From: an uncultured Ferrovum sp. | Lineage (GTDB): Bacteria > Pseudomonadota > Gammaproteobacteria > Burkholderiales > Ferrovaceae | Direction: 5' to 3' | DNA: 64,000 nucleotides | NCBI GenBank assembly: GCA_903867885.1 | Contig: CAIPTD010000039.1 | Span: 1-64,000, forward strand | In this document: in pieces, positions 1 to 64,000 of the stretch | Position numbering within the stretch: the first letter of the stretch is position 1 | How the letters are laid out: each line of letters opens with the position of its first letter | Made by a program: the position numbers and the translations under genes | The notes under the pieces: generated by a model | Databases searched by the model: none | What the model saw: the letters and a program-made list of their open reading frames with translations, nothing else | Told to the model about the DNA's origin: nothing

Positions 1-205
1 AGCCCTTAAATGTTCCCATACATTTAATTTGCTTGATGCAAGAGGAGCAATTTCAGTGACTGAGCGGGCCGCTTATATCGGACGCATTCGCACATTGGCC
101 CGACAGGTTGCGCAGGCTTATTATCAGTCCCGAGAAGCCCTTGGATTCCCCATGTTAAAAATAGAGTCAAAGCGCTCTACCGATGGAGCAGCAAGCCGTG
201 GCTGA
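1..205 (+). CDS. glyQ: Glycine--tRNA ligase alpha subunit, C-terminal end (partial)
   Basis: Only the last 67 codons are in the window, read from base 2 to the TGA at 203-205. The residues fit the end of the bacterial GlyRS alpha subunit, including [20 protein letters not shown] and the stretch [17 protein letters not shown]. The alpha subunit of the tetrameric alpha2beta2 enzyme carries the class II catalytic core that charges tRNA-Gly; that core lies upstream of this window. The stop codon lies 23 bases inside the following glyS frame if glyS starts at 183, so the two subunits are probably translationally coupled. The identification rests on the tail sequence together with glyS immediately downstream. 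Confidence 0.9.
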
Positions 206-2270
206 GACTTTACTCCTAGAACTTAGAACAGAAGAACTCCCGCCGCTCTTATTACCGAAACTGGGGCAAGCTTTTTCTGAGGGCATCACATTAGGGCTTA
301 AAGCGCGCGGGTATTGCCCTCAGCATGCCCCCTATGAAGGCTATGCAGCACCCCGCAGACTTGCGGTCAGAGTAACTGGCGTAGAACCCTTTCAGCCAGA
401 CCGAATCATAGAACGTAAAGGTCCTGCCAAGGCGGCAGGACATGACGCCCAAGGCAATCCAACTCCAGCGCTTGCCGGATTTGCTCGGTCCTGCGGAGTA
501 GCCATTGAAGAACTAAAAACCAGCGTTGATTCAAAAGGAATAGAAATTTATCTCCACCGCTCAAGTCATACCGGTTCAACTTTAGCTGCAGGTCTTCAAG
601 AAATACTCTCTGAAGTTCTTGCAAAATTACCGGTACAAAAAGTAATGCGATGGGGGGCAGGAGAGGAGCAATTTGTTCGCCCAGTTCACGGATTAGTTGC
701 ATTGCATGGCAGCACCGTTATTCCCATTCAGGCACTCGGTCATCAAGCAAGTAACGCTACCCTTGGGCATCGCTTTTTATCCTCTGGCCCTATTACCTTC
801 CATCGTGCTGAAGACTATGCAAGTTCATTAGAGCGTGAAGGAAAAGTCATAGCTAGCTTTGCGCAACGCCGCGAAAAAATCAAAGAAGGCTTGGAGAAGG
901 CCGCAAAAGGAGCAACTTTACTTTCTGCCCCTGAACTGCTTGATGAGGTAACGGCTCTCGTTGAATGGCCGTGTGTGTACTCAGGTACGTTTGATGCCTC
1001 TTTTCTCGAGGTTCCCCCTGAGTGCCTCACACTTTCAATGCAACAACATCAAAAGTATTTCCCGCTAGGTGACAGCAAGGGAACGTTGCTAAATCGATTT
1101 TTGCTCGTTTCAAACATCGAAACAAGTGCTCCAGATGAAATCATTCATGGCAATGAACGCGTTCTGCGCGCGCGTTTATCCGATGCGCGCTTTTTTTATG
1201 AACAGGATCAAAAACACACGCTTGAGTCCCGTCTTACTGGCCTTGCCAATGTTGTTTATCACAATAAACTAGGCAGTGTGCTCACCCGCATTGAGCGACT
1301 AGAGAACCTAGCCAAATGGATTGCTGTAGCGCTGGATAGTGACCCCAAACCTGCTGTGCGTGCAGCTCGTTTGTGCAAAGCAGATCTGATCACTGAAATG
1401 GTAGGCGAATTTCCTGAGTTACAAGGCGTGATGGGAACGTACTATGCCCGTCATGATGGCGAACAAGAAGCCATAGCGTTGGCCATTGGAGAGCATTATC
1501 GCCCGCGTTTTGCAGGTGACGCTCTTCCCAATAGCCTTACAGCCTGCACTGTTGCTCTTGCTGATAAGCTAGAGGTACTCACTGGAATGTATGGCATCGG
1601 ACAAATTCCAACGGGTGACAAAGATCCTTTTGGTCTGCGGCGCCAAGCACTTGGTGTAGTGCGAATATTGATGGAGCGCTCCCTACCCATTGAATTGCCC
1701 GCCTTACTTCAGCACTCAGCCTCCACGTTCCCTAATGGTGTATTAGCAGAAGACACCGCGGAAAAATTGTATGCGTTTATTTTGGATAGAACGCGCAATC
1801 TATTGCGTGAAAAAATGTTCTCTTCTGAGGAAGTTGAGTCCGTTCTTTGTTCTTCCCCATCGCGTTTTGATCACATCACTGCTCGCCTAGAAGCGGTGAA
1901 GCAGTTCCGCCTACTCGATGAGGCACCCAGCTTGTCAGCGGCAAATAAGCGAATACGTAATATTTTGCGCAAATCAGAACCTCTTCCTCGGCTGAGCGTG
2001 GACTCGCAGTTCTTTTCGGAGCATGCTGAGCATCAACTCTATGAAGAAATTCTCAGACTTTCTCCTATTGTAGAAGCTTTACTTTCAGAAGGAGATTACG
2101 TGGGAGCCCTAAAAGTACTCTCATCTGCGCGCGGACCCGTTGATCAGTTTTTTGATGGCGTAATGGTCATGGCCGATGACCTTTTAATCCGCAATAACCG
2201 TTTAGCGCTATTAGCGCGTTTAGACGTATTAATGAATCGCGTTGCTGATATTTCAAAACTCTCAAACTAA
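183..2270 (+). CDS. glyS: Glycine--tRNA ligase beta subunit
   Basis: A 695-residue protein, the normal length for bacterial GlyRS beta. It partners GlyQ in the cytoplasmic alpha2beta2 synthetase and contributes tRNA recognition and the HD-type and anticodon-binding domains. The N-terminal family signature [12 protein letters not shown] is at about residues 10-21. The C-terminal motif [15 protein letters not shown], typical of the anticodon-binding region, lies near residue 645. The ATG at 183 has only a weak ribosome site. A GTG at 198 is preceded by GGAG at good spacing and would give the more usual N-terminus [16 protein letters not shown], overlapping glyQ by 8 bases. I kept the ATG but regard the GTG as a serious alternative. 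gmhB follows after 4 bases. Confidence 0.96.
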
Positions 2271-2274
2271 AAAC

Positions 2275-2835
2275 ATGGAAGCGAGCGAAGACAAATTAGT
2301 GATTTTAGACCGCGATGGTGTGGTCAATGTTGATAGCGACCAATTCATTAAACATCCAGATGAGTGGAAGGCCATTCCAGGAAGCCTTGAAGCCATCGCT
2401 CAACTCAATCAAGCAGGATATCGTGTCGTGATTGCGACGAATCAATCTGGGGTAGGGCGCGGATTATTCGACATGGTCACGCTCAATGCCATCCATGAAA
2501 AAATGATGGATGCTTTATCACGCGTGGGAGGGCGTATTGAGGCCATTTTCTTTTGTCCGCATGCCGCCAACTTAGGATGTGAATGTCGCAAACCTGCAAT
2601 TGGTATGTTTGTAGAAATCAGTCAACGCTATAGCATTCCATTATCCCATGTACCGTGTATCGGGGACTCCCTTCGCGATCTGCAAGCGGCAAATATAGTG
2701 GGCGGTCAGCCCATTTTAGTGCGCACTGGCAAGGGAGAAAAAACCTTGGCCACCGGAGGGCTGCCTAAAGGTACGCGCATTTTTGATGACCTTGCTGAAG
2801 CAGTGAGAGAAATCATTGCAGAGAAATCAGAGTGA
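2275..2835 (+). CDS. gmhB: D-glycero-beta-D-manno-heptose-1,7-bisphosphate 7-phosphatase
   Basis: A 186-residue cytoplasmic HAD-superfamily phosphatase that removes the 7-phosphate of heptose bisphosphate in ADP-heptose synthesis, which feeds the lipopolysaccharide inner core. The catalytic DxD is visible as D12/D14 in VILDRDGVV, followed by the motif II region TNQSGVGRG. The zinc loop typical of GmhB is complete: C94, H96, C102 and C104. The ATG at 2275 follows the glyS stop by 4 bases. An upstream in-frame start at 2242 would lie inside glyS and is not needed by the family length. No clear Shine-Dalgarno site is seen, so translation is probably coupled to glyS. The downstream acyltransferase overlaps by 4 bases, consistent with an envelope-related operon. 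Confidence 0.93.
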   Translation: MEASEDKLVILDRDGVVNVDSDQFIKHPDEWKAIPGSLEAIAQLNQAGYRVVIATNQSGVGRGLFDMVTLNAIHEKMMDALSRVGGRIEAIFFCPHAANLGCECRKPAIGMFVEISQRYSIPLSHVPCIGDSLRDLQAANIVGGQPILVRTGKGEKTLATGGLPKGTRIFDDLAEAVREIIAEKSE

Positions 2836-3617
2836 ACATCCTTCGGGGGGTAGCCCTGTTTTTGATTCAGTGCATCACCACTCCTGTTTTTGCTTTACTG
2901 ATGATTCTAGCGCTCCCTCTTGGTGGAAAAGTTGTGATGCGCTTGGCATCCATGTGGTGTGCTTTAAATGTGGATATCGCCGCCTTTCTTGGTATGCGTT
3001 ATCACATTATTTGGGACAGTCCCTTGCCCACAAGCCCCGCAGTAATTCTCGCCAAACACTCTTCCGCTTGGGAAACTTTTTTCTTAATGAAAGTATTTCC
3101 CCGCGCTGCTATTGTTGTAAAAAAAGAACTGCTTCGCATCCCTTTTTTTGGTTGGGGCCTCGCAATGTGTGAGCCTATTGCGATTGATCGCTCTTCACCG
3201 CGCGAAGCAAGGGCGCAGGTTCAAGCGCAAGGCTTAGCGCGTTTAAAAAAAGGACATTGGGTGAATATTTTCCCAGAGGGGACGCGCACACCCGCTGGTT
3301 TTCGTGGGCGTTATGCAAGTAGCGGAGCAGCTGTGGCTTTGGCAGCTGGGGTACCGGTCATTGCCGTTGCCCATGATGCCGGCTTTTTCTGGAAAAAAGG
3401 CCTCTTAGACAAACGCGCTGGCGTTATTCAAGTTAGGGTCAGCGCGCCCATATGGCCAAACTCAGCAGATGAATCATCAACCAGCTTAACGCGCCGAGCT
3501 GAAGAGTGGATTGAATCTTGTATAGAAGAGTTTGGACATCCTCCCGCGCAAACCCTGTTGCCCAATCAGAAATCAACTCCAAATTCTCAACATCGCTCCG
3601 ACCAATCGGACACTTGA
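2832..3617 (+). CDS. 1-acyl-sn-glycerol-3-phosphate acyltransferase (PlsC family)
   Basis: A 261-residue inner-membrane acyltransferase, starting at GTG (2832) in a GTGA overlap with the gmhB stop. It has an N-terminal hydrophobic segment (about residues 4-28), then the acceptor/catalytic motif as H76-x4-E81 (KHSSAWETF), and FPEGTR at 147-152. The canonical PlsC motif is H-x4-D. The H-x4-E version is common in the gmhB-linked betaproteobacterial subfamily as I know it, so it does not imply inactivation. The expected reaction is acylation of lysophosphatidate to phosphatidate. The position between LPS heptose synthesis and a metallopeptidase is conserved in Burkholderiales. A dedicated role in another lysolipid acylation cannot be excluded. 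Confidence 0.88.
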   Translation: MNILRGVALFLIQCITTPVFALLMILALPLGGKVVMRLASMWCALNVDIAAFLGMRYHIIWDSPLPTSPAVILAKHSSAWETFFLMKVFPRAAIVVKKELLRIPFFGWGLAMCEPIAIDRSSPREARAQVQAQGLARLKKGHWVNIFPEGTRTPAGFRGRYASSGAAVALAAGVPVIAVAHDAGFFWKKGLLDKRAGVIQVRVSAPIWPNSADESSTSLTRRAEEWIESCIEEFGHPPAQTLLPNQKSTPNSQHRSDQSDT

Positions 3618-4373
3618 GTGCGCTGCATGCCTCGAAAACCCATTTCTCAAAGTGTGTCTCGCAGCATTGTTGTCGAAGGGCAACGCCTTGAATATGGTCT
3701 TCGCATATCCACACAACGCAGGACCATAGGCTTTAAAATTGATACAGCAGGCCTCACCGTAACAAGCCCTACATGGGTAAGAGAATCCGATCTTACGCAG
3801 GCTATTCATCTTCAATCTGACTGGATATTGAGTAAGCTTAAAACCTGGTCTGAACGTGCACCAAGTTGCTCGCCACTCCTCTTTGAAGAGGGTGATCGCG
3901 TTTTGTGGCTAGGTCAAGAAATTCCCATTCGCTTGGTTTCATTAAACCACGCCCTACCTAGGCCGCTCACGATCGGTGAAGCAAGTGCTCTTGAGGCAAT
4001 TCCTGTTTGGGAAGAATGCAGCGATCGCCTCGCAGCAGTCACCTCTTGGTACATGACGCATGCGCTACCTTGGTTTAAATCTCGTACTCAAGTTTTTGCA
4101 GAAAAACTAGGGCGTTACCCACGAACTGTTAAAGTCAGCCAGGCTAAAGGACGATGGGGGAGTTGCAATCGTACTGGAGTGATTCGCCTGAATTGGCGTT
4201 TATTAAAAGCCAGTCCAGCAGAAATTGACTATGTCATTGCCCATGAATGTGCGCATCTTGTTCATATGAATCACAGCGCCGAGTTTTGGAATACAGTCAG
4301 TGCGCTCTATCCCAACTGGAAACCCATTTCAAAACTACTTGATATAAAAGATCAGCAATACCGATCTTTTTAA
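3618..4373 (+). CDS. YgjP-like zinc metallopeptidase (DUF45 / M48-related)
   Basis: A 251-residue protein of the YgjP/DUF45 family. The zinc-binding HExxH is H209-E-C-A-H213 (IAHECAHLVHMNHS), preceded by the family motif KGRWGSCNRTGVIRLNWRL. No signal peptide is visible, so it is probably cytoplasmic. The physiological substrate of this family is not established. The GTG at 3618 directly follows the plsC stop; an ATG at 3627 is an equally possible start, shorter by three residues. The stop codon TAA overlaps the TAA of the convergent rsmA in a shared TTAA (4370-4373), leaving no room for a terminator between them. Confidence 0.87.
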   Translation: MRCMPRKPISQSVSRSIVVEGQRLEYGLRISTQRRTIGFKIDTAGLTVTSPTWVRESDLTQAIHLQSDWILSKLKTWSERAPSCSPLLFEEGDRVLWLGQEIPIRLVSLNHALPRPLTIGEASALEAIPVWEECSDRLAAVTSWYMTHALPWFKSRTQVFAEKLGRYPRTVKVSQAKGRWGSCNRTGVIRLNWRLLKASPAEIDYVIAHECAHLVHMNHSAEFWNTVSALYPNWKPISKLLDIKDQQYRSF

Positions 4374-5146
4374 CCATTGAGCGTTAAGGTTCGCGCCAAC
4401 CTCACAAAGTCTTCTAAAGATAATTCTTCGGCGCGCGCAGTGGGTACCACGCTTAAATCTTCCAGTTCTTTTTCAGAGAACAAGGGCTTTAAAGTACTCC
4501 GCAGCATCTTTCTTCTTTGAGAGAATGCAGCCGATAACACTCTGCGTAAATTGTGTTCATTCACTTCTAGTTGCGCACCGCGTTCGCGAGGGATCAAGCG
4601 AACAACGGCAGAATCTACTTTAGGCGGCGGATCAAAAGCCTCTGGCGGAACATCGATCAACAATTCCATATGAAAATGCCATTGCAGCAAAACAGACAAT
4701 CGGCTGTAGTCAGAAGAACGAGGTGTTGCCACCATGCGATCCACCACCTCTTTTTGCAACATAAAGTGGCCATCCCGCATCCCCGAGGCTAAATCTGCAA
4801 AACGAAATAGTAAGGGAGTAGAAATGTTGTAAGGAAGATTACCTACAATTCTAAGTTGAGGTCCAAGCGTTGCAAAATCAAACTGCAGGGCATCTGCCTC
4901 AAATAACTGTAGCCGCTCTGGCAAAAATTGCTTCTGCAGTCTTTGCACCACATCCCTATCCAACTCTACCGCCATCAGCGAAGGGATGCGCTCTAATAGA
5001 GGGCGCGTGATTGCCCCTAACCCAGGTCCTATCTCAACTAGGCGGTCATTTGGCAAGGGATGGATGGCCTCGACAATCGAAGAGATGACACCTTGATCAA
5101 CAAGAAAATGCTGACCAAATCGCTTTCGAGGAATATGAGCAGGCAT
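4370..5146 (-). CDS. rsmA: 16S rRNA (adenine1518-N6/adenine1519-N6)-dimethyltransferase
   Basis: A 258-residue KsgA/RsmA enzyme that dimethylates two adjacent adenines in the 3'-terminal helix of 16S rRNA late in 30S assembly, using S-adenosylmethionine. The SAM-binding motif VEIGPGLGAITRP is at about 37-49 and the catalytic NLPYNIS motif at about 103-109. The N-terminal RKRFGQHFLVD is the classic family start. It is the last gene of the lptD-surA-pdxA-rsmA transcription unit, an order widely conserved in proteobacteria. 17 bases separate its start from the pdxA stop. Length and all motifs are normal. Confidence 0.97.
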   Translation of the reverse strand: MPAHIPRKRFGQHFLVDQGVISSIVEAIHPLPNDRLVEIGPGLGAITRPLLERIPSLMAVELDRDVVQRLQKQFLPERLQLFEADALQFDFATLGPQLRIVGNLPYNISTPLLFRFADLASGMRDGHFMLQKEVVDRMVATPRSSDYSRLSVLLQWHFHMELLIDVPPEAFDPPPKVDSAVVRLIPRERGAQLEVNEHNLRRVLSAAFSQRRKMLRSTLKPLFSEKELEDLSVVPTARAEELSLEDFVRLARTLTLNG

Positions 5147-5163
5147 AAGAATAGGGCCTAACT

Positions 5164-6180
5164 TTAGGCTCGATTACCATTTAAAATCAAAGAGCGAGCC
5201 AACGCTAATGCCTCCCGTAAGCTTCCTGTTTCAGCGCGACCAGTGCCTGCCAAATCTAACGCTGTTCCATGATCCACTGAAGTACGAATGATAGGCAAAC
5301 CAAGGGTGATATTCACACCGCCACCAAAACTCTGCATTTTCAAAACGGGCAGCCCTTGATCGTGATACATGGCCAGTACCGCATCCGCTCCTGACAGCAC
5401 ACTTGGGGTGAATAAAGTATCCGCAGGAAGAGGGCCAATGATGTCGGCCCCTTTAGCGCGCGCTCTTTTTATTGCCGGCACAATGATCTCCATATCTTCA
5501 TGGCCCAAATGCCCCCCCTCGCCGGCATGAGGATTGAGCCCAGCAACCAATATCCGAGGAGATACAATTCCGAACTTGTGTTTCAGATCGGTCACCAGTA
5601 TCTCTATGACTTCATCTAATAATATCGGTGTAATCGAGGCGGAAACTTGCGATAAAGGCAGATGGGTGGTGGCCAGCGCCACCCGCAACCCTCCCCCTAC
5701 CAGCATCATTACAACCCTTGATGTTTGAGTGTGTTCGGCTAAATATTCGGTGTGGCCCGTAAAAGGGATCCCCGCATCCGAAATGCTACTTTTTTGAATA
5801 GGCGCAGTGACCAGCGCAGAGGCTTTTGTAAGCTGACAAACTTCAATGGCACTATCAAGGCATTTCAGGACATATCCAGAATTTGCTGAATTTAACTGTC
5901 CGGGTATTACGTCAACAGCAGAAGGGTGATGCCAGACGCGAAGTACTGAACGAGACGAAGTGAGTGGATTCATTAAAGCCGCAGTGTCCCAGTCACTCGC
6001 CGGGTGAAACACAATATCTTTCCCTTCTTTCAGCCCCAGTAAACGTGCCCGATCTTCTAAGACATTTTGATCAGCAATAACTACAACATCTTGAAGTGCA
6101 CCTTCTGCAGCCAGTATTACGCAAAGATCTGGGCCAATCCCTGCGGGTTCTCCTGCCGAAAGAGCAATAAACTGAGTCAG
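5164..6180 (-). CDS. pdxA: 4-hydroxythreonine-4-phosphate dehydrogenase, CTG start inferred
   Basis: PdxA oxidises 4-hydroxythreonine 4-phosphate with NAD(P) in the DXP-dependent pyridoxal phosphate pathway. Metal and substrate motifs are visible: GHTEYLAEH, NPHAGEGGHLGHED and YHDQGLPVLKM. The first ATG/GTG/TTG in frame is GTG at 6012, which would give 282 residues and lose the conserved N-terminal GEPAGIGPD motif. The frame stays open upstream to a CTG at 6180-6178, giving 338 residues starting (M)TQFIALSAGEPAGIGPD, a normal PdxA N-terminus. This CTG overlaps the surA stop as CTGA, like the ATGA junctions elsewhere in the window, with AAAAAGG about 9 bases upstream. In-frame stops lie just 5' of it, so the start must be in this short interval. 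Confidence 0.9.
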   Translation of the reverse strand: MTQFIALSAGEPAGIGPDLCVILAAEGALQDVVVIADQNVLEDRARLLGLKEGKDIVFHPASDWDTAALMNPLTSSRSVLRVWHHPSAVDVIPGQLNSANSGYVLKCLDSAIEVCQLTKASALVTAPIQKSSISDAGIPFTGHTEYLAEHTQTSRVVMMLVGGGLRVALATTHLPLSQVSASITPILLDEVIEILVTDLKHKFGIVSPRILVAGLNPHAGEGGHLGHEDMEIIVPAIKRARAKGADIIGPLPADTLFTPSVLSGADAVLAMYHDQGLPVLKMQSFGGGVNITLGLPIIRTSVDHGTALDLAGTGRAETGSLREALALARSLILNGNRA

Positions 6181-7565
6181 GGCTGCAGACCTTTTTCACG
6201 GTATTCAACGAAAGCCGTATCACGTTGCTGACGCACCCAGTCATCAAAAGCTTCATCTACCTTGCGAGCACGCACCCCTTGTTTAGCTGCAAGGCGTCGC
6301 CGTTCTTCACCTACTTCGTTTTCTCTGAGTTCAACCAACTGAAGTAAATGCATACCCATCTGAGTTCGCACCGCTTCGCTCACCTCGCCAGGTTTTAAAG
6401 AAGTCATGATTTTATCGAATTCAGGAAAGCTCTCGCCTTGACTGACCCAACCGATATCGCCCCCTTTATTGCGGTTTTCATCTTCTGAGTTCAATTTAGC
6501 CAAAAGTTGAAAGTCCTCTCCTGCTTGCCATCGAGCACGCAGGCCTGCCAACTTAGTACGGGCATCGTTTTCAGTCAGCGTTGCATTTAAGCGAATTAAA
6601 ATTTCGCGAAGATGAAACTGCTTCACGATTTGAGAAACCTTGGAGCCGCGGCGCTCTACAACTTGAAAAATATGAAAACCGCTTCCTGCGCGAATGATGC
6701 TTGAAACCTCCCCAGGCTTCATACTTTGCGCCAAACTGGAAAATATAGAAGGTACTCGATTCATAGGACGCCACCCCAAACTCCCCCCTTGCAGTGCATC
6801 GGAAGCGTCAGAGAACGTTGCCGCCACTTGAGCAAAGCTTTGTCCCGCTTTTAACTTATCCATTGCCTGCCGCGCACGGGATTCTCTGCGGGCAATTTGC
6901 TCGGGATCAGCCTGTTCCGGAATAGAGACTAAGAGATGAGAAATGAGGATTTCTTCCTCATTTCCACCTGCGGCTTCCTCTGCTTTGAGTTGCGCGTCTA
7001 CTTCGGCATCTGTGACCACAGTCTTGCTATCAATCTCTCGATCGCGTAAGCGTGCGTAGAGTATTTCTTTTCGAATTTCTTCCCTAAACTTAGCCCATTC
7101 AATTCCTTCCTGCCGCAATTTAGTCCGGAAAGTGGGCACGTCAAGCTTGTTGTCTTCCGCTATTCGGCCTATCGCACCCTCTACCATTCCATCATCAATG
7201 CGCAGCCCCGTCTCTCGGCCATACTGAATCAAAACTTTATCGGTAATCAGCCGCTCCAGTACTTGTTTACGAAGGGCTTCTTTATCAGGAGTTTGACCTG
7301 ACTTACGAACAAATTGGCTATACAGCGTTTCGGTTCGCTCATCGAGTTCAACCTGCGTAATGACTTCGTTATTGACGACTGTAACGATCTTATCTAAAAC
7401 AGGTTTTGTTTCTTTTGCTGTTCGATTATTCTGAGAAGAAGAAGCTTTATCTCCAGCAACAATGTCCCGCTCATCAAAACGTGGCCCGAGCTCGGCTGAT
7501 TGTGCGTAGGCTACAAAAGTCATAGCAAGAATAGGTAGTCGCAAAAAACGCAAAAAACAAATCAT
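6177..7565 (-). CDS. surA: Periplasmic chaperone / peptidyl-prolyl isomerase SurA
   Basis: A 462-residue periplasmic chaperone for outer-membrane proteins, including the neighbouring LptD. A short signal peptide (about residues 1-24, ending AYAQSA) precedes a SurA N-terminal domain with DKIVTVVNNEVITQVELDER (about 58-77). Two parvulin-type PPIase domains follow, near 205-305 (ILISHLLVSIP ... GGSLGWRPMNRVP) and 325-425 (FHLREILIRLN ... GGDIGWVSQGE). A C-terminal helix closes the chaperone core. The start ATG overlaps the lptD stop by one base (TAATG), and the stop overlaps the inferred CTG start of pdxA. Genetic linkage with lptD matches their functional link. Confidence 0.96.
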   Translation of the reverse strand: MICFLRFLRLPILAMTFVAYAQSAELGPRFDERDIVAGDKASSSQNNRTAKETKPVLDKIVTVVNNEVITQVELDERTETLYSQFVRKSGQTPDKEALRKQVLERLITDKVLIQYGRETGLRIDDGMVEGAIGRIAEDNKLDVPTFRTKLRQEGIEWAKFREEIRKEILYARLRDREIDSKTVVTDAEVDAQLKAEEAAGGNEEEILISHLLVSIPEQADPEQIARRESRARQAMDKLKAGQSFAQVAATFSDASDALQGGSLGWRPMNRVPSIFSSLAQSMKPGEVSSIIRAGSGFHIFQVVERRGSKVSQIVKQFHLREILIRLNATLTENDARTKLAGLRARWQAGEDFQLLAKLNSEDENRNKGGDIGWVSQGESFPEFDKIMTSLKPGEVSEAVRTQMGMHLLQLVELRENEVGEERRRLAAKQGVRARKVDEAFDDWVRQQRDTAFVEYREKGLQP

Positions 7566-9787
7566 TAATAAATCTCGTTGGTCTTCCTGTATCCAGGAAT
7601 ATTAGTTTTGAGCGCCTCCAGCGGGTTTTTCCCCAAGCGCACCATGCCATTTAATTCAAGCTGCACATAAAGCACTGAGTCTACTTGCGTTGATGATACG
7701 GTCTTACGATCTGTCACCACTCTAAGTGCCCAGCACCCGGCATTATACTCAGCGCCAAATAGGCTCTCTACCAAGGTTGACTGCGCTGTATCGTAGTTCA
7801 CCCTTGCAACTCCAGACCAACCTCTTCCTAGAGGTAATTCAGCAGAGGCATCAATTTGACGAATATCAGCTTGCCCGGGGGTATCTCGGTTAATGCGGTA
7901 GCTCAGATTGATTGCTTGCCCTGGTTGGGGAATGTATCTTCCATCTATACTAAATTTTTCAGTGCGCTGCAAGGTTGGGTTGTAATCCCAAAGAAAACTT
8001 GATGTCATTTCTTTGTTAATACGTCCACTCAATCCTGCCAGTATGTCCGAAGAATTACTTGAGCGCACGGTTTGTCCTGAGATTGCTGTCTGTTGGGCTT
8101 CAAAATAATATCTTTGGCCTATCAGACCTCTAATTAATTCTGCTCCATTTTTGGTATCAATCAATCGGGACTGCACTGCTGCAGTAATCTGATTGGCTTC
8201 ATTGATTCGATCTGGGCCACTGAATTGATTTTCAGAAAAAAGCTGGCTGTAGCTGAAGTCAGCCACCCCGGTATTAAAAAGCGGCAGCGAGCTCTGGTCT
8301 TTATAAGGAATATAAACGTAATACAAACGTGGCTCTAAGGTTTGCATCATGGCTTGATCATTCCATTCCAAATCCCGATCAAAAAATAATCCGGTGTCTA
8401 GGCTGGTTATGGGTACAGTACGTGAGACGTTTTGGCCGGAAAAATTTTGCATTCCCTGGCTTATAGAAGTGGTGCCTGACTGCAAATTATAATCGGTGTA
8501 ATGCAAACTCACTTTGGGAGCAATAAATCCGTATCCAAGATTGATAGGTAATTTTAAAGATGGGTTAGATACATAACGTTGTCCCTGAATATTTGATGCC
8601 AAATTTGAATGCAGAAAATCAGTAAATTCATTATTGAAATCAAAATCCATCCCATACACATCATTGGAATAATTTGCCACAAACTGAGGCCGCATTCGAT
8701 ACTGATCCCCAATGGGTTTATTGGGATCATTCAAGGTTTGAAAAGATAAAGCATGCAGTTGTAAAGACCACAAATCATATTGTTTGGTGAGCAAAAAATC
8801 CCTAGGCAAGTAAGGGTTTGCCGCAGCGTTAGCATTTGGAATGACGGTAGAACCCAGATCTCTTAGGTAGCCATTATCAGAGGCTTCCTGGGTGTTAATC
8901 ATTAAACCAAAACCATTTCCCAGTTGGGCTTGCTGAGTCAAACTCCCAAAATAGCGATTGGTTCCTGTTAAGCGATCGTGATCCAGATATTCCAGTGCCA
9001 GCTTTCCTGCTATTCCGGGTTCAAGGTAACGAAACTCGTTACCAATCATCAAACCGCGCTTACTCATTTCACGTGGAATTACAGTGTCGTCTAGATTGGG
9101 CGCAATATTGATGTAGTAAGGGGTGGTGATCTCAAAACCATTATTGGTTGTTCCGAAATCTGGCGCTAAAAAACCAGACTTGCGATGATCATTCATCGGA
9201 AAAGTAATGTAAGGGGAATACACCAGAGGCACCCCTTCAAAGATAATCCGGGCATTGGTGCCGTCACCAATTTGCGTACCAGAATCTAGATTCATATCAC
9301 TGGCAGTCATATACCAATCTGGTTGATCTGCTGAACAAGTGCTAAAGCGCGCCTGGTCAAACCGACTATGTAAATCATCCAAGAAAACCCCAAGTGAGGC
9401 AGAGGCGTGCGAGGCATACATCCGATCCGCCCCTGCAGGCAAGGTGATTTGAGGCGACGCAATAAAACCTGTATGGTCTTTTAGGTTGTATTCCCCTTTG
9501 GGGCCCGTAAGGAGATCCGTACCGCGCTCGATGACAACATTGCCCAAAGCAATACAACGCTCATCCGGGACCAGATATTGAATCTGATCTGCTGTAATTG
9601 TTAAGTTAGGCTGGGTAGCGACCGCTCTTCCTGTAGCAGTGATCACATCATTCATAAAGCCTTCAATATGAACAGCATCGATCTCAGTGGTTTTTTGAGC
9701 ACCAGAAGACGACTGCGAATCGGCATAGCAAAGCCCGACCGACAAGCTCAATAAGAATAAAAATACCAACAACAGCACATTGCGCAT
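7565..9787 (-). CDS. lptD: LPS-assembly protein LptD (Imp/OstA)
   Basis: A 740-residue outer-membrane beta-barrel that, with LptE, inserts lipopolysaccharide in the outer leaflet. I chose the ATG at 9787 because it begins a clean signal peptide (MRNVLLLVFLFLLSLSVG ... YA|D) and has AGG a few bases upstream; the frame is open further 5' to 9913. The N-terminal OstA/jellyroll domain is at about residues 35-150 (ITADQIQYLVPDERCIALGN). The barrel follows, with GVPLVYSPYITFPMNDHRKSGFL and a C-terminal NAGCWALRVV. Cysteines outside the signal peptide are about C78, C151 and one near the C-terminus, so the four-cysteine, two-disulfide arrangement of E. coli LptD is not fully present. Confidence 0.95.
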   Translation of the reverse strand: MRNVLLLVFLFLLSLSVGLCYADSQSSSGAQKTTEIDAVHIEGFMNDVITATGRAVATQPNLTITADQIQYLVPDERCIALGNVVIERGTDLLTGPKGEYNLKDHTGFIASPQITLPAGADRMYASHASASLGVFLDDLHSRFDQARFSTCSADQPDWYMTASDMNLDSGTQIGDGTNARIIFEGVPLVYSPYITFPMNDHRKSGFLAPDFGTTNNGFEITTPYYINIAPNLDDTVIPREMSKRGLMIGNEFRYLEPGIAGKLALEYLDHDRLTGTNRYFGSLTQQAQLGNGFGLMINTQEASDNGYLRDLGSTVIPNANAAANPYLPRDFLLTKQYDLWSLQLHALSFQTLNDPNKPIGDQYRMRPQFVANYSNDVYGMDFDFNNEFTDFLHSNLASNIQGQRYVSNPSLKLPINLGYGFIAPKVSLHYTDYNLQSGTTSISQGMQNFSGQNVSRTVPITSLDTGLFFDRDLEWNDQAMMQTLEPRLYYVYIPYKDQSSLPLFNTGVADFSYSQLFSENQFSGPDRINEANQITAAVQSRLIDTKNGAELIRGLIGQRYYFEAQQTAISGQTVRSSNSSDILAGLSGRINKEMTSSFLWDYNPTLQRTEKFSIDGRYIPQPGQAINLSYRINRDTPGQADIRQIDASAELPLGRGWSGVARVNYDTAQSTLVESLFGAEYNAGCWALRVVTDRKTVSSTQVDSVLYVQLELNGMVRLGKNPLEALKTNIPGYRKTNEIY

Positions 9788-9886
9788 GCTTACCTGCAAA
9801 GATGGTCTAGATGAACGGGTGTTAAAATCGCACACTTGGAGCATATTTGCCATCTGAAAAACGCTTAATATCAAAGGAATCAAAGT

Positions 9887-10882
9887 ATGACGCGGCTTGA
9901 AGCCTTGGCACACTGGCTAGAAAAAAATTGCAATATTGCCGGCAGCTCACTCATGCCTGCCTCGAGCGACGCCAGCTTTCGCCGCTATTTTCGCATTAGT
10001 CAGGGAAAAAGGTCTTATATTGTGATGGACGCCCCCCCTGAGCTTGAAGACTGTACCTCTTTTATCGCCATTGCAACGGTACTTCGTTCTGCTGGTCTGC
10101 GCGCGCCCGAGATTTTTGCGCAAGATTTAACGCTAGGATTTTTGCTATTGGAAGACCTTGGGGCCCAGACCTATTTAGACGCTCTGCAGTGCCAAGATGC
10201 CGATCCGCTCTATAGAAGAGCGCTCTCTGCGCTTTGTACGCTGCAAGAAATTTCAGTTGAATCGTCACACAACATTCCGCTCTATGATGGCCAAAAACTT
10301 CAAACCGAAATGGATCTCTGCCCCACTTGGTATTTTAATCAGCATCTAGGACGCCCCTTCAATCAAGAAAGCCAGGAGATTTGGAAGCAAGCCAGCGCAG
10401 CAATTATTCAAAACTGCTTAGCGCAAGGTCAGGTATTGGTTCACAGGGACTATCACAGCCGTAATCTCATGGCTTGTGAACCTGGTCCAGGTATTTTAGA
10501 TTTTCAGGATGCGGTGATAGGCCCTATTACCTACGATCTCGTTTCATTGCTGCGGGACGCCTACATAGAGTTTGATGAAGAACAACAATTAGACTGGCTA
10601 GTTCGTTGGTGGGAACAAGCCCGAAAAATGGGGCTCCACGTTCCAGATGATATGGGTGAGTGTTATCGCAACTTTGAATGGATGGGCGTGCAACGTCATC
10701 TCAAAATTTTAGGAATTTTTGCGCGCTTGCATCATCGCGATGGAAAATCTTCCTATTTAGATTCTATTCCACGGGTCTTGAGCTATACCCAAAAAGCCTG
10801 TGAGCGCTATATCGAACTACGACCGCTATCAAGGCTTCTGGCAGATAGCCATGACCAACTTTCAGAAGGTTTAAGCTTTTAA
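9887..10882 (+). CDS. amgK: Sugar kinase of the aminoglycoside-phosphotransferase fold, probable anomeric MurNAc/GlcNAc kinase
   Basis: A 331-residue cytoplasmic kinase of the APH family. The catalytic motif LVHRDYHSRNLM is near residue 185 and the metal-binding GILDFQDAVIGP near 205. The adjacent nucleotidyltransferase (next gene) strongly suggests AmgK, which phosphorylates MurNAc at the anomeric carbon in the peptidoglycan-recycling bypass described in Pseudomonas; this gives UDP-MurNAc without the fosfomycin-sensitive MurA step. The ATG at 9887 has AAGGA 8 bases upstream. It is divergent from lptD across a 99-base gap that must hold both promoters; I saw no convincing sigma70 boxes there. 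Substrate is inferred from linkage, not from residues. Confidence 0.85.
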   Translation: MTRLEALAHWLEKNCNIAGSSLMPASSDASFRRYFRISQGKRSYIVMDAPPELEDCTSFIAIATVLRSAGLRAPEIFAQDLTLGFLLLEDLGAQTYLDALQCQDADPLYRRALSALCTLQEISVESSHNIPLYDGQKLQTEMDLCPTWYFNQHLGRPFNQESQEIWKQASAAIIQNCLAQGQVLVHRDYHSRNLMACEPGPGILDFQDAVIGPITYDLVSLLRDAYIEFDEEQQLDWLVRWWEQARKMGLHVPDDMGECYRNFEWMGVQRHLKILGIFARLHHRDGKSSYLDSIPRVLSYTQKACERYIELRPLSRLLADSHDQLSEGLSF

Positions 10883-10890
10883 ACGTGATG

Positions 10891-11568
10891 ATGAATGCCA
10901 TGCTACTGGCTGCAGGAAGAGGGGAGCGTATGCGCCCACTTTCCGACACCACGCCTAAACCTTTACTCAAGGTTGGTAAACATAGCCTCATTGAATGGCA
11001 AATCATGGCACTGGCCAGCGCAGGGTTCAGGCGCATCGTGATCAATCATGCCTGGCTGGGATACCAAATTGAAACTGCTTTAGGTGATGGGGCGGCCTAT
11101 GGCGTAGAAATAATTTGGTCACCAGAAGACGTTGCCCTTGGGACTGCGGGCGGTATTGTAAATGCCCTCAACAAGCTAGAAGGCCATACCTTTCTTGTCG
11201 CCAGTGCAGACATTTTTTCTGACTTTGATTATAGATGGCTTCCCCGAATTACCGATCTCAACGCAACAGATTGCTCAGCCCATCTTGTCTTGGTCAATGA
11301 CCATCGCGTAAAACAAGATTTTGATCTTAAGGATGGACGTGTTGTCTGCTCTGAAAACCCTTCCCTGACCTATGGCAATATCGGATTGTTTCAACGCTCT
11401 TTTTTTGATGGCTTGGTTGCCGGGCAAGAGGCTGACTTAGGGAACATATTGAGGCAGGCAGTGGGTAACAATCAGGTATCGGGTCAGCAGCACATCGGCA
11501 AATGGGATAACGTAGGCACACCTTTAGATCTAGAAAGAGTGAACAATCCCTCTTTTTTACGCTCTTAA
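10891..11568 (+). CDS. murU: N-acetylmuramate alpha-1-phosphate uridylyltransferase (MurU)
   Basis: A 225-residue nucleotidyltransferase with the signature AMLLAAGRGERMRPLSD near the N-terminus, then TPKPLLKV and the metal-binding region ASADIFSDFDY. MurU converts MurNAc-1-phosphate to UDP-MurNAc, completing the recycling route begun by AmgK immediately upstream (8-base gap). Three starts are stacked: GTG 10885, ATG 10888 and ATG 10891. I chose the last because family members usually begin M-(K/N)-AM(I/L)LAAG. There is no good Shine-Dalgarno for any of them, suggesting coupling to amgK. A GDP-mannose/glucose-1-phosphate type transferase is the alternative reading, made less likely by the neighbour. 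Confidence 0.88.
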   Translation: MNAMLLAAGRGERMRPLSDTTPKPLLKVGKHSLIEWQIMALASAGFRRIVINHAWLGYQIETALGDGAAYGVEIIWSPEDVALGTAGGIVNALNKLEGHTFLVASADIFSDFDYRWLPRITDLNATDCSAHLVLVNDHRVKQDFDLKDGRVVCSENPSLTYGNIGLFQRSFFDGLVAGQEADLGNILRQAVGNNQVSGQQHIGKWDNVGTPLDLERVNNPSFLRS

Positions 11569-11596
11569 TTTCATTCACCCCTTTTTTGGAGTTTTC

Positions 11597-12940
11597 ATGG
11601 CTTTAACTCGCTCCCCTAAAACCTCTGCACGTGGGGTTGTGCAAGACTTCCGTGCCCAGGCACAGCGTCGACGTCGCTTACAAAAAGAAATAGGCGAAGG
11701 GGTTGCGTTTATACCAACCGCTCATGAGCAATTGAGAAATGCGGACACCCACTATCCATTTCGATTTAATAGCCACTTTTGGTATCTCACTGGATTTCCT
11801 GAACCTGAATCAGTCTTAGTTCTCACAGGTGGAAAATCGCCCCGCTCCATCTTATTTTGTCGCCAAAAAAACATGGAGCGCGAAATTTGGGATGGCTATC
11901 GTTATGGCCCTAAAGCAGCGCAACAAGTGTTTGGCTTCACCGAGACATACCCCATTGAAGCTTTAGATGAACTGGCTCCTTCTTTGATCGCTGGGCAGCC
12001 AAAATTGCTTTACCCGATAGGAGCAGACTCAAGCTTTGATACAAGGATGATGAACTGGCTGAATATCGTGCGCGGAAAAGTGCGCAGTGGGATAAGCGCA
12101 CCTTCTGAATTTTCAGATATTCGGGGCTTGATCGATGAAATGCGCCTAATCAAAGATCGTTCTGAGATTCGTACCATGCGCCGTTCAGCTCATATCGCTG
12201 CTCAGGCACATATTCGCGCCATGATGGCTACCAAGCCGGGGATGTTCGAGTACGAAATCGAAGCAGAACTGCTTCATGAATTCAGAAGACATGGCGCACA
12301 ATCTCCCGCTTACCCCTCTATCGTTGCAGGAGGGGCCAATGGCTGTATTTTGCATTACATTGAAAACAGCGCCCCGTTGGCAGACCAGTCGCTGCTGTTG
12401 ATTGATGCTGGGTGCGAAGTAGATGGCTATGCATCGGATATCACGCGTACTTTTCCAGTTAATGGCACATTCACTCCTGCCCAGCGCGATTGCTATGAAA
12501 TTGTTCTTGCTGCTCAACTCGCCGCCATCAAAGCAGTGAAGCCCGGAGCGCTCTTCACGAGTTATCACGATGCGGCTGTTAAAGTCTTAGTGCAAGGTTT
12601 AATCGATCTTAAGATACTTAAAGGACCGTTCGCGCGGGTCATTGAAAGCGGAGAATATAAACGTTTTTATATGCATCGCACGGGGCATTGGTTAGGTTTA
12701 GATGTGCATGATGTAGGCAGTTACTCCTTAAATGGCAAGGCCCGAAGACTCGCACCGGGTAACGTCTTAACGGTTGAACCGGGGCTCTATATTCGACCGG
12801 ACCGCGCGATTCCTCGCGCATTTTGGAATATTGGAATTCGTATCGAAGACGACGTGTTGGTCACCGAAACTGGACGTGATGTGCTCACTTCGGATGCTCC
12901 TAAGGAAATCGACGACATTGAAAGTTTGATGTCTGAATGA
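11597..12940 (+). CDS. pepP: Xaa-Pro aminopeptidase (aminopeptidase P, M24B)
   Basis: A 447-residue cytoplasmic metallopeptidase that removes N-terminal residues preceding proline. The N-terminal AMP_N domain covers about 15-150 (NSHFWYLTGFPEPES). The pita-bread catalytic domain carries the five metal ligands in LIDAGCEVDGYASDITRTFP, HRTGHWLGLDVHDVG, TVEPGLYI and IRIEDDV. The ATG at 11597 is preceded by GGAG at a good distance. The stop codon overlaps the start of ubiH by 4 bases (ATGA). The order pepP-ubiH-ubiI is the same as in E. coli. Confidence 0.96.
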   Translation: MALTRSPKTSARGVVQDFRAQAQRRRRLQKEIGEGVAFIPTAHEQLRNADTHYPFRFNSHFWYLTGFPEPESVLVLTGGKSPRSILFCRQKNMEREIWDGYRYGPKAAQQVFGFTETYPIEALDELAPSLIAGQPKLLYPIGADSSFDTRMMNWLNIVRGKVRSGISAPSEFSDIRGLIDEMRLIKDRSEIRTMRRSAHIAAQAHIRAMMATKPGMFEYEIEAELLHEFRRHGAQSPAYPSIVAGGANGCILHYIENSAPLADQSLLLIDAGCEVDGYASDITRTFPVNGTFTPAQRDCYEIVLAAQLAAIKAVKPGALFTSYHDAAVKVLVQGLIDLKILKGPFARVIESGEYKRFYMHRTGHWLGLDVHDVGSYSLNGKARRLAPGNVLTVEPGLYIRPDRAIPRAFWNIGIRIEDDVLVTETGRDVLTSDAPKEIDDIESLMSE

Positions 12941-14106
12941 CTAGGATAATGGATTATATTCACATCATTGGTGGAGGCCCCGCGGGTTGCTGCATGGCTC
13001 TGCTATTGGCTCAACAAGGTTGGCCTATTCTTATTTTAGAAGCGGGGGACTGGTCTGCTGAACTGACTGCCAAATCTGAAAGAACGCTGGCATTAAGTCA
13101 GTCCTCTTGGGATGTATTGGCTGAAATCGGAATCGCACCACACGAGTTGAATGCTCAGGCAATTCGTTCTATCCATGTATCTCAACGCGGAATGCCTGGC
13201 CAAGTTCTTTTGTCTGCCGAAGATGCAGGAAAACAGGTCTTTGGTTACACCGTGTCTTATCAGTTGCTCTTGATGGGATTACGAAAAAAAATACAGTCAC
13301 AATCGCTTATTACTGTTCAAGCCAATAGCCGTGTTTTATCGATCGAGGGCTCTAGTTCGGCAGCCCGAATAAGTTATCAATCCGCTTCATCAGGCAAACA
13401 AAGTGTTCTCAGTGCTTTATCGATTATTGCTGATGGAGGGGCAGAGATTGACGATCCTCGAGCGCTGAACTGGTCCTACGGAACAGAAGCGCTCTCCTGC
13501 CAGATTACAAGTACAGGCGCCAAAGATGGACTCGCCTGGGAAAGATTCACCCCAGAAGGCCCTATTGCTTTGTTACCTTCTGCAAAAGGGCTTGCTCTCA
13601 TCTGGACGGGTTCATCCAGACGCATTGAAGACCTATGCAAATTAGACGATCCAGCATTTTTGTCCGCATTGCAGGATTGGTTTGGCGACCGTGCGGGTTG
13701 TTTTGTAAGTGCAAGTCCACGCCATCGTTATCCGCTCAAATCCCGTTTTTCTTTACGCCCAGCCCAACATCGTGTGATTCGGATCGCAAATGCGGCGCAA
13801 ACCCTGCATCCTGTTGCAGGTCAGGGCTTTAATTTGGGTTTACGGGATGTGGTTCGACTAAGAGATTGCCTAGGACGAGGTCAAACTCAAGACCCAGGCC
13901 ATGCATCCATACTTGAACTTTTTTCTACCTCGCGACGCGCAGACAGGTGGTTAACGGGAGGGCTTACCCATTTACTTGCTCAGGGGTTCACATTCCCTTT
14001 ACCAGGTCTGCGAAGCTTGGGATCGTGCGCTCTAAGCGCGATGGACCTCACGCCCTATTTGCGCGATCGCTTTGCACGCCTGATGTCTGACGGTTTGGCA
14101 GCATGA
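12937..14106 (+). CDS. ubiH: 2-octaprenyl-6-methoxyphenol hydroxylase-type FAD monooxygenase
   Basis: A 389-residue flavoprotein hydroxylase of the UbiH/UbiF/COQ6 family, acting on the aromatic ring during ubiquinone synthesis at the membrane. The Rossmann dinucleotide motif IIGGGPAGCCMALLLA is at about 8-23. The second FAD region reads NAAQTLHPVAGQGFNLGLRD, the form (NAAQTLHP rather than GDAAH) that I associate with UbiH itself. ERTLALSQSSWDVL near residue 48 is also UbiH-like. The ATG at 12937 overlaps the pepP stop; an ATG at 12949 (MDYIHIIGGG) is possible. It overlaps the next hydroxylase gene by 4 bases. Confidence 0.9.
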   Translation: MTRIMDYIHIIGGGPAGCCMALLLAQQGWPILILEAGDWSAELTAKSERTLALSQSSWDVLAEIGIAPHELNAQAIRSIHVSQRGMPGQVLLSAEDAGKQVFGYTVSYQLLLMGLRKKIQSQSLITVQANSRVLSIEGSSSAARISYQSASSGKQSVLSALSIIADGGAEIDDPRALNWSYGTEALSCQITSTGAKDGLAWERFTPEGPIALLPSAKGLALIWTGSSRRIEDLCKLDDPAFLSALQDWFGDRAGCFVSASPRHRYPLKSRFSLRPAQHRVIRIANAAQTLHPVAGQGFNLGLRDVVRLRDCLGRGQTQDPGHASILELFSTSRRADRWLTGGLTHLLAQGFTFPLPGLRSLGSCALSAMDLTPYLRDRFARLMSDGLAA

Positions 14107-15293
14107 AATTACTTTCACCCCCATCAAAAAGAAAGGATGCGATTATTTTGGGAGGGGGTTCGGTTGGATTAAGTCTGGCTTTAATGCTTTTAAAACAAGG
14201 TTTGCAGATATCGCTTATCGATCGACGCCCACCTCAATTTTGGGCTGCCCCTGCACAGTTCGACACGCGTGTGTATGCACTCAACCCTGAATCTTGCGCT
14301 CTACTAGACACATTGGGTGCTTGGAAATACCTAGATACCTCCCGAATCGGCATCATTAAAGAAATGGAAGTATTTGGTGATGCTCAAGGTCGTCTTCACT
14401 TTGGGGATAGATCAGGCTATCTGGCTCAAGTGGTTGAAGATGGCGCTATCCAGTCAGCATTGCGATCGGTATTGCATGATCTGTATGGACAAGCATGGTT
14501 TCAAGTTGATGAGGCACATGCTTTGCATCTCAATCCTTGTGATATTTCTATTGAACTCAATGCATCACCCTCGCTTAACGCCTCTTTACTTGTGGGTGCC
14601 GATGGAACGCATTCTTGGTTACGCAAAACCCTAAAATGGGAAGCCATACGTCACGACTATCAACAGCGGGGAGTTGTGATCAATCTTTCTTGCTCGGAAC
14701 CGCATAACGAGATTGCCAGGCAATGGTTTTTGGATGGCGAAGTGATCGCCCTCCTTCCCTTAGGTGGCAATCATATTTCTTTAGTTTGGTCGGCCCACCA
14801 AGACAAAGCTCAACAACTTTTAGCTTTAAATTCCTCTGACTTGATCAATGCTCTACGCGACAAAATCGGTGAGCCGCTGGGACCCCTCAGAGCACTCAGC
14901 CAGGCACAGAGCTTTCCGCTCGAATTAGTCAAAGTTCCCAAAATTGCCGGGGAACGGTGTGCCTTAATAGGCGATGCTGCGCATGGCGTGCATCCATTAG
15001 CAGGCCAAGGACTCAATTTGGGTTTTGCCGATGCCGCATGTTTGGCGCGAACTTTAAAGGAACGAGGGCCTGGCCCCGACGTAGGCGATCAAAGCCTGCT
15101 TCGGCGATATGCGCGACGGCGCGCCCTCTCTATTTCGCTGATGCAAGGGGTTACAGATGGTCTTCACGAGTTATTCTCACAGAACGCACTCATATATCGC
15201 CCTTTACGCAACATTGGGATGAATCTGGTGAACACTTTGCCTTTTTTGAAGTCCATGATCATGAGTAACGCAGCAGGTTCCCCTCCCCGCTAA
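14103..15293 (+). CDS. UbiI/UbiF-type FAD-dependent ubiquinone hydroxylase
   Basis: A 396-residue second member of the UbiH/COQ6 family, in ATGA overlap with ubiH. FAD-binding motifs are GGGSVGLSLALMLLKQGL (about 17-34), the conserved DTRVYALNPES, and ALIGDAAHGVHPLAGQGLNL near residue 285. By position (pepP-ubiH-x) it corresponds to E. coli ubiI (visC), the C5-hydroxylase. Betaproteobacteria vary in which hydroxylases they use and some enzymes act on more than one ring position, so I leave the symbol blank. The two paralogues together probably cover at least two of the three ring hydroxylations of ubiquinone. Confidence 0.87.
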   Translation: MKLLSPPSKRKDAIILGGGSVGLSLALMLLKQGLQISLIDRRPPQFWAAPAQFDTRVYALNPESCALLDTLGAWKYLDTSRIGIIKEMEVFGDAQGRLHFGDRSGYLAQVVEDGAIQSALRSVLHDLYGQAWFQVDEAHALHLNPCDISIELNASPSLNASLLVGADGTHSWLRKTLKWEAIRHDYQQRGVVINLSCSEPHNEIARQWFLDGEVIALLPLGGNHISLVWSAHQDKAQQLLALNSSDLINALRDKIGEPLGPLRALSQAQSFPLELVKVPKIAGERCALIGDAAHGVHPLAGQGLNLGFADAACLARTLKERGPGPDVGDQSLLRRYARRRALSISLMQGVTDGLHELFSQNALIYRPLRNIGMNLVNTLPFLKSMIMSNAAGSPPR

Positions 15294-15326
15294 ATATCTA
15301 TTTGGCTTTTTTCAAAGGAATATATT

Positions 15327-16079
15327 TTGATCTCTTTTATAGCGCAGTCCTTTCGGATATTTTCGGCTTTGGCTTTTGTTGGGATGCTCAGCCTAGCGAG
15401 TCATGCGGCAGACCTTGATGCACTTAAAAAACTTGTTCAGCAAAAACTGGTTCAAAACGGGGAGGAGGGTCAAGGAATTGTCATCACGAGTATTCGACCC
15501 ACGCCCTATGCAGGATTGTTCGAGGTCGTCACCGAAGATCATAAATTGGTTTACGTTGATGAGAAAGCTACTTACCTTTTTACTGGTCATATCTTTGAGA
15601 TGAAAGGGTTCAAAGACCTCACGGGGGAACGCTTGGATGAGATCACAGCCGTTAAATTTGATTCTTTGCCACTGGATCTTGCGATCAAACAAGTGAAGGG
15701 CAATGGTAAACGTAAAGTTGCTGTGTTTTCTGACTCTGACTGCCCTTATTGTAAAAAGCTAGTTCAGAACATGGCTTCGATTACTGACACCACGGTCTAC
15801 ACCTTTTTGTTCCCTATTCCAGCCCTCCATCCCAATGCCATCGATCACTCAAAACGGATCTGGTGCGCTTCTGACCGCGCTAAAGCGTGGGAAGACTATT
15901 GGGCCAAAAATAGCCTGCCTGAAGGCCGGAACTGCGACACCACTGCTTTAGATAAAGTTAAAGCCTTAGGCAGTAAACTGGGCATTGAAGCCACGCCTAC
16001 GCTGATCTTTGCTAATGGCCGTTTAGTTCCGGGTGCGATCCCCACCGACGAAATTGAAAAGGCCCTCGGTCCGCGCTGA
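15327..16079 (+). CDS. dsbC: Thiol:disulfide interchange protein DsbC
   Basis: A 250-residue periplasmic disulfide isomerase. The start is TTG (15327), preceded by AAAGGAA at about 7 bases, and opens a signal peptide of about 28 residues ending in SHAA. An N-terminal dimerisation domain (about 29-90) is followed by the thioredoxin-like domain with active site C139-P-Y-C142 and a cis-proline region [12 protein letters not shown]. DsbC repairs wrong disulfides in periplasmic proteins, kept reduced by DsbD (not in the window). LptD from this window, which retains several cysteines, is a plausible client. Confidence 0.94.
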
Positions 16080-16086
16080 GCTCTCG

Positions 16087-16092
16087 TATAAT
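16087..16092 (+). promoter_or_regulatory. Perfect -10-like TATAAT just before trpG
   Basis: TATAAT lies 9 bases before the trpG ATG, followed by AGGG that could act as ribosome site. There is no recognisable -35 hexamer about 17 bases upstream and no TG extension. If used, transcription would start only a few bases before the ATG, making a nearly leaderless mRNA. It may be chance. Confidence 0.35.
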
Positions 16093-16101
16093 AGGGTTAC
16101 C

Positions 16102-16710
16102 ATGCTTTTAATGCTCGATAACTACGACTCGTTCACCTACAACCTGGTGCAGTACTTTGCCGAACTGGGCGAAGAGGTGAAAGTCATCCGCAATGATGAA
16201 ATTGACGTGGCAGGCGTCTTGGCCCTTGCGCCTGAGCGTATTGTCATCTCTCCGGGACCCTGCACGCCAAAAGAAGCGGGGATTTCTGTTCCACTTATTC
16301 TTGCTGCGGCCGGGAAAATCCCCCTTCTTGGCGTTTGCTTAGGACATCAAAGTATTGGGGCGGCATTCGGCGGAGAGGTGATCCATGCCAAGGAAGTGAT
16401 GCATGGTAAAACCTCTCCGGTAATGCACCACGATAAAGGGGTATTTCAAGGCCTACCTCATCCCTTTCGGGCCACCCGCTATCACTCGCTTGCAGTCAAA
16501 TCAGAGACCCTTCCTGATTGTTTAGAGGTCACGGCCTGGACTGAAGATGGTGAGATCATGGGGCTCAGGCACCGCACCCTTGATGTTGAGGGCGTGCAGT
16601 TTCACCCTGAATCCATCTTGACTGAACACGGTCACCGCATGCTTGCCAATTTCCTTGATCCAACCGGGCTCAAGGGCCGCAACCTTCCGCAATCTTTAAA
16701 TCAGATTTAA
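16102..16710 (+). CDS. trpG: Anthranilate synthase component II (glutamine amidotransferase TrpG/PabA)
   Basis: A 202-residue class I glutamine amidotransferase that supplies ammonia to TrpE. The nucleophile is C79 in GVCLGHQ and the catalytic pair is H168/E170 in FHPESIL. The N-terminus [19 protein letters not shown] is typical. The frame is open upstream into dsbC but the family start is the ATG at 16102. In many Burkholderiales trpG directly follows trpE; here trpE is about 2.6 kb away, beyond mltA and apaG, and no trpD or trpC follows. A shared or main role as PabA in p-aminobenzoate synthesis is possible, since the two amidotransferases cannot be told apart by sequence. Confidence 0.92.
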
Positions 16711-16718
16711 ATTACGCT

Positions 16719-18071
16719 TTATCGCTGCGCTTCACCTGGAATGAGCGGTACAGTTTCTCGCACAAGTGATCCAGATTCAGCATGCGTGCCATTAGGAAGC
16801 AAAGCCCAGAGTTTTAGTTTCTGACGCATTCTGCCCGCCTGAGCAAGGGCGGCCTCTCCTAATCCCCAAAAATAATCCACGCGCACTGAGCCATTGATAG
16901 CCCCCCCCGTGTCTTGGGCCATCGCAAATCGCTTGAATGCTTGCTGGCTTAGCGGAAAAGTAGTGTCAACAAAAACGGGAACACCCAAAGGGATAATACG
17001 GGCATCCACGGCTACGCTCCCCTCACCAATTAGTGGAGTACCTAGCGTGCCTAATGGTCCAGGTAACTCACCGGGCAGTTCTCTAAAAAATACATAGCTA
17101 GGATTGGCTTGTAAAAACTCAGCGACAAGATCTGGGTGAGAGAGAGCCCACGCTTTGATACCTTGCAAGGTAGCCTGTTCAACGCTTAATACACCGCGCT
17201 CAATAAGAAGCCGGGCAACGGATCGAAATGGCTGGCCATTTTGATCTGCATACCCAACATGCATTCCCCCACCTTCGGCTAATTCCACACGACCTGAACC
17301 CTGAATGTGCAGAAAAAAAACTTCAACGGGATCATCAATCCACACGATCTCACGGCCTTTTAGGCTATTAGGCGTGTCTTGTTCAATATCTGCGCGCGAG
17401 TAGTAAGGGATCACGCGATTACCTTCAAGTCGACCACGAACACGCCGACCTTTGAGTTCGGGAACAATACTTTCCAGTTCCACCGTTAACAGATCATCGG
17501 GTTTGCTGTACAAAGGAATGCGATAACGCGCATCCGCTTTACGGCTTCCATGCAAAATAGGCTCGTAGTAGCCTGTGGCCAACCCATCGACCTGCCCCTC
17601 AGAACCCACTGCCTGCCAAGGCGAGAAATGTGTTTTGAGAAAATCTAGTCTTGCTTCTTGGTTATTATCATCGTTTAGGGTAGCTGCCGAACTGCAGATT
17701 TCGGACCAAATGGGGTCGGATCGCAAAGCCACACAGCCAAAATTAAAAGATTGCCACATAGGAGCCAATACTGCCTTGGCATCTAACCCAGATAAATCTG
17801 ACCAGGTAGCAGGGCGTAAACTGCCTTTGCGGCTGGCTAATGAGGGAGCAGGTTCTAGATTTGCGGCTTCATTGCAGGCACACCCTAAAGATGCAGTCAT
17901 TGAGGTTGCGCTTGGCGTAGATGCCAAAGTTGATTGAATGCTGGGCGTTTTAGTTGTTTCGGCGGCTAACACCGTATGGGATGCAAGGGAAAACACAACT
18001 AAAGTAAGTGCCAGAACTGCTCTGGGGATCAGAGTAGAATAGAGGCTAATAGTGCTAGAGGAAAGTTTCAT
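16719..18071 (-). CDS. mltA: Membrane-bound lytic murein transglycosylase A
   Basis: A 450-residue MltA-family lytic transglycosylase that cleaves peptidoglycan glycan strands. The MltA barrel region begins near GLATGYYEPILHGSR, and the C-terminal 3D domain has the catalytic aspartate region AMAQDTGGAINGSVRVDYFWG. I chose ATG 18071 because it opens a hydrophobic export segment (LIPRAVLALTLVVFSLASHTVLAA). There is no clear lipobox at that site, so it may be periplasmic rather than a lipoprotein as in E. coli. The start codon overlaps, within one CATG, the ATG of a small gene on the other strand. Its promoter would then lie inside that small gene or in apaG. Confidence 0.9.
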   Translation of the reverse strand: MKLSSSTISLYSTLIPRAVLALTLVVFSLASHTVLAAETTKTPSIQSTLASTPSATSMTASLGCACNEAANLEPAPSLASRKGSLRPATWSDLSGLDAKAVLAPMWQSFNFGCVALRSDPIWSEICSSAATLNDDNNQEARLDFLKTHFSPWQAVGSEGQVDGLATGYYEPILHGSRKADARYRIPLYSKPDDLLTVELESIVPELKGRRVRGRLEGNRVIPYYSRADIEQDTPNSLKGREIVWIDDPVEVFFLHIQGSGRVELAEGGGMHVGYADQNGQPFRSVARLLIERGVLSVEQATLQGIKAWALSHPDLVAEFLQANPSYVFFRELPGELPGPLGTLGTPLIGEGSVAVDARIIPLGVPVFVDTTFPLSQQAFKRFAMAQDTGGAINGSVRVDYFWGLGEAALAQAGRMRQKLKLWALLPNGTHAESGSLVRETVPLIPGEAQR

Positions 18072-18174
18072 GGCTTGGATTTTATTAGAAGCGGGATTAG
18101 CGCTCGCGCTGGCCCTGTTCATAGTTTGGTGGACGCTGCCGCGTGAAGGTAAAAACAAATCAGACACAAAGTAA
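18070..18174 (+). CDS. Small single-pass membrane protein (34 residues), unknown function
   Basis: ATG at 18070 to TAA at 18172-18174, 34 residues. Residues 3-22 form one hydrophobic helix (WILLEAGLALALALFIVWW), followed by a charged tail (LPREGKNKSDTK), so an N-out/C-in or tail-in topology is expected by the positive-inside rule. It has one of the best ribosome sites in the window, GAGGA about 7 bases before the ATG, which is the main reason to believe it. The ATG shares a CATG palindrome with the mltA start on the opposite strand. The stop lies 7 bases from the apaG stop (convergent). From memory, similar short membrane proteins occur beside apaG in other Burkholderiales; I cannot verify this here. 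Confidence 0.65.
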   Translation: MAWILLEAGLALALALFIVWWTLPREGKNKSDTK

Positions 18175-18181
18175 ACTGAGT

Positions 18182-18565
18182 TCAATGCAGCACGCGAGGG
18201 ACGCTCAGTACAAAAGTGGGAATCTCAGCATCAAATCGGGTGCCATCCGAGGCCACCATCTGATAGCTTCCAGTCATGGTTCCAACCGGCGTAGCGATAG
18301 CAGACCCACTGCTGTACTGAAAGCTTTCACCAGGCCGCAAGGTAGGTTGTTCGCCCACGACCCCCAGACCCTTCACCTCTTGCACGTGAGCGTCGGCGTC
18401 TGTAATGACCCAGTGCCGGCTCAAGAGTTGTGCGGTTTCCTCACCCGTGTTGGTGATGGTCACTGTGTAAGAAAATACATAACGCCGATCTAATTCATCT
18501 GATTGATCGGGTAAATACTGAGATACAGCTTGCACCGTAATGCGATATTTTGAAGGTTCTGTCAT
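18182..18565 (-). CDS. apaG: Co2+/Mg2+ efflux protein ApaG
   Basis: A 127-residue protein with the fibronectin-III-like fold of the ApaG family. The conserved core SRHWVITDADAHVQEVKGLG and VVGEQPTLRPGESFQYSSG is intact, at about 62-97. The name derives from a Salmonella phenotype in cobalt and magnesium transport; the biochemical function is not settled. I chose ATG 18565 (MTEPSKYRITVQA), the usual family start, over an in-frame start at 18601. It lies divergent from rpe with a gap of about 50 bases, and the mltA/apaG/rpe neighbourhood is standard for Burkholderiales. Confidence 0.93.
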   Translation of the reverse strand: MTEPSKYRITVQAVSQYLPDQSDELDRRYVFSYTVTITNTGEETAQLLSRHWVITDADAHVQEVKGLGVVGEQPTLRPGESFQYSSGSAIATPVGTMTGSYQMVASDGTRFDAEIPTFVLSVPRVLH

Positions 18566-18616
18566 GACTACATTCCACACTAAACCATGTTGCTTATGCA
18601 AGCATTGGAGAATTGA

Positions 18617-19294
18617 ATGAATCCCGCTCGAATTTCCCCCAGCATTCTCTCCGCTGACTTTGCTCGCTTAGGCGAGGAAGTACGTAGCGTCATCGATGCG
18701 GGTGCAGATATGATTCACTTTGACGTGATGGATAACCATTACGTTCCCAATCTCACCATTGGTCCCTTGGTATGCAGCGCAATACGCCCCCATACACAAG
18801 CGCCTATCGATGTTCATTTAATGGTGAAACCTGTAGATCGCATCATCCCTGACTTTGCGAGCGCTGGGGCAAATATCATTAGTTTTCATCCTGAAGCGTC
18901 TGAACATATTGACCGAACGTTGGCATTAATTCGTGACAGCGGATGCAAAGCGGGTTTGGTCTTTAATCCTGGAACGCCCTTGCATTATCTTGATCACGTG
19001 ATGGATCGCCTTGACTTGATTTTGCTCATGTCGGTCAACCCGGGGTTTGGCGGACAAGGTTTTATTCCTGAAACCTTAAAAAAAATAGCTGCAGTACGTA
19101 GCCGCATCGATCAATCTGGAAGGGATATTTGGCTTGAGGTGGATGGGGGAATAAAGATCGATAATATTAGAGAAATTGCCCGGGCAGGCGCGGATACTTT
19201 TGTTGCCGGATCCGCAATCTTTGGTGCTAAAAACTATTCAGAGGTCATTGCAGCAATGCGTTCAGAAATCCAACAAGCAAGTGAGGCGATGTGA
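18617..19294 (+). CDS. rpe: Ribulose-phosphate 3-epimerase
   Basis: A 225-residue TIM-barrel enzyme interconverting ribulose 5-phosphate and xylulose 5-phosphate in the pentose phosphate pathway. Diagnostic motifs are [17 protein letters not shown] (about 6-22), [18 protein letters not shown] with a metal-binding histidine and catalytic aspartate, [16 protein letters not shown], and LEVDGGI near 176-182. In many Burkholderiales gph lies between rpe and trpE; here the rpe stop overlaps the GTG start of trpE by 4 bases, so gph is absent from this spot. Confidence 0.96.
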
Positions 19295-20781
19295 ATCAAG
19301 TTGTGACGACCGAGCAGGAGTTTCAGGCACTCGCTGCAGCTGGTTTTAATCGTATTCCGCTGGTCTTAGAAACCTTGGCGGATCTGGATACCCCTTTATC
19401 TGCCTATCTTAAATTAGCCAATAAACCATGGTCTTATTTACTGGAGTCGGTGCAAGGCGGGGAACGATTTGGCCGTTTTTCATTTATAGGGCTACCTGCA
19501 AAAACTCGCATCGTGGCGCATGGCCATGATGTAAAAGTGATACGAGAAGACCAAATCATTGAACAGTCGCAACAAATAGACCCTCTCGCTTTCATTCGCA
19601 CTTGGCTGAGCCAATACAAAGTTGCCCCCCTGGCTAATTTCCCAAGGTTTTGTGGCGGTTTGGTAGGCTATTTTGGACACGACTGTGTGCGTTATATGGA
19701 GCGTCGTTTAAATCAGGGATGGAAATCAGGCGGCGCCAATACCCCGGATATTCTTTTGCTCCTATCAACTGAGCTGATTGTTGCGGATAACCTCAGCGGC
19801 AAGCTTCGTTTAGTGGTATATGCCGACCCATCAGAGGCAATGAGCTATCAAAAAGCGGTTAAAAGATTAGAACAGCTTCGCGATGATCTGCGCACTGCTT
19901 CAGCGATTCCACCCATTTCCGCATCTATCCATGCTGAATCCGATGCAGTTGCTATTTCAGAAATAGGGCAAGAACGTTTTGAAGAAATGGTCGAGCAAGC
20001 CAAAAAATACATTCATGATGGCGATGCCATGCAGGTGGTATTGAGCCAGCGTATGCGTCGGCCTTATCACGCGGCTCCCCTCACCTTATATCGGGCCTTA
20101 CGTACGCTAAATCCTTCGCCGTACATGTTCTATTACGATTTTGGCGATTTTCAGGTAGTCGGCGCTTCGCCAGAGATTCTGGTAAGACTGCAAGATGGCC
20201 AGGTGACGCTGCGCCCGATCGCAGGAACGAGACCGCGAGGCAAAACCCCCGAGCAGGATCAAGCCCTGGCTGAAGACCTTTTGGCCGACCCCAAAGAACG
20301 CGCAGAACATGTGATGCTGATTGATCTTGGACGCAATGATGTAGGGCGTATTTCGGATGCCGGCACTGTGAAGCTCACCGAGAATATGATGATTGAACGC
20401 TATTCACATGTGATGCACATCGTATCAAATGTTGAAGGTACCCTACGCAAAGGTTTCGACGCCGTTGACGTACTCAAAGCCACTTTCCCTGCAGGCACCT
20501 TAAGCGGCGCTCCAAAAGTAAGAGCCTTGGAAATTATTGATGAATTAGAGGGTTCACGTCGCGGCGTATATGGGGGCGCAGTGGGTTACTTGGGATTTAA
20601 CGGGGATATGGACTTGGCCATAGCAATACGAACAGGGGTCATTCAAAATGGTACCTTGTACGTTCAAGCTGGGGCTGGGATTGTTGCAGACTCTGTACCT
20701 GCTTCAGAGTGGCAGGAGACAGTGAATAAGTCTATGGCAGTCATTTCAGCAGCCGAACTTGCCTGTAGGGGCTTGGTATAA
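19291..20781 (+). CDS. trpE: Anthranilate synthase component I
   Basis: A 496-residue chorismate-utilising enzyme that makes anthranilate, the first step of tryptophan synthesis, together with the amidotransferase TrpG. The start is GTG at 19291, overlapping the rpe stop. The N-terminal domain carries [18 protein letters not shown], the region of the tryptophan feedback site. The catalytic C-terminal half carries [46 protein letters not shown] and [15 protein letters not shown]. The gene is followed by ndh rather than trpG-trpD-trpC. I saw no leader peptide or attenuator upstream, as expected for a gene coupled to rpe. Confidence 0.96.
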
Positions 20782-20840
20782 AAATGCTGAACCCTTCTAG
20801 TTTGCTACACTTGGCTTATCAACTTTTTGGAGCGCAATAG

Positions 20841-22160
20841 ATGAACGAAGCGCATATACCAACCTATATCGTGATTGGCGGTGGTGCTGGGGGCTTAGAG
20901 CTTGTTACAACGCTTGGCAATACTTTAGGAAAAGCAGGAAAAGCCAAAGTCATCCTGGTAGACAAGTCTCCTATTCATATTTGGAAACCCCATCTCCATG
21001 AGGTGGCTGCAGGGAGTATGGACGTGGGTTTACATCGCCTGGAGTATGTTGCTCAAGCGCGATGGCATGACTTTGAATTTCAAATGGGCAGCATGCTGAG
21101 CATAGATCGCACTAAAAAAACCATCCGTGTCGGAGCTGTCAATGATAGTGATGGGCAACCCATGTTGCCCGAACGCGATCTCTCTTACGACGAGCTTGTT
21201 GTGGCAGTTGGTAGCCAAATTAATACCTTTAATATTCCCGGCACAACGGAATATGCCATTGGTTTAGATTCGGTCTTTGATGCTGAGCGCTTTCGCCAAA
21301 AACTCATTGCTGCCTGTATGCGAGCCGAGACGCGTGCGGCCGAGGGGGAAAGCCATCAAGTCTCTATCGCTATTATTGGTGCGGGTGCAACCGGTGTAGA
21401 ACTTGCTGCTGAGCTCCGAAATACCAGCAAGGTTCTGGGTGCATATGGCATCCATCGCATGGATCCCAAAAAAGACGTCAGGATCACCGTGATTGAAGGG
21501 GCAGACAGAATTTTGCCTGGTCTCACCCCCCGGGTATCTAAATCGGTTGGCGAATTGTTAGAGAGCATGGGAATCGAAATTAGAGTTTCTGAACGCGTCA
21601 CTGAAGTACGTTCAGATGGCGTAAGCACAGCTTCTGGCTTGATCATCTCTGCTGATTTAATAGTATGGGCAGCGGGATTAAAAGCCCCTGATATCTTGTC
21701 CCAACTGGATGGCTTAGAAACAAATCGCATTAATCAACTCGTTGTGAATGATCACCTAAAAGCCACTCGGGATGAGCACATTTATGCCTTGGGAGATTGT
21801 GCGCAATGTGAATGGAAAGGAGGGCAAGGATATATTCCTCCTAGGGCTCAGTCCGCACACCAGCAAGCCAGTTACCTCGCTAAATTATTCCTTAAAAAAT
21901 TGAAAGGAAAAACGGTGGGGCCCTTTTATTATCATGACTTTGGTTCTTTAGTGTCTTTGGGGCGCAGCAGTGCGGTTGGTAATTTGATGGGTGGCTTGAT
22001 GGGCGGGAATATGTTTATCGACGGCTTCATCGCCCGCCTGATGTACAAATCACTCTATCAAATGCATCAGTTTGCGCTTCATGGTTTTATCAAGACCGCA
22101 CTCGACTTATTATCTGTGCAATTACGTAAAGCGACTGAGCCCCATATTAAGTTGCATTGA
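20841..22160 (+). CDS. ndh: Type II NADH:quinone oxidoreductase (NDH-2)
   Basis: A 439-residue membrane-associated flavoprotein that passes electrons from NADH to quinone without pumping protons. The FAD motif IGGGAGGLELV is at about 12-22, and the NAD(P) motif AIIGAGATGVELAAELRN near 176-193. A third FAD motif, IYALGDCAQC, is near residue 314, followed by PPRAQSAHQQASYL. The C-terminal stretch (MYKSLYQMHQFALHGFIKTA onward) resembles the amphipathic membrane anchor of Ndh. It stands alone: about 60 bases after trpE and followed by a hairpin terminator. It provides an alternative respiratory entry that would use the ubiquinone made by UbiH and its paralogue. Confidence 0.92.
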   Translation: MNEAHIPTYIVIGGGAGGLELVTTLGNTLGKAGKAKVILVDKSPIHIWKPHLHEVAAGSMDVGLHRLEYVAQARWHDFEFQMGSMLSIDRTKKTIRVGAVNDSDGQPMLPERDLSYDELVVAVGSQINTFNIPGTTEYAIGLDSVFDAERFRQKLIAACMRAETRAAEGESHQVSIAIIGAGATGVELAAELRNTSKVLGAYGIHRMDPKKDVRITVIEGADRILPGLTPRVSKSVGELLESMGIEIRVSERVTEVRSDGVSTASGLIISADLIVWAAGLKAPDILSQLDGLETNRINQLVVNDHLKATRDEHIYALGDCAQCEWKGGQGYIPPRAQSAHQQASYLAKLFLKKLKGKTVGPFYYHDFGSLVSLGRSSAVGNLMGGLMGGNMFIDGFIARLMYKSLYQMHQFALHGFIKTALDLLSVQLRKATEPHIKLH

Positions 22161-22170
22161 GCGCGTGTAT

Positions 22171-22200
22171 ACCGAGCGTTGGACAAACGCTCGGTTTCTT
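22171..22200 (+). terminator. Rho-independent terminator after ndh
   Basis: A 10-base perfect stem ACCGAGCGTT (22171-22180) and AACGCTCGGT (22186-22195) with a 5-base loop GGACA, followed by TTCTT. It begins 11 bases after the ndh stop codon. The stem is GC-rich; the T tract is short and interrupted. It also lies 3' of the gene converging from the other strand and could serve both directions. Confidence 0.8.
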
Positions 22201-22257
22201 GCTTCAAACATCCGCAATCAAGCTTTTAAGGCCCCAGCGCTTCTCCTCCCACACCAA

Positions 22258-23019
22258 TTAATTATCAAATGCCGGAAGCTGTGCCGGCGCTCCTGCAGGC
22301 GGCTTGCTTGGATAAACAATACGAACTGCAGCGTAAGCCTTACCCGACTGGGGATCATGCAGATTGGATGTACCGCGATACTCCACTAAAGTCTTGGTCT
22401 GTAAATCGTAAGTCATCTGAAGGGGGGAGACGAGATATCGTAAAAACGAATCGGGCTCACCTTTTATTTTAAGGGTTGGGTGTCCATCCAGAGTCCCATC
22501 ACCCGCTTTTTTCAAGCGGAAACTGTATTTGTCTAGTTGACCCGCTACAACGAAAGAAAACTGTGCTGTTTTTCCCGATGAAAGATCAGCCAAGTGATCC
22601 ACGATATAACAATTAAATCCAGCATCAGCCACCATACCTGGTTGACGATCGATCGACACTTTTTGCTGCTTACCTTCGAATAATTTCTCCAATTCGATCG
22701 CTGAAGGAGTTAGGTTAGCAACCGCTTCCTCATAACGCTCCCCGGGAAACTTGGAACGGAACACAGGAATGTAAGGGTCTTTTGAAAAATCCAGAGTCTT
22801 CTCACCCATCAAATGGTTATCTGGCGAGAAATAACGTACGCTGCCACTCAACCAACGGTCTCCGTCATAAATATGTTGGTGAACTTCGGTATAGAGGTAT
22901 TTTCCGGTCGCATCATCAAATGCAAATCCATAGAATTTGCGGGGTTCTTTTGCAGCCAAGGCAGGCAGAGCGAAGATCACTGAACCAAGCAAAACAACAG
23001 TGCTTAATAAGCGGGTCAT
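22258..23019 (-). CDS. Secreted protein of unknown function, linked to CFA-like methyltransferase
   Basis: A 253-residue protein. The chosen ATG (23019) opens a signal peptide MTRLLSTVVLLGSVIFALPALA, cleaved about residue 22, so it is periplasmic or outer-membrane associated. The frame is open upstream into the methyltransferase gene, but that extension is not signal-like. The mature part begins KEPRKFYGFAFDDATGKYLYTE and appears all-beta, with repeated short strands and a cluster of YxF/YxG turns. A central pair of segments, VSIDRQPGMVADAGFNCYIVDH and LVSPLQMTYDLQTKTLVEYRG, suggests a lipocalin-like or LolA-like barrel, but I cannot prove this. No enzymatic motif is seen. It is 40 bases downstream of the CFA-like gene and probably cotranscribed. 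Confidence 0.75.
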   Translation of the reverse strand: MTRLLSTVVLLGSVIFALPALAAKEPRKFYGFAFDDATGKYLYTEVHQHIYDGDRWLSGSVRYFSPDNHLMGEKTLDFSKDPYIPVFRSKFPGERYEEAVANLTPSAIELEKLFEGKQQKVSIDRQPGMVADAGFNCYIVDHLADLSSGKTAQFSFVVAGQLDKYSFRLKKAGDGTLDGHPTLKIKGEPDSFLRYLVSPLQMTYDLQTKTLVEYRGTSNLHDPQSGKAYAAVRIVYPSKPPAGAPAQLPAFDN

Positions 23020-23059
23020 TGCCACAGATTTAGTTTTTTTAGCATGCGTATTCAATTTA

Positions 23060-24151
23060 TCATCTCTTTTCAAAAAGGTAATGGGCAACGCCCCACTCGC
23101 GACCTTCATTAAAACCAAATAACTCAGCGACTGCCATATAAAACATACGCCAGCGTTGAAACCAGATCCGTGCTTCAGCATCACCATATGCTGAAACTAA
23201 AATCGCAATGCACTCTGTGCGATTGGCATCTAATTGCTCCAACCAATGATTGGAGGTTTTTTCATAGTGACGGCCATCTACCCACCACTGATCTAACAAT
23301 TTCAACTTCTCTTGAAAGAACAAAAGCAAATGTTCAGATGGCATGGTGCCCCCCGAAAAGAAATAACGTGTCATCCAATCATTATCGCCATGATCCTCAA
23401 AATGATAAGTGAGAGTTCGATGCGCGAAGATATGAATAAATAGCATTCCTTGCGGCCTCAGCCAACGCGCTACTTTTTCCAGCAGCGCGCTGTAATTCTT
23501 CATATGCTCAAACATCTCAATAGAGATCACACGATCAAACGGCGCCTCTGCGTGCGCTTCAATAAAATCAAATTCAACCACATTACCTGTGACAATTTTT
23601 AGGTTATGAATGCCCCGTTCCTGAGCTCTTGCTTGAATAAACTCTCTTTGGCCATGCGAATTAGACAAGCCAACAATCTGCGAATTGGGAAATCGTTCGG
23701 CCAGCCACAGTGACAAGGAACCCCAACCACACCCCAAATCTAATATTCGCTGACCATCCTTGAGTCGCGCGCGCAAAGCATACAATTCCAACATGGCCTC
23801 TTCTGCTCTTTGCAGACTTTCAGTGCCAACTGGATACCAACAACAGGAATATTTAAGTCGCGGCCCCAAATGTTTTAGGAAAAACGCAGCGGGTACTTCG
23901 TAATGTTGTGCGTTGGCTGCTTGGGTTTCGATCGCAATTGGACTCGCCCTAAGTGAAGCCACCATCGCACGCGTGCGCTCTGTGATGCCTTCAACGCCTA
24001 GCGCAGACTCCATTTTTAAACGTTGCTGCATTAAGCGCCGCATGCCTGCTCGCGCAATCCAATCAGGAATCCATCCTCTCTCGCACAGGTCTATGGGCGA
24101 CCACGTCATCACGGGGCGTGGGCTGTAGTTTGATGAATTGGAATCTGTCAC
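23060..24151 (-). CDS. Cyclopropane-fatty-acyl-phospholipid synthase family methyltransferase
   Basis: A 363-residue SAM-dependent enzyme of the CFA synthase family. The family's N-terminal part is followed by QHYEVPAAFFLKHLGPRLKYSCC, and the SAM motif ILDLGCGWGSLSLWLAERFP lies near residue 135. VISIEMFEHMKNYS and FIHIFAHRTLTYHFED are also family features. The start is GTG at 24151, with GAGG 8 bases upstream, 7 bases after the DUF1295 stop; a longer in-frame start at 24250 lies inside that gene. Expected activity is methyl or methylene transfer to unsaturated membrane acyl chains. Which product (cyclopropane, methylated or furan precursor) cannot be told from sequence. Confidence 0.88.
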   Translation of the reverse strand: MTDSNSSNYSPRPVMTWSPIDLCERGWIPDWIARAGMRRLMQQRLKMESALGVEGITERTRAMVASLRASPIAIETQAANAQHYEVPAAFFLKHLGPRLKYSCCWYPVGTESLQRAEEAMLELYALRARLKDGQRILDLGCGWGSLSLWLAERFPNSQIVGLSNSHGQREFIQARAQERGIHNLKIVTGNVVEFDFIEAHAEAPFDRVISIEMFEHMKNYSALLEKVARWLRPQGMLFIHIFAHRTLTYHFEDHGDNDWMTRYFFSGGTMPSEHLLLFFQEKLKLLDQWWVDGRHYEKTSNHWLEQLDANRTECIAILVSAYGDAEARIWFQRWRMFYMAVAELFGFNEGREWGVAHYLFEKR

Positions 24152-24158
24152 AAAAACC

Positions 24159-24938
24159 TCAAAATCGACGGGGAGGGAAAGGGATAAATGCGCTCGTGGT
24201 TTTGATGTAGTCAGCATACTCGGGGCGTTTAGCGGCTGCCTCGGCTTCATTCAGCGGGATACCAGAAACCTTGATGAGCAGGTATGCCATGACTATAGGT
24301 GGAATAAAAGAGAGCCAGACCATGGGGGTATCCCACGCCAATAGGGTGTAGCAAGGCCAGTGCAAGCACTCAAAAAAATAATTAGGGTGACGAGACCAAC
24401 CCCACAAGCCAGATCGGCATACTCTGCCTTTGTTTTCAGGTCGAGTACGGAACCGTTCTAATTGGCTATCGGCTAAGGCCTCGCCTCCTAGCGACAATAC
24501 AGCTAATACCAGTGCTGAAATGATTTGCCATTCCTCTAAAGGTCTCGCTTGCCAGCATACCGCCCACATCCCCAAAGAGAGTAAACTCGCTGCTACGGCC
24601 TGAAAAATAAAAAATTGCAACATCCGGCGATCAGCCATCTCCCCCCAATCTGTTCTTAAACGACGATAGCGGCCGTCTTCAGGCTTTCCTGCATTTCTGA
24701 GATAAAGGTGCGTTCCTAATCTCAAGCCCCAAGCGCCAGCAATGACACCAACCATTAAGCGCGTAGTCAAATCGGCGCTACCCACCAGAGCGTATAAGAC
24801 GCCCATAGCGCCCATGCTCCAAGACCAGACTGGGTCGACCATACCCGCATTACGCGTTTTAAGTTGTCGGACCCATACAGCTATAAACGCCATGCAGGAG
24901 AGAACAAAGCCAAGTAAAAGCGCACTTAAGGCAGGCAT
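24159..24938 (-). CDS. DUF1295 membrane protein (steroid 5-alpha-reductase-like fold)
   Basis: A 259-residue protein with about six or seven hydrophobic segments. The DUF1295/isoprenylcysteine-methyltransferase-like C-terminal signature is visible: CRSGLWGWSRHPNYFFECLHWPCY near 165-188 and LLIKVSGIPLNEAEAAAKRPEYADY near 221-245. The family includes membrane reductases and methyltransferases that bind NADPH or SAM next to a lipid substrate. The adjacent CFA-like methyltransferase (7-base gap) suggests joint modification of membrane lipids. The ATG at 24938 has AAAGAG 7 bases upstream. The exact reaction is unknown. Confidence 0.85.
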   Translation of the reverse strand: MPALSALLLGFVLSCMAFIAVWVRQLKTRNAGMVDPVWSWSMGAMGVLYALVGSADLTTRLMVGVIAGAWGLRLGTHLYLRNAGKPEDGRYRRLRTDWGEMADRRMLQFFIFQAVAASLLSLGMWAVCWQARPLEEWQIISALVLAVLSLGGEALADSQLERFRTRPENKGRVCRSGLWGWSRHPNYFFECLHWPCYTLLAWDTPMVWLSFIPPIVMAYLLIKVSGIPLNEAEAAAKRPEYADYIKTTSAFIPFPPRRF

Positions 24939-24974
24939 ATTGACACTCTTTAATAAAGGGGAATTTTGCTGCTT

Positions 24975-26096
24975 TTAAGCTGCAGTTTCGTTACTGGCTT
25001 GCAGATCAACATGAGTTTGATACTGAGGCTGCTTCCACATTTGCGCAACCGTAGCCTCCAAATCTTGAATTCTGCTTTTTAACCCAGCCACTTCGGTTTT
25101 TCTTTCTTGAGCCTGTGAAACAGCCTTGGCTAAAGAGTCTTCCAGTTCTTGCAAGCGCTGAGCCGCCAGACGATAACTGACCAATTCATCATCGGTAATC
25201 ATGACTGACGCTTCGCGCACCTGCGCTGAAGCTTCTGCAGTGGCGCTTACACGGGGTTCTTGTTTTGCTGTAACAAGGGCAAGCTGAAGCTGCTGGGTGG
25301 CTTGTTCGAGTTGAAGTACGCGCACATTGGCTTCAGACAGCTGCTGCCGAAGGAATGCAATCTCACGCTCCTCTTGCGTAGCATTTGGCATTGCAGGAAG
25401 TGATTCGAGCGTATCGTTGATCTCTCGCTCATGCTCTGCAATGTGATCTTGCAATCCACGAATATTTTCCATGAGTAATGCATTTTCTTGATTGGCTTCA
25501 CTCAATTTTGAGGTCAACTCGGCAATCTCGGCTTCTTGCTGGTGATGCTTTGCCTCAGCCAAAGTGAGTGTTTTCTGCGTGTCAATTAAATCACCGCGAT
25601 AAGACTCCACATTTTGTTGGCTCTCCCTGAGTGAAGACTGAACCGCATTCAACTCTCTTCTCAGCACTGCATAACTTGTTCTCTGATCCGTCAGGTCCAT
25701 TTCCAGTCTTTGGATTTCGGTCAAAGCAAGGTCTGTTTCGCGCGTTTTGTCATTAAGTGCAACTTGTAACTTTTCCATCTGCAGCACCTTAGCCGCTTGC
25801 TCTTCTTGTTTCTTGGCAAGCGCTGACTTCAGTTCTTCAAACCGTTGCGCCTGGCTGTACTCAGTGCTTTGATCCTTAGCGTTAGCTGAGTTCAAAGCAG
25901 TCTCTGCTCGCTGCAACTGATCTAGTAGTTCATCTTGAATATTTTTAAGTTCGTTGGATTCTATTTCGAGTGCGGCGCCCAAAGCGCGCGCCTCGGAATA
26001 ACGCCAGTGCTGAATAAACCACGCCAGTACGAAACCCAAACAAGTCGACAGGAATAACCACATCAGCACCACCCAGACTATATGCTCAGCAATCAT
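24975..26096 (-). CDS. Membrane-anchored long coiled-coil protein, unknown function
   Basis: A 373-residue protein with one N-terminal transmembrane helix (about residues 6-28: IVWVVLMWLFLSTCLGFVLAWF) followed by QHWRYSEAR. Almost the whole remainder, to about 350, is heptad-rich (Leu/Gln/Glu/Ala), as in QRLEMDLTDQRTSYAVLRRE and AEITELTSKL-like stretches. By the positive-inside rule the coiled coil should be cytoplasmic. A short non-coil tail ends the protein. No family signature is recognised; it resembles in layout YhcB/ZapG- or RmuC-type anchored coiled coils, without evidence of homology. Its start overlaps the stop of the upstream OmpA-like gene by 4 bases, so the two are coupled. Confidence 0.75.
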   Translation of the reverse strand: MIAEHIVWVVLMWLFLSTCLGFVLAWFIQHWRYSEARALGAALEIESNELKNIQDELLDQLQRAETALNSANAKDQSTEYSQAQRFEELKSALAKKQEEQAAKVLQMEKLQVALNDKTRETDLALTEIQRLEMDLTDQRTSYAVLRRELNAVQSSLRESQQNVESYRGDLIDTQKTLTLAEAKHHQQEAEIAELTSKLSEANQENALLMENIRGLQDHIAEHEREINDTLESLPAMPNATQEEREIAFLRQQLSEANVRVLQLEQATQQLQLALVTAKQEPRVSATAEASAQVREASVMITDDELVSYRLAAQRLQELEDSLAKAVSQAQERKTEVAGLKSRIQDLEATVAQMWKQPQYQTHVDLQASNETAA

Positions 26097-26605
26097 TCCA
26101 GTTTAATCTCCACAGTAACCCGATCATTAAGGGAAGCGGGTTTACCCGAAAGTCTATCGGTAGCCGTTTCAAATTGCGGCAACTCAACTACTCTTACTCG
26201 GTGCGGATCAATTCCGGCCGAAGACATTAACTTTACTAAGCTTGCAATACGACGACTGTTCTCTGTTGCAACTTCGCTTCCGGCTTGTAATGTTACGTTG
26301 ATACGCGATTCTGGATGGGATTTCAGATAGGCAATCCATACTTCAACGGCGCGTCTTCCCTCTGCAGGAGGCTCTGCGATTTGTCCATCATAAAGCATGA
26401 GAACAACGGGCAGGCCATTCTCTTTCTTATTGAGATCAGTGCGACCTGAAGAAAGGCTTGCAAACTTGAAATGTGAACCCAGTTGATCCACAGCAAGCCT
26501 TCCCAGCAAAAGCAAGCTCAGCAAACCCAGCACCAATACCCCCGCAATCTTTCTCGAAAGAGAGGCGGTGATAGGACGAATAAGAACCGCTCCGTATGTG
26601 CTCAT
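26093..26605 (-). CDS. Single-pass membrane protein with divergent OmpA-like periplasmic domain
   Basis: A 170-residue protein. A short N-terminal basic segment and one transmembrane helix (about residues 19-40, IAGVLVLGLLSLLLLGRLAV) anchor a periplasmic part of about 125 residues. The last 85 residues have the pattern of the OmpA/MotB peptidoglycan-binding fold: VWIAYLKSHPESRINVTLQA, then a helix ENSRRIASLVKLMSSAGID, then a strand HRVRVVELP, and a final LNDRVTVEIKL. The classic peptidoglycan-contacting residues (NxxLSxxRA and NRRVE) are only partly kept (ENSRRIA, LNDRVTV), so binding is uncertain. It is translationally coupled to the coiled-coil gene downstream. Confidence 0.65.
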   Translation of the reverse strand: MSTYGAVLIRPITASLSRKIAGVLVLGLLSLLLLGRLAVDQLGSHFKFASLSSGRTDLNKKENGLPVVLMLYDGQIAEPPAEGRRAVEVWIAYLKSHPESRINVTLQAGSEVATENSRRIASLVKLMSSAGIDPHRVRVVELPQFETATDRLSGKPASLNDRVTVEIKLE

Positions 26606-26642
26606 ATTCTTTGGTGTGGTTGGTTTGTTGAGCGGCCTTACA

Positions 26643-26957
26643 TTAAGCTGGTTTTTTTAACAAATCAGCCAATTCACCTGATTGATACATCTCAGTCATG
26701 ATGTCAGAACCACCAATAAATTCGCCACGAACGTAGAGCTGCGGTACGGTAGGCCAGTCAGAAAACTCCTTGATACCTTGGCGAATGGCGGGGTCTTGCA
26801 ATACATCCACAGAGAAAATGTGATCTACACCGCTTGATTTGAGAATGCGCACCGCATTTGCAGAAAAACCACATTGGGGAAAATCAGGACTTCCTTTCAT
26901 GTAAAGCACTACATCGTTTTCAGAAACCTGTTGCTGAATCAATTCTTTAGTATCCAT
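26643..26957 (-). CDS. grxD: Monothiol glutaredoxin, Grx4 type
   Basis: A 104-residue monothiol glutaredoxin. The CGFS active site is seen in PQCGFSANAVRIL near residues 28-40, together with WPTVPQLYVRGEFIGGSDIM. Such proteins bind and deliver [2Fe-2S] clusters with glutathione. The ATG at 26957 has AAGG 6 bases upstream. It is the last gene of the hemA-prfA-prmC-grxD unit, a common Burkholderiales order, 23 bases after prmC. Confidence 0.95.
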   Translation of the reverse strand: MDTKELIQQQVSENDVVLYMKGSPDFPQCGFSANAVRILKSSGVDHIFSVDVLQDPAIRQGIKEFSDWPTVPQLYVRGEFIGGSDIMTEMYQSGELADLLKKPA

Positions 26958-26980
26958 ATCTAGCCTTTAGAAATAAGGTG

Positions 26981-27880
26981 TTAAGTTCCCCGAGCATAGC
27001 CGGGGGTTTCCGAACGGTCAACGCGGTAACGGCCAGCCGTTACCCGCTCAATACCCGCAATATCCAAAGCAGATTGGACATTCACGAATCCTGCCATTTC
27101 CATCAAGCGACGCACTACGCCAGCTTGATCATATCCGTGTTCTAGGGCTAGCAAGCCACCCAAGGAAAGATGAGAGGGAGAAAGATCAATAATGGCGGCT
27201 AAATCAAGTAAACCATCCGGTCCCCCAACCAAGGCGCCTTTCGGTTCAAAGCGGAGATCTCCCTCACTGAGGTGCTGATCTTGGGCAGCGATATAAGGAG
27301 GGTTACTCACCACAGCATCAAACTGCTCTTCCCTAAGATTAGAAAACCATCGCCCCAAACGAAATTCAATTTTTTTCCTGACGCCCATTCTCTCAGCATT
27401 CCGAATCGCCACTTCTAATGCTGCCTCATCCCGATCCACAGCAACAATATCAAGCAGAGGGCGGCGACATGCTAATGTGACTGCGATGACTCCGCTACCG
27501 GTTCCCAGATCAACTACCCTTCCAGAAACGCCTGCCGGAAAAGCTTCTAAAAGCTGATCAACGAGCAACTCTGTTTCAGGACGCGGGATCAGTACTGCGG
27601 GTGTCACCTCAAAACTCAATCCATGAAATTCTCTTTCCCCTATTAAATAAGCAATGGGTTCACCATTTTGGCGCCTTTCGAGATGCTCTGAGTAGAGTTG
27701 GTTTTCTTGTTCACTTAAAAGGGCTTCTGGGTGCGCCAATAGCCAAGCAATAGGACGAGCCATCGCGTGTGCTAACAACATACGCTGATCGATGCGTTCA
27801 CAGCGATCATGGGCCTGATTTAATGCCGCTTCAACAGTCAGCGTTCCGACAAGTGGCTGCGTAGAGTTCTGATCCCTCAT
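26981..27880 (-). CDS. prmC: Peptide chain release factor N5-glutamine methyltransferase
   Basis: A 299-residue methyltransferase that modifies the glutamine of the GGQ motif in RF1/RF2. The SAM motif [16 protein letters not shown] is near residue 122 and the catalytic [10 protein letters not shown] near 190. [11 protein letters not shown] near 247 is typical. The start overlaps the stop of prfA by 4 bases, coupling the enzyme to its substrate, the release factor. Confidence 0.96.
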
Positions 27881-28956
27881 AGATCCCCTAAAGCAGCAAG
27901 CTGATCAGCTTGATGTTCTGAAGCTAACGCATTGGATAATTCCTGAAGGTCGCCATCCATAATGTAGTCCAGCTTGTATAGGGTGAGATTAATCCGGTGA
28001 TCCGTCATTCGCCCTTGAGGAAAATTATACGTTCTTATTCTCTCCGAGCGGTCCCCACTACCCACTAAAATTCTTCTTGCTGCTGCTTCTTTGTCATGCG
28101 CCACTTGTCGCTGCTTGTCGCGTAAACGTGCAATGAGAACTGACATGGCCTGGGCCTTATTCTTATGCTGAGAACGTCCATCCTGACATTCCACTACTGT
28201 TCCACTCGGCAAATGGGTAATGCGCACAGCCGAATCGGTTTTATTGATGTGCTGGCCCCCTGCTCCACTTGCTCGAAATGTATCAATACGAAGATCAGCA
28301 GGATTGATTGTGATTTCATCGGCCTCTTCAGACTCAGGTAGCACCGCAACAGTGCACGCAGAAGTATGGATACGGCCTTGTGACTCAGTAGCGGGTACAC
28401 GCTGAACCCGATGGGTACCTGACTCAAACTTCAGTGCACCATAGGCTCCGGGGCCAATCACGCGAAATATGATTTCCTTAAAACCACCCATTTCACCATC
28501 GCTATGCGATACCAACTCTACTTCCCAATTTCTCCGCTCGGCATAACGGGTGTACATCCGATACAGATCACCCGAAAACAATGCAGACTCATCGCCACCT
28601 GTCCCAGCACGTATTTCAAAAAACAAATTACGATCATCATCGGGGTCACGGGGAATCAAGCTGCGCTGGAGCTCTGTTTCAAGCACATCGATTCGGCTTG
28701 TAATGCCGCGGATCTCAGATTCAGCCATATCACGCATCTCGGCGTCATTGAGCATGTCTTCGCAGTCACGGCGATCCGACTCAGCTTGCAAAAACTCTCT
28801 AAAGAGCGTCACGGTTGGCTGAATTTCTGAATGCTCTCGGCTCAAACGTCGAAATGCATCCATGTCGGAAGCGACTTCTTGGCTAGCCAAACGGAGTTCA
28901 AGCTCCGCGATGCGCTCATCCAATGTGGATAAGCGCTGACGCAGTGAATCTTTCAT
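27877..28956 (-). CDS. prfA: Peptide chain release factor 1
   Basis: A 359-residue class I release factor that reads UAA and UAG. The GGQ hydrolysis motif is in [19 protein letters not shown], with Q as methyl acceptor for PrmC. The codon-recognition region includes the PAT-type tripeptide in [34 protein letters not shown] is at the usual place in the C-terminal half. Its start overlaps the hemA stop by 4 bases. Length and order are normal. Confidence 0.97.
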
Positions 28957-30206
28957 CCTTCGTTAGAGACTGGGAATAGGCGCGGCAGAAGTTGAATGAG
29001 CTGAGGCTGCTCATCAGGTGCTGCCTGCTGCAATAACTGCGTAGGGTGGTGTAGAAATTTGTTCATTAAGCCTTGTGATAAAGCCTCTATCACATCCTCT
29101 GGTTTGTCGCCTCGGGCTAACAGCTTGCGGGCCCGCTCGAGTTCTAGCTGCCTGTAAGACTCTGCATGACCTCGTAATTGTTTGATCACCGGAACAACTT
29201 CACGGTTACGCAACCAATTCATAAAAATATTCACCTGATCTGAAATGATCGTTTCGGCCTCTGTGGCTGCAGTCTGCCTAGCCTCACGCCCTTCTTCAAT
29301 AATTTTACCCAGATCATCAATGGTGTATAAAAACACGTTTTCAAGCTGAGAAACTTCGGTTTCGATGTCACGAGGCACCGCCAAATCAATCATGACAACA
29401 GGCCGATAACGACGCTGGCGCAACACGCTCTCCATCAAACCTTTACCGATAATGGGAAGCGGTGCGCCTGTGCAAGAAATAACCATATCGAACTTCGCCA
29501 TCTCCCTGGGCATTTCAGCCAGAGTGAAGGCGTTGCCACCATATCGCTCTGCCAATTGCGTTGCGCGCTCGAGTGTTCGGTTGGTCACAGCTAGAGAGCG
29601 AGGAGTATGCGCAGCAACATGGGTTGCAACTAACTCCATCATTTCACCTGCCCCGACCAGCAGCACATTCAGCTTGGGAACTGCACCTAGTACTCGGCTG
29701 GACATTCTGATGGCTGCAGCAGCGAGAGAAACAGATTGCGCCCCGATTCCAGTTTGCGTTCTGACTTCTTTTGCAACAGCAAAAGTTTGCTGAAAAAGTT
29801 TGTTCAGCAGCCATCCTAAGGAACCTGTTTCGCCTGCAATTCTCACAGCTTGCTTTACCTGCCCCAGAATTTGCGCTTCTCCAAGTACCATCGAGTTCAT
29901 GCCCGATGCCACCCTAAAAGCGTGAGCTACGGCATCCTCATCATGGAGTTGATATAAATGGGGCAGGAGTTGCTCAGCGCTGACTTGATGAAAACGGCAT
30001 AGCCAATCCACAACTGCAGGCGGGTTTTCAGTTCGGCAGTAAATCTCGGTTCGATTGCACGTAGAGATAATTGCGCTTTCTTCCACCTCTGCTTGAACAG
30101 AGAGGTCGCGCAGAGCCACCGAGAGGCTACTCTCAGGGAAAGCAATGCGCTCCCGAATTTCTACGGGAGCACTTTGATAATTAAGACCGAACGAAAAAAG
30201 CTGCAT
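28953..30206 (-). CDS. hemA: Glutamyl-tRNA reductase
   Basis: A 417-residue enzyme that reduces glutamyl-tRNA to glutamate-1-semialdehyde, the first committed step of haem synthesis by the C5 route. The catalytic cysteine is in [12 protein letters not shown] near residue 50. The NADPH-binding domain has [15 protein letters not shown] near 186. [18 protein letters not shown] in the C-terminal dimerisation helix is typical. It leads the hemA-prfA-prmC-grxD unit. The 108-base gap upstream holds its promoter; a CATAAT on the minus strand is a possible -10 but lacks a good -35. hemF of the same pathway is in the window at 57711. Confidence 0.97.
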
Positions 30207-30314
30207 GGGCTGCTGTATTGGACTTATCCATTAAATTGAATTATGCCACGGAAGCGTTAGCAAGCCGCACTGACTGTTTTGTGGTGACTTTGTAAGCTGT
30301 TTACATCGTGTTGG

Positions 30315-31250
30315 CTAGGCAAATAATCTTGAATGGTCAGTTTTCTGCCGCCACCGCGCTACCTCTGCAGGAATACCGTCTAGATCGTTGATTATCATTA
30401 CTTTTTCAGGAACTCGTTTGATTCGGGCCACTCCCGCACCGCCCACCCATATTTCAACGTGCTGCTGAAGCGCTTTTCTGAGTTCCGTGATCCCTTCACT
30501 GCTTCGAGTTCGGGGGTAAGCCTGGCTGAATGAAAGAGCAACGATATCCGCTTGGTGTGCTGCAACCGCCGACACAATGTCCGCTATAGGCATTTGTATC
30601 CCAAAAGAAATACATTCCGCGCCTTCCATTGCCATTAGTACCTCAACCATCAGCAAGCCAAGCGCGTGTTGCTCGTTGGGAAAGGTAGTCAACAAGACTC
30701 GGGGGGCTTTTAATTCTGTAGTGCGCGCTTCACCAGCCCATTTTCGAAGCAGGTTCTGCATCACCTCTGTAAAAAGATGCTCTTCAAAAATCGCTAACTC
30801 ACCTCTAAACCAAGCCTCTCCGACTGCTCTAACCATCGGGGCAGCAACTTCAAGGATAAATCTTCGTAAGCCAAGGTTTTGTACTTGACTTTGAAGCGCC
30901 GACCGCAGTTCGGTAACCCGATGTTCACTGATAAATCTTAATAAATCAGTGATGAAATCATTTTGGTTGAAGGGATCTTGAACGTGCGAGCCACCCAATA
31001 ACTCAAGCAAGGAATGATAGGGCTGAGGGATGATTTTACCCGGCCTGAACCCTTTATCCATTAAACGTCGGATCAGTCGCAGCTTATCAACTTGGGCAGG
31101 GGGATAGATACGATCCCCAAACTGATCTCTCGTTGGAGAAGGAAAGCCATAACGCCTCTCCCACATCCGCAAGGTATCTTTAGATAATGCAGTTTCCCGC
31201 TCCACTGCACTGATAGGTACTGCTAACCCGGTTTCTTCTCTTGGCTTCAT
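30315..31250 (-). CDS. MerR-family regulator with cobalamin-binding domain, CarH/LitR-like
   Basis: A 311-residue regulator with three parts: a MerR helix-turn-helix (about 10-75; ISAVERETALSKDTLRMWERRYG), a helical B12-cap domain (about 95-175) and a Rossmann cobalamin-binding domain (about 182-300). The cap holds W147-x9-E157-H158, the Wx9EH pattern that in CarH contacts the adenosylcobalamin. The Rossmann part holds E193-x-H195-x-x-G198, the ExHxxG motif whose histidine can ligate cobalt. In characterised CarH and class I LitR proteins, dark adenosylcobalamin-bound tetramers repress, and light breaks them. All ligand positions are kept, so a light-sensing repressor is likely, but a redox or B12-level sensor is possible. 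A palindrome lies upstream at 31360-31390. Confidence 0.86.
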   Translation of the reverse strand: MKPREETGLAVPISAVERETALSKDTLRMWERRYGFPSPTRDQFGDRIYPPAQVDKLRLIRRLMDKGFRPGKIIPQPYHSLLELLGGSHVQDPFNQNDFITDLLRFISEHRVTELRSALQSQVQNLGLRRFILEVAAPMVRAVGEAWFRGELAIFEEHLFTEVMQNLLRKWAGEARTTELKAPRVLLTTFPNEQHALGLLMVEVLMAMEGAECISFGIQMPIADIVSAVAAHQADIVALSFSQAYPRTRSSEGITELRKALQQHVEIWVGGAGVARIKRVPEKVMIINDLDGIPAEVARWRQKTDHSRLFA

Positions 31251-31359
31251 TTTTTGTGTAGGACAGACTATGACGTTGGCTCGCCGTCTTCTTGGTGTCC
31301 CCTTTTTTAAATAGTAGGCCTAGGACACACTGAATGCAATAAGAAGTTCACTGTTTTTA

Positions 31360-31390
31360 ATGTATATTATGATGCATGTTACATATACAT
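31360..31390. promoter_or_regulatory. Palindromic candidate operator between the CarH-like gene and a VOC gene
   Basis: Perfect 8-base arms ATGTATAT (31360-31367) and ATATACAT (31383-31390) flank a 15-base spacer with ATGCAT at its centre. A second overlapping repeat, TTACA (31379-31383) and TGTAA (31394-31398), shares the right side. The site is about 110 bases upstream of the CarH-like start and about 106 bases upstream of the VOC gene. MerR proteins bind inverted repeats within promoters, so this could control either or both genes. No clear sigma70 boxes were identified around it. Confidence 0.5.
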
Positions 31391-31496
31391 GACTGTAACT
31401 CTTGGCGTTTTAATACGAGATAATTGGCGTTGCACCCTTATTGCTTGCCATAGACACTTACTGAGTCTTAATCATTTACAGGCCCTGATCCTCACC

Positions 31497-31802
31497 ATGA
31501 ATGATCTGATACATCACATTGCCATTCCCACCAACAATGTAGCTGAAAGCGTGGCTTGGTATACCAGTAATACGCAATGTACAGTGGCCTATCAGGATGA
31601 AACTTGGGCTTTATTAAACTATGAAAATATTCAGCTGGCTCTTGTAATCCCTGGACAGCACCCTCCTCATCTGGCTATTGTCAGGGAGGACGCTGAGCGA
31701 TTTGGGCCTCTAGTCACACATCGAGATGGCACGCGCTCCGTTTATGTTCAGGATAATACGGGCAACCAAATTGAGGTCATGGCCGCCAACTCAATTGCTT
31801 GA
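31497..31802 (+). CDS. Small VOC (glyoxalase/bleomycin-resistance fold) protein
   Basis: A 101-residue protein with a single VOC-type module. It begins MNDLIHHIAIPTNNVAESVAWY, where the paired histidines and the Y are typical of the first beta-alpha unit. It ends with SVYVQDNTGNQIEVMA, with the usual final metal-ligand glutamate (QIEVM). The ATG at 31497 fits the fold; an in-frame ATG at 31389 lies inside the upstream palindrome and adds non-conserved residues. The substrate is unknown; the family contains metal-dependent lyases, dioxygenases and binding proteins. It is divergent from the CarH-like regulator, so light or B12 control is conceivable. Confidence 0.8.
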   Translation: MNDLIHHIAIPTNNVAESVAWYTSNTQCTVAYQDETWALLNYENIQLALVIPGQHPPHLAIVREDAERFGPLVTHRDGTRSVYVQDNTGNQIEVMAANSIA

Positions 31803-31819
31803 TAAAGCAAGACTCTGAT

Positions 31820-32605
31820 TTAATTCAAATCGTGCCAAATACTGAGTACAAAGCCTCTCTGCCAGCGTGACTGGGTAATGGGGCTAGCCGCAGCAGCCCC
31901 AAGCAGACGCCATTGATCCAATCGAGCGTCCAGTCGATATTGGGGGGACATCTTCCACTCCAGGCCCACCGAAGTCTGAAAATCCTGCCACCCCCCCCCT
32001 GCCATGAAGGTATTCAAGCCACTGGATGCAGCAGCCGTAGTATTGACTCCAAAGAATGCTTGTCTCCAAGCACCATTTGCCCAGGTCATCCCTATCGTTC
32101 CCCCTAGCAAAACAGATGGGCTAAGCGGGGCGCCAAAACTGCTTCCAAACTCAGCCAGGGTCCCATCTTCATTGGGACCTAAGCCGGTTCGAACCGAAGA
32201 TTGCAACTGTGCAAATTCAACTGGCCACCAATTTGCAAATGCAGTGCGTTCTATCCGCCAAGGAATTTTGGATAAGCCTGACACTTTTCCGCTTTGCTGA
32301 TCATTGCGGGGAGGATCGACATAGAGCCGCACGCCAATTTGTAGATCTTTGCGAGCAGAAAAATTCCAACCTAAGCCTAAATCTGTAGATAAAAATGCAC
32401 CCGAGGGGTCCATCCATTCAAAAGCAGGGATGGGCAAATAGCTTAAAGAATCACTGCCGGGTTCGCGCGGAAACCCAAACAGGGAAGCCCCGAAAGAAAT
32501 ACTGGCTTTATTCTCAGGAGGAGGATCAATGAGTAATAACCCTCCTTGGGCAAAGGAAAACCTTACAGCACTCAATAGAATTAAGGCCGATATATAACGC
32601 TTCAT
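31820..32605 (-). CDS. MipA/OmpV-like outer-membrane protein
   Basis: A 261-residue protein with a signal peptide of about 19 residues (MKRYISALILLSAVRFSFA). The mature part has alternating short strands with aromatic ends and finishes in a C-terminal strand SRWQRGFVLSIWHDLN, as in outer-membrane barrels. Features such as LSYLPIPAFEWMDPSGAFL and LGLGWNF resemble MipA/OmpV scaffolding or porin-like proteins. Its start overlaps the ketosynthase stop by 4 bases, so it is the last gene of the six-gene operon running from 37070. A role in exporting or sensing the operon's product is an inference from this coupling. Confidence 0.75.
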   Translation of the reverse strand: MKRYISALILLSAVRFSFAQGGLLLIDPPPENKASISFGASLFGFPREPGSDSLSYLPIPAFEWMDPSGAFLSTDLGLGWNFSARKDLQIGVRLYVDPPRNDQQSGKVSGLSKIPWRIERTAFANWWPVEFAQLQSSVRTGLGPNEDGTLAEFGSSFGAPLSPSVLLGGTIGMTWANGAWRQAFFGVNTTAAASSGLNTFMAGGGWQDFQTSVGLEWKMSPQYRLDARLDQWRLLGAAAASPITQSRWQRGFVLSIWHDLN

Positions 32606-33837
32606 GGCACCGCCGCTGCAATCAATACCCCACTGGTACCCCCGAATGCAAAAGAATTAGACATGGCATACCGAAGGTTTGGGGTTTCTCTGGATTGGAC
32701 TAAAACGTGATCTAACACACACTCAGGATCTATTTGATCCAGGTTTGCAGTCGGCGGCACGCGACCGTCTCTTAAGGATTTGAGGGTAATAAGCAATTCT
32801 AAAGCTGACGCCCCGCCCAACAAATGACCATGCACCGCCTTAGTTGAACTTACCGGAAGCGTTGCAGCGTGCGTGCCAAACACCTCTCTGATGGCTGCAG
32901 CTTCAGTACTATCGTTGGCTTGTGTTCCTGTGCCATGGGCATTGATATAACCAATTTCTTGTGGCTGTAAATTGGCATCCTTTAGAGCAGCGCACATTGC
33001 ATGTGCTTGTCCTGCAACACTAGGCTTGGTTAAGTGAACTGAATCACTAGTACTTGCGAAACCCTTTAGCTCAGCCAAGATTTCAGCACCACGAGATTGA
33101 GCATGATCCCAAGCCTCTAAAACAAAAAAGGCTGCGCCCTCCCCCAACACCATCCCTGTTCTGTTTTTGGAAAAGGGTTTACAGGAGCGACTTATCGATA
33201 GGGGGTCCGGCTCAGCCAATGTTCGCAATGCTTCCCATGCATGAAGCACGCTGGGGTATATCAGGGCCTCTACGCCTCCCGCCACCATCAGCGAGGCTTC
33301 CCCATAACGTATTTTTCGGGCTGCCTCACCTATTGCAATCGCAGAAGAGGCACAGGCAGAGCAAAAAGTCACATTCGGACCTGTGAATTGAGTTTCAATC
33401 ACAATGTGCGCTGCGGCGGCGTTTGCCATACTGGAAGGAATAGTCAGCGGTTTTAATCTGCGGCTTTGTTCAGCAAAAAAACTATGATAAGTGGCTTCCA
33501 TGGATCCCGCCGACCCCATCCCCGTTCCTACATAGACACCACATTGCTCAAGATTGAGTTGCTGTCGGTTAGCCGCGGCCATTTGCAATGCACTTCTGCT
33601 CGCCACAAGAGCAAATTGCGAGGCCCGGTCTAGGGTGCTGAGTTGGGATAGCGTGAAATGATCTCGCGGATTAAATTGCTCTATCCAAGCAGCGGGGCGA
33701 TTAGGCCAAGGGCCATCTGCCCGATCTTCAAGAGCCCTGACTGCTGAGTGACTATTCAGAATTGCCTGCTGAAAGATATCCGGATCATTACCCCAAGGAG
33801 AAACTACACCCCATCCGGTCACGGCAACCCGATGCAT
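32602..33837 (-). CDS. Beta-ketoacyl-ACP synthase (KAS I/II-like), operon-specific
   Basis: A 411-residue thiolase-fold condensing enzyme. The full catalytic set is visible: nucleophile C162 (FCSACASSA), H301 (INAHGTGTQAND), K333 and H338 (STKAVHGHLLGGAS). It should therefore condense an acyl-thioester with malonyl-ACP, unlike chain-length-factor subunits that lack the cysteine. The fatty-acid housekeeping set (fabD, fabG, acpP) is not beside it. Instead it overlaps by one base (TAATG) the gene for a dedicated acyl carrier protein. This, with an aminotransferase and a hydrolase in the same operon, suggests a special acyl product rather than bulk fatty-acid synthesis. Confidence 0.9.
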   Translation of the reverse strand: MHRVAVTGWGVVSPWGNDPDIFQQAILNSHSAVRALEDRADGPWPNRPAAWIEQFNPRDHFTLSQLSTLDRASQFALVASRSALQMAAANRQQLNLEQCGVYVGTGMGSAGSMEATYHSFFAEQSRRLKPLTIPSSMANAAAAHIVIETQFTGPNVTFCSACASSAIAIGEAARKIRYGEASLMVAGGVEALIYPSVLHAWEALRTLAEPDPLSISRSCKPFSKNRTGMVLGEGAAFFVLEAWDHAQSRGAEILAELKGFASTSDSVHLTKPSVAGQAHAMCAALKDANLQPQEIGYINAHGTGTQANDSTEAAAIREVFGTHAATLPVSSTKAVHGHLLGGASALELLITLKSLRDGRVPPTANLDQIDPECVLDHVLVQSRETPNLRYAMSNSFAFGGTSGVLIAAAVP

Positions 33838-34079
33838 TATGCCTTGCCTTGCTCCTGACGCAGTCGATCAATCATCGATACCACATCTGCGACTGTAACA
33901 ATCTTAACTTCATCATTGGCTACTTTGATATCAAATACAGATTCAATATCAAAAATCAAATCAAAAACAGCAAGCGAATCTAAGCCCAGTGTGTCTAAGC
34001 TGGCCTCAGGAAAGATCTGGGCTGACTCGACCTCAAACTTATCGGCAATCAGCCCGCGCAATGTTTCAAGTGTATCCAA
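33837..34079 (-). CDS. Dedicated acyl carrier protein
   Basis: An 80-residue ACP. The phosphopantetheine attachment serine is S35 in LDTLGLDSLAVFDLIFDIE, and the protein is acidic with the four-helix pattern of the family. It differs from housekeeping AcpP, whose motif reads DLGADSLDTVE. The start is TTG at 34079 with AAGG about 5 bases upstream. The stop overlaps the ketosynthase start. It presumably carries the acyl intermediate made by the ketosynthase and offered to the hydrolase upstream. Confidence 0.9.
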   Translation of the reverse strand: MDTLETLRGLIADKFEVESAQIFPEASLDTLGLDSLAVFDLIFDIESVFDIKVANDEVKIVTVADVVSMIDRLRQEQGKA

Positions 34080-34093
34080 AAGCCTTATAGTCC

Positions 34094-34999
34094 TTAAGCT
34101 GCTATCGCAGGTTGTGCACGCAAACTAAAAAAGTTCCCAACACGTTCTGCCACATCGTCCTTTCTTCGATCTAGTGTAAGTACGTGATACGTATTATCAA
34201 TCAGCCAAGTCTCGACATCTTTTGAAGCAATTCGTTGCGTAACGAAATCAACATTTTTAGTACTCGCCATATCATCTTCTGTTGAATGAACAACCAGAAC
34301 TGGGCATTGCACCTGCGCCAACGATTGGGTGACATGCCAGATTAGTTTACTGCTTTCATGGACAGTGACGAGAGGTGTTTTAAATATTCCTACTTTTTCA
34401 GCAGCGTGGGCATCTCTATTTTCTAAAACAGCATGAACCATTGCCCTGGTTCTTTCACATTTAATTCCATATGGGGCAACTTCATGCCAATACATAAAAT
34501 GTTTTAGGGGGGTCATCAAAGCCAGAGGTAACAATGAACGTCTGAGTTTTGGCATATTCCATCCATCGTAGAAAAAGGTGGGAGAGAGTAAACCCACCCC
34601 GGCTACTTGTTGCCCATGCTTCGCTGCGAGTTCTAGAGCCAACAATGCGCCCATTGAAAGTCCTGAAACAAATACTTGATGGTGGCGATCACCTAAAAAA
34701 CGAAAAGCTGCATCCACACTGGCATACCAATCTTGCCAACTTGAACGCTTTAACTCTTTGATGGAGCCGCAATGCCCTGCGAGCTGAGGAACCATCACAC
34801 TAAATCCTTTACGTCGCAGTTTGCGCGCCAAATGCCGCATTTCTGCTGGTGTACCGGTTAGGCCATGTATCAGTAAAACAGCATCCTTGCCTCTGGGTTC
34901 ATAAAATCCTGTTGGACCCAGTAACTGCTTAAGCTTGGTCATTTCGGCCTCAGAAGAGGCATTAGGGTTTGCCAGCGCCGTTGAGCTCTCAAGCATCAT
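34094..34999 (-). CDS. Alpha/beta hydrolase, carboxylesterase or thioesterase-like
   Basis: A 301-residue alpha/beta hydrolase similar in layout to carboxylesterase Est30 and monoglyceride lipases. The oxyanion segment is LLIHGLTGTP (43-52), the nucleophile S115 is in VSGLSMGALL, the acid is D242 or D243 in HSTEDDMAS, and the base is H272 in NTYHVLTLD. No signal peptide is seen, so it is cytoplasmic. Within an operon with ACP and ketosynthase it could release acyl chains from the carrier or transfer them to an acceptor. Its start overlaps the aminotransferase stop by 4 bases, and 14 bases separate it from the ACP gene. Confidence 0.85.
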   Translation of the reverse strand: MMLESSTALANPNASSEAEMTKLKQLLGPTGFYEPRGKDAVLLIHGLTGTPAEMRHLARKLRRKGFSVMVPQLAGHCGSIKELKRSSWQDWYASVDAAFRFLGDRHHQVFVSGLSMGALLALELAAKHGQQVAGVGLLSPTFFYDGWNMPKLRRSLLPLALMTPLKHFMYWHEVAPYGIKCERTRAMVHAVLENRDAHAAEKVGIFKTPLVTVHESSKLIWHVTQSLAQVQCPVLVVHSTEDDMASTKNVDFVTQRIASKDVETWLIDNTYHVLTLDRRKDDVAERVGNFFSLRAQPAIAA

Positions 35000-36372
35000 G
35001 ATGCGCCCACTCGGTGCAGTAATGCTTCCAGGAGTTGCATCCCCAGATCAATTTCAGATTCGCTGATCATTAAATTGGGTGCAAGTGTAATGACATTTTT
35101 ATAGTAGCCGCCGATATCTAAAACGAGTCCATATTTTTTTCCATTTAGGTCGATATTCCCCAGAAGACCTTCATTGAACAAGCGATCGGCTAATTTTCGA
35201 CTAGGCGTGAATCCATCGGGTTCACACAACTCAATCCTGAGCGCCAGACCTAGACCACTTACTTCGCCAATCACTTTCCAGCGCGATTTCAACGCTTGAA
35301 TTTGCTTTAGAAAATAGGAGCCACGCTCCATCACTTGCGCGCCAATATCTTCTTCCTCGGCCATTTTCAATACTTCTAAAGCCACAGCGGTCCCAAGGGG
35401 GTTTGATGCAAACGTGCTGTGCGTAGAGCCGGGTGGGAACTTTTGAGGGCTGATCAATTCTTCACGGGCCCATATCCCTGAAATTGGATTGAGGCCGTTG
35501 GTAATTGCTTTACCGAATACAAAGACGTCGGGAACAATACCAAAGTGCTCCCATGACCAGAGTTTTCCTGTGCGGTATACGCCCATCTGGATTTCATCTA
35601 CCACTAGCAAGACGTTTCGTTTCTTCAGCGTAGCCGCGAGCTTCTGCATGTAGGTGGCAGGTGGAATGACATATCCTCCTGTCCCCTGAATCGTCTCGAC
35701 ATAAAAAGCGGAGTATTCGCATTCCCCAACTTTGTCATCCCAGAAGGAGTTGTATTCTGTATCAAAGAGCTTTTCAAACTCCTTGTGGCAATACATATCG
35801 CAACTGTCGGGCTTCATACTGTAAGGGCAGCGAAAACAATAAGGAAAGGGAACAAAGTGAGCCCGATCAGAGAAATGACCATAGCGACGGCGATAGCGAT
35901 AGCTGGAGGTAATCGCTGAAGCTCCTAGCGTTCTTCCGTGATAGCCACCCATAAAAGCAAAATTAAGGCTTTTTCCTGTAAAGTTTCGCACCAATTTGAG
36001 CGAATCTTCAACCGCTTGCGAGCCACCCACATTAAAGTGAACTCGGCCCTTCTCACCGTACTCCCGCTCCATATAAGTGCAGATTTTTTCCGCCAACTCT
36101 ACTTTTTCACGGTGCAAGTATTGGCTTGCTAACTGAGGCAAGGTATCAATTTGGCGTTTAAGCACCTCTGTCAGTCGAGCATTTTTGTAGCCAAAGTTCA
36201 CGGCTGAGTACCACATCTGCAAGTCGAGATATGAGGTGCCCTCATCATCAAATAAATAACTTCCTTGGCAGCCAGAGAAGAATTTAGGGGGATCTGCGTA
36301 ATGCACCGTATCGCCGTATGAACAATACAGACGGTCTTTTTCTAGAAGGGCGTCCATCTCTGCCTTATTCAT
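34996..36372 (-). CDS. Class III PLP-dependent aminotransferase
   Basis: A 458-residue fold type I aminotransferase of the ornithine/4-aminobutyrate class. The PLP lysine is K288 in VFVFGKAITNGLNPISG, the cofactor aspartate D259 is in LLVVDEIQMGVYRTG, and STFASNPLGTAVALEVL is the usual substrate/phosphate-loop segment. Four cysteines, C179, C182, C191 and C195 (PYCFRCPYSM ... SCDMYC), form a CxxC-x8-CxxxC pattern in the large domain; similar cysteine groups occur in some archaeal-type GABA aminotransferases. The substrate cannot be read from sequence. It overlaps the HAD phosphatase upstream and the hydrolase downstream by 4 bases each. Confidence 0.88.
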   Translation of the reverse strand: MNKAEMDALLEKDRLYCSYGDTVHYADPPKFFSGCQGSYLFDDEGTSYLDLQMWYSAVNFGYKNARLTEVLKRQIDTLPQLASQYLHREKVELAEKICTYMEREYGEKGRVHFNVGGSQAVEDSLKLVRNFTGKSLNFAFMGGYHGRTLGASAITSSYRYRRRYGHFSDRAHFVPFPYCFRCPYSMKPDSCDMYCHKEFEKLFDTEYNSFWDDKVGECEYSAFYVETIQGTGGYVIPPATYMQKLAATLKKRNVLLVVDEIQMGVYRTGKLWSWEHFGIVPDVFVFGKAITNGLNPISGIWAREELISPQKFPPGSTHSTFASNPLGTAVALEVLKMAEEEDIGAQVMERGSYFLKQIQALKSRWKVIGEVSGLGLALRIELCEPDGFTPSRKLADRLFNEGLLGNIDLNGKKYGLVLDIGGYYKNVITLAPNLMISESEIDLGMQLLEALLHRVGAS

Positions 36373-37070
36373 CGCACTATCCCTGTAAGTTTAGATTGCC
36401 GGGGTAGCTCAGCTAAATTGGGCATACCCTGCAAAACTGGCCAAGCTTTAATTGATGCCAAAACATCACGGAAAGACTGGAATTCAGTAAAGGGTATTGC
36501 TTCAGCCTCGCAGTGACGAGCAAGAGATTCTTTGGCAAATACATAGTCAACTCGGCCAGACAAGCACATGTCTGAACGACCATCACCTATCAGCACTATT
36601 GGCTGTGCGGAAGCACCAGAGAGTTTTCGCGTTACCGCACATTTGCAGACACCGCTTCCTACTTCACAATCACTATCAGTATTCGGAAAATCCAATTCCC
36701 AACGACCATCTACAAAACCTAAACGATTGGCAAAGACAGGAATACCAGGAAACCCCGCTGCTTCTAAAGCTGTATGAATGGCACGCCCAATCCCATCGCT
36801 AATGATGGCAACTTCAGCAAAGGTTTGAACGTAATTCAAAAAGGGTAAGAAGCTAGCGTCCAGGCGAATCGTTGAAAAGAAACGCTCTAGCTGTTGCTCG
36901 TTTCCTGTAATCATCCTTATTTGCTGACGCATGCATTCTTTTGCCGTTATGCGCCCTTGCGCCCATTCAGCTTCAATGGCGTGCCATTCAGCGGGGGCAT
37001 GGCGCTCTAACAAGGCATCCACACTGTCTCGCAGCGATAAAGTGCCATCAAAGTCAATCACGAAAAGCAT
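36369..37070 (-). CDS. HAD-IB family phosphatase (MtnX/PHOSPHO1-like)
   Basis: A 233-residue HAD phosphatase. Motif I is D6-F-D8-G-T (VIDFDGTLSL), motif II is IISDGIG, and motif IV is LIGDGRSDMCLSGRVD. The cap insertion after motif I places it near MtnX-type and phosphoethanolamine/phosphocholine phosphatases. I chose ATG 37070 (MLFVIDFDGT); a TTG at 37088 is also in frame. It is the first gene of the six-gene operon and could dephosphorylate a phosphorylated amine or alcohol intermediate, which is inference. The CEVGSGVCKCAVTRKL stretch contains three cysteines near the expected motif III lysine. Confidence 0.85.
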   Translation of the reverse strand: MLFVIDFDGTLSLRDSVDALLERHAPAEWHAIEAEWAQGRITAKECMRQQIRMITGNEQQLERFFSTIRLDASFLPFLNYVQTFAEVAIISDGIGRAIHTALEAAGFPGIPVFANRLGFVDGRWELDFPNTDSDCEVGSGVCKCAVTRKLSGASAQPIVLIGDGRSDMCLSGRVDYVFAKESLARHCEAEAIPFTEFQSFRDVLASIKAWPVLQGMPNLAELPRQSKLTGIVR

Positions 37071-37152
37071 TGTGGTGGGCCGGAGCAAAACCGGCTGTCA
37101 GGAAAATGTTGCTAATTGTAACTGAGCTTGTTACGAATTGACCTGACTAGAT

Positions 37153-37180
37153 ATTCAGCTTACAAGAAAGCTTGCTGAAT
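37153..37180. repeat. Inverted repeat upstream of the six-gene operon
   Basis: ATTCAGC (37153-37159) and GCTGAAT (37174-37180) are perfect 7-base arms. Inside them CAAG and CTTG can form a second small stem, and CTGAA/TTCAG (37176-37186) overlaps the right side. It lies about 85 bases upstream of the HAD phosphatase start on the minus strand, a suitable place for an operator or a 5'-leader hairpin. No protein partner can be named. Confidence 0.4.
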
Positions 37181-37235
37181 CTTCAGATGAGGCGAATAGC
37201 GGGGATGAAAAGGCTTAAAAAAATTATTATATTTT

Positions 37236-37256
37236 AATTAAATCAATGATTTAATT
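37236..37256. terminator. AT-rich palindrome after the 90-residue gene
   Basis: The 21-base stretch AATTAAATCAATGATTTAATT is a near-perfect palindrome. It forms a 9-base AT stem starting 4 bases after the stop codon of the small minus-strand gene, and is followed on that strand by an A/T-rich run ending in seven Ts. The stem is weak for a terminator; it may instead be part of an AT-rich promoter zone for the operon that follows. Confidence 0.4.
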
Positions 37257-37259
37257 ATT

Positions 37260-37532
37260 TTAATGGTCGTGCTCGACCCAATACTTACGGTCTTCTACAA
37301 CGACTAAGGGCTCACGGCGCACCTGAATCGCGTCTGCATTGCGTCGAAGTTCAGCCGCGCTTCTTCGCAAACCACTGGCCAATTGCTCAGCTAAAGACTT
37401 GGATATTCCAGCCAAGCGCGAAGCAGGTGCCAACAATTGTTCCGCCTCTTCTAGCTTTTTTTCTGCTTGGTGGCGCAAAGCACCAGCCATAGCAAACAGG
37501 GGTGAATTTGATGCAACTAATTGAACAGTCAT
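37260..37532 (-). CDS. Small protein of unknown function with helical, charged middle
   Basis: A 90-residue protein if it starts at ATG 37532, or 113 if it starts at TTG 37601. The middle (about residues 17-75) is helical, with heptads of A, L, E and R (AEKKLEEAEQLL, SKSLAEQLASGLRRSAAELR), like a short coiled coil. The tail is unusual and acidic-aromatic: VVVEDRKYWVEHDH. No signal peptide, membrane segment or known motif is seen; the layout resembles phasin-like or poly-helix accessory proteins but without a recognisable signature. It stands alone between AT-rich sequence and lgt, about 117 bases from the lgt stop. Codon use appears like its neighbours. Confidence 0.6.
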   Translation of the reverse strand: MTVQLVASNSPLFAMAGALRHQAEKKLEEAEQLLAPASRLAGISKSLAEQLASGLRRSAAELRRNADAIQVRREPLVVVEDRKYWVEHDH

Positions 37533-37649
37533 GTTTTTTTGTCTCACAGTCGGCGGCAAACGGGTAACTTGTAGCAAATTGTTACTATCCTTAACGCTCA
37601 AAGTATTGACTGGTTGACGTAAGCCCTAATTTAGGTTCATTTTTTTTGG

Positions 37650-38441
37650 TTACGCCTGTTTCGCTGGCTGCGTTCCAGACCAAAGATAAAGCCCAACCCC
37701 GCCAATCATCATAGGTATACAGAGCCATTGCCCCATGCTGAGGCCTAAACTCAGCAATCCCAAAAAGTCATCGGGCTGGCGCGTGAACTCTACCAAGAAG
37801 CGAAATGCCCCATAGGCAATCAAAAATACTGCCGACAAACGACCAGGGGGCTGAGGTTTGCGGGCAAACCACCACAAGATAGCCAAAAGTACCGGGCCTT
37901 CCAAGAAAGCCTCATAGAGTTGAGAAGCATGGCGGGGTAGCATATCCACATGAGGAAATATCATCGCGTAAGCAAAATCACTGACGCGACCAGGTAACTC
38001 GCCATTAATAAAATTACCCACACGCCCCGCCCCCAAACCTATAGAAACCAGAGGCGCCACAAAGTCTGTCACCGCAAACCAAGTCTTGCCATGTCGACGC
38101 GCAAACAGCGCGCAGGCCAACATCACGCCCAATAGTCCGCCGTGAAAAGACATTCCACCCTGCCACATCTGAGGAATTTCAATGGGGTGCTCAAAAAAAT
38201 AAAGCGGCTTGTAGAACAGCACATATCCTATACGCCCACCCAAAATCACGCCCAACACAATCCACGTCACAAAATCATCAACCTGCTCTACAGTCCAATT
38301 CACCCATGGTTGCTTGCGCGCCCTTGACTTCCCTAACCAAGCGCCTCCCATGAAACCAAACAAATACATCAAGCCATACCAACGAATTGCGAGGGGGCCC
38401 AGATGAATAGCAACCGGGTCAAAGTCTGGATGGATCAGCAT
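37650..38441 (-). CDS. lgt: Prolipoprotein diacylglyceryl transferase
   Basis: A 263-residue inner-membrane enzyme that attaches diacylglycerol to the lipobox cysteine of preprolipoproteins. About seven hydrophobic segments are present. The essential region [12 protein letters not shown] is near residue 97, and the Lgt signature [18 protein letters not shown] lies near 133-150. I chose ATG 38441 ([24 protein letters not shown]), the usual family start, rather than an in-frame start at 38468. It is divergent from ilvD with a gap of about 77 bases, an arrangement common in Burkholderiales. LivK at 42287 has a lipobox and would be a substrate. Confidence 0.96.
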
Positions 38442-38518
38442 GGTTGTAGGGGCGTGAATGTCGCCCAATAGGTTAGAATTGATTGATTATACCTAGTGCT
38501 CTCCCGGAGAATCTGACC

Positions 38519-40204
38519 ATGGCCGATAACAGCCGCAGCCAAACCATTACCGCTGGAATCCAGCGCTCCCCCAATCGCGCCATGCTGCGTGCGGTTGGCT
38601 TTAGGGATGAAGATTTCGATAAACCCATCGTTGGCATTGCCAACGGTCATAGCACCATCACCCCTTGCAATGCTGGATTAGGCGCTTTAGCTGATCGCGC
38701 TGAAGCCACCCTTAAAGCAGCGGGAGCCATGCCTCAAACCTTTGGCACCATCACCGTTTCAGATGGTATTTCGATGGGCACTCAGGGCATGAAATACTCC
38801 TTGGTTTCTCGCGAGGTCATTGCAGACGCGATTGAGACCGCTACCAGCGCGCAAAGCATGGACGGAGTTCTGGTGATCGGGGGTTGCGATAAAAATATGC
38901 CTGGCGGCATGATTGCTCTGGCTCGCATGAATATCCCCAGCATTTATGTCTATGGCGGCACCATCAAACCCGGGCACCATAATCATCAAGACCTCACCGT
39001 TGTAAGCGTATTTGAAGCGGTGGGCGGTTTTATTGCGGGTAAAACCTCTGAAGAAGACTTCAAAGCAATTGAACGCAAAGCTTGCCCAGGTGCAGGCTCT
39101 TGTGGCGGAATGTTTACGGCCAATACCATGTCTTCAGCGATTGAAGTATTAGGAATGGCGCTTCCCTACTCCTCTACCATGGCAGCCGTGGATGAGGAAA
39201 AAGCAGAAAGCACTGCAGCGAGCGCCCTTACCCTCGTTCAGGCGATCAAGAAACAAATCCTCCCAAGTCAAATCCTTACCCGCAAAGCATTTGAAAATGC
39301 GATTGCAGTCACCATGGCCGTAGGCGGCTCAACCAATGCCGTACTGCATTTACTGGCTATAGCCCATGCAGCTAAGGTGCAATTAAGTATTGATGACTTC
39401 GAGGAAATTCGTGGCAAGGTTCCCGTTTTATGTGACCTCAAGCCCTCTGGCAAATATGTTGCTACTGATCTGCACAAAGTGGGTGGAATACCACTTGTGA
39501 TGAAAATGTTGCTCAAGCAAGGACTGTTGCATGGGGATTGCATGACGATTACAGGCAAGACTGTAGCCGAAAATCTGGCTGATATACCCGACACCCCCCC
39601 CGCCAACCAAGATGTCATTCGTCCTTTCAATGATCCTGTGTATGTTGAAGGTCACCTCGCAATTTTGAAAGGCAATCTGGCCACTGAAGGTGCTGTAGCA
39701 AAAATCTCAGGCGTTAAAAATCCCAGTATCACAGGCCCTGCGCGTGTATTTGATTCTGAAGAAGACGCGATGAGTGCGATTATGAGCGAAAAAATCAAAG
39801 CGGGTGACGTGCTGATTATTCGTTATGAAGGGCCCAAAGGGGGGCCAGGCATGCGAGAAATGTTGTCCCCTACTTCTGCACTGATTGGTCAGGGATTAGG
39901 CGATGACGTGGGCTTGATCACCGATGGTCGCTTTTCAGGTGGCACCTATGGCATGGTGGTTGGTCACGTAGCCCCAGAGGCCTATGTAGGAGGAACCATT
40001 GGCTTGGTCAAAGAAGGCGACTCGATCACTATTGACGCGCATAAACGTTTGCTTCAACTCAATATTTCGGATGAAGAGTTGAACAAGCGACGCGCCTCAT
40101 GGCAACAACCACCCCTTAAGGTAACCCGAGGCGTTTTGGCCAAATATGCCCGACTGGTTTCAACCGCCAGCCGTGGGGCAGTCACCGACGCCGATCCGGA
40201 ATAA
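38519..40204 (+). CDS. ilvD: Dihydroxy-acid dehydratase
   Basis: A 561-residue Fe-S enzyme that dehydrates dihydroxy-acids in the last common step of valine, isoleucine and leucine precursor synthesis. Cluster-binding cysteines are in [29 protein letters not shown] and [31 protein letters not shown]-type sequence ([22 protein letters not shown]) is near the C-terminus. The ATG at 38519 has GGAGA about 9 bases upstream; the in-frame start at 38483 is less likely. It sits near the livKHMGF uptake operon, so supply of branched-chain amino acids by synthesis and uptake is linked in the map. Confidence 0.96.
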
Positions 40205-40212
40205 ATACCCAC

Positions 40213-42261
40213 GTGACTAACCGCCTATCCCAATCGACTAGCCCCTATCTTCGGCAACATGCTGATAACCCCGTCGATTGGTATATGTGGGGGCCAGAGG
40301 CCCTAGAACAAGCCAAGCGAGAGCAAAAGCCTATCCTTCTCTCGATAGGTTATTCAGCATGCCACTGGTGCCATGTGATGGCCCATGAATCTTTCGAAGA
40401 TTCAGCAACAGCAGAGCAGATGAATAATCAGTTCATCAATATCAAAGTTGATCGCGAAGAAAGACCAGATATCGATCATATTTATCAAGCCGCCCATCAT
40501 TTACTCACCGGGCGAGGAGGTGGCTGGCCACTAACTATGATCCTTACTCCAGAACAAAAACCGTTTTTTGCGGGAACTTACTTTCCAGCCCAACCCCGTT
40601 ATCGCATGCCTGCATTCAGGGATTTGTTGAATAATATCCATGAAGCCTGGGTGAATCGTCGCGATGCCATTCATGAGCAAAATGCGCGTCTAATCGAAGC
40701 ACTCAAAGAAGAGTGCTCACCACCTCAACAAACCCAAGTATCGGTAGAGCAATGGCAACCTGAACAAGATGCAGATTTACCGCAAAGAGCGCGTATGGAT
40801 CTTTTGCGCAATCACGACCCCATCAACGGGGGCTTTGGTAGTGCGCCAAAATTTCCCCATCCTACTGACCTAGAACTACTGTTCACCGGCTTTCAGTTAA
40901 GTGGGGATAACAGACAATATGATGCCGTCGCGCTCAGTATGCATGGGATGGCTAATCGAGGCATGTTCGATCAGTTGGGCGGGGGCTTCTACCGCTATTG
41001 TGTGGACGCCGAATGGGCCATTCCTCACTTCGAAAAAATGCTCTACGACAATGGTCCTCTCTTGCATCTTTGCGCCGATCTTTGGAGTACCTCACGTAGC
41101 CCACGCCTACAAGAAGTCGCTCAATTAACCGTAGGCTGGTTGTTGCGTGAAATGCAAAGCCCAGAAGGCCCTTTTTACGCTGCTCTGGATGCTGACTCTG
41201 AAGGCGAAGAAGGCCTCTTTTATCTCTGGGACCGAGAAACGGTCAAAATTAACGTTCCATCTGAAAACTGGGCAGAAATTTCACATTGTTTTGGTTTAGA
41301 TCAAGCCCCTAATTTTGAGCACCATGCTTGGCATTTGCACTGGCATGCACGTTCTGACCAACCCACGTCCCAAGCGCTACTTTCTTCCTGCAAACATTTA
41401 TTTGAGATTCGGATTCCCCGCGTTCGGCCTGGCTTGGACGATAAAATCATTGCAGGTTGGAACGGCTTAATGATCAGTGGCCTTGCCCACGCAGGAAGAA
41501 TGTTTGATCGCAGCGATTGGATTATCGAGGCACATCGCGCACTGATCAGCATACAAAAGATCATGTTTATGAATGGAAGACTGCATTCCATCTACGCCGG
41601 CGGCCGGGCGCAATTCAATGCCTATCTTGATGACTACGCTTTTTTGCTACAGGCTTGTATCGAGTGTTTACAGGCGCGATGGGATTCATCCATTTTGGCT
41701 TTTGCTGAATATCTTGCTCATGCCATCTTGAATGACTTTGAGGATACCCATGCCGGTGGATATTTTTTTACCGCTCATAACCATGAAGTCTTAATTACCC
41801 GTCCACGAATCGTACATGATGCCGCCACGCCTTCTGGCTATGCCTCAGCAGCGCGTGCACTGATGATGTTAGGACACCTCACGGGTGAAATACGTTTTAT
41901 ACACTCTGCCGAAAAGGCTCTAGCCAGTGCGATACCACAAGCAAGAGATCGGCCTGCTGCTTTTGCCTCATTCATTCTCGCCTTAGAATCAGCTTTGATT
42001 GCCCCACGTATCATTATCCTGCGCGGCGAAAGCGTGGAGATGGCCGCTTGGGCTTTAGAACTCACGCGTGCAAACCTGCCCCATACCTTAATAATGTGCA
42101 TACCTCATGAGCCCGCAGAACCTCTGCCTCCAACTCTAGACAAACCAAGGCCCACTTTAAGCAAAGTCAATGCATGGGTTTGCCAAGGTGTTTCATGCTT
42201 ACCTGAACTAACCGATCTTCGCGCTGTTTTGAAGGTTTGCAATCTTTGTCCTATGCTTTAA
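40213..42261 (+). CDS. DUF255 thioredoxin-like / six-hairpin glycosidase-fold protein (YyaL, SPATA20 family)
   Basis: A 682-residue protein of the YyaL/SPATA20 family. It has an N-terminal thioredoxin-like domain with [16 protein letters not shown] (CxxC, about residues 50-53), then [14 protein letters not shown] and [23 protein letters not shown] long alpha/alpha-toroid like that of N-acylglucosamine epimerases follows ([39 protein letters not shown]). The GTG at 40213 follows the ilvD stop by 8 bases. The cellular function of the family is not established; a redox or sugar-related role is suggested only by the folds. Confidence 0.9.
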
Positions 42262-42286
42262 TTATTTCACTTTATTGAGGTCTTCC

Positions 42287-43450
42287 ATGCCCCGCCAGCT
42301 TATACCCTTAGTCCTTAGCTTGATCACACTTGGTTTGGTTTCGTGCGGAAAAACATCCGCACCCAATTCCGCAACATCGGGAGAAATGACTGTCCTAATC
42401 GGTGCGAGCAATCCCATGACCGGACCTCAGGCACATTTAGGTAAAGATAATGAAAACGGTACCCGCCTAGCGATAGAGGATGCCAATGCTCAGGGCATGA
42501 CTATCGGTGGCAAAAAAGTAAAGTTTGAGCTGGTTTCTGAAGATGATGCGGCAGACCCTAAAACAGGCACTATTGTGGCTCAGAAATTTGTGGATCAAAA
42601 AGTCAGCGGCGTCATCGGTCACCTGAACTCTGGCACCACCATACCCGCATCCCGGATTTATTCAGAAGCAGGTATTCCTCAAATCTCCCCCTCGGCCACC
42701 AACCCAAAATATACCCACCAAGGCTTTAAAACCGCATTTCGTGTGATCCCCAATGACACCCAACAAGGGGGCGAATTGGGACGTTATGTGGCAAGTAAAA
42801 TTGGAGCAAAAACTGCTGCGGTAATGGATGACACCACGCAATATGGTCAAGGGCTCGCCAATCAGTTCGAAGAAGCAGCCAAGGCAGCGGGCGTCATGAT
42901 TCTTACGCACGAACATACTGATGATAAAGCCACAGACTTCCAAGCCATTCTGACCAATATCAAAGCAAAAAAACCAGACATCATTTTTTATGGCGGCATG
43001 GATGCGCAAAGCGGGCCAATGATGAAGCAAATTCGCTCGTTGGGAATTCCAGCCAAGTTTATTACCGGTGACGGGGGTTGCTCCACTGAGTTTTTATCCT
43101 TAGCAGGCACCTCGGGTGAGGGAGCCTATTGTAGTCTTCCCGGGATGCCCATTGAAAAAATGCCTAGAGGTGAAGATTTCAAAAAACATTTTAATGCGAA
43201 ATATGGCGAAATTCAGGACTATGCCCCCTATTGCTATGATGCTGTGATGGTCATGATTGATGCTATGAAGCGCGCCGACTCAACTGTACCGGCCAAATAT
43301 CTACCAGAGCTAGCCAAAAGTAACTTTGACGGCGTCACCGCCCACATTAGCTTTGATGACAACGGCGATCTTAAAGGTGGTGTCATTACGGTGTATCAAT
43401 TGCGCTCAGGAAAATGGGTTGCCTTGGAGACATTGGGAGCGAAGCCCTAG
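42287..43450 (+). CDS. livK: Branched-chain amino acid ABC transporter substrate-binding lipoprotein
   Basis: A 387-residue Leu/Ile/Val-binding protein of periplasmic binding fold type I. The start is ATG 42287 with GAGG 6 bases upstream. The signal sequence MPRQLIPLVLSLITLGLVSC ends in a type II lipobox (LVSC), with Gly at +2, so it should be lipid-anchored. In E. coli LivJ and LivK are soluble, so anchoring is unusual for this group. Ligand-fold motifs include IGASNPMTGPQAHLGKDNEN near the N-terminus and SGVIGHLNSGTTIPASRIYSE. It heads the liv operon; permease and ATPase genes follow directly. The ligand could also be a related amino acid or urea-type compound. Confidence 0.92.
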   Translation: MPRQLIPLVLSLITLGLVSCGKTSAPNSATSGEMTVLIGASNPMTGPQAHLGKDNENGTRLAIEDANAQGMTIGGKKVKFELVSEDDAADPKTGTIVAQKFVDQKVSGVIGHLNSGTTIPASRIYSEAGIPQISPSATNPKYTHQGFKTAFRVIPNDTQQGGELGRYVASKIGAKTAAVMDDTTQYGQGLANQFEEAAKAAGVMILTHEHTDDKATDFQAILTNIKAKKPDIIFYGGMDAQSGPMMKQIRSLGIPAKFITGDGGCSTEFLSLAGTSGEGAYCSLPGMPIEKMPRGEDFKKHFNAKYGEIQDYAPYCYDAVMVMIDAMKRADSTVPAKYLPELAKSNFDGVTAHISFDDNGDLKGGVITVYQLRSGKWVALETLGAKP

Positions 43451-43468
43451 TTATAGGCAGCACATATC

Positions 43469-44392
43469 TTGGATATTTTTCTTCAGCAGGTGATCAACGG
43501 ACTAGTTCAGGGTAGCCTTTATGCACTGGTAGCATTAGGTTACACCATGGTCTACGGCATCATCGAGCTTGTTAATTTTGCTCATGGTGAAGTGGTGATG
43601 GTGGGTGCTTTGGTAGGGCTAAGCGTGATTGAACGTATCGCATCACGCGGTGATACAGGGTGGGGCGTGATCGCTATCGGGGTCCTGGTTGCCATTCCAT
43701 CCTGCATGGCGCTTGGCTTGGGGATTGAGCGTGTTGCCTACCGCCCCTTACGAAAAGCTCCTCGCCTGGCCCCTTTGATTAGTGCCATCGGAGTCTCCAT
43801 CGCACTTCAACAAATGGCGGCACTCATCTGGGGTCGCAATTATCTTCATTACCCTGATGTTCTGAGCAACCCCCAATTTCATATTGGTGGAGCAGTCATT
43901 ACTCAAGTGCAACTCGTCATTCTTGCCACTACCGGAATCCTGATGTTACTGACCTGGCTTATTGTTCAGAAAACAGCACTCGGCCGGGCTATGCGAGCAA
44001 GCGCCCAAAATCCGTCAGTGGCGGGGCTGATGGGAGTTAACGTGGATAGGATTATCGCCCTAACCTTTTTAATGGGCTCAGGCTTAGCTGCGGTTGCAGG
44101 TGTTTTAGTGGGCACTTATTACGGCGTAGGTAACCACACGATGGGATTTATGCTTGGGCTTAAAGCGTTTACTGCCGCTGTGTTAGGTGGCATCGGGAGC
44201 CTGGGTGGCGCGATGTTGGGTGGCCTACTACTAGGAGTCATTGAAAATCTGGGTGCAGGTTATTTAGGCAGTGTCACCAACGGAACCATAGGGAGCAACT
44301 ACAGTGATGTCCTGGCTTTTCTCATGCTTATTGCGGTTCTGGTTTTGCGCCCATCGGGATTGATGGGCGAACGGGGATCAGAAAAGGTATGA
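43469..44392 (+). CDS. livH: Branched-chain amino acid ABC transporter permease LivH
   Basis: A 307-residue inner-membrane permease with about eight hydrophobic segments. The N-terminus (MDIFLQQVINGLVQGSLYAL onward, then YTMVYGIIELVNFAHGEV) is the classic LivH start. Transcription order and the 18-base gap place it with LivK. The start is TTG at 43469, with an AGG-containing ribosome site about 12 bases upstream; no ATG fits. GGIGSLGGAMLGGLLLGVIEN near the C-terminus is the conserved coupling-helix region. It overlaps livM by 4 bases. Confidence 0.95.
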   Translation: MDIFLQQVINGLVQGSLYALVALGYTMVYGIIELVNFAHGEVVMVGALVGLSVIERIASRGDTGWGVIAIGVLVAIPSCMALGLGIERVAYRPLRKAPRLAPLISAIGVSIALQQMAALIWGRNYLHYPDVLSNPQFHIGGAVITQVQLVILATTGILMLLTWLIVQKTALGRAMRASAQNPSVAGLMGVNVDRIIALTFLMGSGLAAVAGVLVGTYYGVGNHTMGFMLGLKAFTAAVLGGIGSLGGAMLGGLLLGVIENLGAGYLGSVTNGTIGSNYSDVLAFLMLIAVLVLRPSGLMGERGSEKV

Positions 44393-45453
44393 ATAAACGC
44401 ATATACATCGGGTTATTGTGTTTAACAGTGGTCATTGCTCTTCCCTTTGGAACCGATGCTTTTCTGGGAAGGAGCTGGGTCAGACTGCTAGACTTCGCCC
44501 TGCTCTACACCATGTTAGCGCTTGGTTTAAATATTGTAGTTGGCTATGCCGGCTTACTCGATTTGGGCTATGTCGCCTTCTATGCTGTGGGGGCCTATTT
44601 GTATGCCATGTTGGCCTCACCCCATATTGGCATGCATTGGCCGCTATGGGCATTACTTCCTATGGGAGCTTTGCTAGCGGCCAGTTTTGGTGCTGTGCTG
44701 GGTGCGCCGACTTTAGGATTGCGCGGAGACTATTTAGCCATTGTTACTATGGGTTTTGGTGAAATTATTCGTATCTTTTTGCGCAATCTTAATATTACGA
44801 ATGGTCCCGCCGGAATCGATTTGATTGACCCCATTCAAATTGGCAATTTTTCATTTGGCAGCAGTCACTCTTTATTAGGTTGGGATTTACCTAGTATCTA
44901 CAACTATTATTTTTTGTTCATCGTATTGACTGCATTTATTGTTTTGGTCTCTTATCGCCTTTCAGATTCGCGCATAGGCAGAGCGTGGGCTGCAATTCGC
45001 GAAGATGAAATTGCAGCCAAATCCATGGGGCTCAACACCCGTTATTTAAAACTGATGGCTTTTGCTATGGGCGCCGCATTTGGAGGAATATCAGGGGTTT
45101 TATTCGCAGGATTCCAAGGCTTCATTAGCCCAGAAAGCTTCACCATGGGCGAATCGGTCATGATTCTATGCATGGTGGTTTTGGGGGGGATGGGACATCT
45201 TTCTGGCGTCATTATGGGAGCCATATTGCTAGCAATCCTCCCTGAAGCCTTTCGCCCTCTTTCACAATTTCAGCAGATTACTTTTGGTCATGTTTGGTTA
45301 GACCCCGCCAACTTACGTATGCTGATGTTCGCACTTGCTTTGATTGTGGTCATGATCTTAAGGCCAGAGGGCCTATGGCCATCACCTGTTCGCCGTCGCG
45401 AACTTCATCAGAATGATGCGATGCCTGCCTCTGTGCAAAAGGAAGGGCCATGA
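44389..45453 (+). CDS. livM: Branched-chain amino acid ABC transporter permease LivM
   Basis: A 354-residue second permease subunit with about ten hydrophobic segments. Conserved LivM features are LNIVVGYAGLLDLGYVAFYAVGAY near residues 45-68, RLSDSRIGRAWAAIREDEIAAKSMG near 190-215, and GGMGHLSGVIMGAILLAILPE. It pairs with LivH to form the translocation pore. It is coupled by ATGA overlaps to livH upstream and livG downstream. Confidence 0.95.
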   Translation: MNKRIYIGLLCLTVVIALPFGTDAFLGRSWVRLLDFALLYTMLALGLNIVVGYAGLLDLGYVAFYAVGAYLYAMLASPHIGMHWPLWALLPMGALLAASFGAVLGAPTLGLRGDYLAIVTMGFGEIIRIFLRNLNITNGPAGIDLIDPIQIGNFSFGSSHSLLGWDLPSIYNYYFLFIVLTAFIVLVSYRLSDSRIGRAWAAIREDEIAAKSMGLNTRYLKLMAFAMGAAFGGISGVLFAGFQGFISPESFTMGESVMILCMVVLGGMGHLSGVIMGAILLAILPEAFRPLSQFQQITFGHVWLDPANLRMLMFALALIVVMILRPEGLWPSPVRRRELHQNDAMPASVQKEGP

Positions 45454-46238
45454 ATGCTCTTCATTCGCCGACCCATCATTTACTTGTTGCAAAAGGGATA
45501 GGTAAACACTTTGGAGGACTCTCCGCATTGGATCAGGTTAGTCTGAACATCCCATCTCACTCAATTTATGGTCTGATTGGTCCCAATGGTGCAGGCAAAA
45601 CCACACTGTTTAATGTGCTAACGGGAATCTACAGGGCGGATGAAGGGGAGATCCACCTTAATGGAGTTTCACTCACGCACAGCAGTCCAAATGAAATCTG
45701 TAAGCAAGGTATTGCTAGAACATTTCAAAATATTCGACTCTTTGGAAACATGACTGCGATCGAAAATGTCATGGTAGGCCGCCATGTCAGAACGCACTCT
45801 GGCATGTTGAGTGCAATATTGCGCTTACCCAGTCAGCGCAGAGAAGAGCAAGAAATGATGGCCCACGCTCAGGGCTTACTAGACTTTGTGGGTATTGGGC
45901 ATCACGCAAACCAAATAGCCCGCCAGTTACCGTATGGGGACCAACGTCGTTTAGAGATTGCGCGGGCACTCGCTACCCAACCCAAACTCTTGGCCCTAGA
46001 TGAACCGGCGGCGGGGATGAATGACACTGAAACAGCCACCTTGGGGCGCTTATTACAAAAAATCAAAGCGAGTGGCGTCACCCTTTTATTGATTGAACAC
46101 GACGTGAAATTAGTAATGGGATTATGCGATCGCGTCGCTGTATTGGAATACGGGCGCCTCATCGCAGAGGGTGAACCTATTAGTGTAAAGAACAATCCCC
46201 GTGTGATTGCGGCCTACCTTGGCACTGAGGCAGCATGA
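45450..46238 (+). CDS. livG: Branched-chain amino acid ABC transporter ATP-binding protein LivG
   Basis: A 262-residue ABC ATPase. Walker A is GPNGAGKTTLFNVLTG near 46-61. The signature is degenerate, LPYGDQRRLEIARALA, as usual for LivG, followed by Walker B LLALDEPAAGMND. The H-loop histidine is in LLIEHDVKLVM. It overlaps livM and livF by 4 bases each. The two ATPases form a heterodimer on the cytoplasmic face. Confidence 0.95.
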   Translation: MNALHSPTHHLLVAKGIGKHFGGLSALDQVSLNIPSHSIYGLIGPNGAGKTTLFNVLTGIYRADEGEIHLNGVSLTHSSPNEICKQGIARTFQNIRLFGNMTAIENVMVGRHVRTHSGMLSAILRLPSQRREEQEMMAHAQGLLDFVGIGHHANQIARQLPYGDQRRLEIARALATQPKLLALDEPAAGMNDTETATLGRLLQKIKASGVTLLLIEHDVKLVMGLCDRVAVLEYGRLIAEGEPISVKNNPRVIAAYLGTEAA

Positions 46239-46954
46239 GCACACTTCTTGAGGTGAAAGAATTAGTAGTTCGATATGGCGGGATTGAGGCCGTAAAAGGG
46301 ATCAATCTCCACATTCATCAGGGTGAACTGGTCACCTTGATCGGGGCCAACGGGGCAGGAAAAACTAGTACGCTTAACGCTCTTGCTGGCTTGCTAAAGC
46401 CCGCATCAGGGGAGATTCGATTTGAAGGTGAGTTACTCAATTCAAGCCCCATTCATCAATTAATTCAGCGCGGTCTTGCCCTCGTACCTGAAGGGCGAGG
46501 CGTATTTCCCCGTCTTACTGTAGAAGAAAATTTAGCGATGGGTGCTTACACCAGAAAAGACAAACCGGGGATGCGCGCCGATCTCAATCAAGTTTTTGAG
46601 TCCTTCCCACGCTTACAGGAACGCCGCCAGCAAAAAGCCGGCACACTATCAGGCGGAGAACAGCAAATGCTCGCCATAGGGAGAGCGCTCATGGGTAGGC
46701 CTAAATTATTATTATTAGATGAACCCAGTATGGGCCTTGCCCCTTTAATGGTTCAAACCATTTTTTCTGTGATTCAGCGCGTTGCAAAAGAAGGGATGAC
46801 TGTTTTTCTGGTCGAGCAAAATGCGCGCCTGGCTTTGCAATCAGCCCAACGTGCCTATGTAATGGAAGGAGGGATGATACGTTTTAATGCCAGCGCCAAT
46901 GAATGTTTAAGCGACCCCAGAGTGCGTTTGGCCTATCTTGGTGAAGACAGTTAA
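46235..46954 (+). CDS. livF: Branched-chain amino acid ABC transporter ATP-binding protein LivF
   Basis: A 239-residue ABC ATPase, last gene of livKHMGF. Walker A is GANGAGKTSTLNALAG near 36-51, the signature is LSGGEQQMLAIGRALM, and Walker B is LLLLDEPSMGLAPLM. VEQNARLALQSAQRAYVMEGG at the C-terminus is typical of LivF. Its TAA stop overlaps the TAA of the convergent membrane-protein gene in a shared TTAA (46951-46954). Confidence 0.95.
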   Translation: MSTLLEVKELVVRYGGIEAVKGINLHIHQGELVTLIGANGAGKTSTLNALAGLLKPASGEIRFEGELLNSSPIHQLIQRGLALVPEGRGVFPRLTVEENLAMGAYTRKDKPGMRADLNQVFESFPRLQERRQQKAGTLSGGEQQMLAIGRALMGRPKLLLLDEPSMGLAPLMVQTIFSVIQRVAKEGMTVFLVEQNARLALQSAQRAYVMEGGMIRFNASANECLSDPRVRLAYLGEDS

Positions 46955-47865
46955 GCGTGTGGGCTAAAAATTTCCCGATAGGAAACATAGAGCGAAGCAA
47001 TCACTGTTGTCATCGCAGCAACCAAGACCCCCAATGCTAAAACAGCGAATAATATCCCCGATCCAGCAGACATGCTGACCGCTCCTACAAAAGAAAGCAT
47101 CAGCACAACAGCCAATGAATACACGAGCAGCGCTCCAATATTTTTTGCACAACCCAGTAAACTTGCGCGTACTGCTGACAAGGGAGTCATCTGATGAAAC
47201 ACCAAGAGCGGCGGGGTAAACCACAAGGCAGCCATCAGGAGCATTTGAAGAAGCAAGACGGGTAAAACAAGAGGCGTGAACTGACTCAGTTTTTCCATCA
47301 AGCTATTCAGATTTTGGGCGGCACTTAAACTACCACTCAATGACAGGTCTAGCTCACCAATTTGATCATGTACAAACCAAGTGATGGCTTGAGACATCAA
47401 AATCTGTCCCACTGCATTGATTCCACCCACAGTGATAAATCGAGTTGGCTCTCTAAAAAAAGCGGCAAATAAATGGCGTGTAGACAATCGACGTCCATAT
47501 GACACCTCTCCACAACCCACCATCAAACCAGCAAACACAACGGGAAATAACAAGACAGTAGACAGTGGCGCGAGTAAGACAAACAGCTCTAATAAGCCGC
47601 CAATAATGTCTTGTATCCCCAGAGGCGTGACAGCAATCACAATGGCTCTTCTCATGTCTTCTAAGGCCACTGTAACTAGGGTGGGCATGATTAAAGACAA
47701 AATAAGCCATAAGCCCAATACCAATATCCAACGGCCTGGTTGTGAGGCAAATAATTTAAAACCTTCTCTTATCCAAGCCAATCCTCTCAAAGGAGAAACG
47801 TGTCTTGGCTCTGCTGGAGGCAAAAAAGACTGGTCTTGAATGATTTCGCGCCCTAAGAAGTCCAT
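46951..47865 (-). CDS. BPSS1780-type multi-pass membrane protein
   Basis: A 304-residue membrane protein with about six hydrophobic segments, resembling the BPSS1780 family of unknown function found in Burkholderiales. SPLRGLAWIREGFKLFASQPGRWI near residue 24 is the recognisable N-terminal feature. PLLVFHQMTPLSAVRASLLGCAKN near 220 is also family-like. I chose ATG 47865, inside the last 13 bases of thrB; the frame is open to 48015 but that extension is low-complexity and antisense-like to thrB. No Shine-Dalgarno site is evident, so translation is probably coupled to thrB, although no functional link is known. Confidence 0.8.
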   Translation of the reverse strand: MDFLGREIIQDQSFLPPAEPRHVSPLRGLAWIREGFKLFASQPGRWILVLGLWLILSLIMPTLVTVALEDMRRAIVIAVTPLGIQDIIGGLLELFVLLAPLSTVLLFPVVFAGLMVGCGEVSYGRRLSTRHLFAAFFREPTRFITVGGINAVGQILMSQAITWFVHDQIGELDLSLSGSLSAAQNLNSLMEKLSQFTPLVLPVLLLQMLLMAALWFTPPLLVFHQMTPLSAVRASLLGCAKNIGALLVYSLAVVLMLSFVGAVSMSAGSGILFAVLALGVLVAAMTTVIASLYVSYREIFSPHA

Positions 47866-48794
47866 GCTTTTGATGTTTGTCGATGATAGTGAAGGATATC
47901 TCGAAACCGAGAAGGGTCGTGAGGATGAATCAATTCTCCGGGACGCGGAAGATGCAGATCGAATAAACGCGACAACCAAAACCGAAGAGATGCTGCGCGC
48001 AAGACTATAGGCCAAGCTTGACGCTCTGAATTAGATAAGGCGCGAACGGATTGATATGCGGACATGAGCGCATTGAGACGCCGCGCATCCAGAGTCCCTT
48101 CGCTGTTGATACACCAATCATTCACCACAACAGCCAAATCAAACAACCAGGCGTCTGCGCCCGCAAAATAAAAATCGATCACCCCACCAATTTTTTCGCC
48201 ATCAAACAAAATATTATCGCGAAACAGATCTGCATGAACAACGCCTCGAGGAAGTGGTTCGAGCCTATGTGAAAATTGCACCTCCAACTCATCCTTCAAC
48301 ATGGCTTGCTCATCAGCCGGCAGAAAAGGCATAACTTGAGGCGCAACACGCACCCACCATTTGGGCCCACGCGGATTGTCTTGGCTCGAGGGATAATCCA
48401 CAGCAGCCAAATGAAGCCGCGCAGTCATCGCACCCATCGCACTGCAGTGCACTTCTCCTGGCTGCATGACTGACTTTCCCGCAAGTCGACTCACGACTGA
48501 GGCAGGTTTTCCTTTTAAATTGGAGAACGGAGCTCCCTCATTATTCATTGCGGGCAAAGGACAGGGTAAACCCGCCTTGGCAAGATGCCCCATTAATCCA
48601 AGATAAAAAGGCAGTTCACCTGCTGAGAGTTTCTCAAATAGGGTAAGAACATACTGGCCTTGGTCCGTGTCCACAAAGTAGTTGGTATTTTCAATACCCG
48701 AAGAAATACCTTGTAATTGCTGAACCGGCCCCAAATGAAACTGCCTGATCCAAGGCTGTAGCTCATCTAGGCTCACTGTAGTAAAAACGGCCAT
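47853..48794 (-). CDS. thrB: Homoserine kinase, type II (APH-fold ThrB)
   Basis: A 313-residue kinase of the aminoglycoside-phosphotransferase fold, the form of ThrB used by Burkholderiales and Pseudomonas instead of the GHMP-type enzyme. The N-terminus MAVFTTVSLDELQPWIRQF and SGIENTNYFVDTDQGQYVLTLFE match the family. The catalytic VVHADLFRDNILF and the metal-binding VIDFYFAGADAW are intact. It phosphorylates homoserine in threonine synthesis. In Burkholderiales a BPSS1780-type gene commonly follows it, as here. The (2Fe-2S) gene lies 16 bases upstream. Confidence 0.93.
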   Translation of the reverse strand: MAVFTTVSLDELQPWIRQFHLGPVQQLQGISSGIENTNYFVDTDQGQYVLTLFEKLSAGELPFYLGLMGHLAKAGLPCPLPAMNNEGAPFSNLKGKPASVVSRLAGKSVMQPGEVHCSAMGAMTARLHLAAVDYPSSQDNPRGPKWWVRVAPQVMPFLPADEQAMLKDELEVQFSHRLEPLPRGVVHADLFRDNILFDGEKIGGVIDFYFAGADAWLFDLAVVVNDWCINSEGTLDARRLNALMSAYQSVRALSNSERQAWPIVLRAASLRFWLSRLFDLHLPRPGELIHPHDPSRFRDILHYHRQTSKAWTS

Positions 48795-48810
48795 AACTTA
48801 AAATATTTCT

Positions 48811-49278
48811 TTAACCGTGCAATCGCATTTCTGTAGCGGCATCTTTAATGGCCGCACGAACTCGATTATAGGTTCCGCAACGGCAAAGATTTCCATTCAT
48901 TGCGGCATCAATATCTGAATCACTGGGTTGTGTATTTTTGGCAAGCAAGGCCGCAGCACTCATTAGTTGACCCGACTGGCAATAACCACATTGAGGCACT
49001 TGATGGGCAATCCAAGCTTTCTGGAGAGGATGAGAGGCGTCTAGAGACAGGGATTCAATGGTGTGTACCGATTTGCCTGTCACTTGTGAAATGGTTGTTT
49101 GGCAGGATCGAATGGGCTGCCCGTCTAAATGAACTGTGCAAGCGCCGCACAAACCAGCCCCACAACCAAATTTGGTCCCCATCAAACCTATTTCATCGCG
49201 AATCGCCCACAGTAAAGGGGTATCACCAGAAGAGGTCAGTTCCACTTCCTTGCCGTTTAAAGTGAATTTCACAGTCAT
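48811..49278 (-). CDS. Orphan (2Fe-2S)-binding small subunit of a xanthine-oxidase-family enzyme (IorA-like)
   Basis: A 155-residue protein with two [2Fe-2S] clusters: the plant-type site C39, C44, C47, C59 ([14 protein letters not shown]) and the second site C97, C100, C132, C134 ([20 protein letters not shown]). It matches the small electron-transfer subunit of molybdenum hydroxylases such as isoquinoline 1-oxidoreductase or CO/aldehyde dehydrogenases. All cluster ligands are present, so it looks functional. No molybdopterin-binding large subunit or FAD subunit lies on either side: thrB follows and a LOG gene precedes. The partner must be elsewhere, or the protein serves another redox role. 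Confidence 0.9.
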
Positions 49279-49321
49279 TGTTCAGTTCCTTGGCGCATTT
49301 TAATGAGTTGATGGAGCGATT

Positions 49322-50053
49322 CTAAAGCTGAAGTTGCACTTCACGTTCTGCTGGCGAAGGCTGGAAACCTCGCGTTTCATAGTGCCTAAATATTGCTTCA
49401 ACAATGGCAGCCGGATCGTCAATGACTTGAATCAAATCGATATCCTTAGCCAGTATCATGCCTTCATTGACAAGCGTATCGCGAAACCACCCCAGCAGTC
49501 CTGCCCAGAATTGTGAACCCACCAAAATGATGGGGATTCTCCGACTTTTTCCTGTCTGCACCAAGGTGAGCGCTTCACTAAGCTCGTCTAAGGTACCAAA
49601 TCCTCCAGGCATCACCACATAAGCCGAAGCGAACTTAACAAACATGACTTTGCGCGCAAAGAAATGCTGAAACGTTTGAGAAACATCCTGAAAAGGATTT
49701 CCGCTTTGTTCGTGAGGTAAAACAATATTCAGCCCCACACTGGGAGACTTACCCTCAAACGCACCCCGATTAGCGGCTTCCATAATCCCAGGACCACCGC
49801 CTGATATCACCGAAAAACCAGCGTCAGAAAGCCTTCTGGCGATATTATGGGCCAGCGTATACCACGGATGATCTGGCTTTAATCGTGCGCTCCCAAAAAT
49901 ACTGACTGCCGGCTGTATAGATGATAAGCGTTCGGTCGCACCCACGAACTCTGCCATAATTTCCAGCGTGCGCCATGCTTCCCTGGCATTGTAGGCCGAA
50001 TGTTCTACTCTGCTTGGATCGGCGTCGTAAGGTATTTTTTTATTAGTACTCAT
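49322..50053 (-). CDS. LOG family protein (TIGR00730 Rossmann fold)
   Basis: A 243-residue protein of the LOG/lysine decarboxylase-like family. The nucleotide-binding SGGGPGIMEAANRGAF is near residue 85, and the family motif PGGFGTLDELSEALTL near 152 contains the PGGxGTxxE signature. The family hydrolyses nucleoside 5'-monophosphates (cytokinin-type or AMP/PpnN-like). I chose ATG 50053; the upstream open frame runs antisense into polA. The start lies only 15 bases from the divergent polA start, so each promoter must lie in or over the other gene's 5' end. Confidence 0.88.
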   Translation of the reverse strand: MSTNKKIPYDADPSRVEHSAYNAREAWRTLEIMAEFVGATERLSSIQPAVSIFGSARLKPDHPWYTLAHNIARRLSDAGFSVISGGGPGIMEAANRGAFEGKSPSVGLNIVLPHEQSGNPFQDVSQTFQHFFARKVMFVKFASAYVVMPGGFGTLDELSEALTLVQTGKSRRIPIILVGSQFWAGLLGWFRDTLVNEGMILAKDIDLIQVIDDPAAIVEAIFRHYETRGFQPSPAEREVQLQL

Positions 50054-50068
50054 GAGGAAAACGGCTGA

Positions 50069-52825
50069 ATGACCACTTTGGTTCTGGTAGATGGATCGTC
50101 GTATTTGTACCGCGCTTTTCACGCCCTTCCTGACCTCAGGAATCGCCGGGGGGAACCCACAGGTGCGATTTATGGGGTACTCAACATGCTCCGCAAACTT
50201 CTCGCGGAGTATAAGCCGGAATTTACTGCCTGCGTATTCGATGCGAAAGGACCTACCTTTCGGGACGATTGGTATCCCGCCTATAAAGCAACGCGATCGC
50301 CTATGCCTCCTGAGCTGGTCGAGCAGATTATTCCCTTGCATGAGGCGGTGAAAGCTTTAGGCTGGCCTGTTCTCTGCGTCTCAGGCGTAGAAGCCGATGA
50401 TGTCATCGGTACCCTTGCCGCACAAGCAGCCTCCAGAGGGCAGCGCACTATTATTTCTACCGGCGATAAAGATATGGTTCAACTGGTCAACGATCACGTC
50501 ACCTTGATCAATACCATGACAAATGAATCCATTGATCCAATAAGCGCTCAAGAAAAATATGGATTACCACCTGCGCTTTTTTTGGATTACCTCACGCTCA
50601 TTGGCGACACCGCAGACAACGTACCCGGAGTCAGTAAAGTCGGCCCCAAAACTGCTTTGAAATGGATTCTGCAATATGGCTCTTTGGATAAAATTATGGC
50701 AGCAGCTCCAGAAATGCCGGGGGCAGTTGGGCAAAATCTTCGAGACGCGCTGGAATGGCTACCCACGGCCAAACGATTACTCACTATTCGCTGTGATTTG
50801 GAACTCGACACCACTCTAGCGCAGTTGCGTCACCAAGAAATCGATTCTGATGCCATTGCCGCCTTAGTTGATCGCTATGATTTACGGAGTTGGTTAAAAG
50901 AGCCTCAAATCAAATCAGATCCTGTCACCTTGGATCACGCTGCCACCCCGACTGTTTCTGCCACTTCAGACTCTACCCCCCCTCCCATATCCAATCATGA
51001 TGCTCATGCGCTACTAGAGTCAGGCGCGTATGAAATGGTTGTAACCGAAGAAGCGTTAGCGCGCTGGATCGGGCTGATCAGCCAAGCGAAGATCACCTGC
51101 ATTGATACCGAAACCACTGCGCTCGATCCCATGCAAGCCCAGCTTGTGGGTATTTCTCTAGCCATCCAAGCTCAGCATGCTGCATATATTCCGCTCGCCC
51201 ATGCTTACAGCGGAGATAGCGCGCAACTGGATCGCAACAAGGTTCTTCAGGCTTTGCGCCCTTGGTTAGAAGACCCCAATCATCATAAAGTAGGACAGCA
51301 TCTTAAATATGATCAACACGTTTTTGCTAATCATGGCATTCAACTGAAGGGCATCACCGAAGACACCTTGCTCCAGTCTTATGTTTTGGAAAGTCACCTC
51401 AGTCACGGTATGGATAGTCTTGCACGCCGGCATCTCGGGGCCGAAACGATTCCCTACGAAGCGGTAGCAGGAAAAGGAGCCCATCAAATCGGATTTGAGC
51501 AGGTGGAACTGTCAAGAGCCACAGAATATGCAGCAGAAGACGCCGATATCACGCTTCAGTTATTTCATTGCTTGAAAGGAAAACTCGGCGCAAACACCCG
51601 GCTAGAAGAGGTATACCGAAAAATAGAGCTTCCCGTGTCGCAAGTACTTTGGCGAATGGAGCGAAATGGTGTTGCGATTAATAGTCAGTTACTGGAAACC
51701 CAAAGTGGGGAACTGGGCAAAAAAATGATCGAAGCTGAGCGCGGAGCACATGAATGCGCGGGTCGCCCTTTTAATTTAGGGTCAACCAAACAACTTCAAG
51801 AAATTTTATTTGTACAGCAAGGCTTACCCGTCATCAAAAAAACACCCGGTGGCGCGCCCTCAACTGATGAGGATGTATTGGAGCAATTAGCGCAGGATCA
51901 CCCGCTTCCAAGATTAATTCTGGCTTATCGTAGTTTGCAAAAACTAAAGTCAACTTACACCGACAAATTACCACGAATGGTCAACCCTCAAACCGGTCGG
52001 GTGCATACACATTACGCCCAAGCCGTCGCTGTTACCGGACGACTATCTAGCAGCGAACCTAATCTACAGAACATCCCAATTCGTACTGCTGAAGGTCGTC
52101 GCATTCGCGAAGCTTTTATTGCTCCCCAGGGGTCACACATTGTCTCCGCTGACTATTCACAGATCGAATTACGCATCATGGCGCATCTTTCCTCTGATCC
52201 AGGCTTAATGCAAGCATTTGCTAAGGGAGAAGATGTTCACCGAGCCACCGCTTCAGAAATTTTTGGTGTGGAGCGTGAGGCGGTTGGGGATGATCAACGC
52301 CGAGTAGCCAAAATGATTAACTTTGGTCTGATTTACGGTATGTCGGCATTTGGCTTGGCGCAAAATTTATCCATTGAACGATCGGCTGCTAAAACTTACA
52401 TTGATCGTTATTTCGCGCGTTATCCCGGGGTCGCATCCTACATGGAACGCACGCGTGCGCAGGCACATGCGCAAGGTTATGTTGAAACCGTTTTTGGCAG
52501 ACGGCTTTTCCTTCCTGATATTCGTAGCGGGAGCCCCGGACGCAAGCAAGGCGCCGAGCGGGCCGCAATTAATGCGCCCATGCAAGGAACTGCAGCCGAC
52601 CTCATCAAGCTTGCAATGATTCGCGTACAGGACTGGATTGAAAGTGAGCGCATGCAAACATTGTTAGTCATGCAAGTTCATGATGAGTTAGTTCTTCAAG
52701 TTCCAGACTACGAACTCAAGCAAGTTCAACAAGCTCTGGCTGGACTCATGTGTGATGTTGCGCAACTTCAAGTCCCCCTATTGGTTGAAATTGGAGTCGG
52801 TAAGCACTGGGATGAGGCACATTAA
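50069..52825 (+). CDS. polA: DNA polymerase I
   Basis: A 918-residue three-domain polymerase for repair and Okazaki fragment processing. The 5'-nuclease domain covers about 1-290 (VDGSSYLYRAFHAL; TGDKDMVQLV; GDTADNVPGVSKVGPKTA). The 3'-5' exonuclease is at about 320-510 with CIDTETTALDPMQAQLVGI and the catalytic acids intact. The polymerase domain (about 545-918) has motif A SADYSQIELRIMAHLS, motif B RRVAKMINFGLIYGMS and motif C QVHDELVLQV. The ATG at 50069 has GAGG about 11 bases upstream. Length is normal. Confidence 0.97.
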   Translation: MTTLVLVDGSSYLYRAFHALPDLRNRRGEPTGAIYGVLNMLRKLLAEYKPEFTACVFDAKGPTFRDDWYPAYKATRSPMPPELVEQIIPLHEAVKALGWPVLCVSGVEADDVIGTLAAQAASRGQRTIISTGDKDMVQLVNDHVTLINTMTNESIDPISAQEKYGLPPALFLDYLTLIGDTADNVPGVSKVGPKTALKWILQYGSLDKIMAAAPEMPGAVGQNLRDALEWLPTAKRLLTIRCDLELDTTLAQLRHQEIDSDAIAALVDRYDLRSWLKEPQIKSDPVTLDHAATPTVSATSDSTPPPISNHDAHALLESGAYEMVVTEEALARWIGLISQAKITCIDTETTALDPMQAQLVGISLAIQAQHAAYIPLAHAYSGDSAQLDRNKVLQALRPWLEDPNHHKVGQHLKYDQHVFANHGIQLKGITEDTLLQSYVLESHLSHGMDSLARRHLGAETIPYEAVAGKGAHQIGFEQVELSRATEYAAEDADITLQLFHCLKGKLGANTRLEEVYRKIELPVSQVLWRMERNGVAINSQLLETQSGELGKKMIEAERGAHECAGRPFNLGSTKQLQEILFVQQGLPVIKKTPGGAPSTDEDVLEQLAQDHPLPRLILAYRSLQKLKSTYTDKLPRMVNPQTGRVHTHYAQAVAVTGRLSSSEPNLQNIPIRTAEGRRIREAFIAPQGSHIVSADYSQIELRIMAHLSSDPGLMQAFAKGEDVHRATASEIFGVEREAVGDDQRRVAKMINFGLIYGMSAFGLAQNLSIERSAAKTYIDRYFARYPGVASYMERTRAQAHAQGYVETVFGRRLFLPDIRSGSPGRKQGAERAAINAPMQGTAADLIKLAMIRVQDWIESERMQTLLVMQVHDELVLQVPDYELKQVQQALAGLMCDVAQLQVPLLVEIGVGKHWDEAH

Positions 52826-52951
52826 GCTTAAAGAAAGCCCCCACGTTCATCAAAAATATTTTATAAATTGTTGAATACGTCTTCGATTTTTAAGCATTCG
52901 CGCGTAGACTAGAACTCTTTGCCTTATTCTTGGCTAGGCATTCGTTGTCGC

Positions 52952-53986
52952 ATGCAAATCGGCCCCTACAAGCTTAAAAACAATCTTCTTGTTGCCCCTA
53001 TGGCAGGGGTTACTGATCGCCCTTTCCGTCAACTCTGTAAGCAGTTGGGCGCAGGAATGGCCGTATCCGAGATGGTTGCTTCTAACTCATTACTTTGGGG
53101 TTCGGAAAAAACACGTCGTCGCGCCGACCATACGGGCGAAGTTGAACCCAAATCTGTTCAAATTGCCGGGGCAGACCCGAAAATGATGGCTGATGCAGCG
53201 CGCTATAACGTGGACCAAGGCGCACAGATCATCGATATCAATATGGGCTGCCCAGCCAAGAAAATTTGTAATGTCATGGCAGGTTCGGCCTTATTGCAAA
53301 ATGAACCCCTAGTGAGTCAAATTCTTGAGTCGGTAGTCAATGCCGTTAATGTACCCGTTACCCTCAAAATCCGAACTGGCTGGGACAAATCCCATAAGAA
53401 CGCCCTAACGGTTGCTCGGATCGCAGAGCTGTCGGGTATTCAAGCGCTCGCCATTCATGGCCGCACCCGTGCTTGCGGGTATACAGGTGATGCCGAATAC
53501 GAAACTATTGCAGCAGTTAAAGCACAATCCCGAATTCCCATTATTGCCAACGGAGACATTATCTCTCCAGAGAAAGCGCAAGAAGTTTTGCGCATCACGG
53601 GTGCTGATGCAGTAATGATTGGTCGCGCTGCGCAAGGTCGTCCTTGGATATTCAGAGAAATTGAACACTACCTGGCAACAGGTGAACATCTGCCTCCTCC
53701 AGAGGTAGAAGAGATTCGCCGAGTGTTGCTTGGACACCTCATCGATTTACATGAGTTTTATGGTGCTGAGCGTGGAGTCAAAGTGGCTCGTAAACACATC
53801 TCTTGGTACACCAAGGGATTGGTGGGCTCAGCTGCGTTTCGCCGGGATATGAATCTTCTACCCACTGCAGAAACGCAATACCAAGCCATTGCGCAATTTT
53901 TTGACGGGCTAGCTGAAGTAAGCCATACCTTGGCATACGAGAGCACTGAACTGGATACTCCTGTAACGGACGATCTCGCAGCATGA
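52952..53986 (+). CDS. dusB: tRNA-dihydrouridine synthase B
   Basis: A 344-residue FMN enzyme that reduces specific uridines in tRNA. The FMN-barrel start LLVAPMAGVTDRPFRQLC is at about 13-30, and the catalytic cysteine is in INMGCPAKKICNVMAGSALL. LKIRTGWDKSHKNA and AIHGRTRACGYTGDAEY are also typical. I chose ATG 52952 (MQIGPYKLKNN) over an upstream in-frame start. It overlaps fis by 4 bases; the dusB-fis operon is conserved in proteobacteria, where the promoter ahead of dusB controls fis. The 126-base gap upstream is AT-rich but I could not identify convincing promoter boxes. Confidence 0.95.
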   Translation: MQIGPYKLKNNLLVAPMAGVTDRPFRQLCKQLGAGMAVSEMVASNSLLWGSEKTRRRADHTGEVEPKSVQIAGADPKMMADAARYNVDQGAQIIDINMGCPAKKICNVMAGSALLQNEPLVSQILESVVNAVNVPVTLKIRTGWDKSHKNALTVARIAELSGIQALAIHGRTRACGYTGDAEYETIAAVKAQSRIPIIANGDIISPEKAQEVLRITGADAVMIGRAAQGRPWIFREIEHYLATGEHLPPPEVEEIRRVLLGHLIDLHEFYGAERGVKVARKHISWYTKGLVGSAAFRRDMNLLPTAETQYQAIAQFFDGLAEVSHTLAYESTELDTPVTDDLAA

Positions 53987-54234
53987 CAGCCCGAAAAGAA
54001 AGTGAACTCTGCCTTGCAGTTCGTCGTGCTGTAGCAGATTACCTCAGGCTACTCGATGGAGAAAAACCCGGAGCAGTTTACGATATGGTGCTGCAAAGTG
54101 TTGAGCGCCCCCTACTCGAAGTCATCTTGGATCATACGCAAGGCAACCAAACTCGCGCGGCGGAGATTTTGGGAATGAACCGGAATACGCTACGTAAAAA
54201 ACTACAGCAGTACGGATTCAGCAACGGAGTATAA
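53983..54234 (+). CDS. fis: Fis-type nucleoid-associated DNA-binding protein
   Basis: An 83-residue Fis homologue. The C-terminal helix-turn-helix NQTRAAEILGMNRNTLRKKL (about 58-77) is intact, preceded by the dimerisation helices (VLQSVERPLLEVILDHTQ). Fis bends DNA and regulates rRNA transcription, recombination and replication. It starts inside the dusB stop (ATGA) and precedes purH by 3 bases. It is slightly shorter at the N-terminus than the 98-residue E. coli protein, as usual for betaproteobacteria. Confidence 0.95.
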   Translation: MTARKESELCLAVRRAVADYLRLLDGEKPGAVYDMVLQSVERPLLEVILDHTQGNQTRAAEILGMNRNTLRKKLQQYGFSNGV

Positions 54235-54237
54235 AAA

Positions 54238-55788
54238 ATGGCGATTCGTCGAGCGCTGCTAAGCGTTTCAGACAAAGCAGGCATTGTAGATTTTGCGCGT
54301 GCCCTGCATGAACTTGGTGTAGATCTAATGTCTACCGGCGGAACTGCAAAGGCTCTCAGAGATGCGGGGCTTCCCGTTGTAGAAGTCTCGGAACACACCG
54401 GCTTTCCAGAGATGTTAGATGGTCGCGTTAAAACGCTTCATCCCCGTATCCATGGCGGCCTTCTGGCAAGACGCGATCTTCCTGAGCACATCCAAGCCAT
54501 GGAGGAACATGAAATCGTTCCCATTGATTTAGTAGCAGTGAATCTTTATCCCTTTCGTGAAACGATTGCAAAGCCGGGTTGCACCTTAGACGACGCCATT
54601 GAAAATATCGATATCGGCGGGCCTGCAATGGTGCGTTCAGCTGCCAAGAATCACCGTCATGTGGTGGTGCTGACCGATCCCAAGGATTACGCAAGGGTAT
54701 TGGAAGAAATGTCCTCTCAGGCAGGTGCTGTATCTTTTGACACGCGCTTTCAACTTGCTTGCAAAGCGTATGCGCACACTGCCGAATATGATGCCGCCAT
54801 CGCGGATTGGCTAAGCCTTCAAGCTCAACCAGAAGAAGCACCCTTTCCCCCTAGACTGCATTTACACTTCATTAAAGCGCAGCCTCTGCGTTATGGAGAA
54901 AATCCGCATCAAAGCGCTGCTTTTTATCGTGACCCCCATCCGGCCCCGGGCACTTTAGCCAATTGGGTTCAGCATCAAGGCAAAGAACTGTCGTACAACA
55001 ATATCGCCGATGCCGATGCCGCATGGGAATGCGTGCGTGGGCTCAGCAAGACTGCCTGCGTGATCGTAAAGCATGCCAACCCTTGTGGTGTCGCCATAGG
55101 AGAAACCCCACTGGATGCCTACCGTCGCGCTTTTGCAACCGATCCCACCTCGGCCTTTGGTGGCATTATTGCTTTTAATCATGCAATTGATAGCGACACA
55201 GCAGAAGCCATTGCAGGTCAATTCGCCGAGGTAGTGATTGCTCCAGACTATACCCATGAGGCTTTGTCTCGCTTTCTGAGTAAAGGTAATGTCAGAGTTC
55301 TTCAGGTTCATCTAGCGCATGGCAGCAATACCTGGGAATACAAAAGAGTCGGTGGAGGTTTGCTCGTTCAAAGCCCAGACCTCATCCAACATCCTGAATT
55401 CAACATTGTCACTCAGGCTCGCCCCTCTGAGAGCCAAATGAACGATCTCAAATTTGCCTTTCATGTCGCGCAATTCGTCAAATCGAATGCTGTTGTGTTC
55501 TGTGCAGATGGACGGACTTTAGGCGTAGGTGCTGGTCAAATGAGCCGTGTTGACAGCACCCGAATTGCCTCACGCAAAGCGGAAGATGCTGGCCTATCCC
55601 TCAAGGGCTCTGTGTGCGCCTCTGATGCTTTCTTCCCTTTCCGTGACGGGTTGGATGTGATTGCAGCGGCCGGAGCAAGGGCTGTGGTGCACCCAGGCGG
55701 AAGCATGCGTGATGAAGAAGTCATCGCAGCTGCTGACGAGCATGGTATTGCCATGGCACTCACAGGCGTTCGGCATTTCCGCCACTAA
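54238..55788 (+). CDS. purH: Bifunctional AICAR formyltransferase / IMP cyclohydrolase
   Basis: A 516-residue enzyme for the last two steps of IMP synthesis. The N-terminal MGS-like IMP cyclohydrolase domain (about 1-195) contains [31 protein letters not shown] and [14 protein letters not shown]. The C-terminal AICAR transformylase domain (about 200-516) contains [26 protein letters not shown] and [13 protein letters not shown]. purD follows after 22 bases, so two purine genes are together. In many Burkholderiales ruvC follows purH; it is not here. Confidence 0.97.
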
Positions 55789-55810
55789 GACTGAACCGGA
55801 GAGGAAAAGC

Positions 55811-57091
55811 GTGAAAATTCTGGTTATTGGCAGCGGAGGGCGGGAACATGCTTTGGCATGGCGCATTAGCCAATCCAAACGTGTTTCTTCTGTTTTAGTG
55901 TCCCCAGGGAATGCGGGCACAACACGCAGCGAAGGCATTCGCAATATCCAAGGTCAAACCGTTTCAGAATGGCTACGTATTGCCCAAGAAGAAAATGTTT
56001 ACCTCACTGTTGTAGGCCCAGAAGCCCCTCTTTCTGAAGGGATTGTCGATACCTTTCGTGCGGCAGGATTAAGAATTTTTGGGCCCACTCAGGCGGCTTC
56101 ACAATTAGAGGGCTCCAAAGACTTTGCTAAACAATTCATGGTACGTCATGGCATTCCTACCGCACGAGCGGCCACCTTCAACGAAGCCGCAGCCGCCCAC
56201 TCTTACATTGATCAGCATGGCGCACCTATCGTCATTAAGGCTGATGGCTTAGCAGCAGGAAAAGGCGTGGTGGTGGCCATGCGCTTGCAAGAAGCCCACG
56301 ACGCAGTAGATGCAATGTTAGGCGGAAGTCTTGGTGGAGCGGGCCATCGCGTTGTGATTGAAGAGTTTTTAACCGGTGAAGAGGCCAGTTTTATTGTGAT
56401 GGTGGATGGCAAACATATTCTTCCCCTCGCAACGAGCCAAGACCACAAACGTTTACTGGACGGAGATCAAGGCCCCAACACTGGCGGAATGGGCGCTTAT
56501 TCTCCTGCCCCCGTGGTCACCCCTTCGCTACATGGTCGGATCATGCGTGAAATCATTGTGCCCACTGTTGCAGGGATGGCTGCGGAAGGCACACCGTACA
56601 CTGGTTTTCTTTATGCTGGGGTGATGATTGATGCACAAGGTATTCCTAAAACACTCGAGTTTAACTGTCGCATGGGCGACCCAGAAACACAGCCCATCAT
56701 GATGCGATTGAAAAGCGATTTCACTGTGCTTCTTGAACATGCTATTGATGGAACACTCAACACCATTGAAGCAGAGTGGGACTTAAAAAACGCGATTGGA
56801 GTGGTAATGGCAGCTGAAGGTTATCCCGGCACTCCGCGCAAGGGAGATGTGATTACAGGTCTTGATTCAAAATCTGAAAACGTAGAAGTCTTTCAGGCTG
56901 GCACATCTCTCACTTCAGAAGGCGAGGTGGTCACCTCTGGAGGTCGTGTACTCTGCGTCACGGCTATGGCACACACGCTAAAGCAGGCCAGGCAACTCGC
57001 CTATACCCACGCTGAACAGATCCACTTTAATGGAGCGCAACAACGAAGTGATATTGGTTGGCGCGCATTACCGGTATCAGGGCAACATTAA
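55811..57091 (+). CDS. purD: Phosphoribosylamine--glycine ligase
   Basis: A 426-residue ATP-grasp ligase joining phosphoribosylamine and glycine, the second step of purine synthesis. The start is GTG at 55811, with GAGGAAAA just upstream; the N-terminus MKILVIGSGGREHALAW is the standard one. The ATP-grasp region contains IVIKADGLAAGKGVVVAM, VVIEEFLTGEEASFIVMVDG and PNTGGMGAYSPAPV. LEFNCRMGDPETQPIMMRL carries the metal-binding residues. An in-frame extension to 55661 lies within purH and is rejected. It ends 10 bases before the TsaC-like gene. Confidence 0.96.
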   Translation: MKILVIGSGGREHALAWRISQSKRVSSVLVSPGNAGTTRSEGIRNIQGQTVSEWLRIAQEENVYLTVVGPEAPLSEGIVDTFRAAGLRIFGPTQAASQLEGSKDFAKQFMVRHGIPTARAATFNEAAAAHSYIDQHGAPIVIKADGLAAGKGVVVAMRLQEAHDAVDAMLGGSLGGAGHRVVIEEFLTGEEASFIVMVDGKHILPLATSQDHKRLLDGDQGPNTGGMGAYSPAPVVTPSLHGRIMREIIVPTVAGMAAEGTPYTGFLYAGVMIDAQGIPKTLEFNCRMGDPETQPIMMRLKSDFTVLLEHAIDGTLNTIEAEWDLKNAIGVVMAAEGYPGTPRKGDVITGLDSKSENVEVFQAGTSLTSEGEVVTSGGRVLCVTAMAHTLKQARQLAYTHAEQIHFNGAQQRSDIGWRALPVSGQH

Positions 57092-57101
57092 TTTTAATTC
57101 C

Positions 57102-57659
57102 ATGCTCCGCTTGCCGGCCTCCCCTCGCGCCCTCAATGCACGTTTGCGGGCAGGAGGTCTCATTGCCTATCCCACCCGAGCATCATTTGGACTAGGCTGC
57201 TTACCGCATCAAGCCAAGGCGCTGCACCGACTCATCAGATTAAAGCGCCGCCCCATCCATAAGGGGATGATCGTAGTAGCAGATACACAAGCGCGACTGC
57301 ATTCCCTTATCGGATCACTTTCAAGAGAACAACAACTCAAGCTTAATGAAATGTGGCCAGGAAACTGGACTTGGCTGGTCCCTGCAAGCCATCAAGCTTT
57401 ACCTGCGCTCAAAGGAAAAAGTAAATCAATTGCTGTGCGGGTAGATTCTTTCCCTCCGGTTCAAGCGCTTTGCCGTCAACTCAAAACTGCTCTTGTTTCC
57501 ACTAGCGCAAATCGAAGTGGCCACAAGCCCATTCGCACAATGCGTGAAATACGCAAACGCTTTGGTCAAAGCGTGACCATTATTTCAGGTCGATGCCAAA
57601 AAGGGGCCCGTGCCTCGACCATTGCTGACCTTCTTTCTTTAAAAGTTTTGCGTCAATAA
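57102..57659 (+). CDS. TsaC/YrdC-type threonylcarbamoyl-AMP synthase-like protein
   Basis: A 185-residue YrdC-fold protein of the TsaC subtype, which makes threonylcarbamoyl-AMP for the t6A37 modification of tRNAs. The core is recognisable: GGLIAYPTRASFGLGC near residue 20, LKRRPIHKGMIVVAD near 48, SIAVRVDSFPP near 110 and ALVSTSANRSGHKP near 130. The motif usually reads PTE(A/S/T)xxGxGC; here R replaces the acidic residue (ACC CGA GCA at 57174-57182). The KR-P and SxxN parts are kept. Start ATG 57102 follows purD by 10 bases; there is an overlapping in-frame start at 57030 inside purD. Activity is likely but not certain because of the substitution. Confidence 0.85.
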   Translation: MLRLPASPRALNARLRAGGLIAYPTRASFGLGCLPHQAKALHRLIRLKRRPIHKGMIVVADTQARLHSLIGSLSREQQLKLNEMWPGNWTWLVPASHQALPALKGKSKSIAVRVDSFPPVQALCRQLKTALVSTSANRSGHKPIRTMREIRKRFGQSVTIISGRCQKGARASTIADLLSLKVLRQ

Positions 57660-57710
57660 AAGTTTGGGGTTTAAATAATCACTATTGCAAAGAACAAAAA
57701 AGGAAAAGCA

Positions 57711-58604
57711 ATGAATATTCAGGATGCTCGAGACTATTTAATCGATCTCCAAAGTCGCATCGTCACTCAGCTTGAGAAAATAGATGGCAAGACTTTTCGA
57801 CGTGACCAATGGGATCGCCCAGAGGGAGGGGGTGGGATCAGCACCTTAGTTGAAGAGGGTGGGATTCTGGAGCGGGGGGGCGTCAATTTTTCTCATGTGA
57901 AAGGCGATCATCTCCCTGCTACAGCCAGTGCTAATCGCCCACAGATGGCAGGACGCGCATATGAAGCCATGGGCGTGTCTTTGGTCATGCACCCACGCAA
58001 CCCTTATGTTCCTACCGTTCACATGAATGTGCGCTTATTCACGGCCACGCGCGCCGGAGAAGAACCCATCTGGTGGTTTGGCGGCGGCATGGATCTCACT
58101 CCATACTATGGCTTTGCAGAAGATGCCCAGCATTTTCATCAAACCTGTAAAGACGCGCTCACCCCTTTTGGCGACCATCACGCGGCATTTAAACAATGGT
58201 GTGATGAATATTTTCATCTCAAGCATCGTAAGGAACCACGCGGGGTTGGCGGCATTTTCTTTGATGATTTCAGCGAAGGCGGTTTTGAAAATGCGATGGC
58301 ACTCTGGCAAAGCGTAGGCGATCATTTTCTGCCAGCGTACGTGCCTATCGTTGAACGTCGCAAAGACCATGACTACGGTGAAAGAGAAAGAGACTTTCAA
58401 GCATATCGCCGCGGCCGCTATGTAGAGTTCAACCTTGTCTTCGACAGAGGAACTTTATTTGGCTTGCAATCCGGAGGGCGCACTGAATCAATCCTAATGA
58501 GCATGCCACCTATCGTAAAATGGCGTTACGACTGGCATCCCGAACCAGGCTCACCAGAATCTAAGTTGTATTCCGATTTCTTAATTCATAAAAACTGGGT
58601 GTAA
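57711..58604 (+). CDS. hemF: Oxygen-dependent coproporphyrinogen-III oxidase
   Basis: A 297-residue aerobic enzyme that converts coproporphyrinogen III to protoporphyrinogen IX in haem synthesis. Conserved stretches include [65 protein letters not shown] and [21 protein letters not shown]. The ATG at 57711 has AAAGGAAAA just upstream. Use of the oxygen-dependent enzyme points to aerobic growth. It converges on uvrD with a gap of 6 bases. Confidence 0.97.
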
Positions 58605-58610
58605 ACGCAA

Positions 58611-60788
58611 TCACACTGCAGTTAATTTTGCGTAAGTAAGGACAAGCCATTTGCTCCCCACCTCTCTAAAATTAACTTGCACCCTTGCATCTTCTCCGCT
58701 TCCTTCAGCGGCAGTGATCACCCCGGGACCAAATTTGGGGTGCGCGACTGATTGGCCAATACTGAATGGTAGGCCTTTTATAGCAGCCCTTGAGAACAGG
58801 GCCTGATCTTTAGATGAACTGGCGTGCAGTGGGCTTTCACGATGACTGGCCCACTGACTAATAAACTCTTTGGGGGCTTGGGATGGCCCCAAAAAACGAC
58901 ATAAGCCTTCCGGGATTTCATCAATGAAGCGGGAGCGCAATCCATAGCGCACTTGACCATGCAACATGCGGCTAGCAGAACGTGTGAGATAAAGGCGCTT
59001 TCGGGCGCGGGTAATCGCAACATACATCAAACGGCGCTCTTCTTCTAAACCATCATTTTCAGAAAGCGCATTCTCGTGAGGAAACAAGCCTTCCTCTAAA
59101 CCACTCACAAAAACAGCTGAAAACTCCAGACCCTTTGCTGAGTGAACGGTCATCAGTTGCAAAGCATCTTGCCCTACCCCTGCCTCACGTTCGCCCGCCT
59201 CTAAACTTGCATGCGAGAGAAAGGCAGCTAGGTCATCGAGTTCGCTATCGTTATTAAAACTTGCTGCTGCATTGATCAACTCTTCTAAGTTTTCAATGCG
59301 CTCCGCACCTTCTCGTTCCGTCTTGTAGTGTTCGCGTAATCCACTTAGTGTCAGCGCCTCTTCAATCACTTCAGCTAAGGGTAGGGTTTGAGTAGCGGAG
59401 CGAAGTCGTTCTATGCGCGCTAAAAAATCTTGAACACCGGTAGCCGCTTTACCACTTAATTTCACTTCTGGGGCTGCGCGAGACAAAGGCATATTGAGCG
59501 CAATTGCCTGCTCCTGTATCAATTCAATCGAACGCGCGCCAATCCCCTGCGGCGGAAAATTAATCACCCTCAGAAAAGCACCGTCATCCTCAGCATGCGC
59601 CGCCAAACGCAACCATGCGAGCGCATGTTTAACTTCAGCCCGTTCAAAGAATCGCAAGCCTCCATAAACACGATAGGGTAATCCTGCATTAAAAATGGCT
59701 TGCTCTAACACTCGAGACTGGGCATTAGATCGATACAGTAATGCAATATCTGTTAAGGCTAAGCCTTCTGCTTTTAATGTCCTTACCTCTTCTACAATGA
59801 AACTCGCCTCCCCAAAATCTGTATCGGCTTCGTACACTCTAATGGGCTCACCTTTTCCGGCATCGGTCCATAGGTTCTTGCCCAACCTACCCTGGTTGTT
59901 TGTAATCAAGGCATTTGCTGCATCCAATATATTTCCCTGAGAACGATAGTTTTGCTCTAAGCGAATCACGTGTTGAACATTAAACTCTTGCTCAAATAAA
60001 CGCATATTGCCTACGCGCGCCCCACGGAAGGCATAAATAGATTGATCATCATCCCCTACCGCAAATACGGATGCGCTTGGACCCGCAAGAAGTTTTAGCC
60101 ACTCATACTGCAATCGATTGGTATCTTGAAACTCATCAACCAATACAAAACCAAAACGCTCTTGGTAGTGCTCGCGTAAACGCTGGTCTGCGGTCAGTAA
60201 CTCGTATGAACGTAAAAGTAATTCTGCAAAATCCACTACACCTTCGCGTTGACACTGCTGTTCATAGGCTGCATAAAACTCCACCATAGCGCGGCTTGCA
60301 CTGTCCCAAGGTTTGGTTTGTGCTGCACGAATGCCTTCTTCTTTTTGACTATTGATAAAGTAGGCTACCTGACGAGGTGGGTAACGCTCTTCATCCGCAT
60401 TCATGCTACGCAACACTCGCTTAATTGAACTTTGCTGATCTTGTGAATCCAGAATTTGAAACAAACTAGGCAACCCCACTTCACGGTGATGTGCCCTCAG
60501 CAAGCGATTGCATAGTCCATGAAAAGTGCCTACCCACATGCCTCGCGTGTTGATGGGGAGCATACCGGTTAGCCGGACCAACATCTCGCGGGCGGCTTTA
60601 TTGGTAAAAGTGACCGCTAAAACCCCAAGGGGGCTCGCTTGACCCGAGCGAATCAGATGGGCAATTCGAGTGGTTAATACGCGCGTTTTACCACTGCCTG
60701 CGCCCGCTAATACTAAGGAGGAAACTCGTGGTAAGGTAACTGCTGCCAATTGTTCCGGGTTAAGACCGGATAAGAGAGTATCGTTCAT
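58611..60788 (-). CDS. uvrD: UvrD/Rep-family DNA helicase II
   Basis: A 725-residue superfamily 1A 3'-5' helicase for nucleotide-excision and mismatch repair. Motif I is AGAGSGKTRVLTTRIAHLI near residue 30, Ia is VTFTNKAAREM, II is FVLVDEFQDTNRLQYEWL, III is VGDDDQSIYAFRGA, IV includes EQNYRSQGNIL, and VI is LMYVAITRARKRLYLT. The C-terminus has the UvrD-type SIGQSVAHPKFGPGVI and VQVNFREVGSKWLV Tudor-like module for RNA polymerase contact. The start is uncertain: ATGs at 60812, 60794 and 60788 are all in frame and none has a good ribosome site. It is divergent from dedA. Confidence 0.94.
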   Translation of the reverse strand: MNDTLLSGLNPEQLAAVTLPRVSSLVLAGAGSGKTRVLTTRIAHLIRSGQASPLGVLAVTFTNKAAREMLVRLTGMLPINTRGMWVGTFHGLCNRLLRAHHREVGLPSLFQILDSQDQQSSIKRVLRSMNADEERYPPRQVAYFINSQKEEGIRAAQTKPWDSASRAMVEFYAAYEQQCQREGVVDFAELLLRSYELLTADQRLREHYQERFGFVLVDEFQDTNRLQYEWLKLLAGPSASVFAVGDDDQSIYAFRGARVGNMRLFEQEFNVQHVIRLEQNYRSQGNILDAANALITNNQGRLGKNLWTDAGKGEPIRVYEADTDFGEASFIVEEVRTLKAEGLALTDIALLYRSNAQSRVLEQAIFNAGLPYRVYGGLRFFERAEVKHALAWLRLAAHAEDDGAFLRVINFPPQGIGARSIELIQEQAIALNMPLSRAAPEVKLSGKAATGVQDFLARIERLRSATQTLPLAEVIEEALTLSGLREHYKTEREGAERIENLEELINAAASFNNDSELDDLAAFLSHASLEAGEREAGVGQDALQLMTVHSAKGLEFSAVFVSGLEEGLFPHENALSENDGLEEERRLMYVAITRARKRLYLTRSASRMLHGQVRYGLRSRFIDEIPEGLCRFLGPSQAPKEFISQWASHRESPLHASSSKDQALFSRAAIKGLPFSIGQSVAHPKFGPGVITAAEGSGEDARVQVNFREVGSKWLVLTYAKLTAV

Positions 60789-60829
60789 CTCTGGCATTAT
60801 ACGTTTGCTCATCTAATCTTATTAGCGCA

Positions 60830-61309
60830 ATGACTCTTCAAGACCTTCAATCCACGATCCACAATTACGGCTATTACGCAGTTCTAGTTGGGGCTATTAT
60901 TGAAGGAGAGACTATCCTCCTTATTGCAGCCATCTCAGCCTCTCAGGGCTTGTTAGATCTCAGATGGGTCATTGCATTGTCCACCGTATCGGCTACCACG
61001 GGGGATAACCTGTATTTTTGGCTTGGAAGGATGCAGGGTAAGCTGATTTTGCGCTATCTACCTAAGTTGGAACCTGGATTGCTAAGATTCAATCGCATAT
61101 TAGACCGCTGGCATACTCCAGCTATTTTAAGCCTACGCTTTCTCTATGGTTTACGAATAGTTGGACCTATGGCGGTGGGCATGAGCGGATTCAAACCGCT
61201 TAACTTTTTATGTATTGATGCAGTGGGGGCCTTAATCTGGTCTGTGGTATTTTCATTTTTAGGCTATACGTTTGGACAACAAATCTTGCCTTATTTCATT
61301 TCGGGCTAA
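60830..61309 (+). CDS. DedA family membrane protein
   Basis: A 159-residue inner-membrane protein with four or five hydrophobic segments. DedA features include the early acidic motif VGAIIEGETILLIAA (E in the first membrane pair), GDNLYFWLGRMQGK near 63-76, and RFLYGLRIVGPMAVGMSGF near 104-122 with the conserved R and G residues. The family takes part in undecaprenyl-phosphate or lipid recycling across the membrane. It is slightly shorter than the usual 190-220 residues, but both conserved halves are present. Promoter elements must lie in the 40-base gap to uvrD or inside it. Confidence 0.88.
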   Translation: MTLQDLQSTIHNYGYYAVLVGAIIEGETILLIAAISASQGLLDLRWVIALSTVSATTGDNLYFWLGRMQGKLILRYLPKLEPGLLRFNRILDRWHTPAILSLRFLYGLRIVGPMAVGMSGFKPLNFLCIDAVGALIWSVVFSFLGYTFGQQILPYFISG

Positions 61310-61332
61310 CATTTGACTGGCGCCAACAAGAT

Positions 61333-61360
61333 TTGACCATTTTGCTTAGTGTGTTAATCT
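61333..61360 (+). promoter_or_regulatory. Sigma70-type promoter for the RNA helicase gene
   Basis: TTGACC (61333-61338) and TAATCT (61355-61360) are separated by 16 bases, close to the -35/-10 consensus. Transcription would begin near 61367, giving a 5' leader of about 117 bases before the helicase ATG at 61484. It lies just after the dedA stop. Confidence 0.55.
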
Positions 61361-61387
61361 AAGCGCCTAATACGACCACATCCCCTC

Positions 61388-61415
61388 GTTGACGCTTCAT
61401 TTTTTGTGCGTCAAC
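61388..61415 (+). other. Stem-loop in the 5' leader of the RNA helicase gene
   Basis: GTTGACGC (61388-61395) and GCGTCAAC (61408-61415) form a perfect 8-base stem with a 12-base T-rich loop (TTCATTTTTTGT). It sits in the predicted untranslated leader, about 70 bases upstream of the start codon. It could be an intrinsic terminator-like attenuator or an RNA target of the helicase itself; it lacks a T-run directly after the stem, so simple termination is less likely. Confidence 0.5.
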
Positions 61416-61483
61416 CTGCCTGACAGTTCCCTTTTAAACAGCCGCCGGTGGTCGAGCGTTCTGTTTCAGTCAAGCGGAGTTAC

Positions 61484-64000
<2,517 letters not shown>

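Follow-up and report, generated by a model that had tools for sequence, protein, structure and literature searches.

What might a phosphatase, a pyridoxal phosphate (PLP) enzyme, a hydrolase, an acyl carrier protein, a ketosynthase and an outer-membrane protein make together when their genes lie end to end? The question is raised by a row of six genes in DNA of an uncultured Ferrovum sp., which we analysed within a stretch of 64,000 nucleotides, hereafter the window.

Layout and proteins of the six-gene row

In transcription order on the minus strand, the row consists of an MtnX-like HAD-IB phosphatase (HAD; 36369..37070, 233 aa from the ATG; PF12710 35.4 bits), a PLP enzyme of the class III fold annotated as an aminotransferase (AT; 34996..36372, 458 aa), which served as the cluster marker, an alpha/beta hydrolase of the Hydrolase_4 type (HYD; 34094..34999, 301 aa; PF12146 95.5 bits), a dedicated acyl carrier protein (ACP; 33837..34079, 80 aa; PF00550 35.3 bits), a FabF-like ketosynthase (KS; 32602..33837, 411 aa; PF00109 and PF02801) and a protein of the MipA/OmpV outer-membrane beta-barrel family (31820..32605, 261 aa; PF06629 96.3 bits against a cut-off of 24.2). 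All six proteins scored above the Pfam cut-offs, the HAD protein with PF12710/PF06888. Its reading frame is open from a TTG at 37088 and its ATG start lies at 37070. The genes overlap by 4, 4, 1 and 4 bases and leave one gap of 14 bases (34080-34093), so that the co-directional, closely packed arrangement of the original prediction was confirmed to the base. Promoter-like matches in the region numbered 7, against a mean of 8.8 in shuffles, and terminator-like matches 4 against 6.8; because neither was commoner than in shuffles, it is spacing alone that suggests co-transcription of the six genes. Outside the row (~59 kb of the window), a profile search revealed no further HAD, AT, HYD, ACP, KS or MipA.

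The window has the catalytic residues that the original prediction had described as intact, and alignments of homologues show them to be conserved; the catalytic roles of the residues named here for the HAD protein, PLP enzyme, hydrolase, ACP and ketosynthase are those that we presume. The Asp of the DxDGT motif of the HAD protein occurs in 80 of 82 aligned sequences (the other 2 have gaps) and K149 in all 82. Its predicted model (pLDDT 92.6) has MtnX as its nearest solved fold (2fea, Z 28.1), followed by phosphoserine phosphatases with Z of about 16-22. MtnX and phosphoserine phosphatase act on small phosphorylated keto or amino compounds, and for that reason we favour a small phosphorylated substrate. 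The hydrolase column of S115 holds Ser in 64 and Cys in 8 of 72 sequences, with D242 and H272 in 72/72. Ser35 and the DSL motif of the ACP are found in 32/32 aligned sequences, and its TTG start recurs in the sister loci L013 and L121. The ketosynthase carries the Cys-His-His and Lys set (C162, H301 and H338 in 33/34 each, K333 in 34/34) with PF00109 and PF02801 above cut-off, which places it among the decarboxylating ketosynthases at the family level.

The original prediction had also called the PLP enzyme an aminotransferase. The protein has the class III aminotransferase fold (PF00202, 252.7 bits), its PLP lysine K288 is found in 93/93 aligned sequences, and T429, R159 and R161 are each equally invariant. 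The two nearest solved relatives, 9wqz and 7vno, have Arg at the column of T429, and this Arg is presumably the alpha-carboxylate binder of 2-oxoglutarate-type class III transaminases; the window enzyme, with Thr where Arg is expected, does not conform to that type. In addition, racemases account for 19 of its best 20 fold matches (24-26% identity). Aminotransferase identity is thus not established. The model of the enzyme falls below pLDDT 50 at residues 141-144, 147-160, 168-177 and 319-322, and because of this low confidence its Arg-rich loop could not be placed.

Comparison with the housekeeping enzyme, which the original prediction had put forward as a check, showed that the ketosynthase is not the sole FabF. 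It scored 406 bits against the NCBI fabF cut-off of 493.75 (TIGR03150), while the true FabF of its own genome, on contig C93, reached 655. Each of the nine genomes examined has one FabF above this cut-off (647-680 bits) and at least one other ketosynthase below it, those of the window type scoring 389-465 bits. In the ketosynthase tree the nine FabF proteins form a single clade (100/100), separate from the window type, and the reading of the ketosynthase as housekeeping FabF was rejected. The ketosynthases of the window genus join those linked to the PLP enzyme, mostly from Methylophilaceae, and stand apart from the other ketosynthases of their own family (support 93/91, short of the starred level). 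In this tree L120 and L121 bear the label of loci with the PLP enzyme, although they lack it. Three ketosynthases, two of L066 and one of L087, belong to neither the FabF clade nor the 44-row clade.

Conserved neighbourhood and an unlinked second locus

Gene neighbourhoods were surveyed in 93 stretches containing the PLP enzyme, drawn from several phyla and excluding L120 and L121; contig ends cut stretches short, and 57 of them extend for 5 kb or more on either side. One sample comprised the best 80 of 582 loci, and in it the PLP enzyme was 63-71% identical between phyla. Open reading frames called in GC-rich loci included antisense shadow frames; the profiles rest on a treatment that removed five families of this kind and forced the PLP-enzyme frame. 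Many genomes are metagenome-assembled, so that single-taxon placements may be binning errors. The conserved linkage anticipated for the cluster was borne out: HAD was found in 83 and the hydrolase in 72 of the 93 stretches, and HAD, AT, HYD, ACP and KS are consecutive among profile-recognised genes in 13. The ketosynthase was found in 34, the ACP in 30 and both together in 29; the ACP immediately precedes the ketosynthase in 32/95 stretches, a count that includes L120 and L121, with a median gap of -1. MipA occurs in 16/93. Further neighbours were small transporters (SMR) resembling the half-transporters ArnE/ArnF (45 stretches, two or more in 30), a FemAB/GNAT-like transferase (FEM; 37), arginase-family proteins (30), DegT (14), a desaturase (7), a CFA-synthase-like protein (6) and, with profiles that are unspecific for these as for ABC proteins, histidine kinases (30) and response regulators (37). 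Locus L028 combines a two-component system and two desaturases with HAD, AT, an arginase-family protein, SMR, HYD, ACP, KS, FEM and SMR. In the cultured Novimethylophilus kurashikiensis (locus L033), HAD, the PLP enzyme, the hydrolase and the ketosynthase share a stretch with FEM, SMR, DegT and an arginase-family protein. In Acidobacteria, too, ACP-KS lies beside HAD-AT, in a different gene order, and acidobacterial versions carry an MGDG-synthase-type glycosyltransferase. TolC, a DevA/LolD-like ATPase and a weakly DevC-like permease adjoin the cluster in L009, and MacB- or DevC-like exporters are found in several loci. The ArnE/ArnF-like SMR proteins, the desaturases, the CFA synthase, the L009 genes and the glycosyltransferase together point to an envelope or lipid character.

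The ketosynthase is missing from 59/93 stretches, and from 35/57 where the flanks are complete; it is therefore not obligatory beside the core, and since most stretches that pair the PLP enzyme with HAD lack it, the acyl part may lie off the main path. Conversely, modules occur without the PLP enzyme. Six family-f1 loci, as well as L149 and L151, contain HYD-ACP-KS but neither HAD nor the PLP enzyme, and the sister species G001 and G003 have kept ACP-KS-MipA while lacking both the PLP enzyme and SMR-SMR-FEM (the G001 contig ends just upstream of the ACP). Among 61 relatives, a ketosynthase of the window type is present in 30 (E 1e-95) and the PLP enzyme in 4, their association reaching p 0.05; in the class sample, only 2/5 ketosynthase holders (E 1e-100) have the PLP enzyme. 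No PF00491 arginase was found linked to the row or elsewhere in the window genome, and an arginase of that family was rejected here on this ground; the window version of the cluster may accordingly be reduced, although a divergent arginase copy may have escaped, since a Pfam search overlooked the FEM of the same genome too.

SMR and FEM are absent from the window and were found as an SMR-SMR-FEM operon on contig C58 of the same genome. PF04339 alone overlooked this FEM and gave a single strong copy elsewhere; it was located through the SMR search and then by profile. The operon is also present in G004 and G002, so that these two and the window genome (G000) hold both the PLP enzyme and SMR-SMR-FEM, and the close sisters G001 and G003 neither. 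Among the 61 relatives, the PLP enzyme and FEM occur in the same 4 genomes and never alone (Fisher 1.9e-6); three of the four belong to one genus, and the value becomes 5.8e-4 after two same-genus genomes are dropped. In the class sample, FEM was detected in 5/6 holders of the PLP enzyme and in 2/363 non-holders (Fisher 2.3e-9); G067 holds the PLP enzyme, but FEM was not detected there at the cut-off applied, and the FEM of the two non-holders is weaker. These counts include genomes (G334, G426 and G054) in which FEM and PLP enzyme share a contig, so that in these three co-occurrence is not independent of linkage, and a FEM match in G000, G002 or G004 follows from the building of profiles A6 and A7, which include the copies of these genomes. 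For each of the nine cluster SMR proteins compared, the best match is ArnE or ArnF, at 27-58 bits and hence below the NCBIfam cut-offs for these L-Ara4N flippase subunits (92 and 99).

The PLP enzyme is patchily distributed, in 6/369 class genomes including the window's own. It is also carried on plasmids (34 records, 60-80% identity), where the top 15 among the matches listed are all from Rhizobiaceae, and a scan of viral contigs returned a single remote homologue (26% identity). We rejected a recent transfer of the first three genes alone within the genus: among the six, conservation is highest for the PLP enzyme, both between genus genomes (three pairs) and in comparisons involving L028 and L015, and a 10.5 kb part of the region aligns with G004 in one piece at 76%.

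A possible two-locus route and its rivals

Our preferred reading, which we hold tentatively and at slightly less than even confidence, is that a pathway is divided between two loci, with the six genes as one of its halves, and yields a lipid or lipid-like amphiphile of the cell envelope that is acylated and carries an amine. We infer its substrate, product, order of steps and envelope role as follows. The PLP enzyme would aminate a small phosphorylated keto compound, a candidate step being dihydroxyacetone phosphate (DHAP) to serinol phosphate, and the HAD phosphatase would then take off the phosphate, as happens with SerC/SerB or HisC/HisB, pairs in which amination is followed by phosphate removal. 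The ketosynthase may build a dedicated acyl chain on its own ACP, with malonyl transfer and reduction borrowed from fatty-acid synthesis, and the hydrolase may release or transfer that chain. The FemAB/GNAT-like protein of the unlinked operon would acylate or aminoacylate the amine, the ArnE/ArnF-like pair would carry the product across the inner membrane, and MipA could be an outer-membrane partner or sensor. Of the original interpretation, the linkage, the non-housekeeping ketosynthase with its own ACP and the theme of amine plus acyl chain with an envelope component stood. Self-containment did not, given the co-occurring SMR-SMR-FEM, the modules without the PLP enzyme and the frequent absence of the ketosynthase, and the aminotransferase identity was unsupported.

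A bolder version of this reading, which we think unlikely, takes the HAD-PLP enzyme pair as the mark of an undescribed, horizontally spread membrane lipid of Proteobacteria, Acidobacteriota and other phyla. A small amino-alcohol derived from DHAP or another phosphorylated keto precursor would replace or decorate the backbone, with acylation by KS/ACP, completion by the FemAB-like protein, flipping by the ArnE/ArnF-like pair and switching by an envelope-stress two-component system with MipA.

Several other explanations deserve weight. The ketosynthase might make a 3-oxoacyl-ACP that the PLP enzyme aminates on the carrier, the hydrolase then freeing a beta-amino fatty acid or small signal. ACP, ketosynthase and PLP enzyme do share one operon, ACP and ketosynthase are often adjacent, and the near-invariant Arg-rich loop, judged from sequence, may dock an ACP; yet most stretches with the PLP enzyme lack the ACP-ketosynthase pair while nearly all keep the HAD phosphatase, superfluous under this scheme, and we regard the scheme as improbable. 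To a similar degree we doubt that the cell secretes the product as an antibiotic or other natural product, through the SMR pair or nearby ABC-TolC pumps, instead of placing it in a membrane. Patchy distribution, plasmid carriage and the MacB- or DevC-like exporters would suit secretion, but none of 40 recurrent neighbour families judged by eye was NRPS- or modular PKS-like, the desaturases, CFA synthase and ArnE/F-like pair favour lipids, and the identity of the PLP enzyme between phyla is closer to what a core function would show than to a diversifying metabolite. Somewhat less probable still is that two unrelated modules share only a promoter, HYD-ACP-KS(-MipA) serving a special fatty acid and HAD-PLP enzyme amine metabolism. 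The modules lacking the PLP enzyme, the wider spread of the ketosynthase and its association with the PLP enzyme at p 0.05 speak for this, and it is opposed by the five-gene rows, by the acidobacterial pairing of ACP-KS with HAD-AT and by the grouping of the genus' ketosynthases with PLP-enzyme-linked ones. Methionine salvage by an MtnX-like phosphatase with an aminotransferase is very improbable. The HAD protein is closest to MtnX by sequence and fold and scores above the threshold of the broader family (TIGR01489, 94.2 against 81.55), but it misses both MtnX equivalog cut-offs by far (NF007103, 101.5 against 292; TIGR03333, 81.3 against 303.2), on which ground we rejected the salvage reading, and ACP, KS, FEM, flippase and MipA have no salvage role.

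Relation to known systems

In keeping with the original prediction, which could match the genes to no known pathway, the matches listed in open-access literature searches included no paper on the gene set and no described pathway for it. Under the two-locus reading, six generic annotations become a pathway open to testing, one that has an enzyme to mark it, a second locus out of sight of the first and a pattern of presence and absence that singles out genomes for comparison, G000, G002 and G004 against G001 and G003; a new envelope aminolipid, if real, would bear on surface adjustment in many environmental Gram-negative bacteria. Parts of the set recall known systems. With FabF/AcpP of type II fatty acid synthase it shares the ketosynthase family, catalytic set and discrete ACP, but its ketosynthase has a carrier of its own and is linked to amine genes, besides its separate clade and sub-threshold score. 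The L009 genes, adaptor included, resemble the heterocyst glycolipid exporter DevBCA-TolC; they score below the DevA/B/C cut-offs, however (215.6 of 295.8, 39.5 of 129 and 57.2 of 290.35), and such genes occur in few loci and are absent from the window operon.

In RtxA, one domain of a bifunctional protein is credited with both steps from DHAP through serinol phosphate to serinol (PMC3222319). The proposed route would likewise aminate a phosphorylated ketone and then dephosphorylate it, but on separate proteins, and serinol is only a candidate product of the cluster. In P. aeruginosa, MipA is reported to belong to a ParRS-dependent polymyxin-sensing module, and the arn operon with ParRS/mipBA resembles the cluster in its aminated building block, ArnE/ArnF pair, two-component system and MipA barrel (PMC10936184). 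The likeness extends to a DegT-type aminotransferase in some cluster loci; the cluster differs in having a class III PLP enzyme, HAD, ACP and KS, and ArnA/ArnC/ArnT-type genes are not among its 40 recurrent neighbour families. An arn-like locus, L186, lies apart from the cluster in the window genome; its DegT and SMR were tested, and its other genes bear the names that we presume for them.

The six-gene operon and its ketosynthase

Re-derivation of the coordinates gave six minus-strand ORFs, each with a Pfam match over cut-off: a HAD-IB phosphatase (HAD, 37070-36369), a class III-fold PLP enzyme (AT, 36372-34996), an alpha/beta hydrolase (HYD, 34999-34094), an ACP (34079-33837), a ketosynthase (KS, 33837-32602) and a MipA/OmpV protein (32605-31820). 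Order, strand and junctions agreed with the original prediction, and the recognised catalytic residues that it described as intact were also conserved in alignments. Among the matches listed, none of the six proteins reached the cut-off of an NCBIfam equivalog; only broader NCBIfam models were passed, by HAD (TIGR01489, TIGR01488) and KS (NF005589). A profile search of the remaining ~59 kb of the window revealed no extra copies of the six families. Because the GC content of the operon (47.9%) is close to that of the window (48.6%), composition shows no sign of recent foreign origin. Downstream of the operon, also on the minus strand, lie a MerR/B12-binding regulator (30315-31250), related to CarH yet below the CarH cut-off (116.6 of 400), and, ~7.6 kb away, a cyclopropane-fatty-acid-synthase-like ORF (23060-24250; 125 bits with the CFAS profile of the cluster).

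The possibility, raised in the original prediction itself, that the operon KS is the sole housekeeping FabF of its genome was excluded by scores and phylogeny, since in all nine genomes tested one FabF passed the curated cut-off, at 647-680 bits, and a different KS, of operon type, stayed under it (389-465 bits), and since a phylogeny of 56 KS placed the nine FabF in a clade of their own (100/100) and 44 KS of cluster type in a second (100/99). The remaining three KS, from loci L066 and L087, belonged to neither clade. Operon-type KS were detected in 30 of 61 relatives (E 1e-95) and 5 of 369 genomes of the class (E 1e-100). Three loci without PLP enzyme (L153, L154 and L155) carry KS from the same wider clade and probably represent another pathway; KS adjoins ACP in L153 and L155, and ORFs near KS in L153 and L154, labelled from their first residues, are presumably FabH-like and FAD-oxidoreductase-like.

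The PLP enzyme as marker of the cluster

The PLP enzyme is the marker of the cluster. It is rare, being present, with the window genome counted, in 4/61 relatives (E 1e-60) and 6/369 class genomes (E 1e-140), and no other of the six proteins is as well conserved: identities to the same-genus relatives G004 and G002 and to Methylotenera locus L028 were 97, 85 and 75% for the PLP enzyme, 82, 64 and 52% for HAD, and 73, 62 and 51% for KS. The best 80 of 582 homologues were 63-80% identical and came from Methylophilaceae, Legionella, Acidobacteriota, Rhizobiales, Desulfovibrio, Omnitrophota and others. Plasmid-borne copies accounted for 34 records at 60-80% identity, the 15 matches listed all being from Rhizobiaceae. 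R159, R161 and Thr429 were invariant in 93 sequences (R162, 91/93; R163, 92/93), the Thr429 column holding Arg in the two nearest solved relatives. The 20 best fold matches comprised 19 racemases and one aminotransferase, with 22-28% identity among the 50 matches listed. The protein is a putative transaminase.

Profile annotation of 93 PLP-enzyme stretches, reaching as far as about 10 kb per side, identified as neighbours HAD (83), HYD (72), an ArnE/ArnF-like half-transporter (SMR, 45; at least two copies in 30) and a FemAB/GNAT-like transferase (FEM, 37). KS was found in 34, ACP in 30 and both in 29. Regulators comprised response regulators (RR, 37), histidine kinases (30) and sigma-54 regulators (18); other neighbours were arginase-family proteins (30), MipA (16), PaaK-like ligases (15), DegT (14), MGDG-synthase-like glycosyltransferases (13), desaturases (7), CFA-synthase-like proteins (6) and DUF2147 (6). 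In the 57 stretches that extend 5 kb or more on each side, the counts were HAD 53, HYD 47, SMR 34, FEM 26, KS 22 and ACP 20. In 77 stretches HAD lay immediately 5′ of the PLP enzyme and shared its strand (median gap 14). The run HAD-AT-HYD-ACP-KS occurred in 13, three of them from the window's genus, and the same three were the only PLP-enzyme stretches with ACP-KS-MipA. The widest gene set was that of L028. SMR proteins matched ArnE/ArnF best, but below cut-off, and FEM proteins matched PF04339 and/or PF13480. In Legionella locus L045, one 737-aa ORF (7391-9604) fuses FEM (residues 12-300, E 4.5e-37) to DegT (residues 323-730; a profile built without this fusion gave E 6.7e-109). Nine acidobacterial stretches (L051, L056, L061-L063, L067, L070, L071 and L074) showed a different order, namely RR-like, ACP, KS, MGDG-synthase-like glycosyltransferase, PaaK-like ligase, HAD and PLP enzyme, and profile search detected no HYD, FEM or SMR in them.

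A second locus and the mosaic structure of the operon

The window genome (G000) has no PF00491 match and only one strong PF04339 protein, so the gene set at first seemed truncated. A profile of the cluster SMR proteins revealed an adjacent SMR pair on its contig C58 that has counterparts in G004 and G002; loci L183, L184 and L185 share an overlapping SMR-SMR-FEM order followed by a PQQ-domain protein. A separate arn-like locus of the window genome (L186, contig C28) is distinct from this pair; DegT and a single SMR were tested there, and its remaining gene names are our assumption.

FEM profile A7 (E 1e-10) matched exactly G000, G002, G004 and G054 among the 61 relatives, the same four that hold the PLP enzyme (Fisher p 1.9e-6; 5.8e-4 with two same-genus genomes dropped); since A7 was built in part from the G000, G002 and G004 sequences, whose matches are a given, the test is informative for the remaining 57 relatives, which lack FEM, and for G054, which has it in linked position. 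The broader profile A6, likewise with copies from these three (E 1e-20, 369 class genomes), matched 5/6 PLP-enzyme holders versus 2/363 others (p 2.3e-9), the holder without a match being G067 and the weaker matches of non-holders those of G151 and G300. FEM lies on the PLP-enzyme contig in G334 and G426, and on other contigs in the draft genomes G176 and G389.

Searches of the sister species G001 and G003 detected no PLP enzyme, SMR pair or FEM; ACP-KS-MipA is retained in both. It has no adjoining HAD or HYD in G003; the G001 contig breaks off immediately 5′ of ACP, hence this adjacency is not visible there. Their KS fall within the genus clade (100/100), adjoining that of the PLP-enzyme carrier G002, and the simplest reading is that the amine and flippase parts were lost together, once. 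Six other family members (family f1; L145-L148, L150, L156) carry HYD-ACP-KS as a trio that lacks both HAD and the PLP enzyme and whose KS form another clade; its setting is presumably of ychF/pth/rplY/prs-like genes, in some with lipA/lipB (names from sequence motifs). From these trio-only loci and the joint absence in G001 and G003 it follows that the six-gene operon is a mosaic, in which HYD-ACP-KS is a separable module and HAD-PLP enzyme goes together with the unlinked SMR-SMR-FEM. Such trios were also seen in L149 and L151.

Proposed function

By sequence and fold, HAD is nearest to MtnX and next to phosphoserine phosphatases, which act on small phosphorylated keto or amino compounds. SerC/SerB and HisC/HisB are pairs of a PLP enzyme and a phosphatase, and the PLP enzyme with its MtnX/SerB-like phosphatase resembles them. 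The combination also recalls the RtxA route, which is reported to lead from DHAP to serinol (PMC3222319). KS, ACP, HYD and FEM may serve acylation and the ArnE/F-like pair flipping, and the two-component system and MipA might act in envelope sensing or response (PMC10936184). We infer the substrate, the product and the order of steps; the product that we favour, with slightly less than even confidence, is an envelope aminolipid. A keyword search of an open-access library, with subscription journals and preprints outside its scope, gave no paper on the gene set among the matches listed. The PQQ-domain protein directly 3′ of SMR-SMR-FEM in the window genome (L183, 7097-8917), of the alcohol/glucose dehydrogenase type, has homologues at the equivalent place in G004 and G002 and is a possible further member of the pathway.
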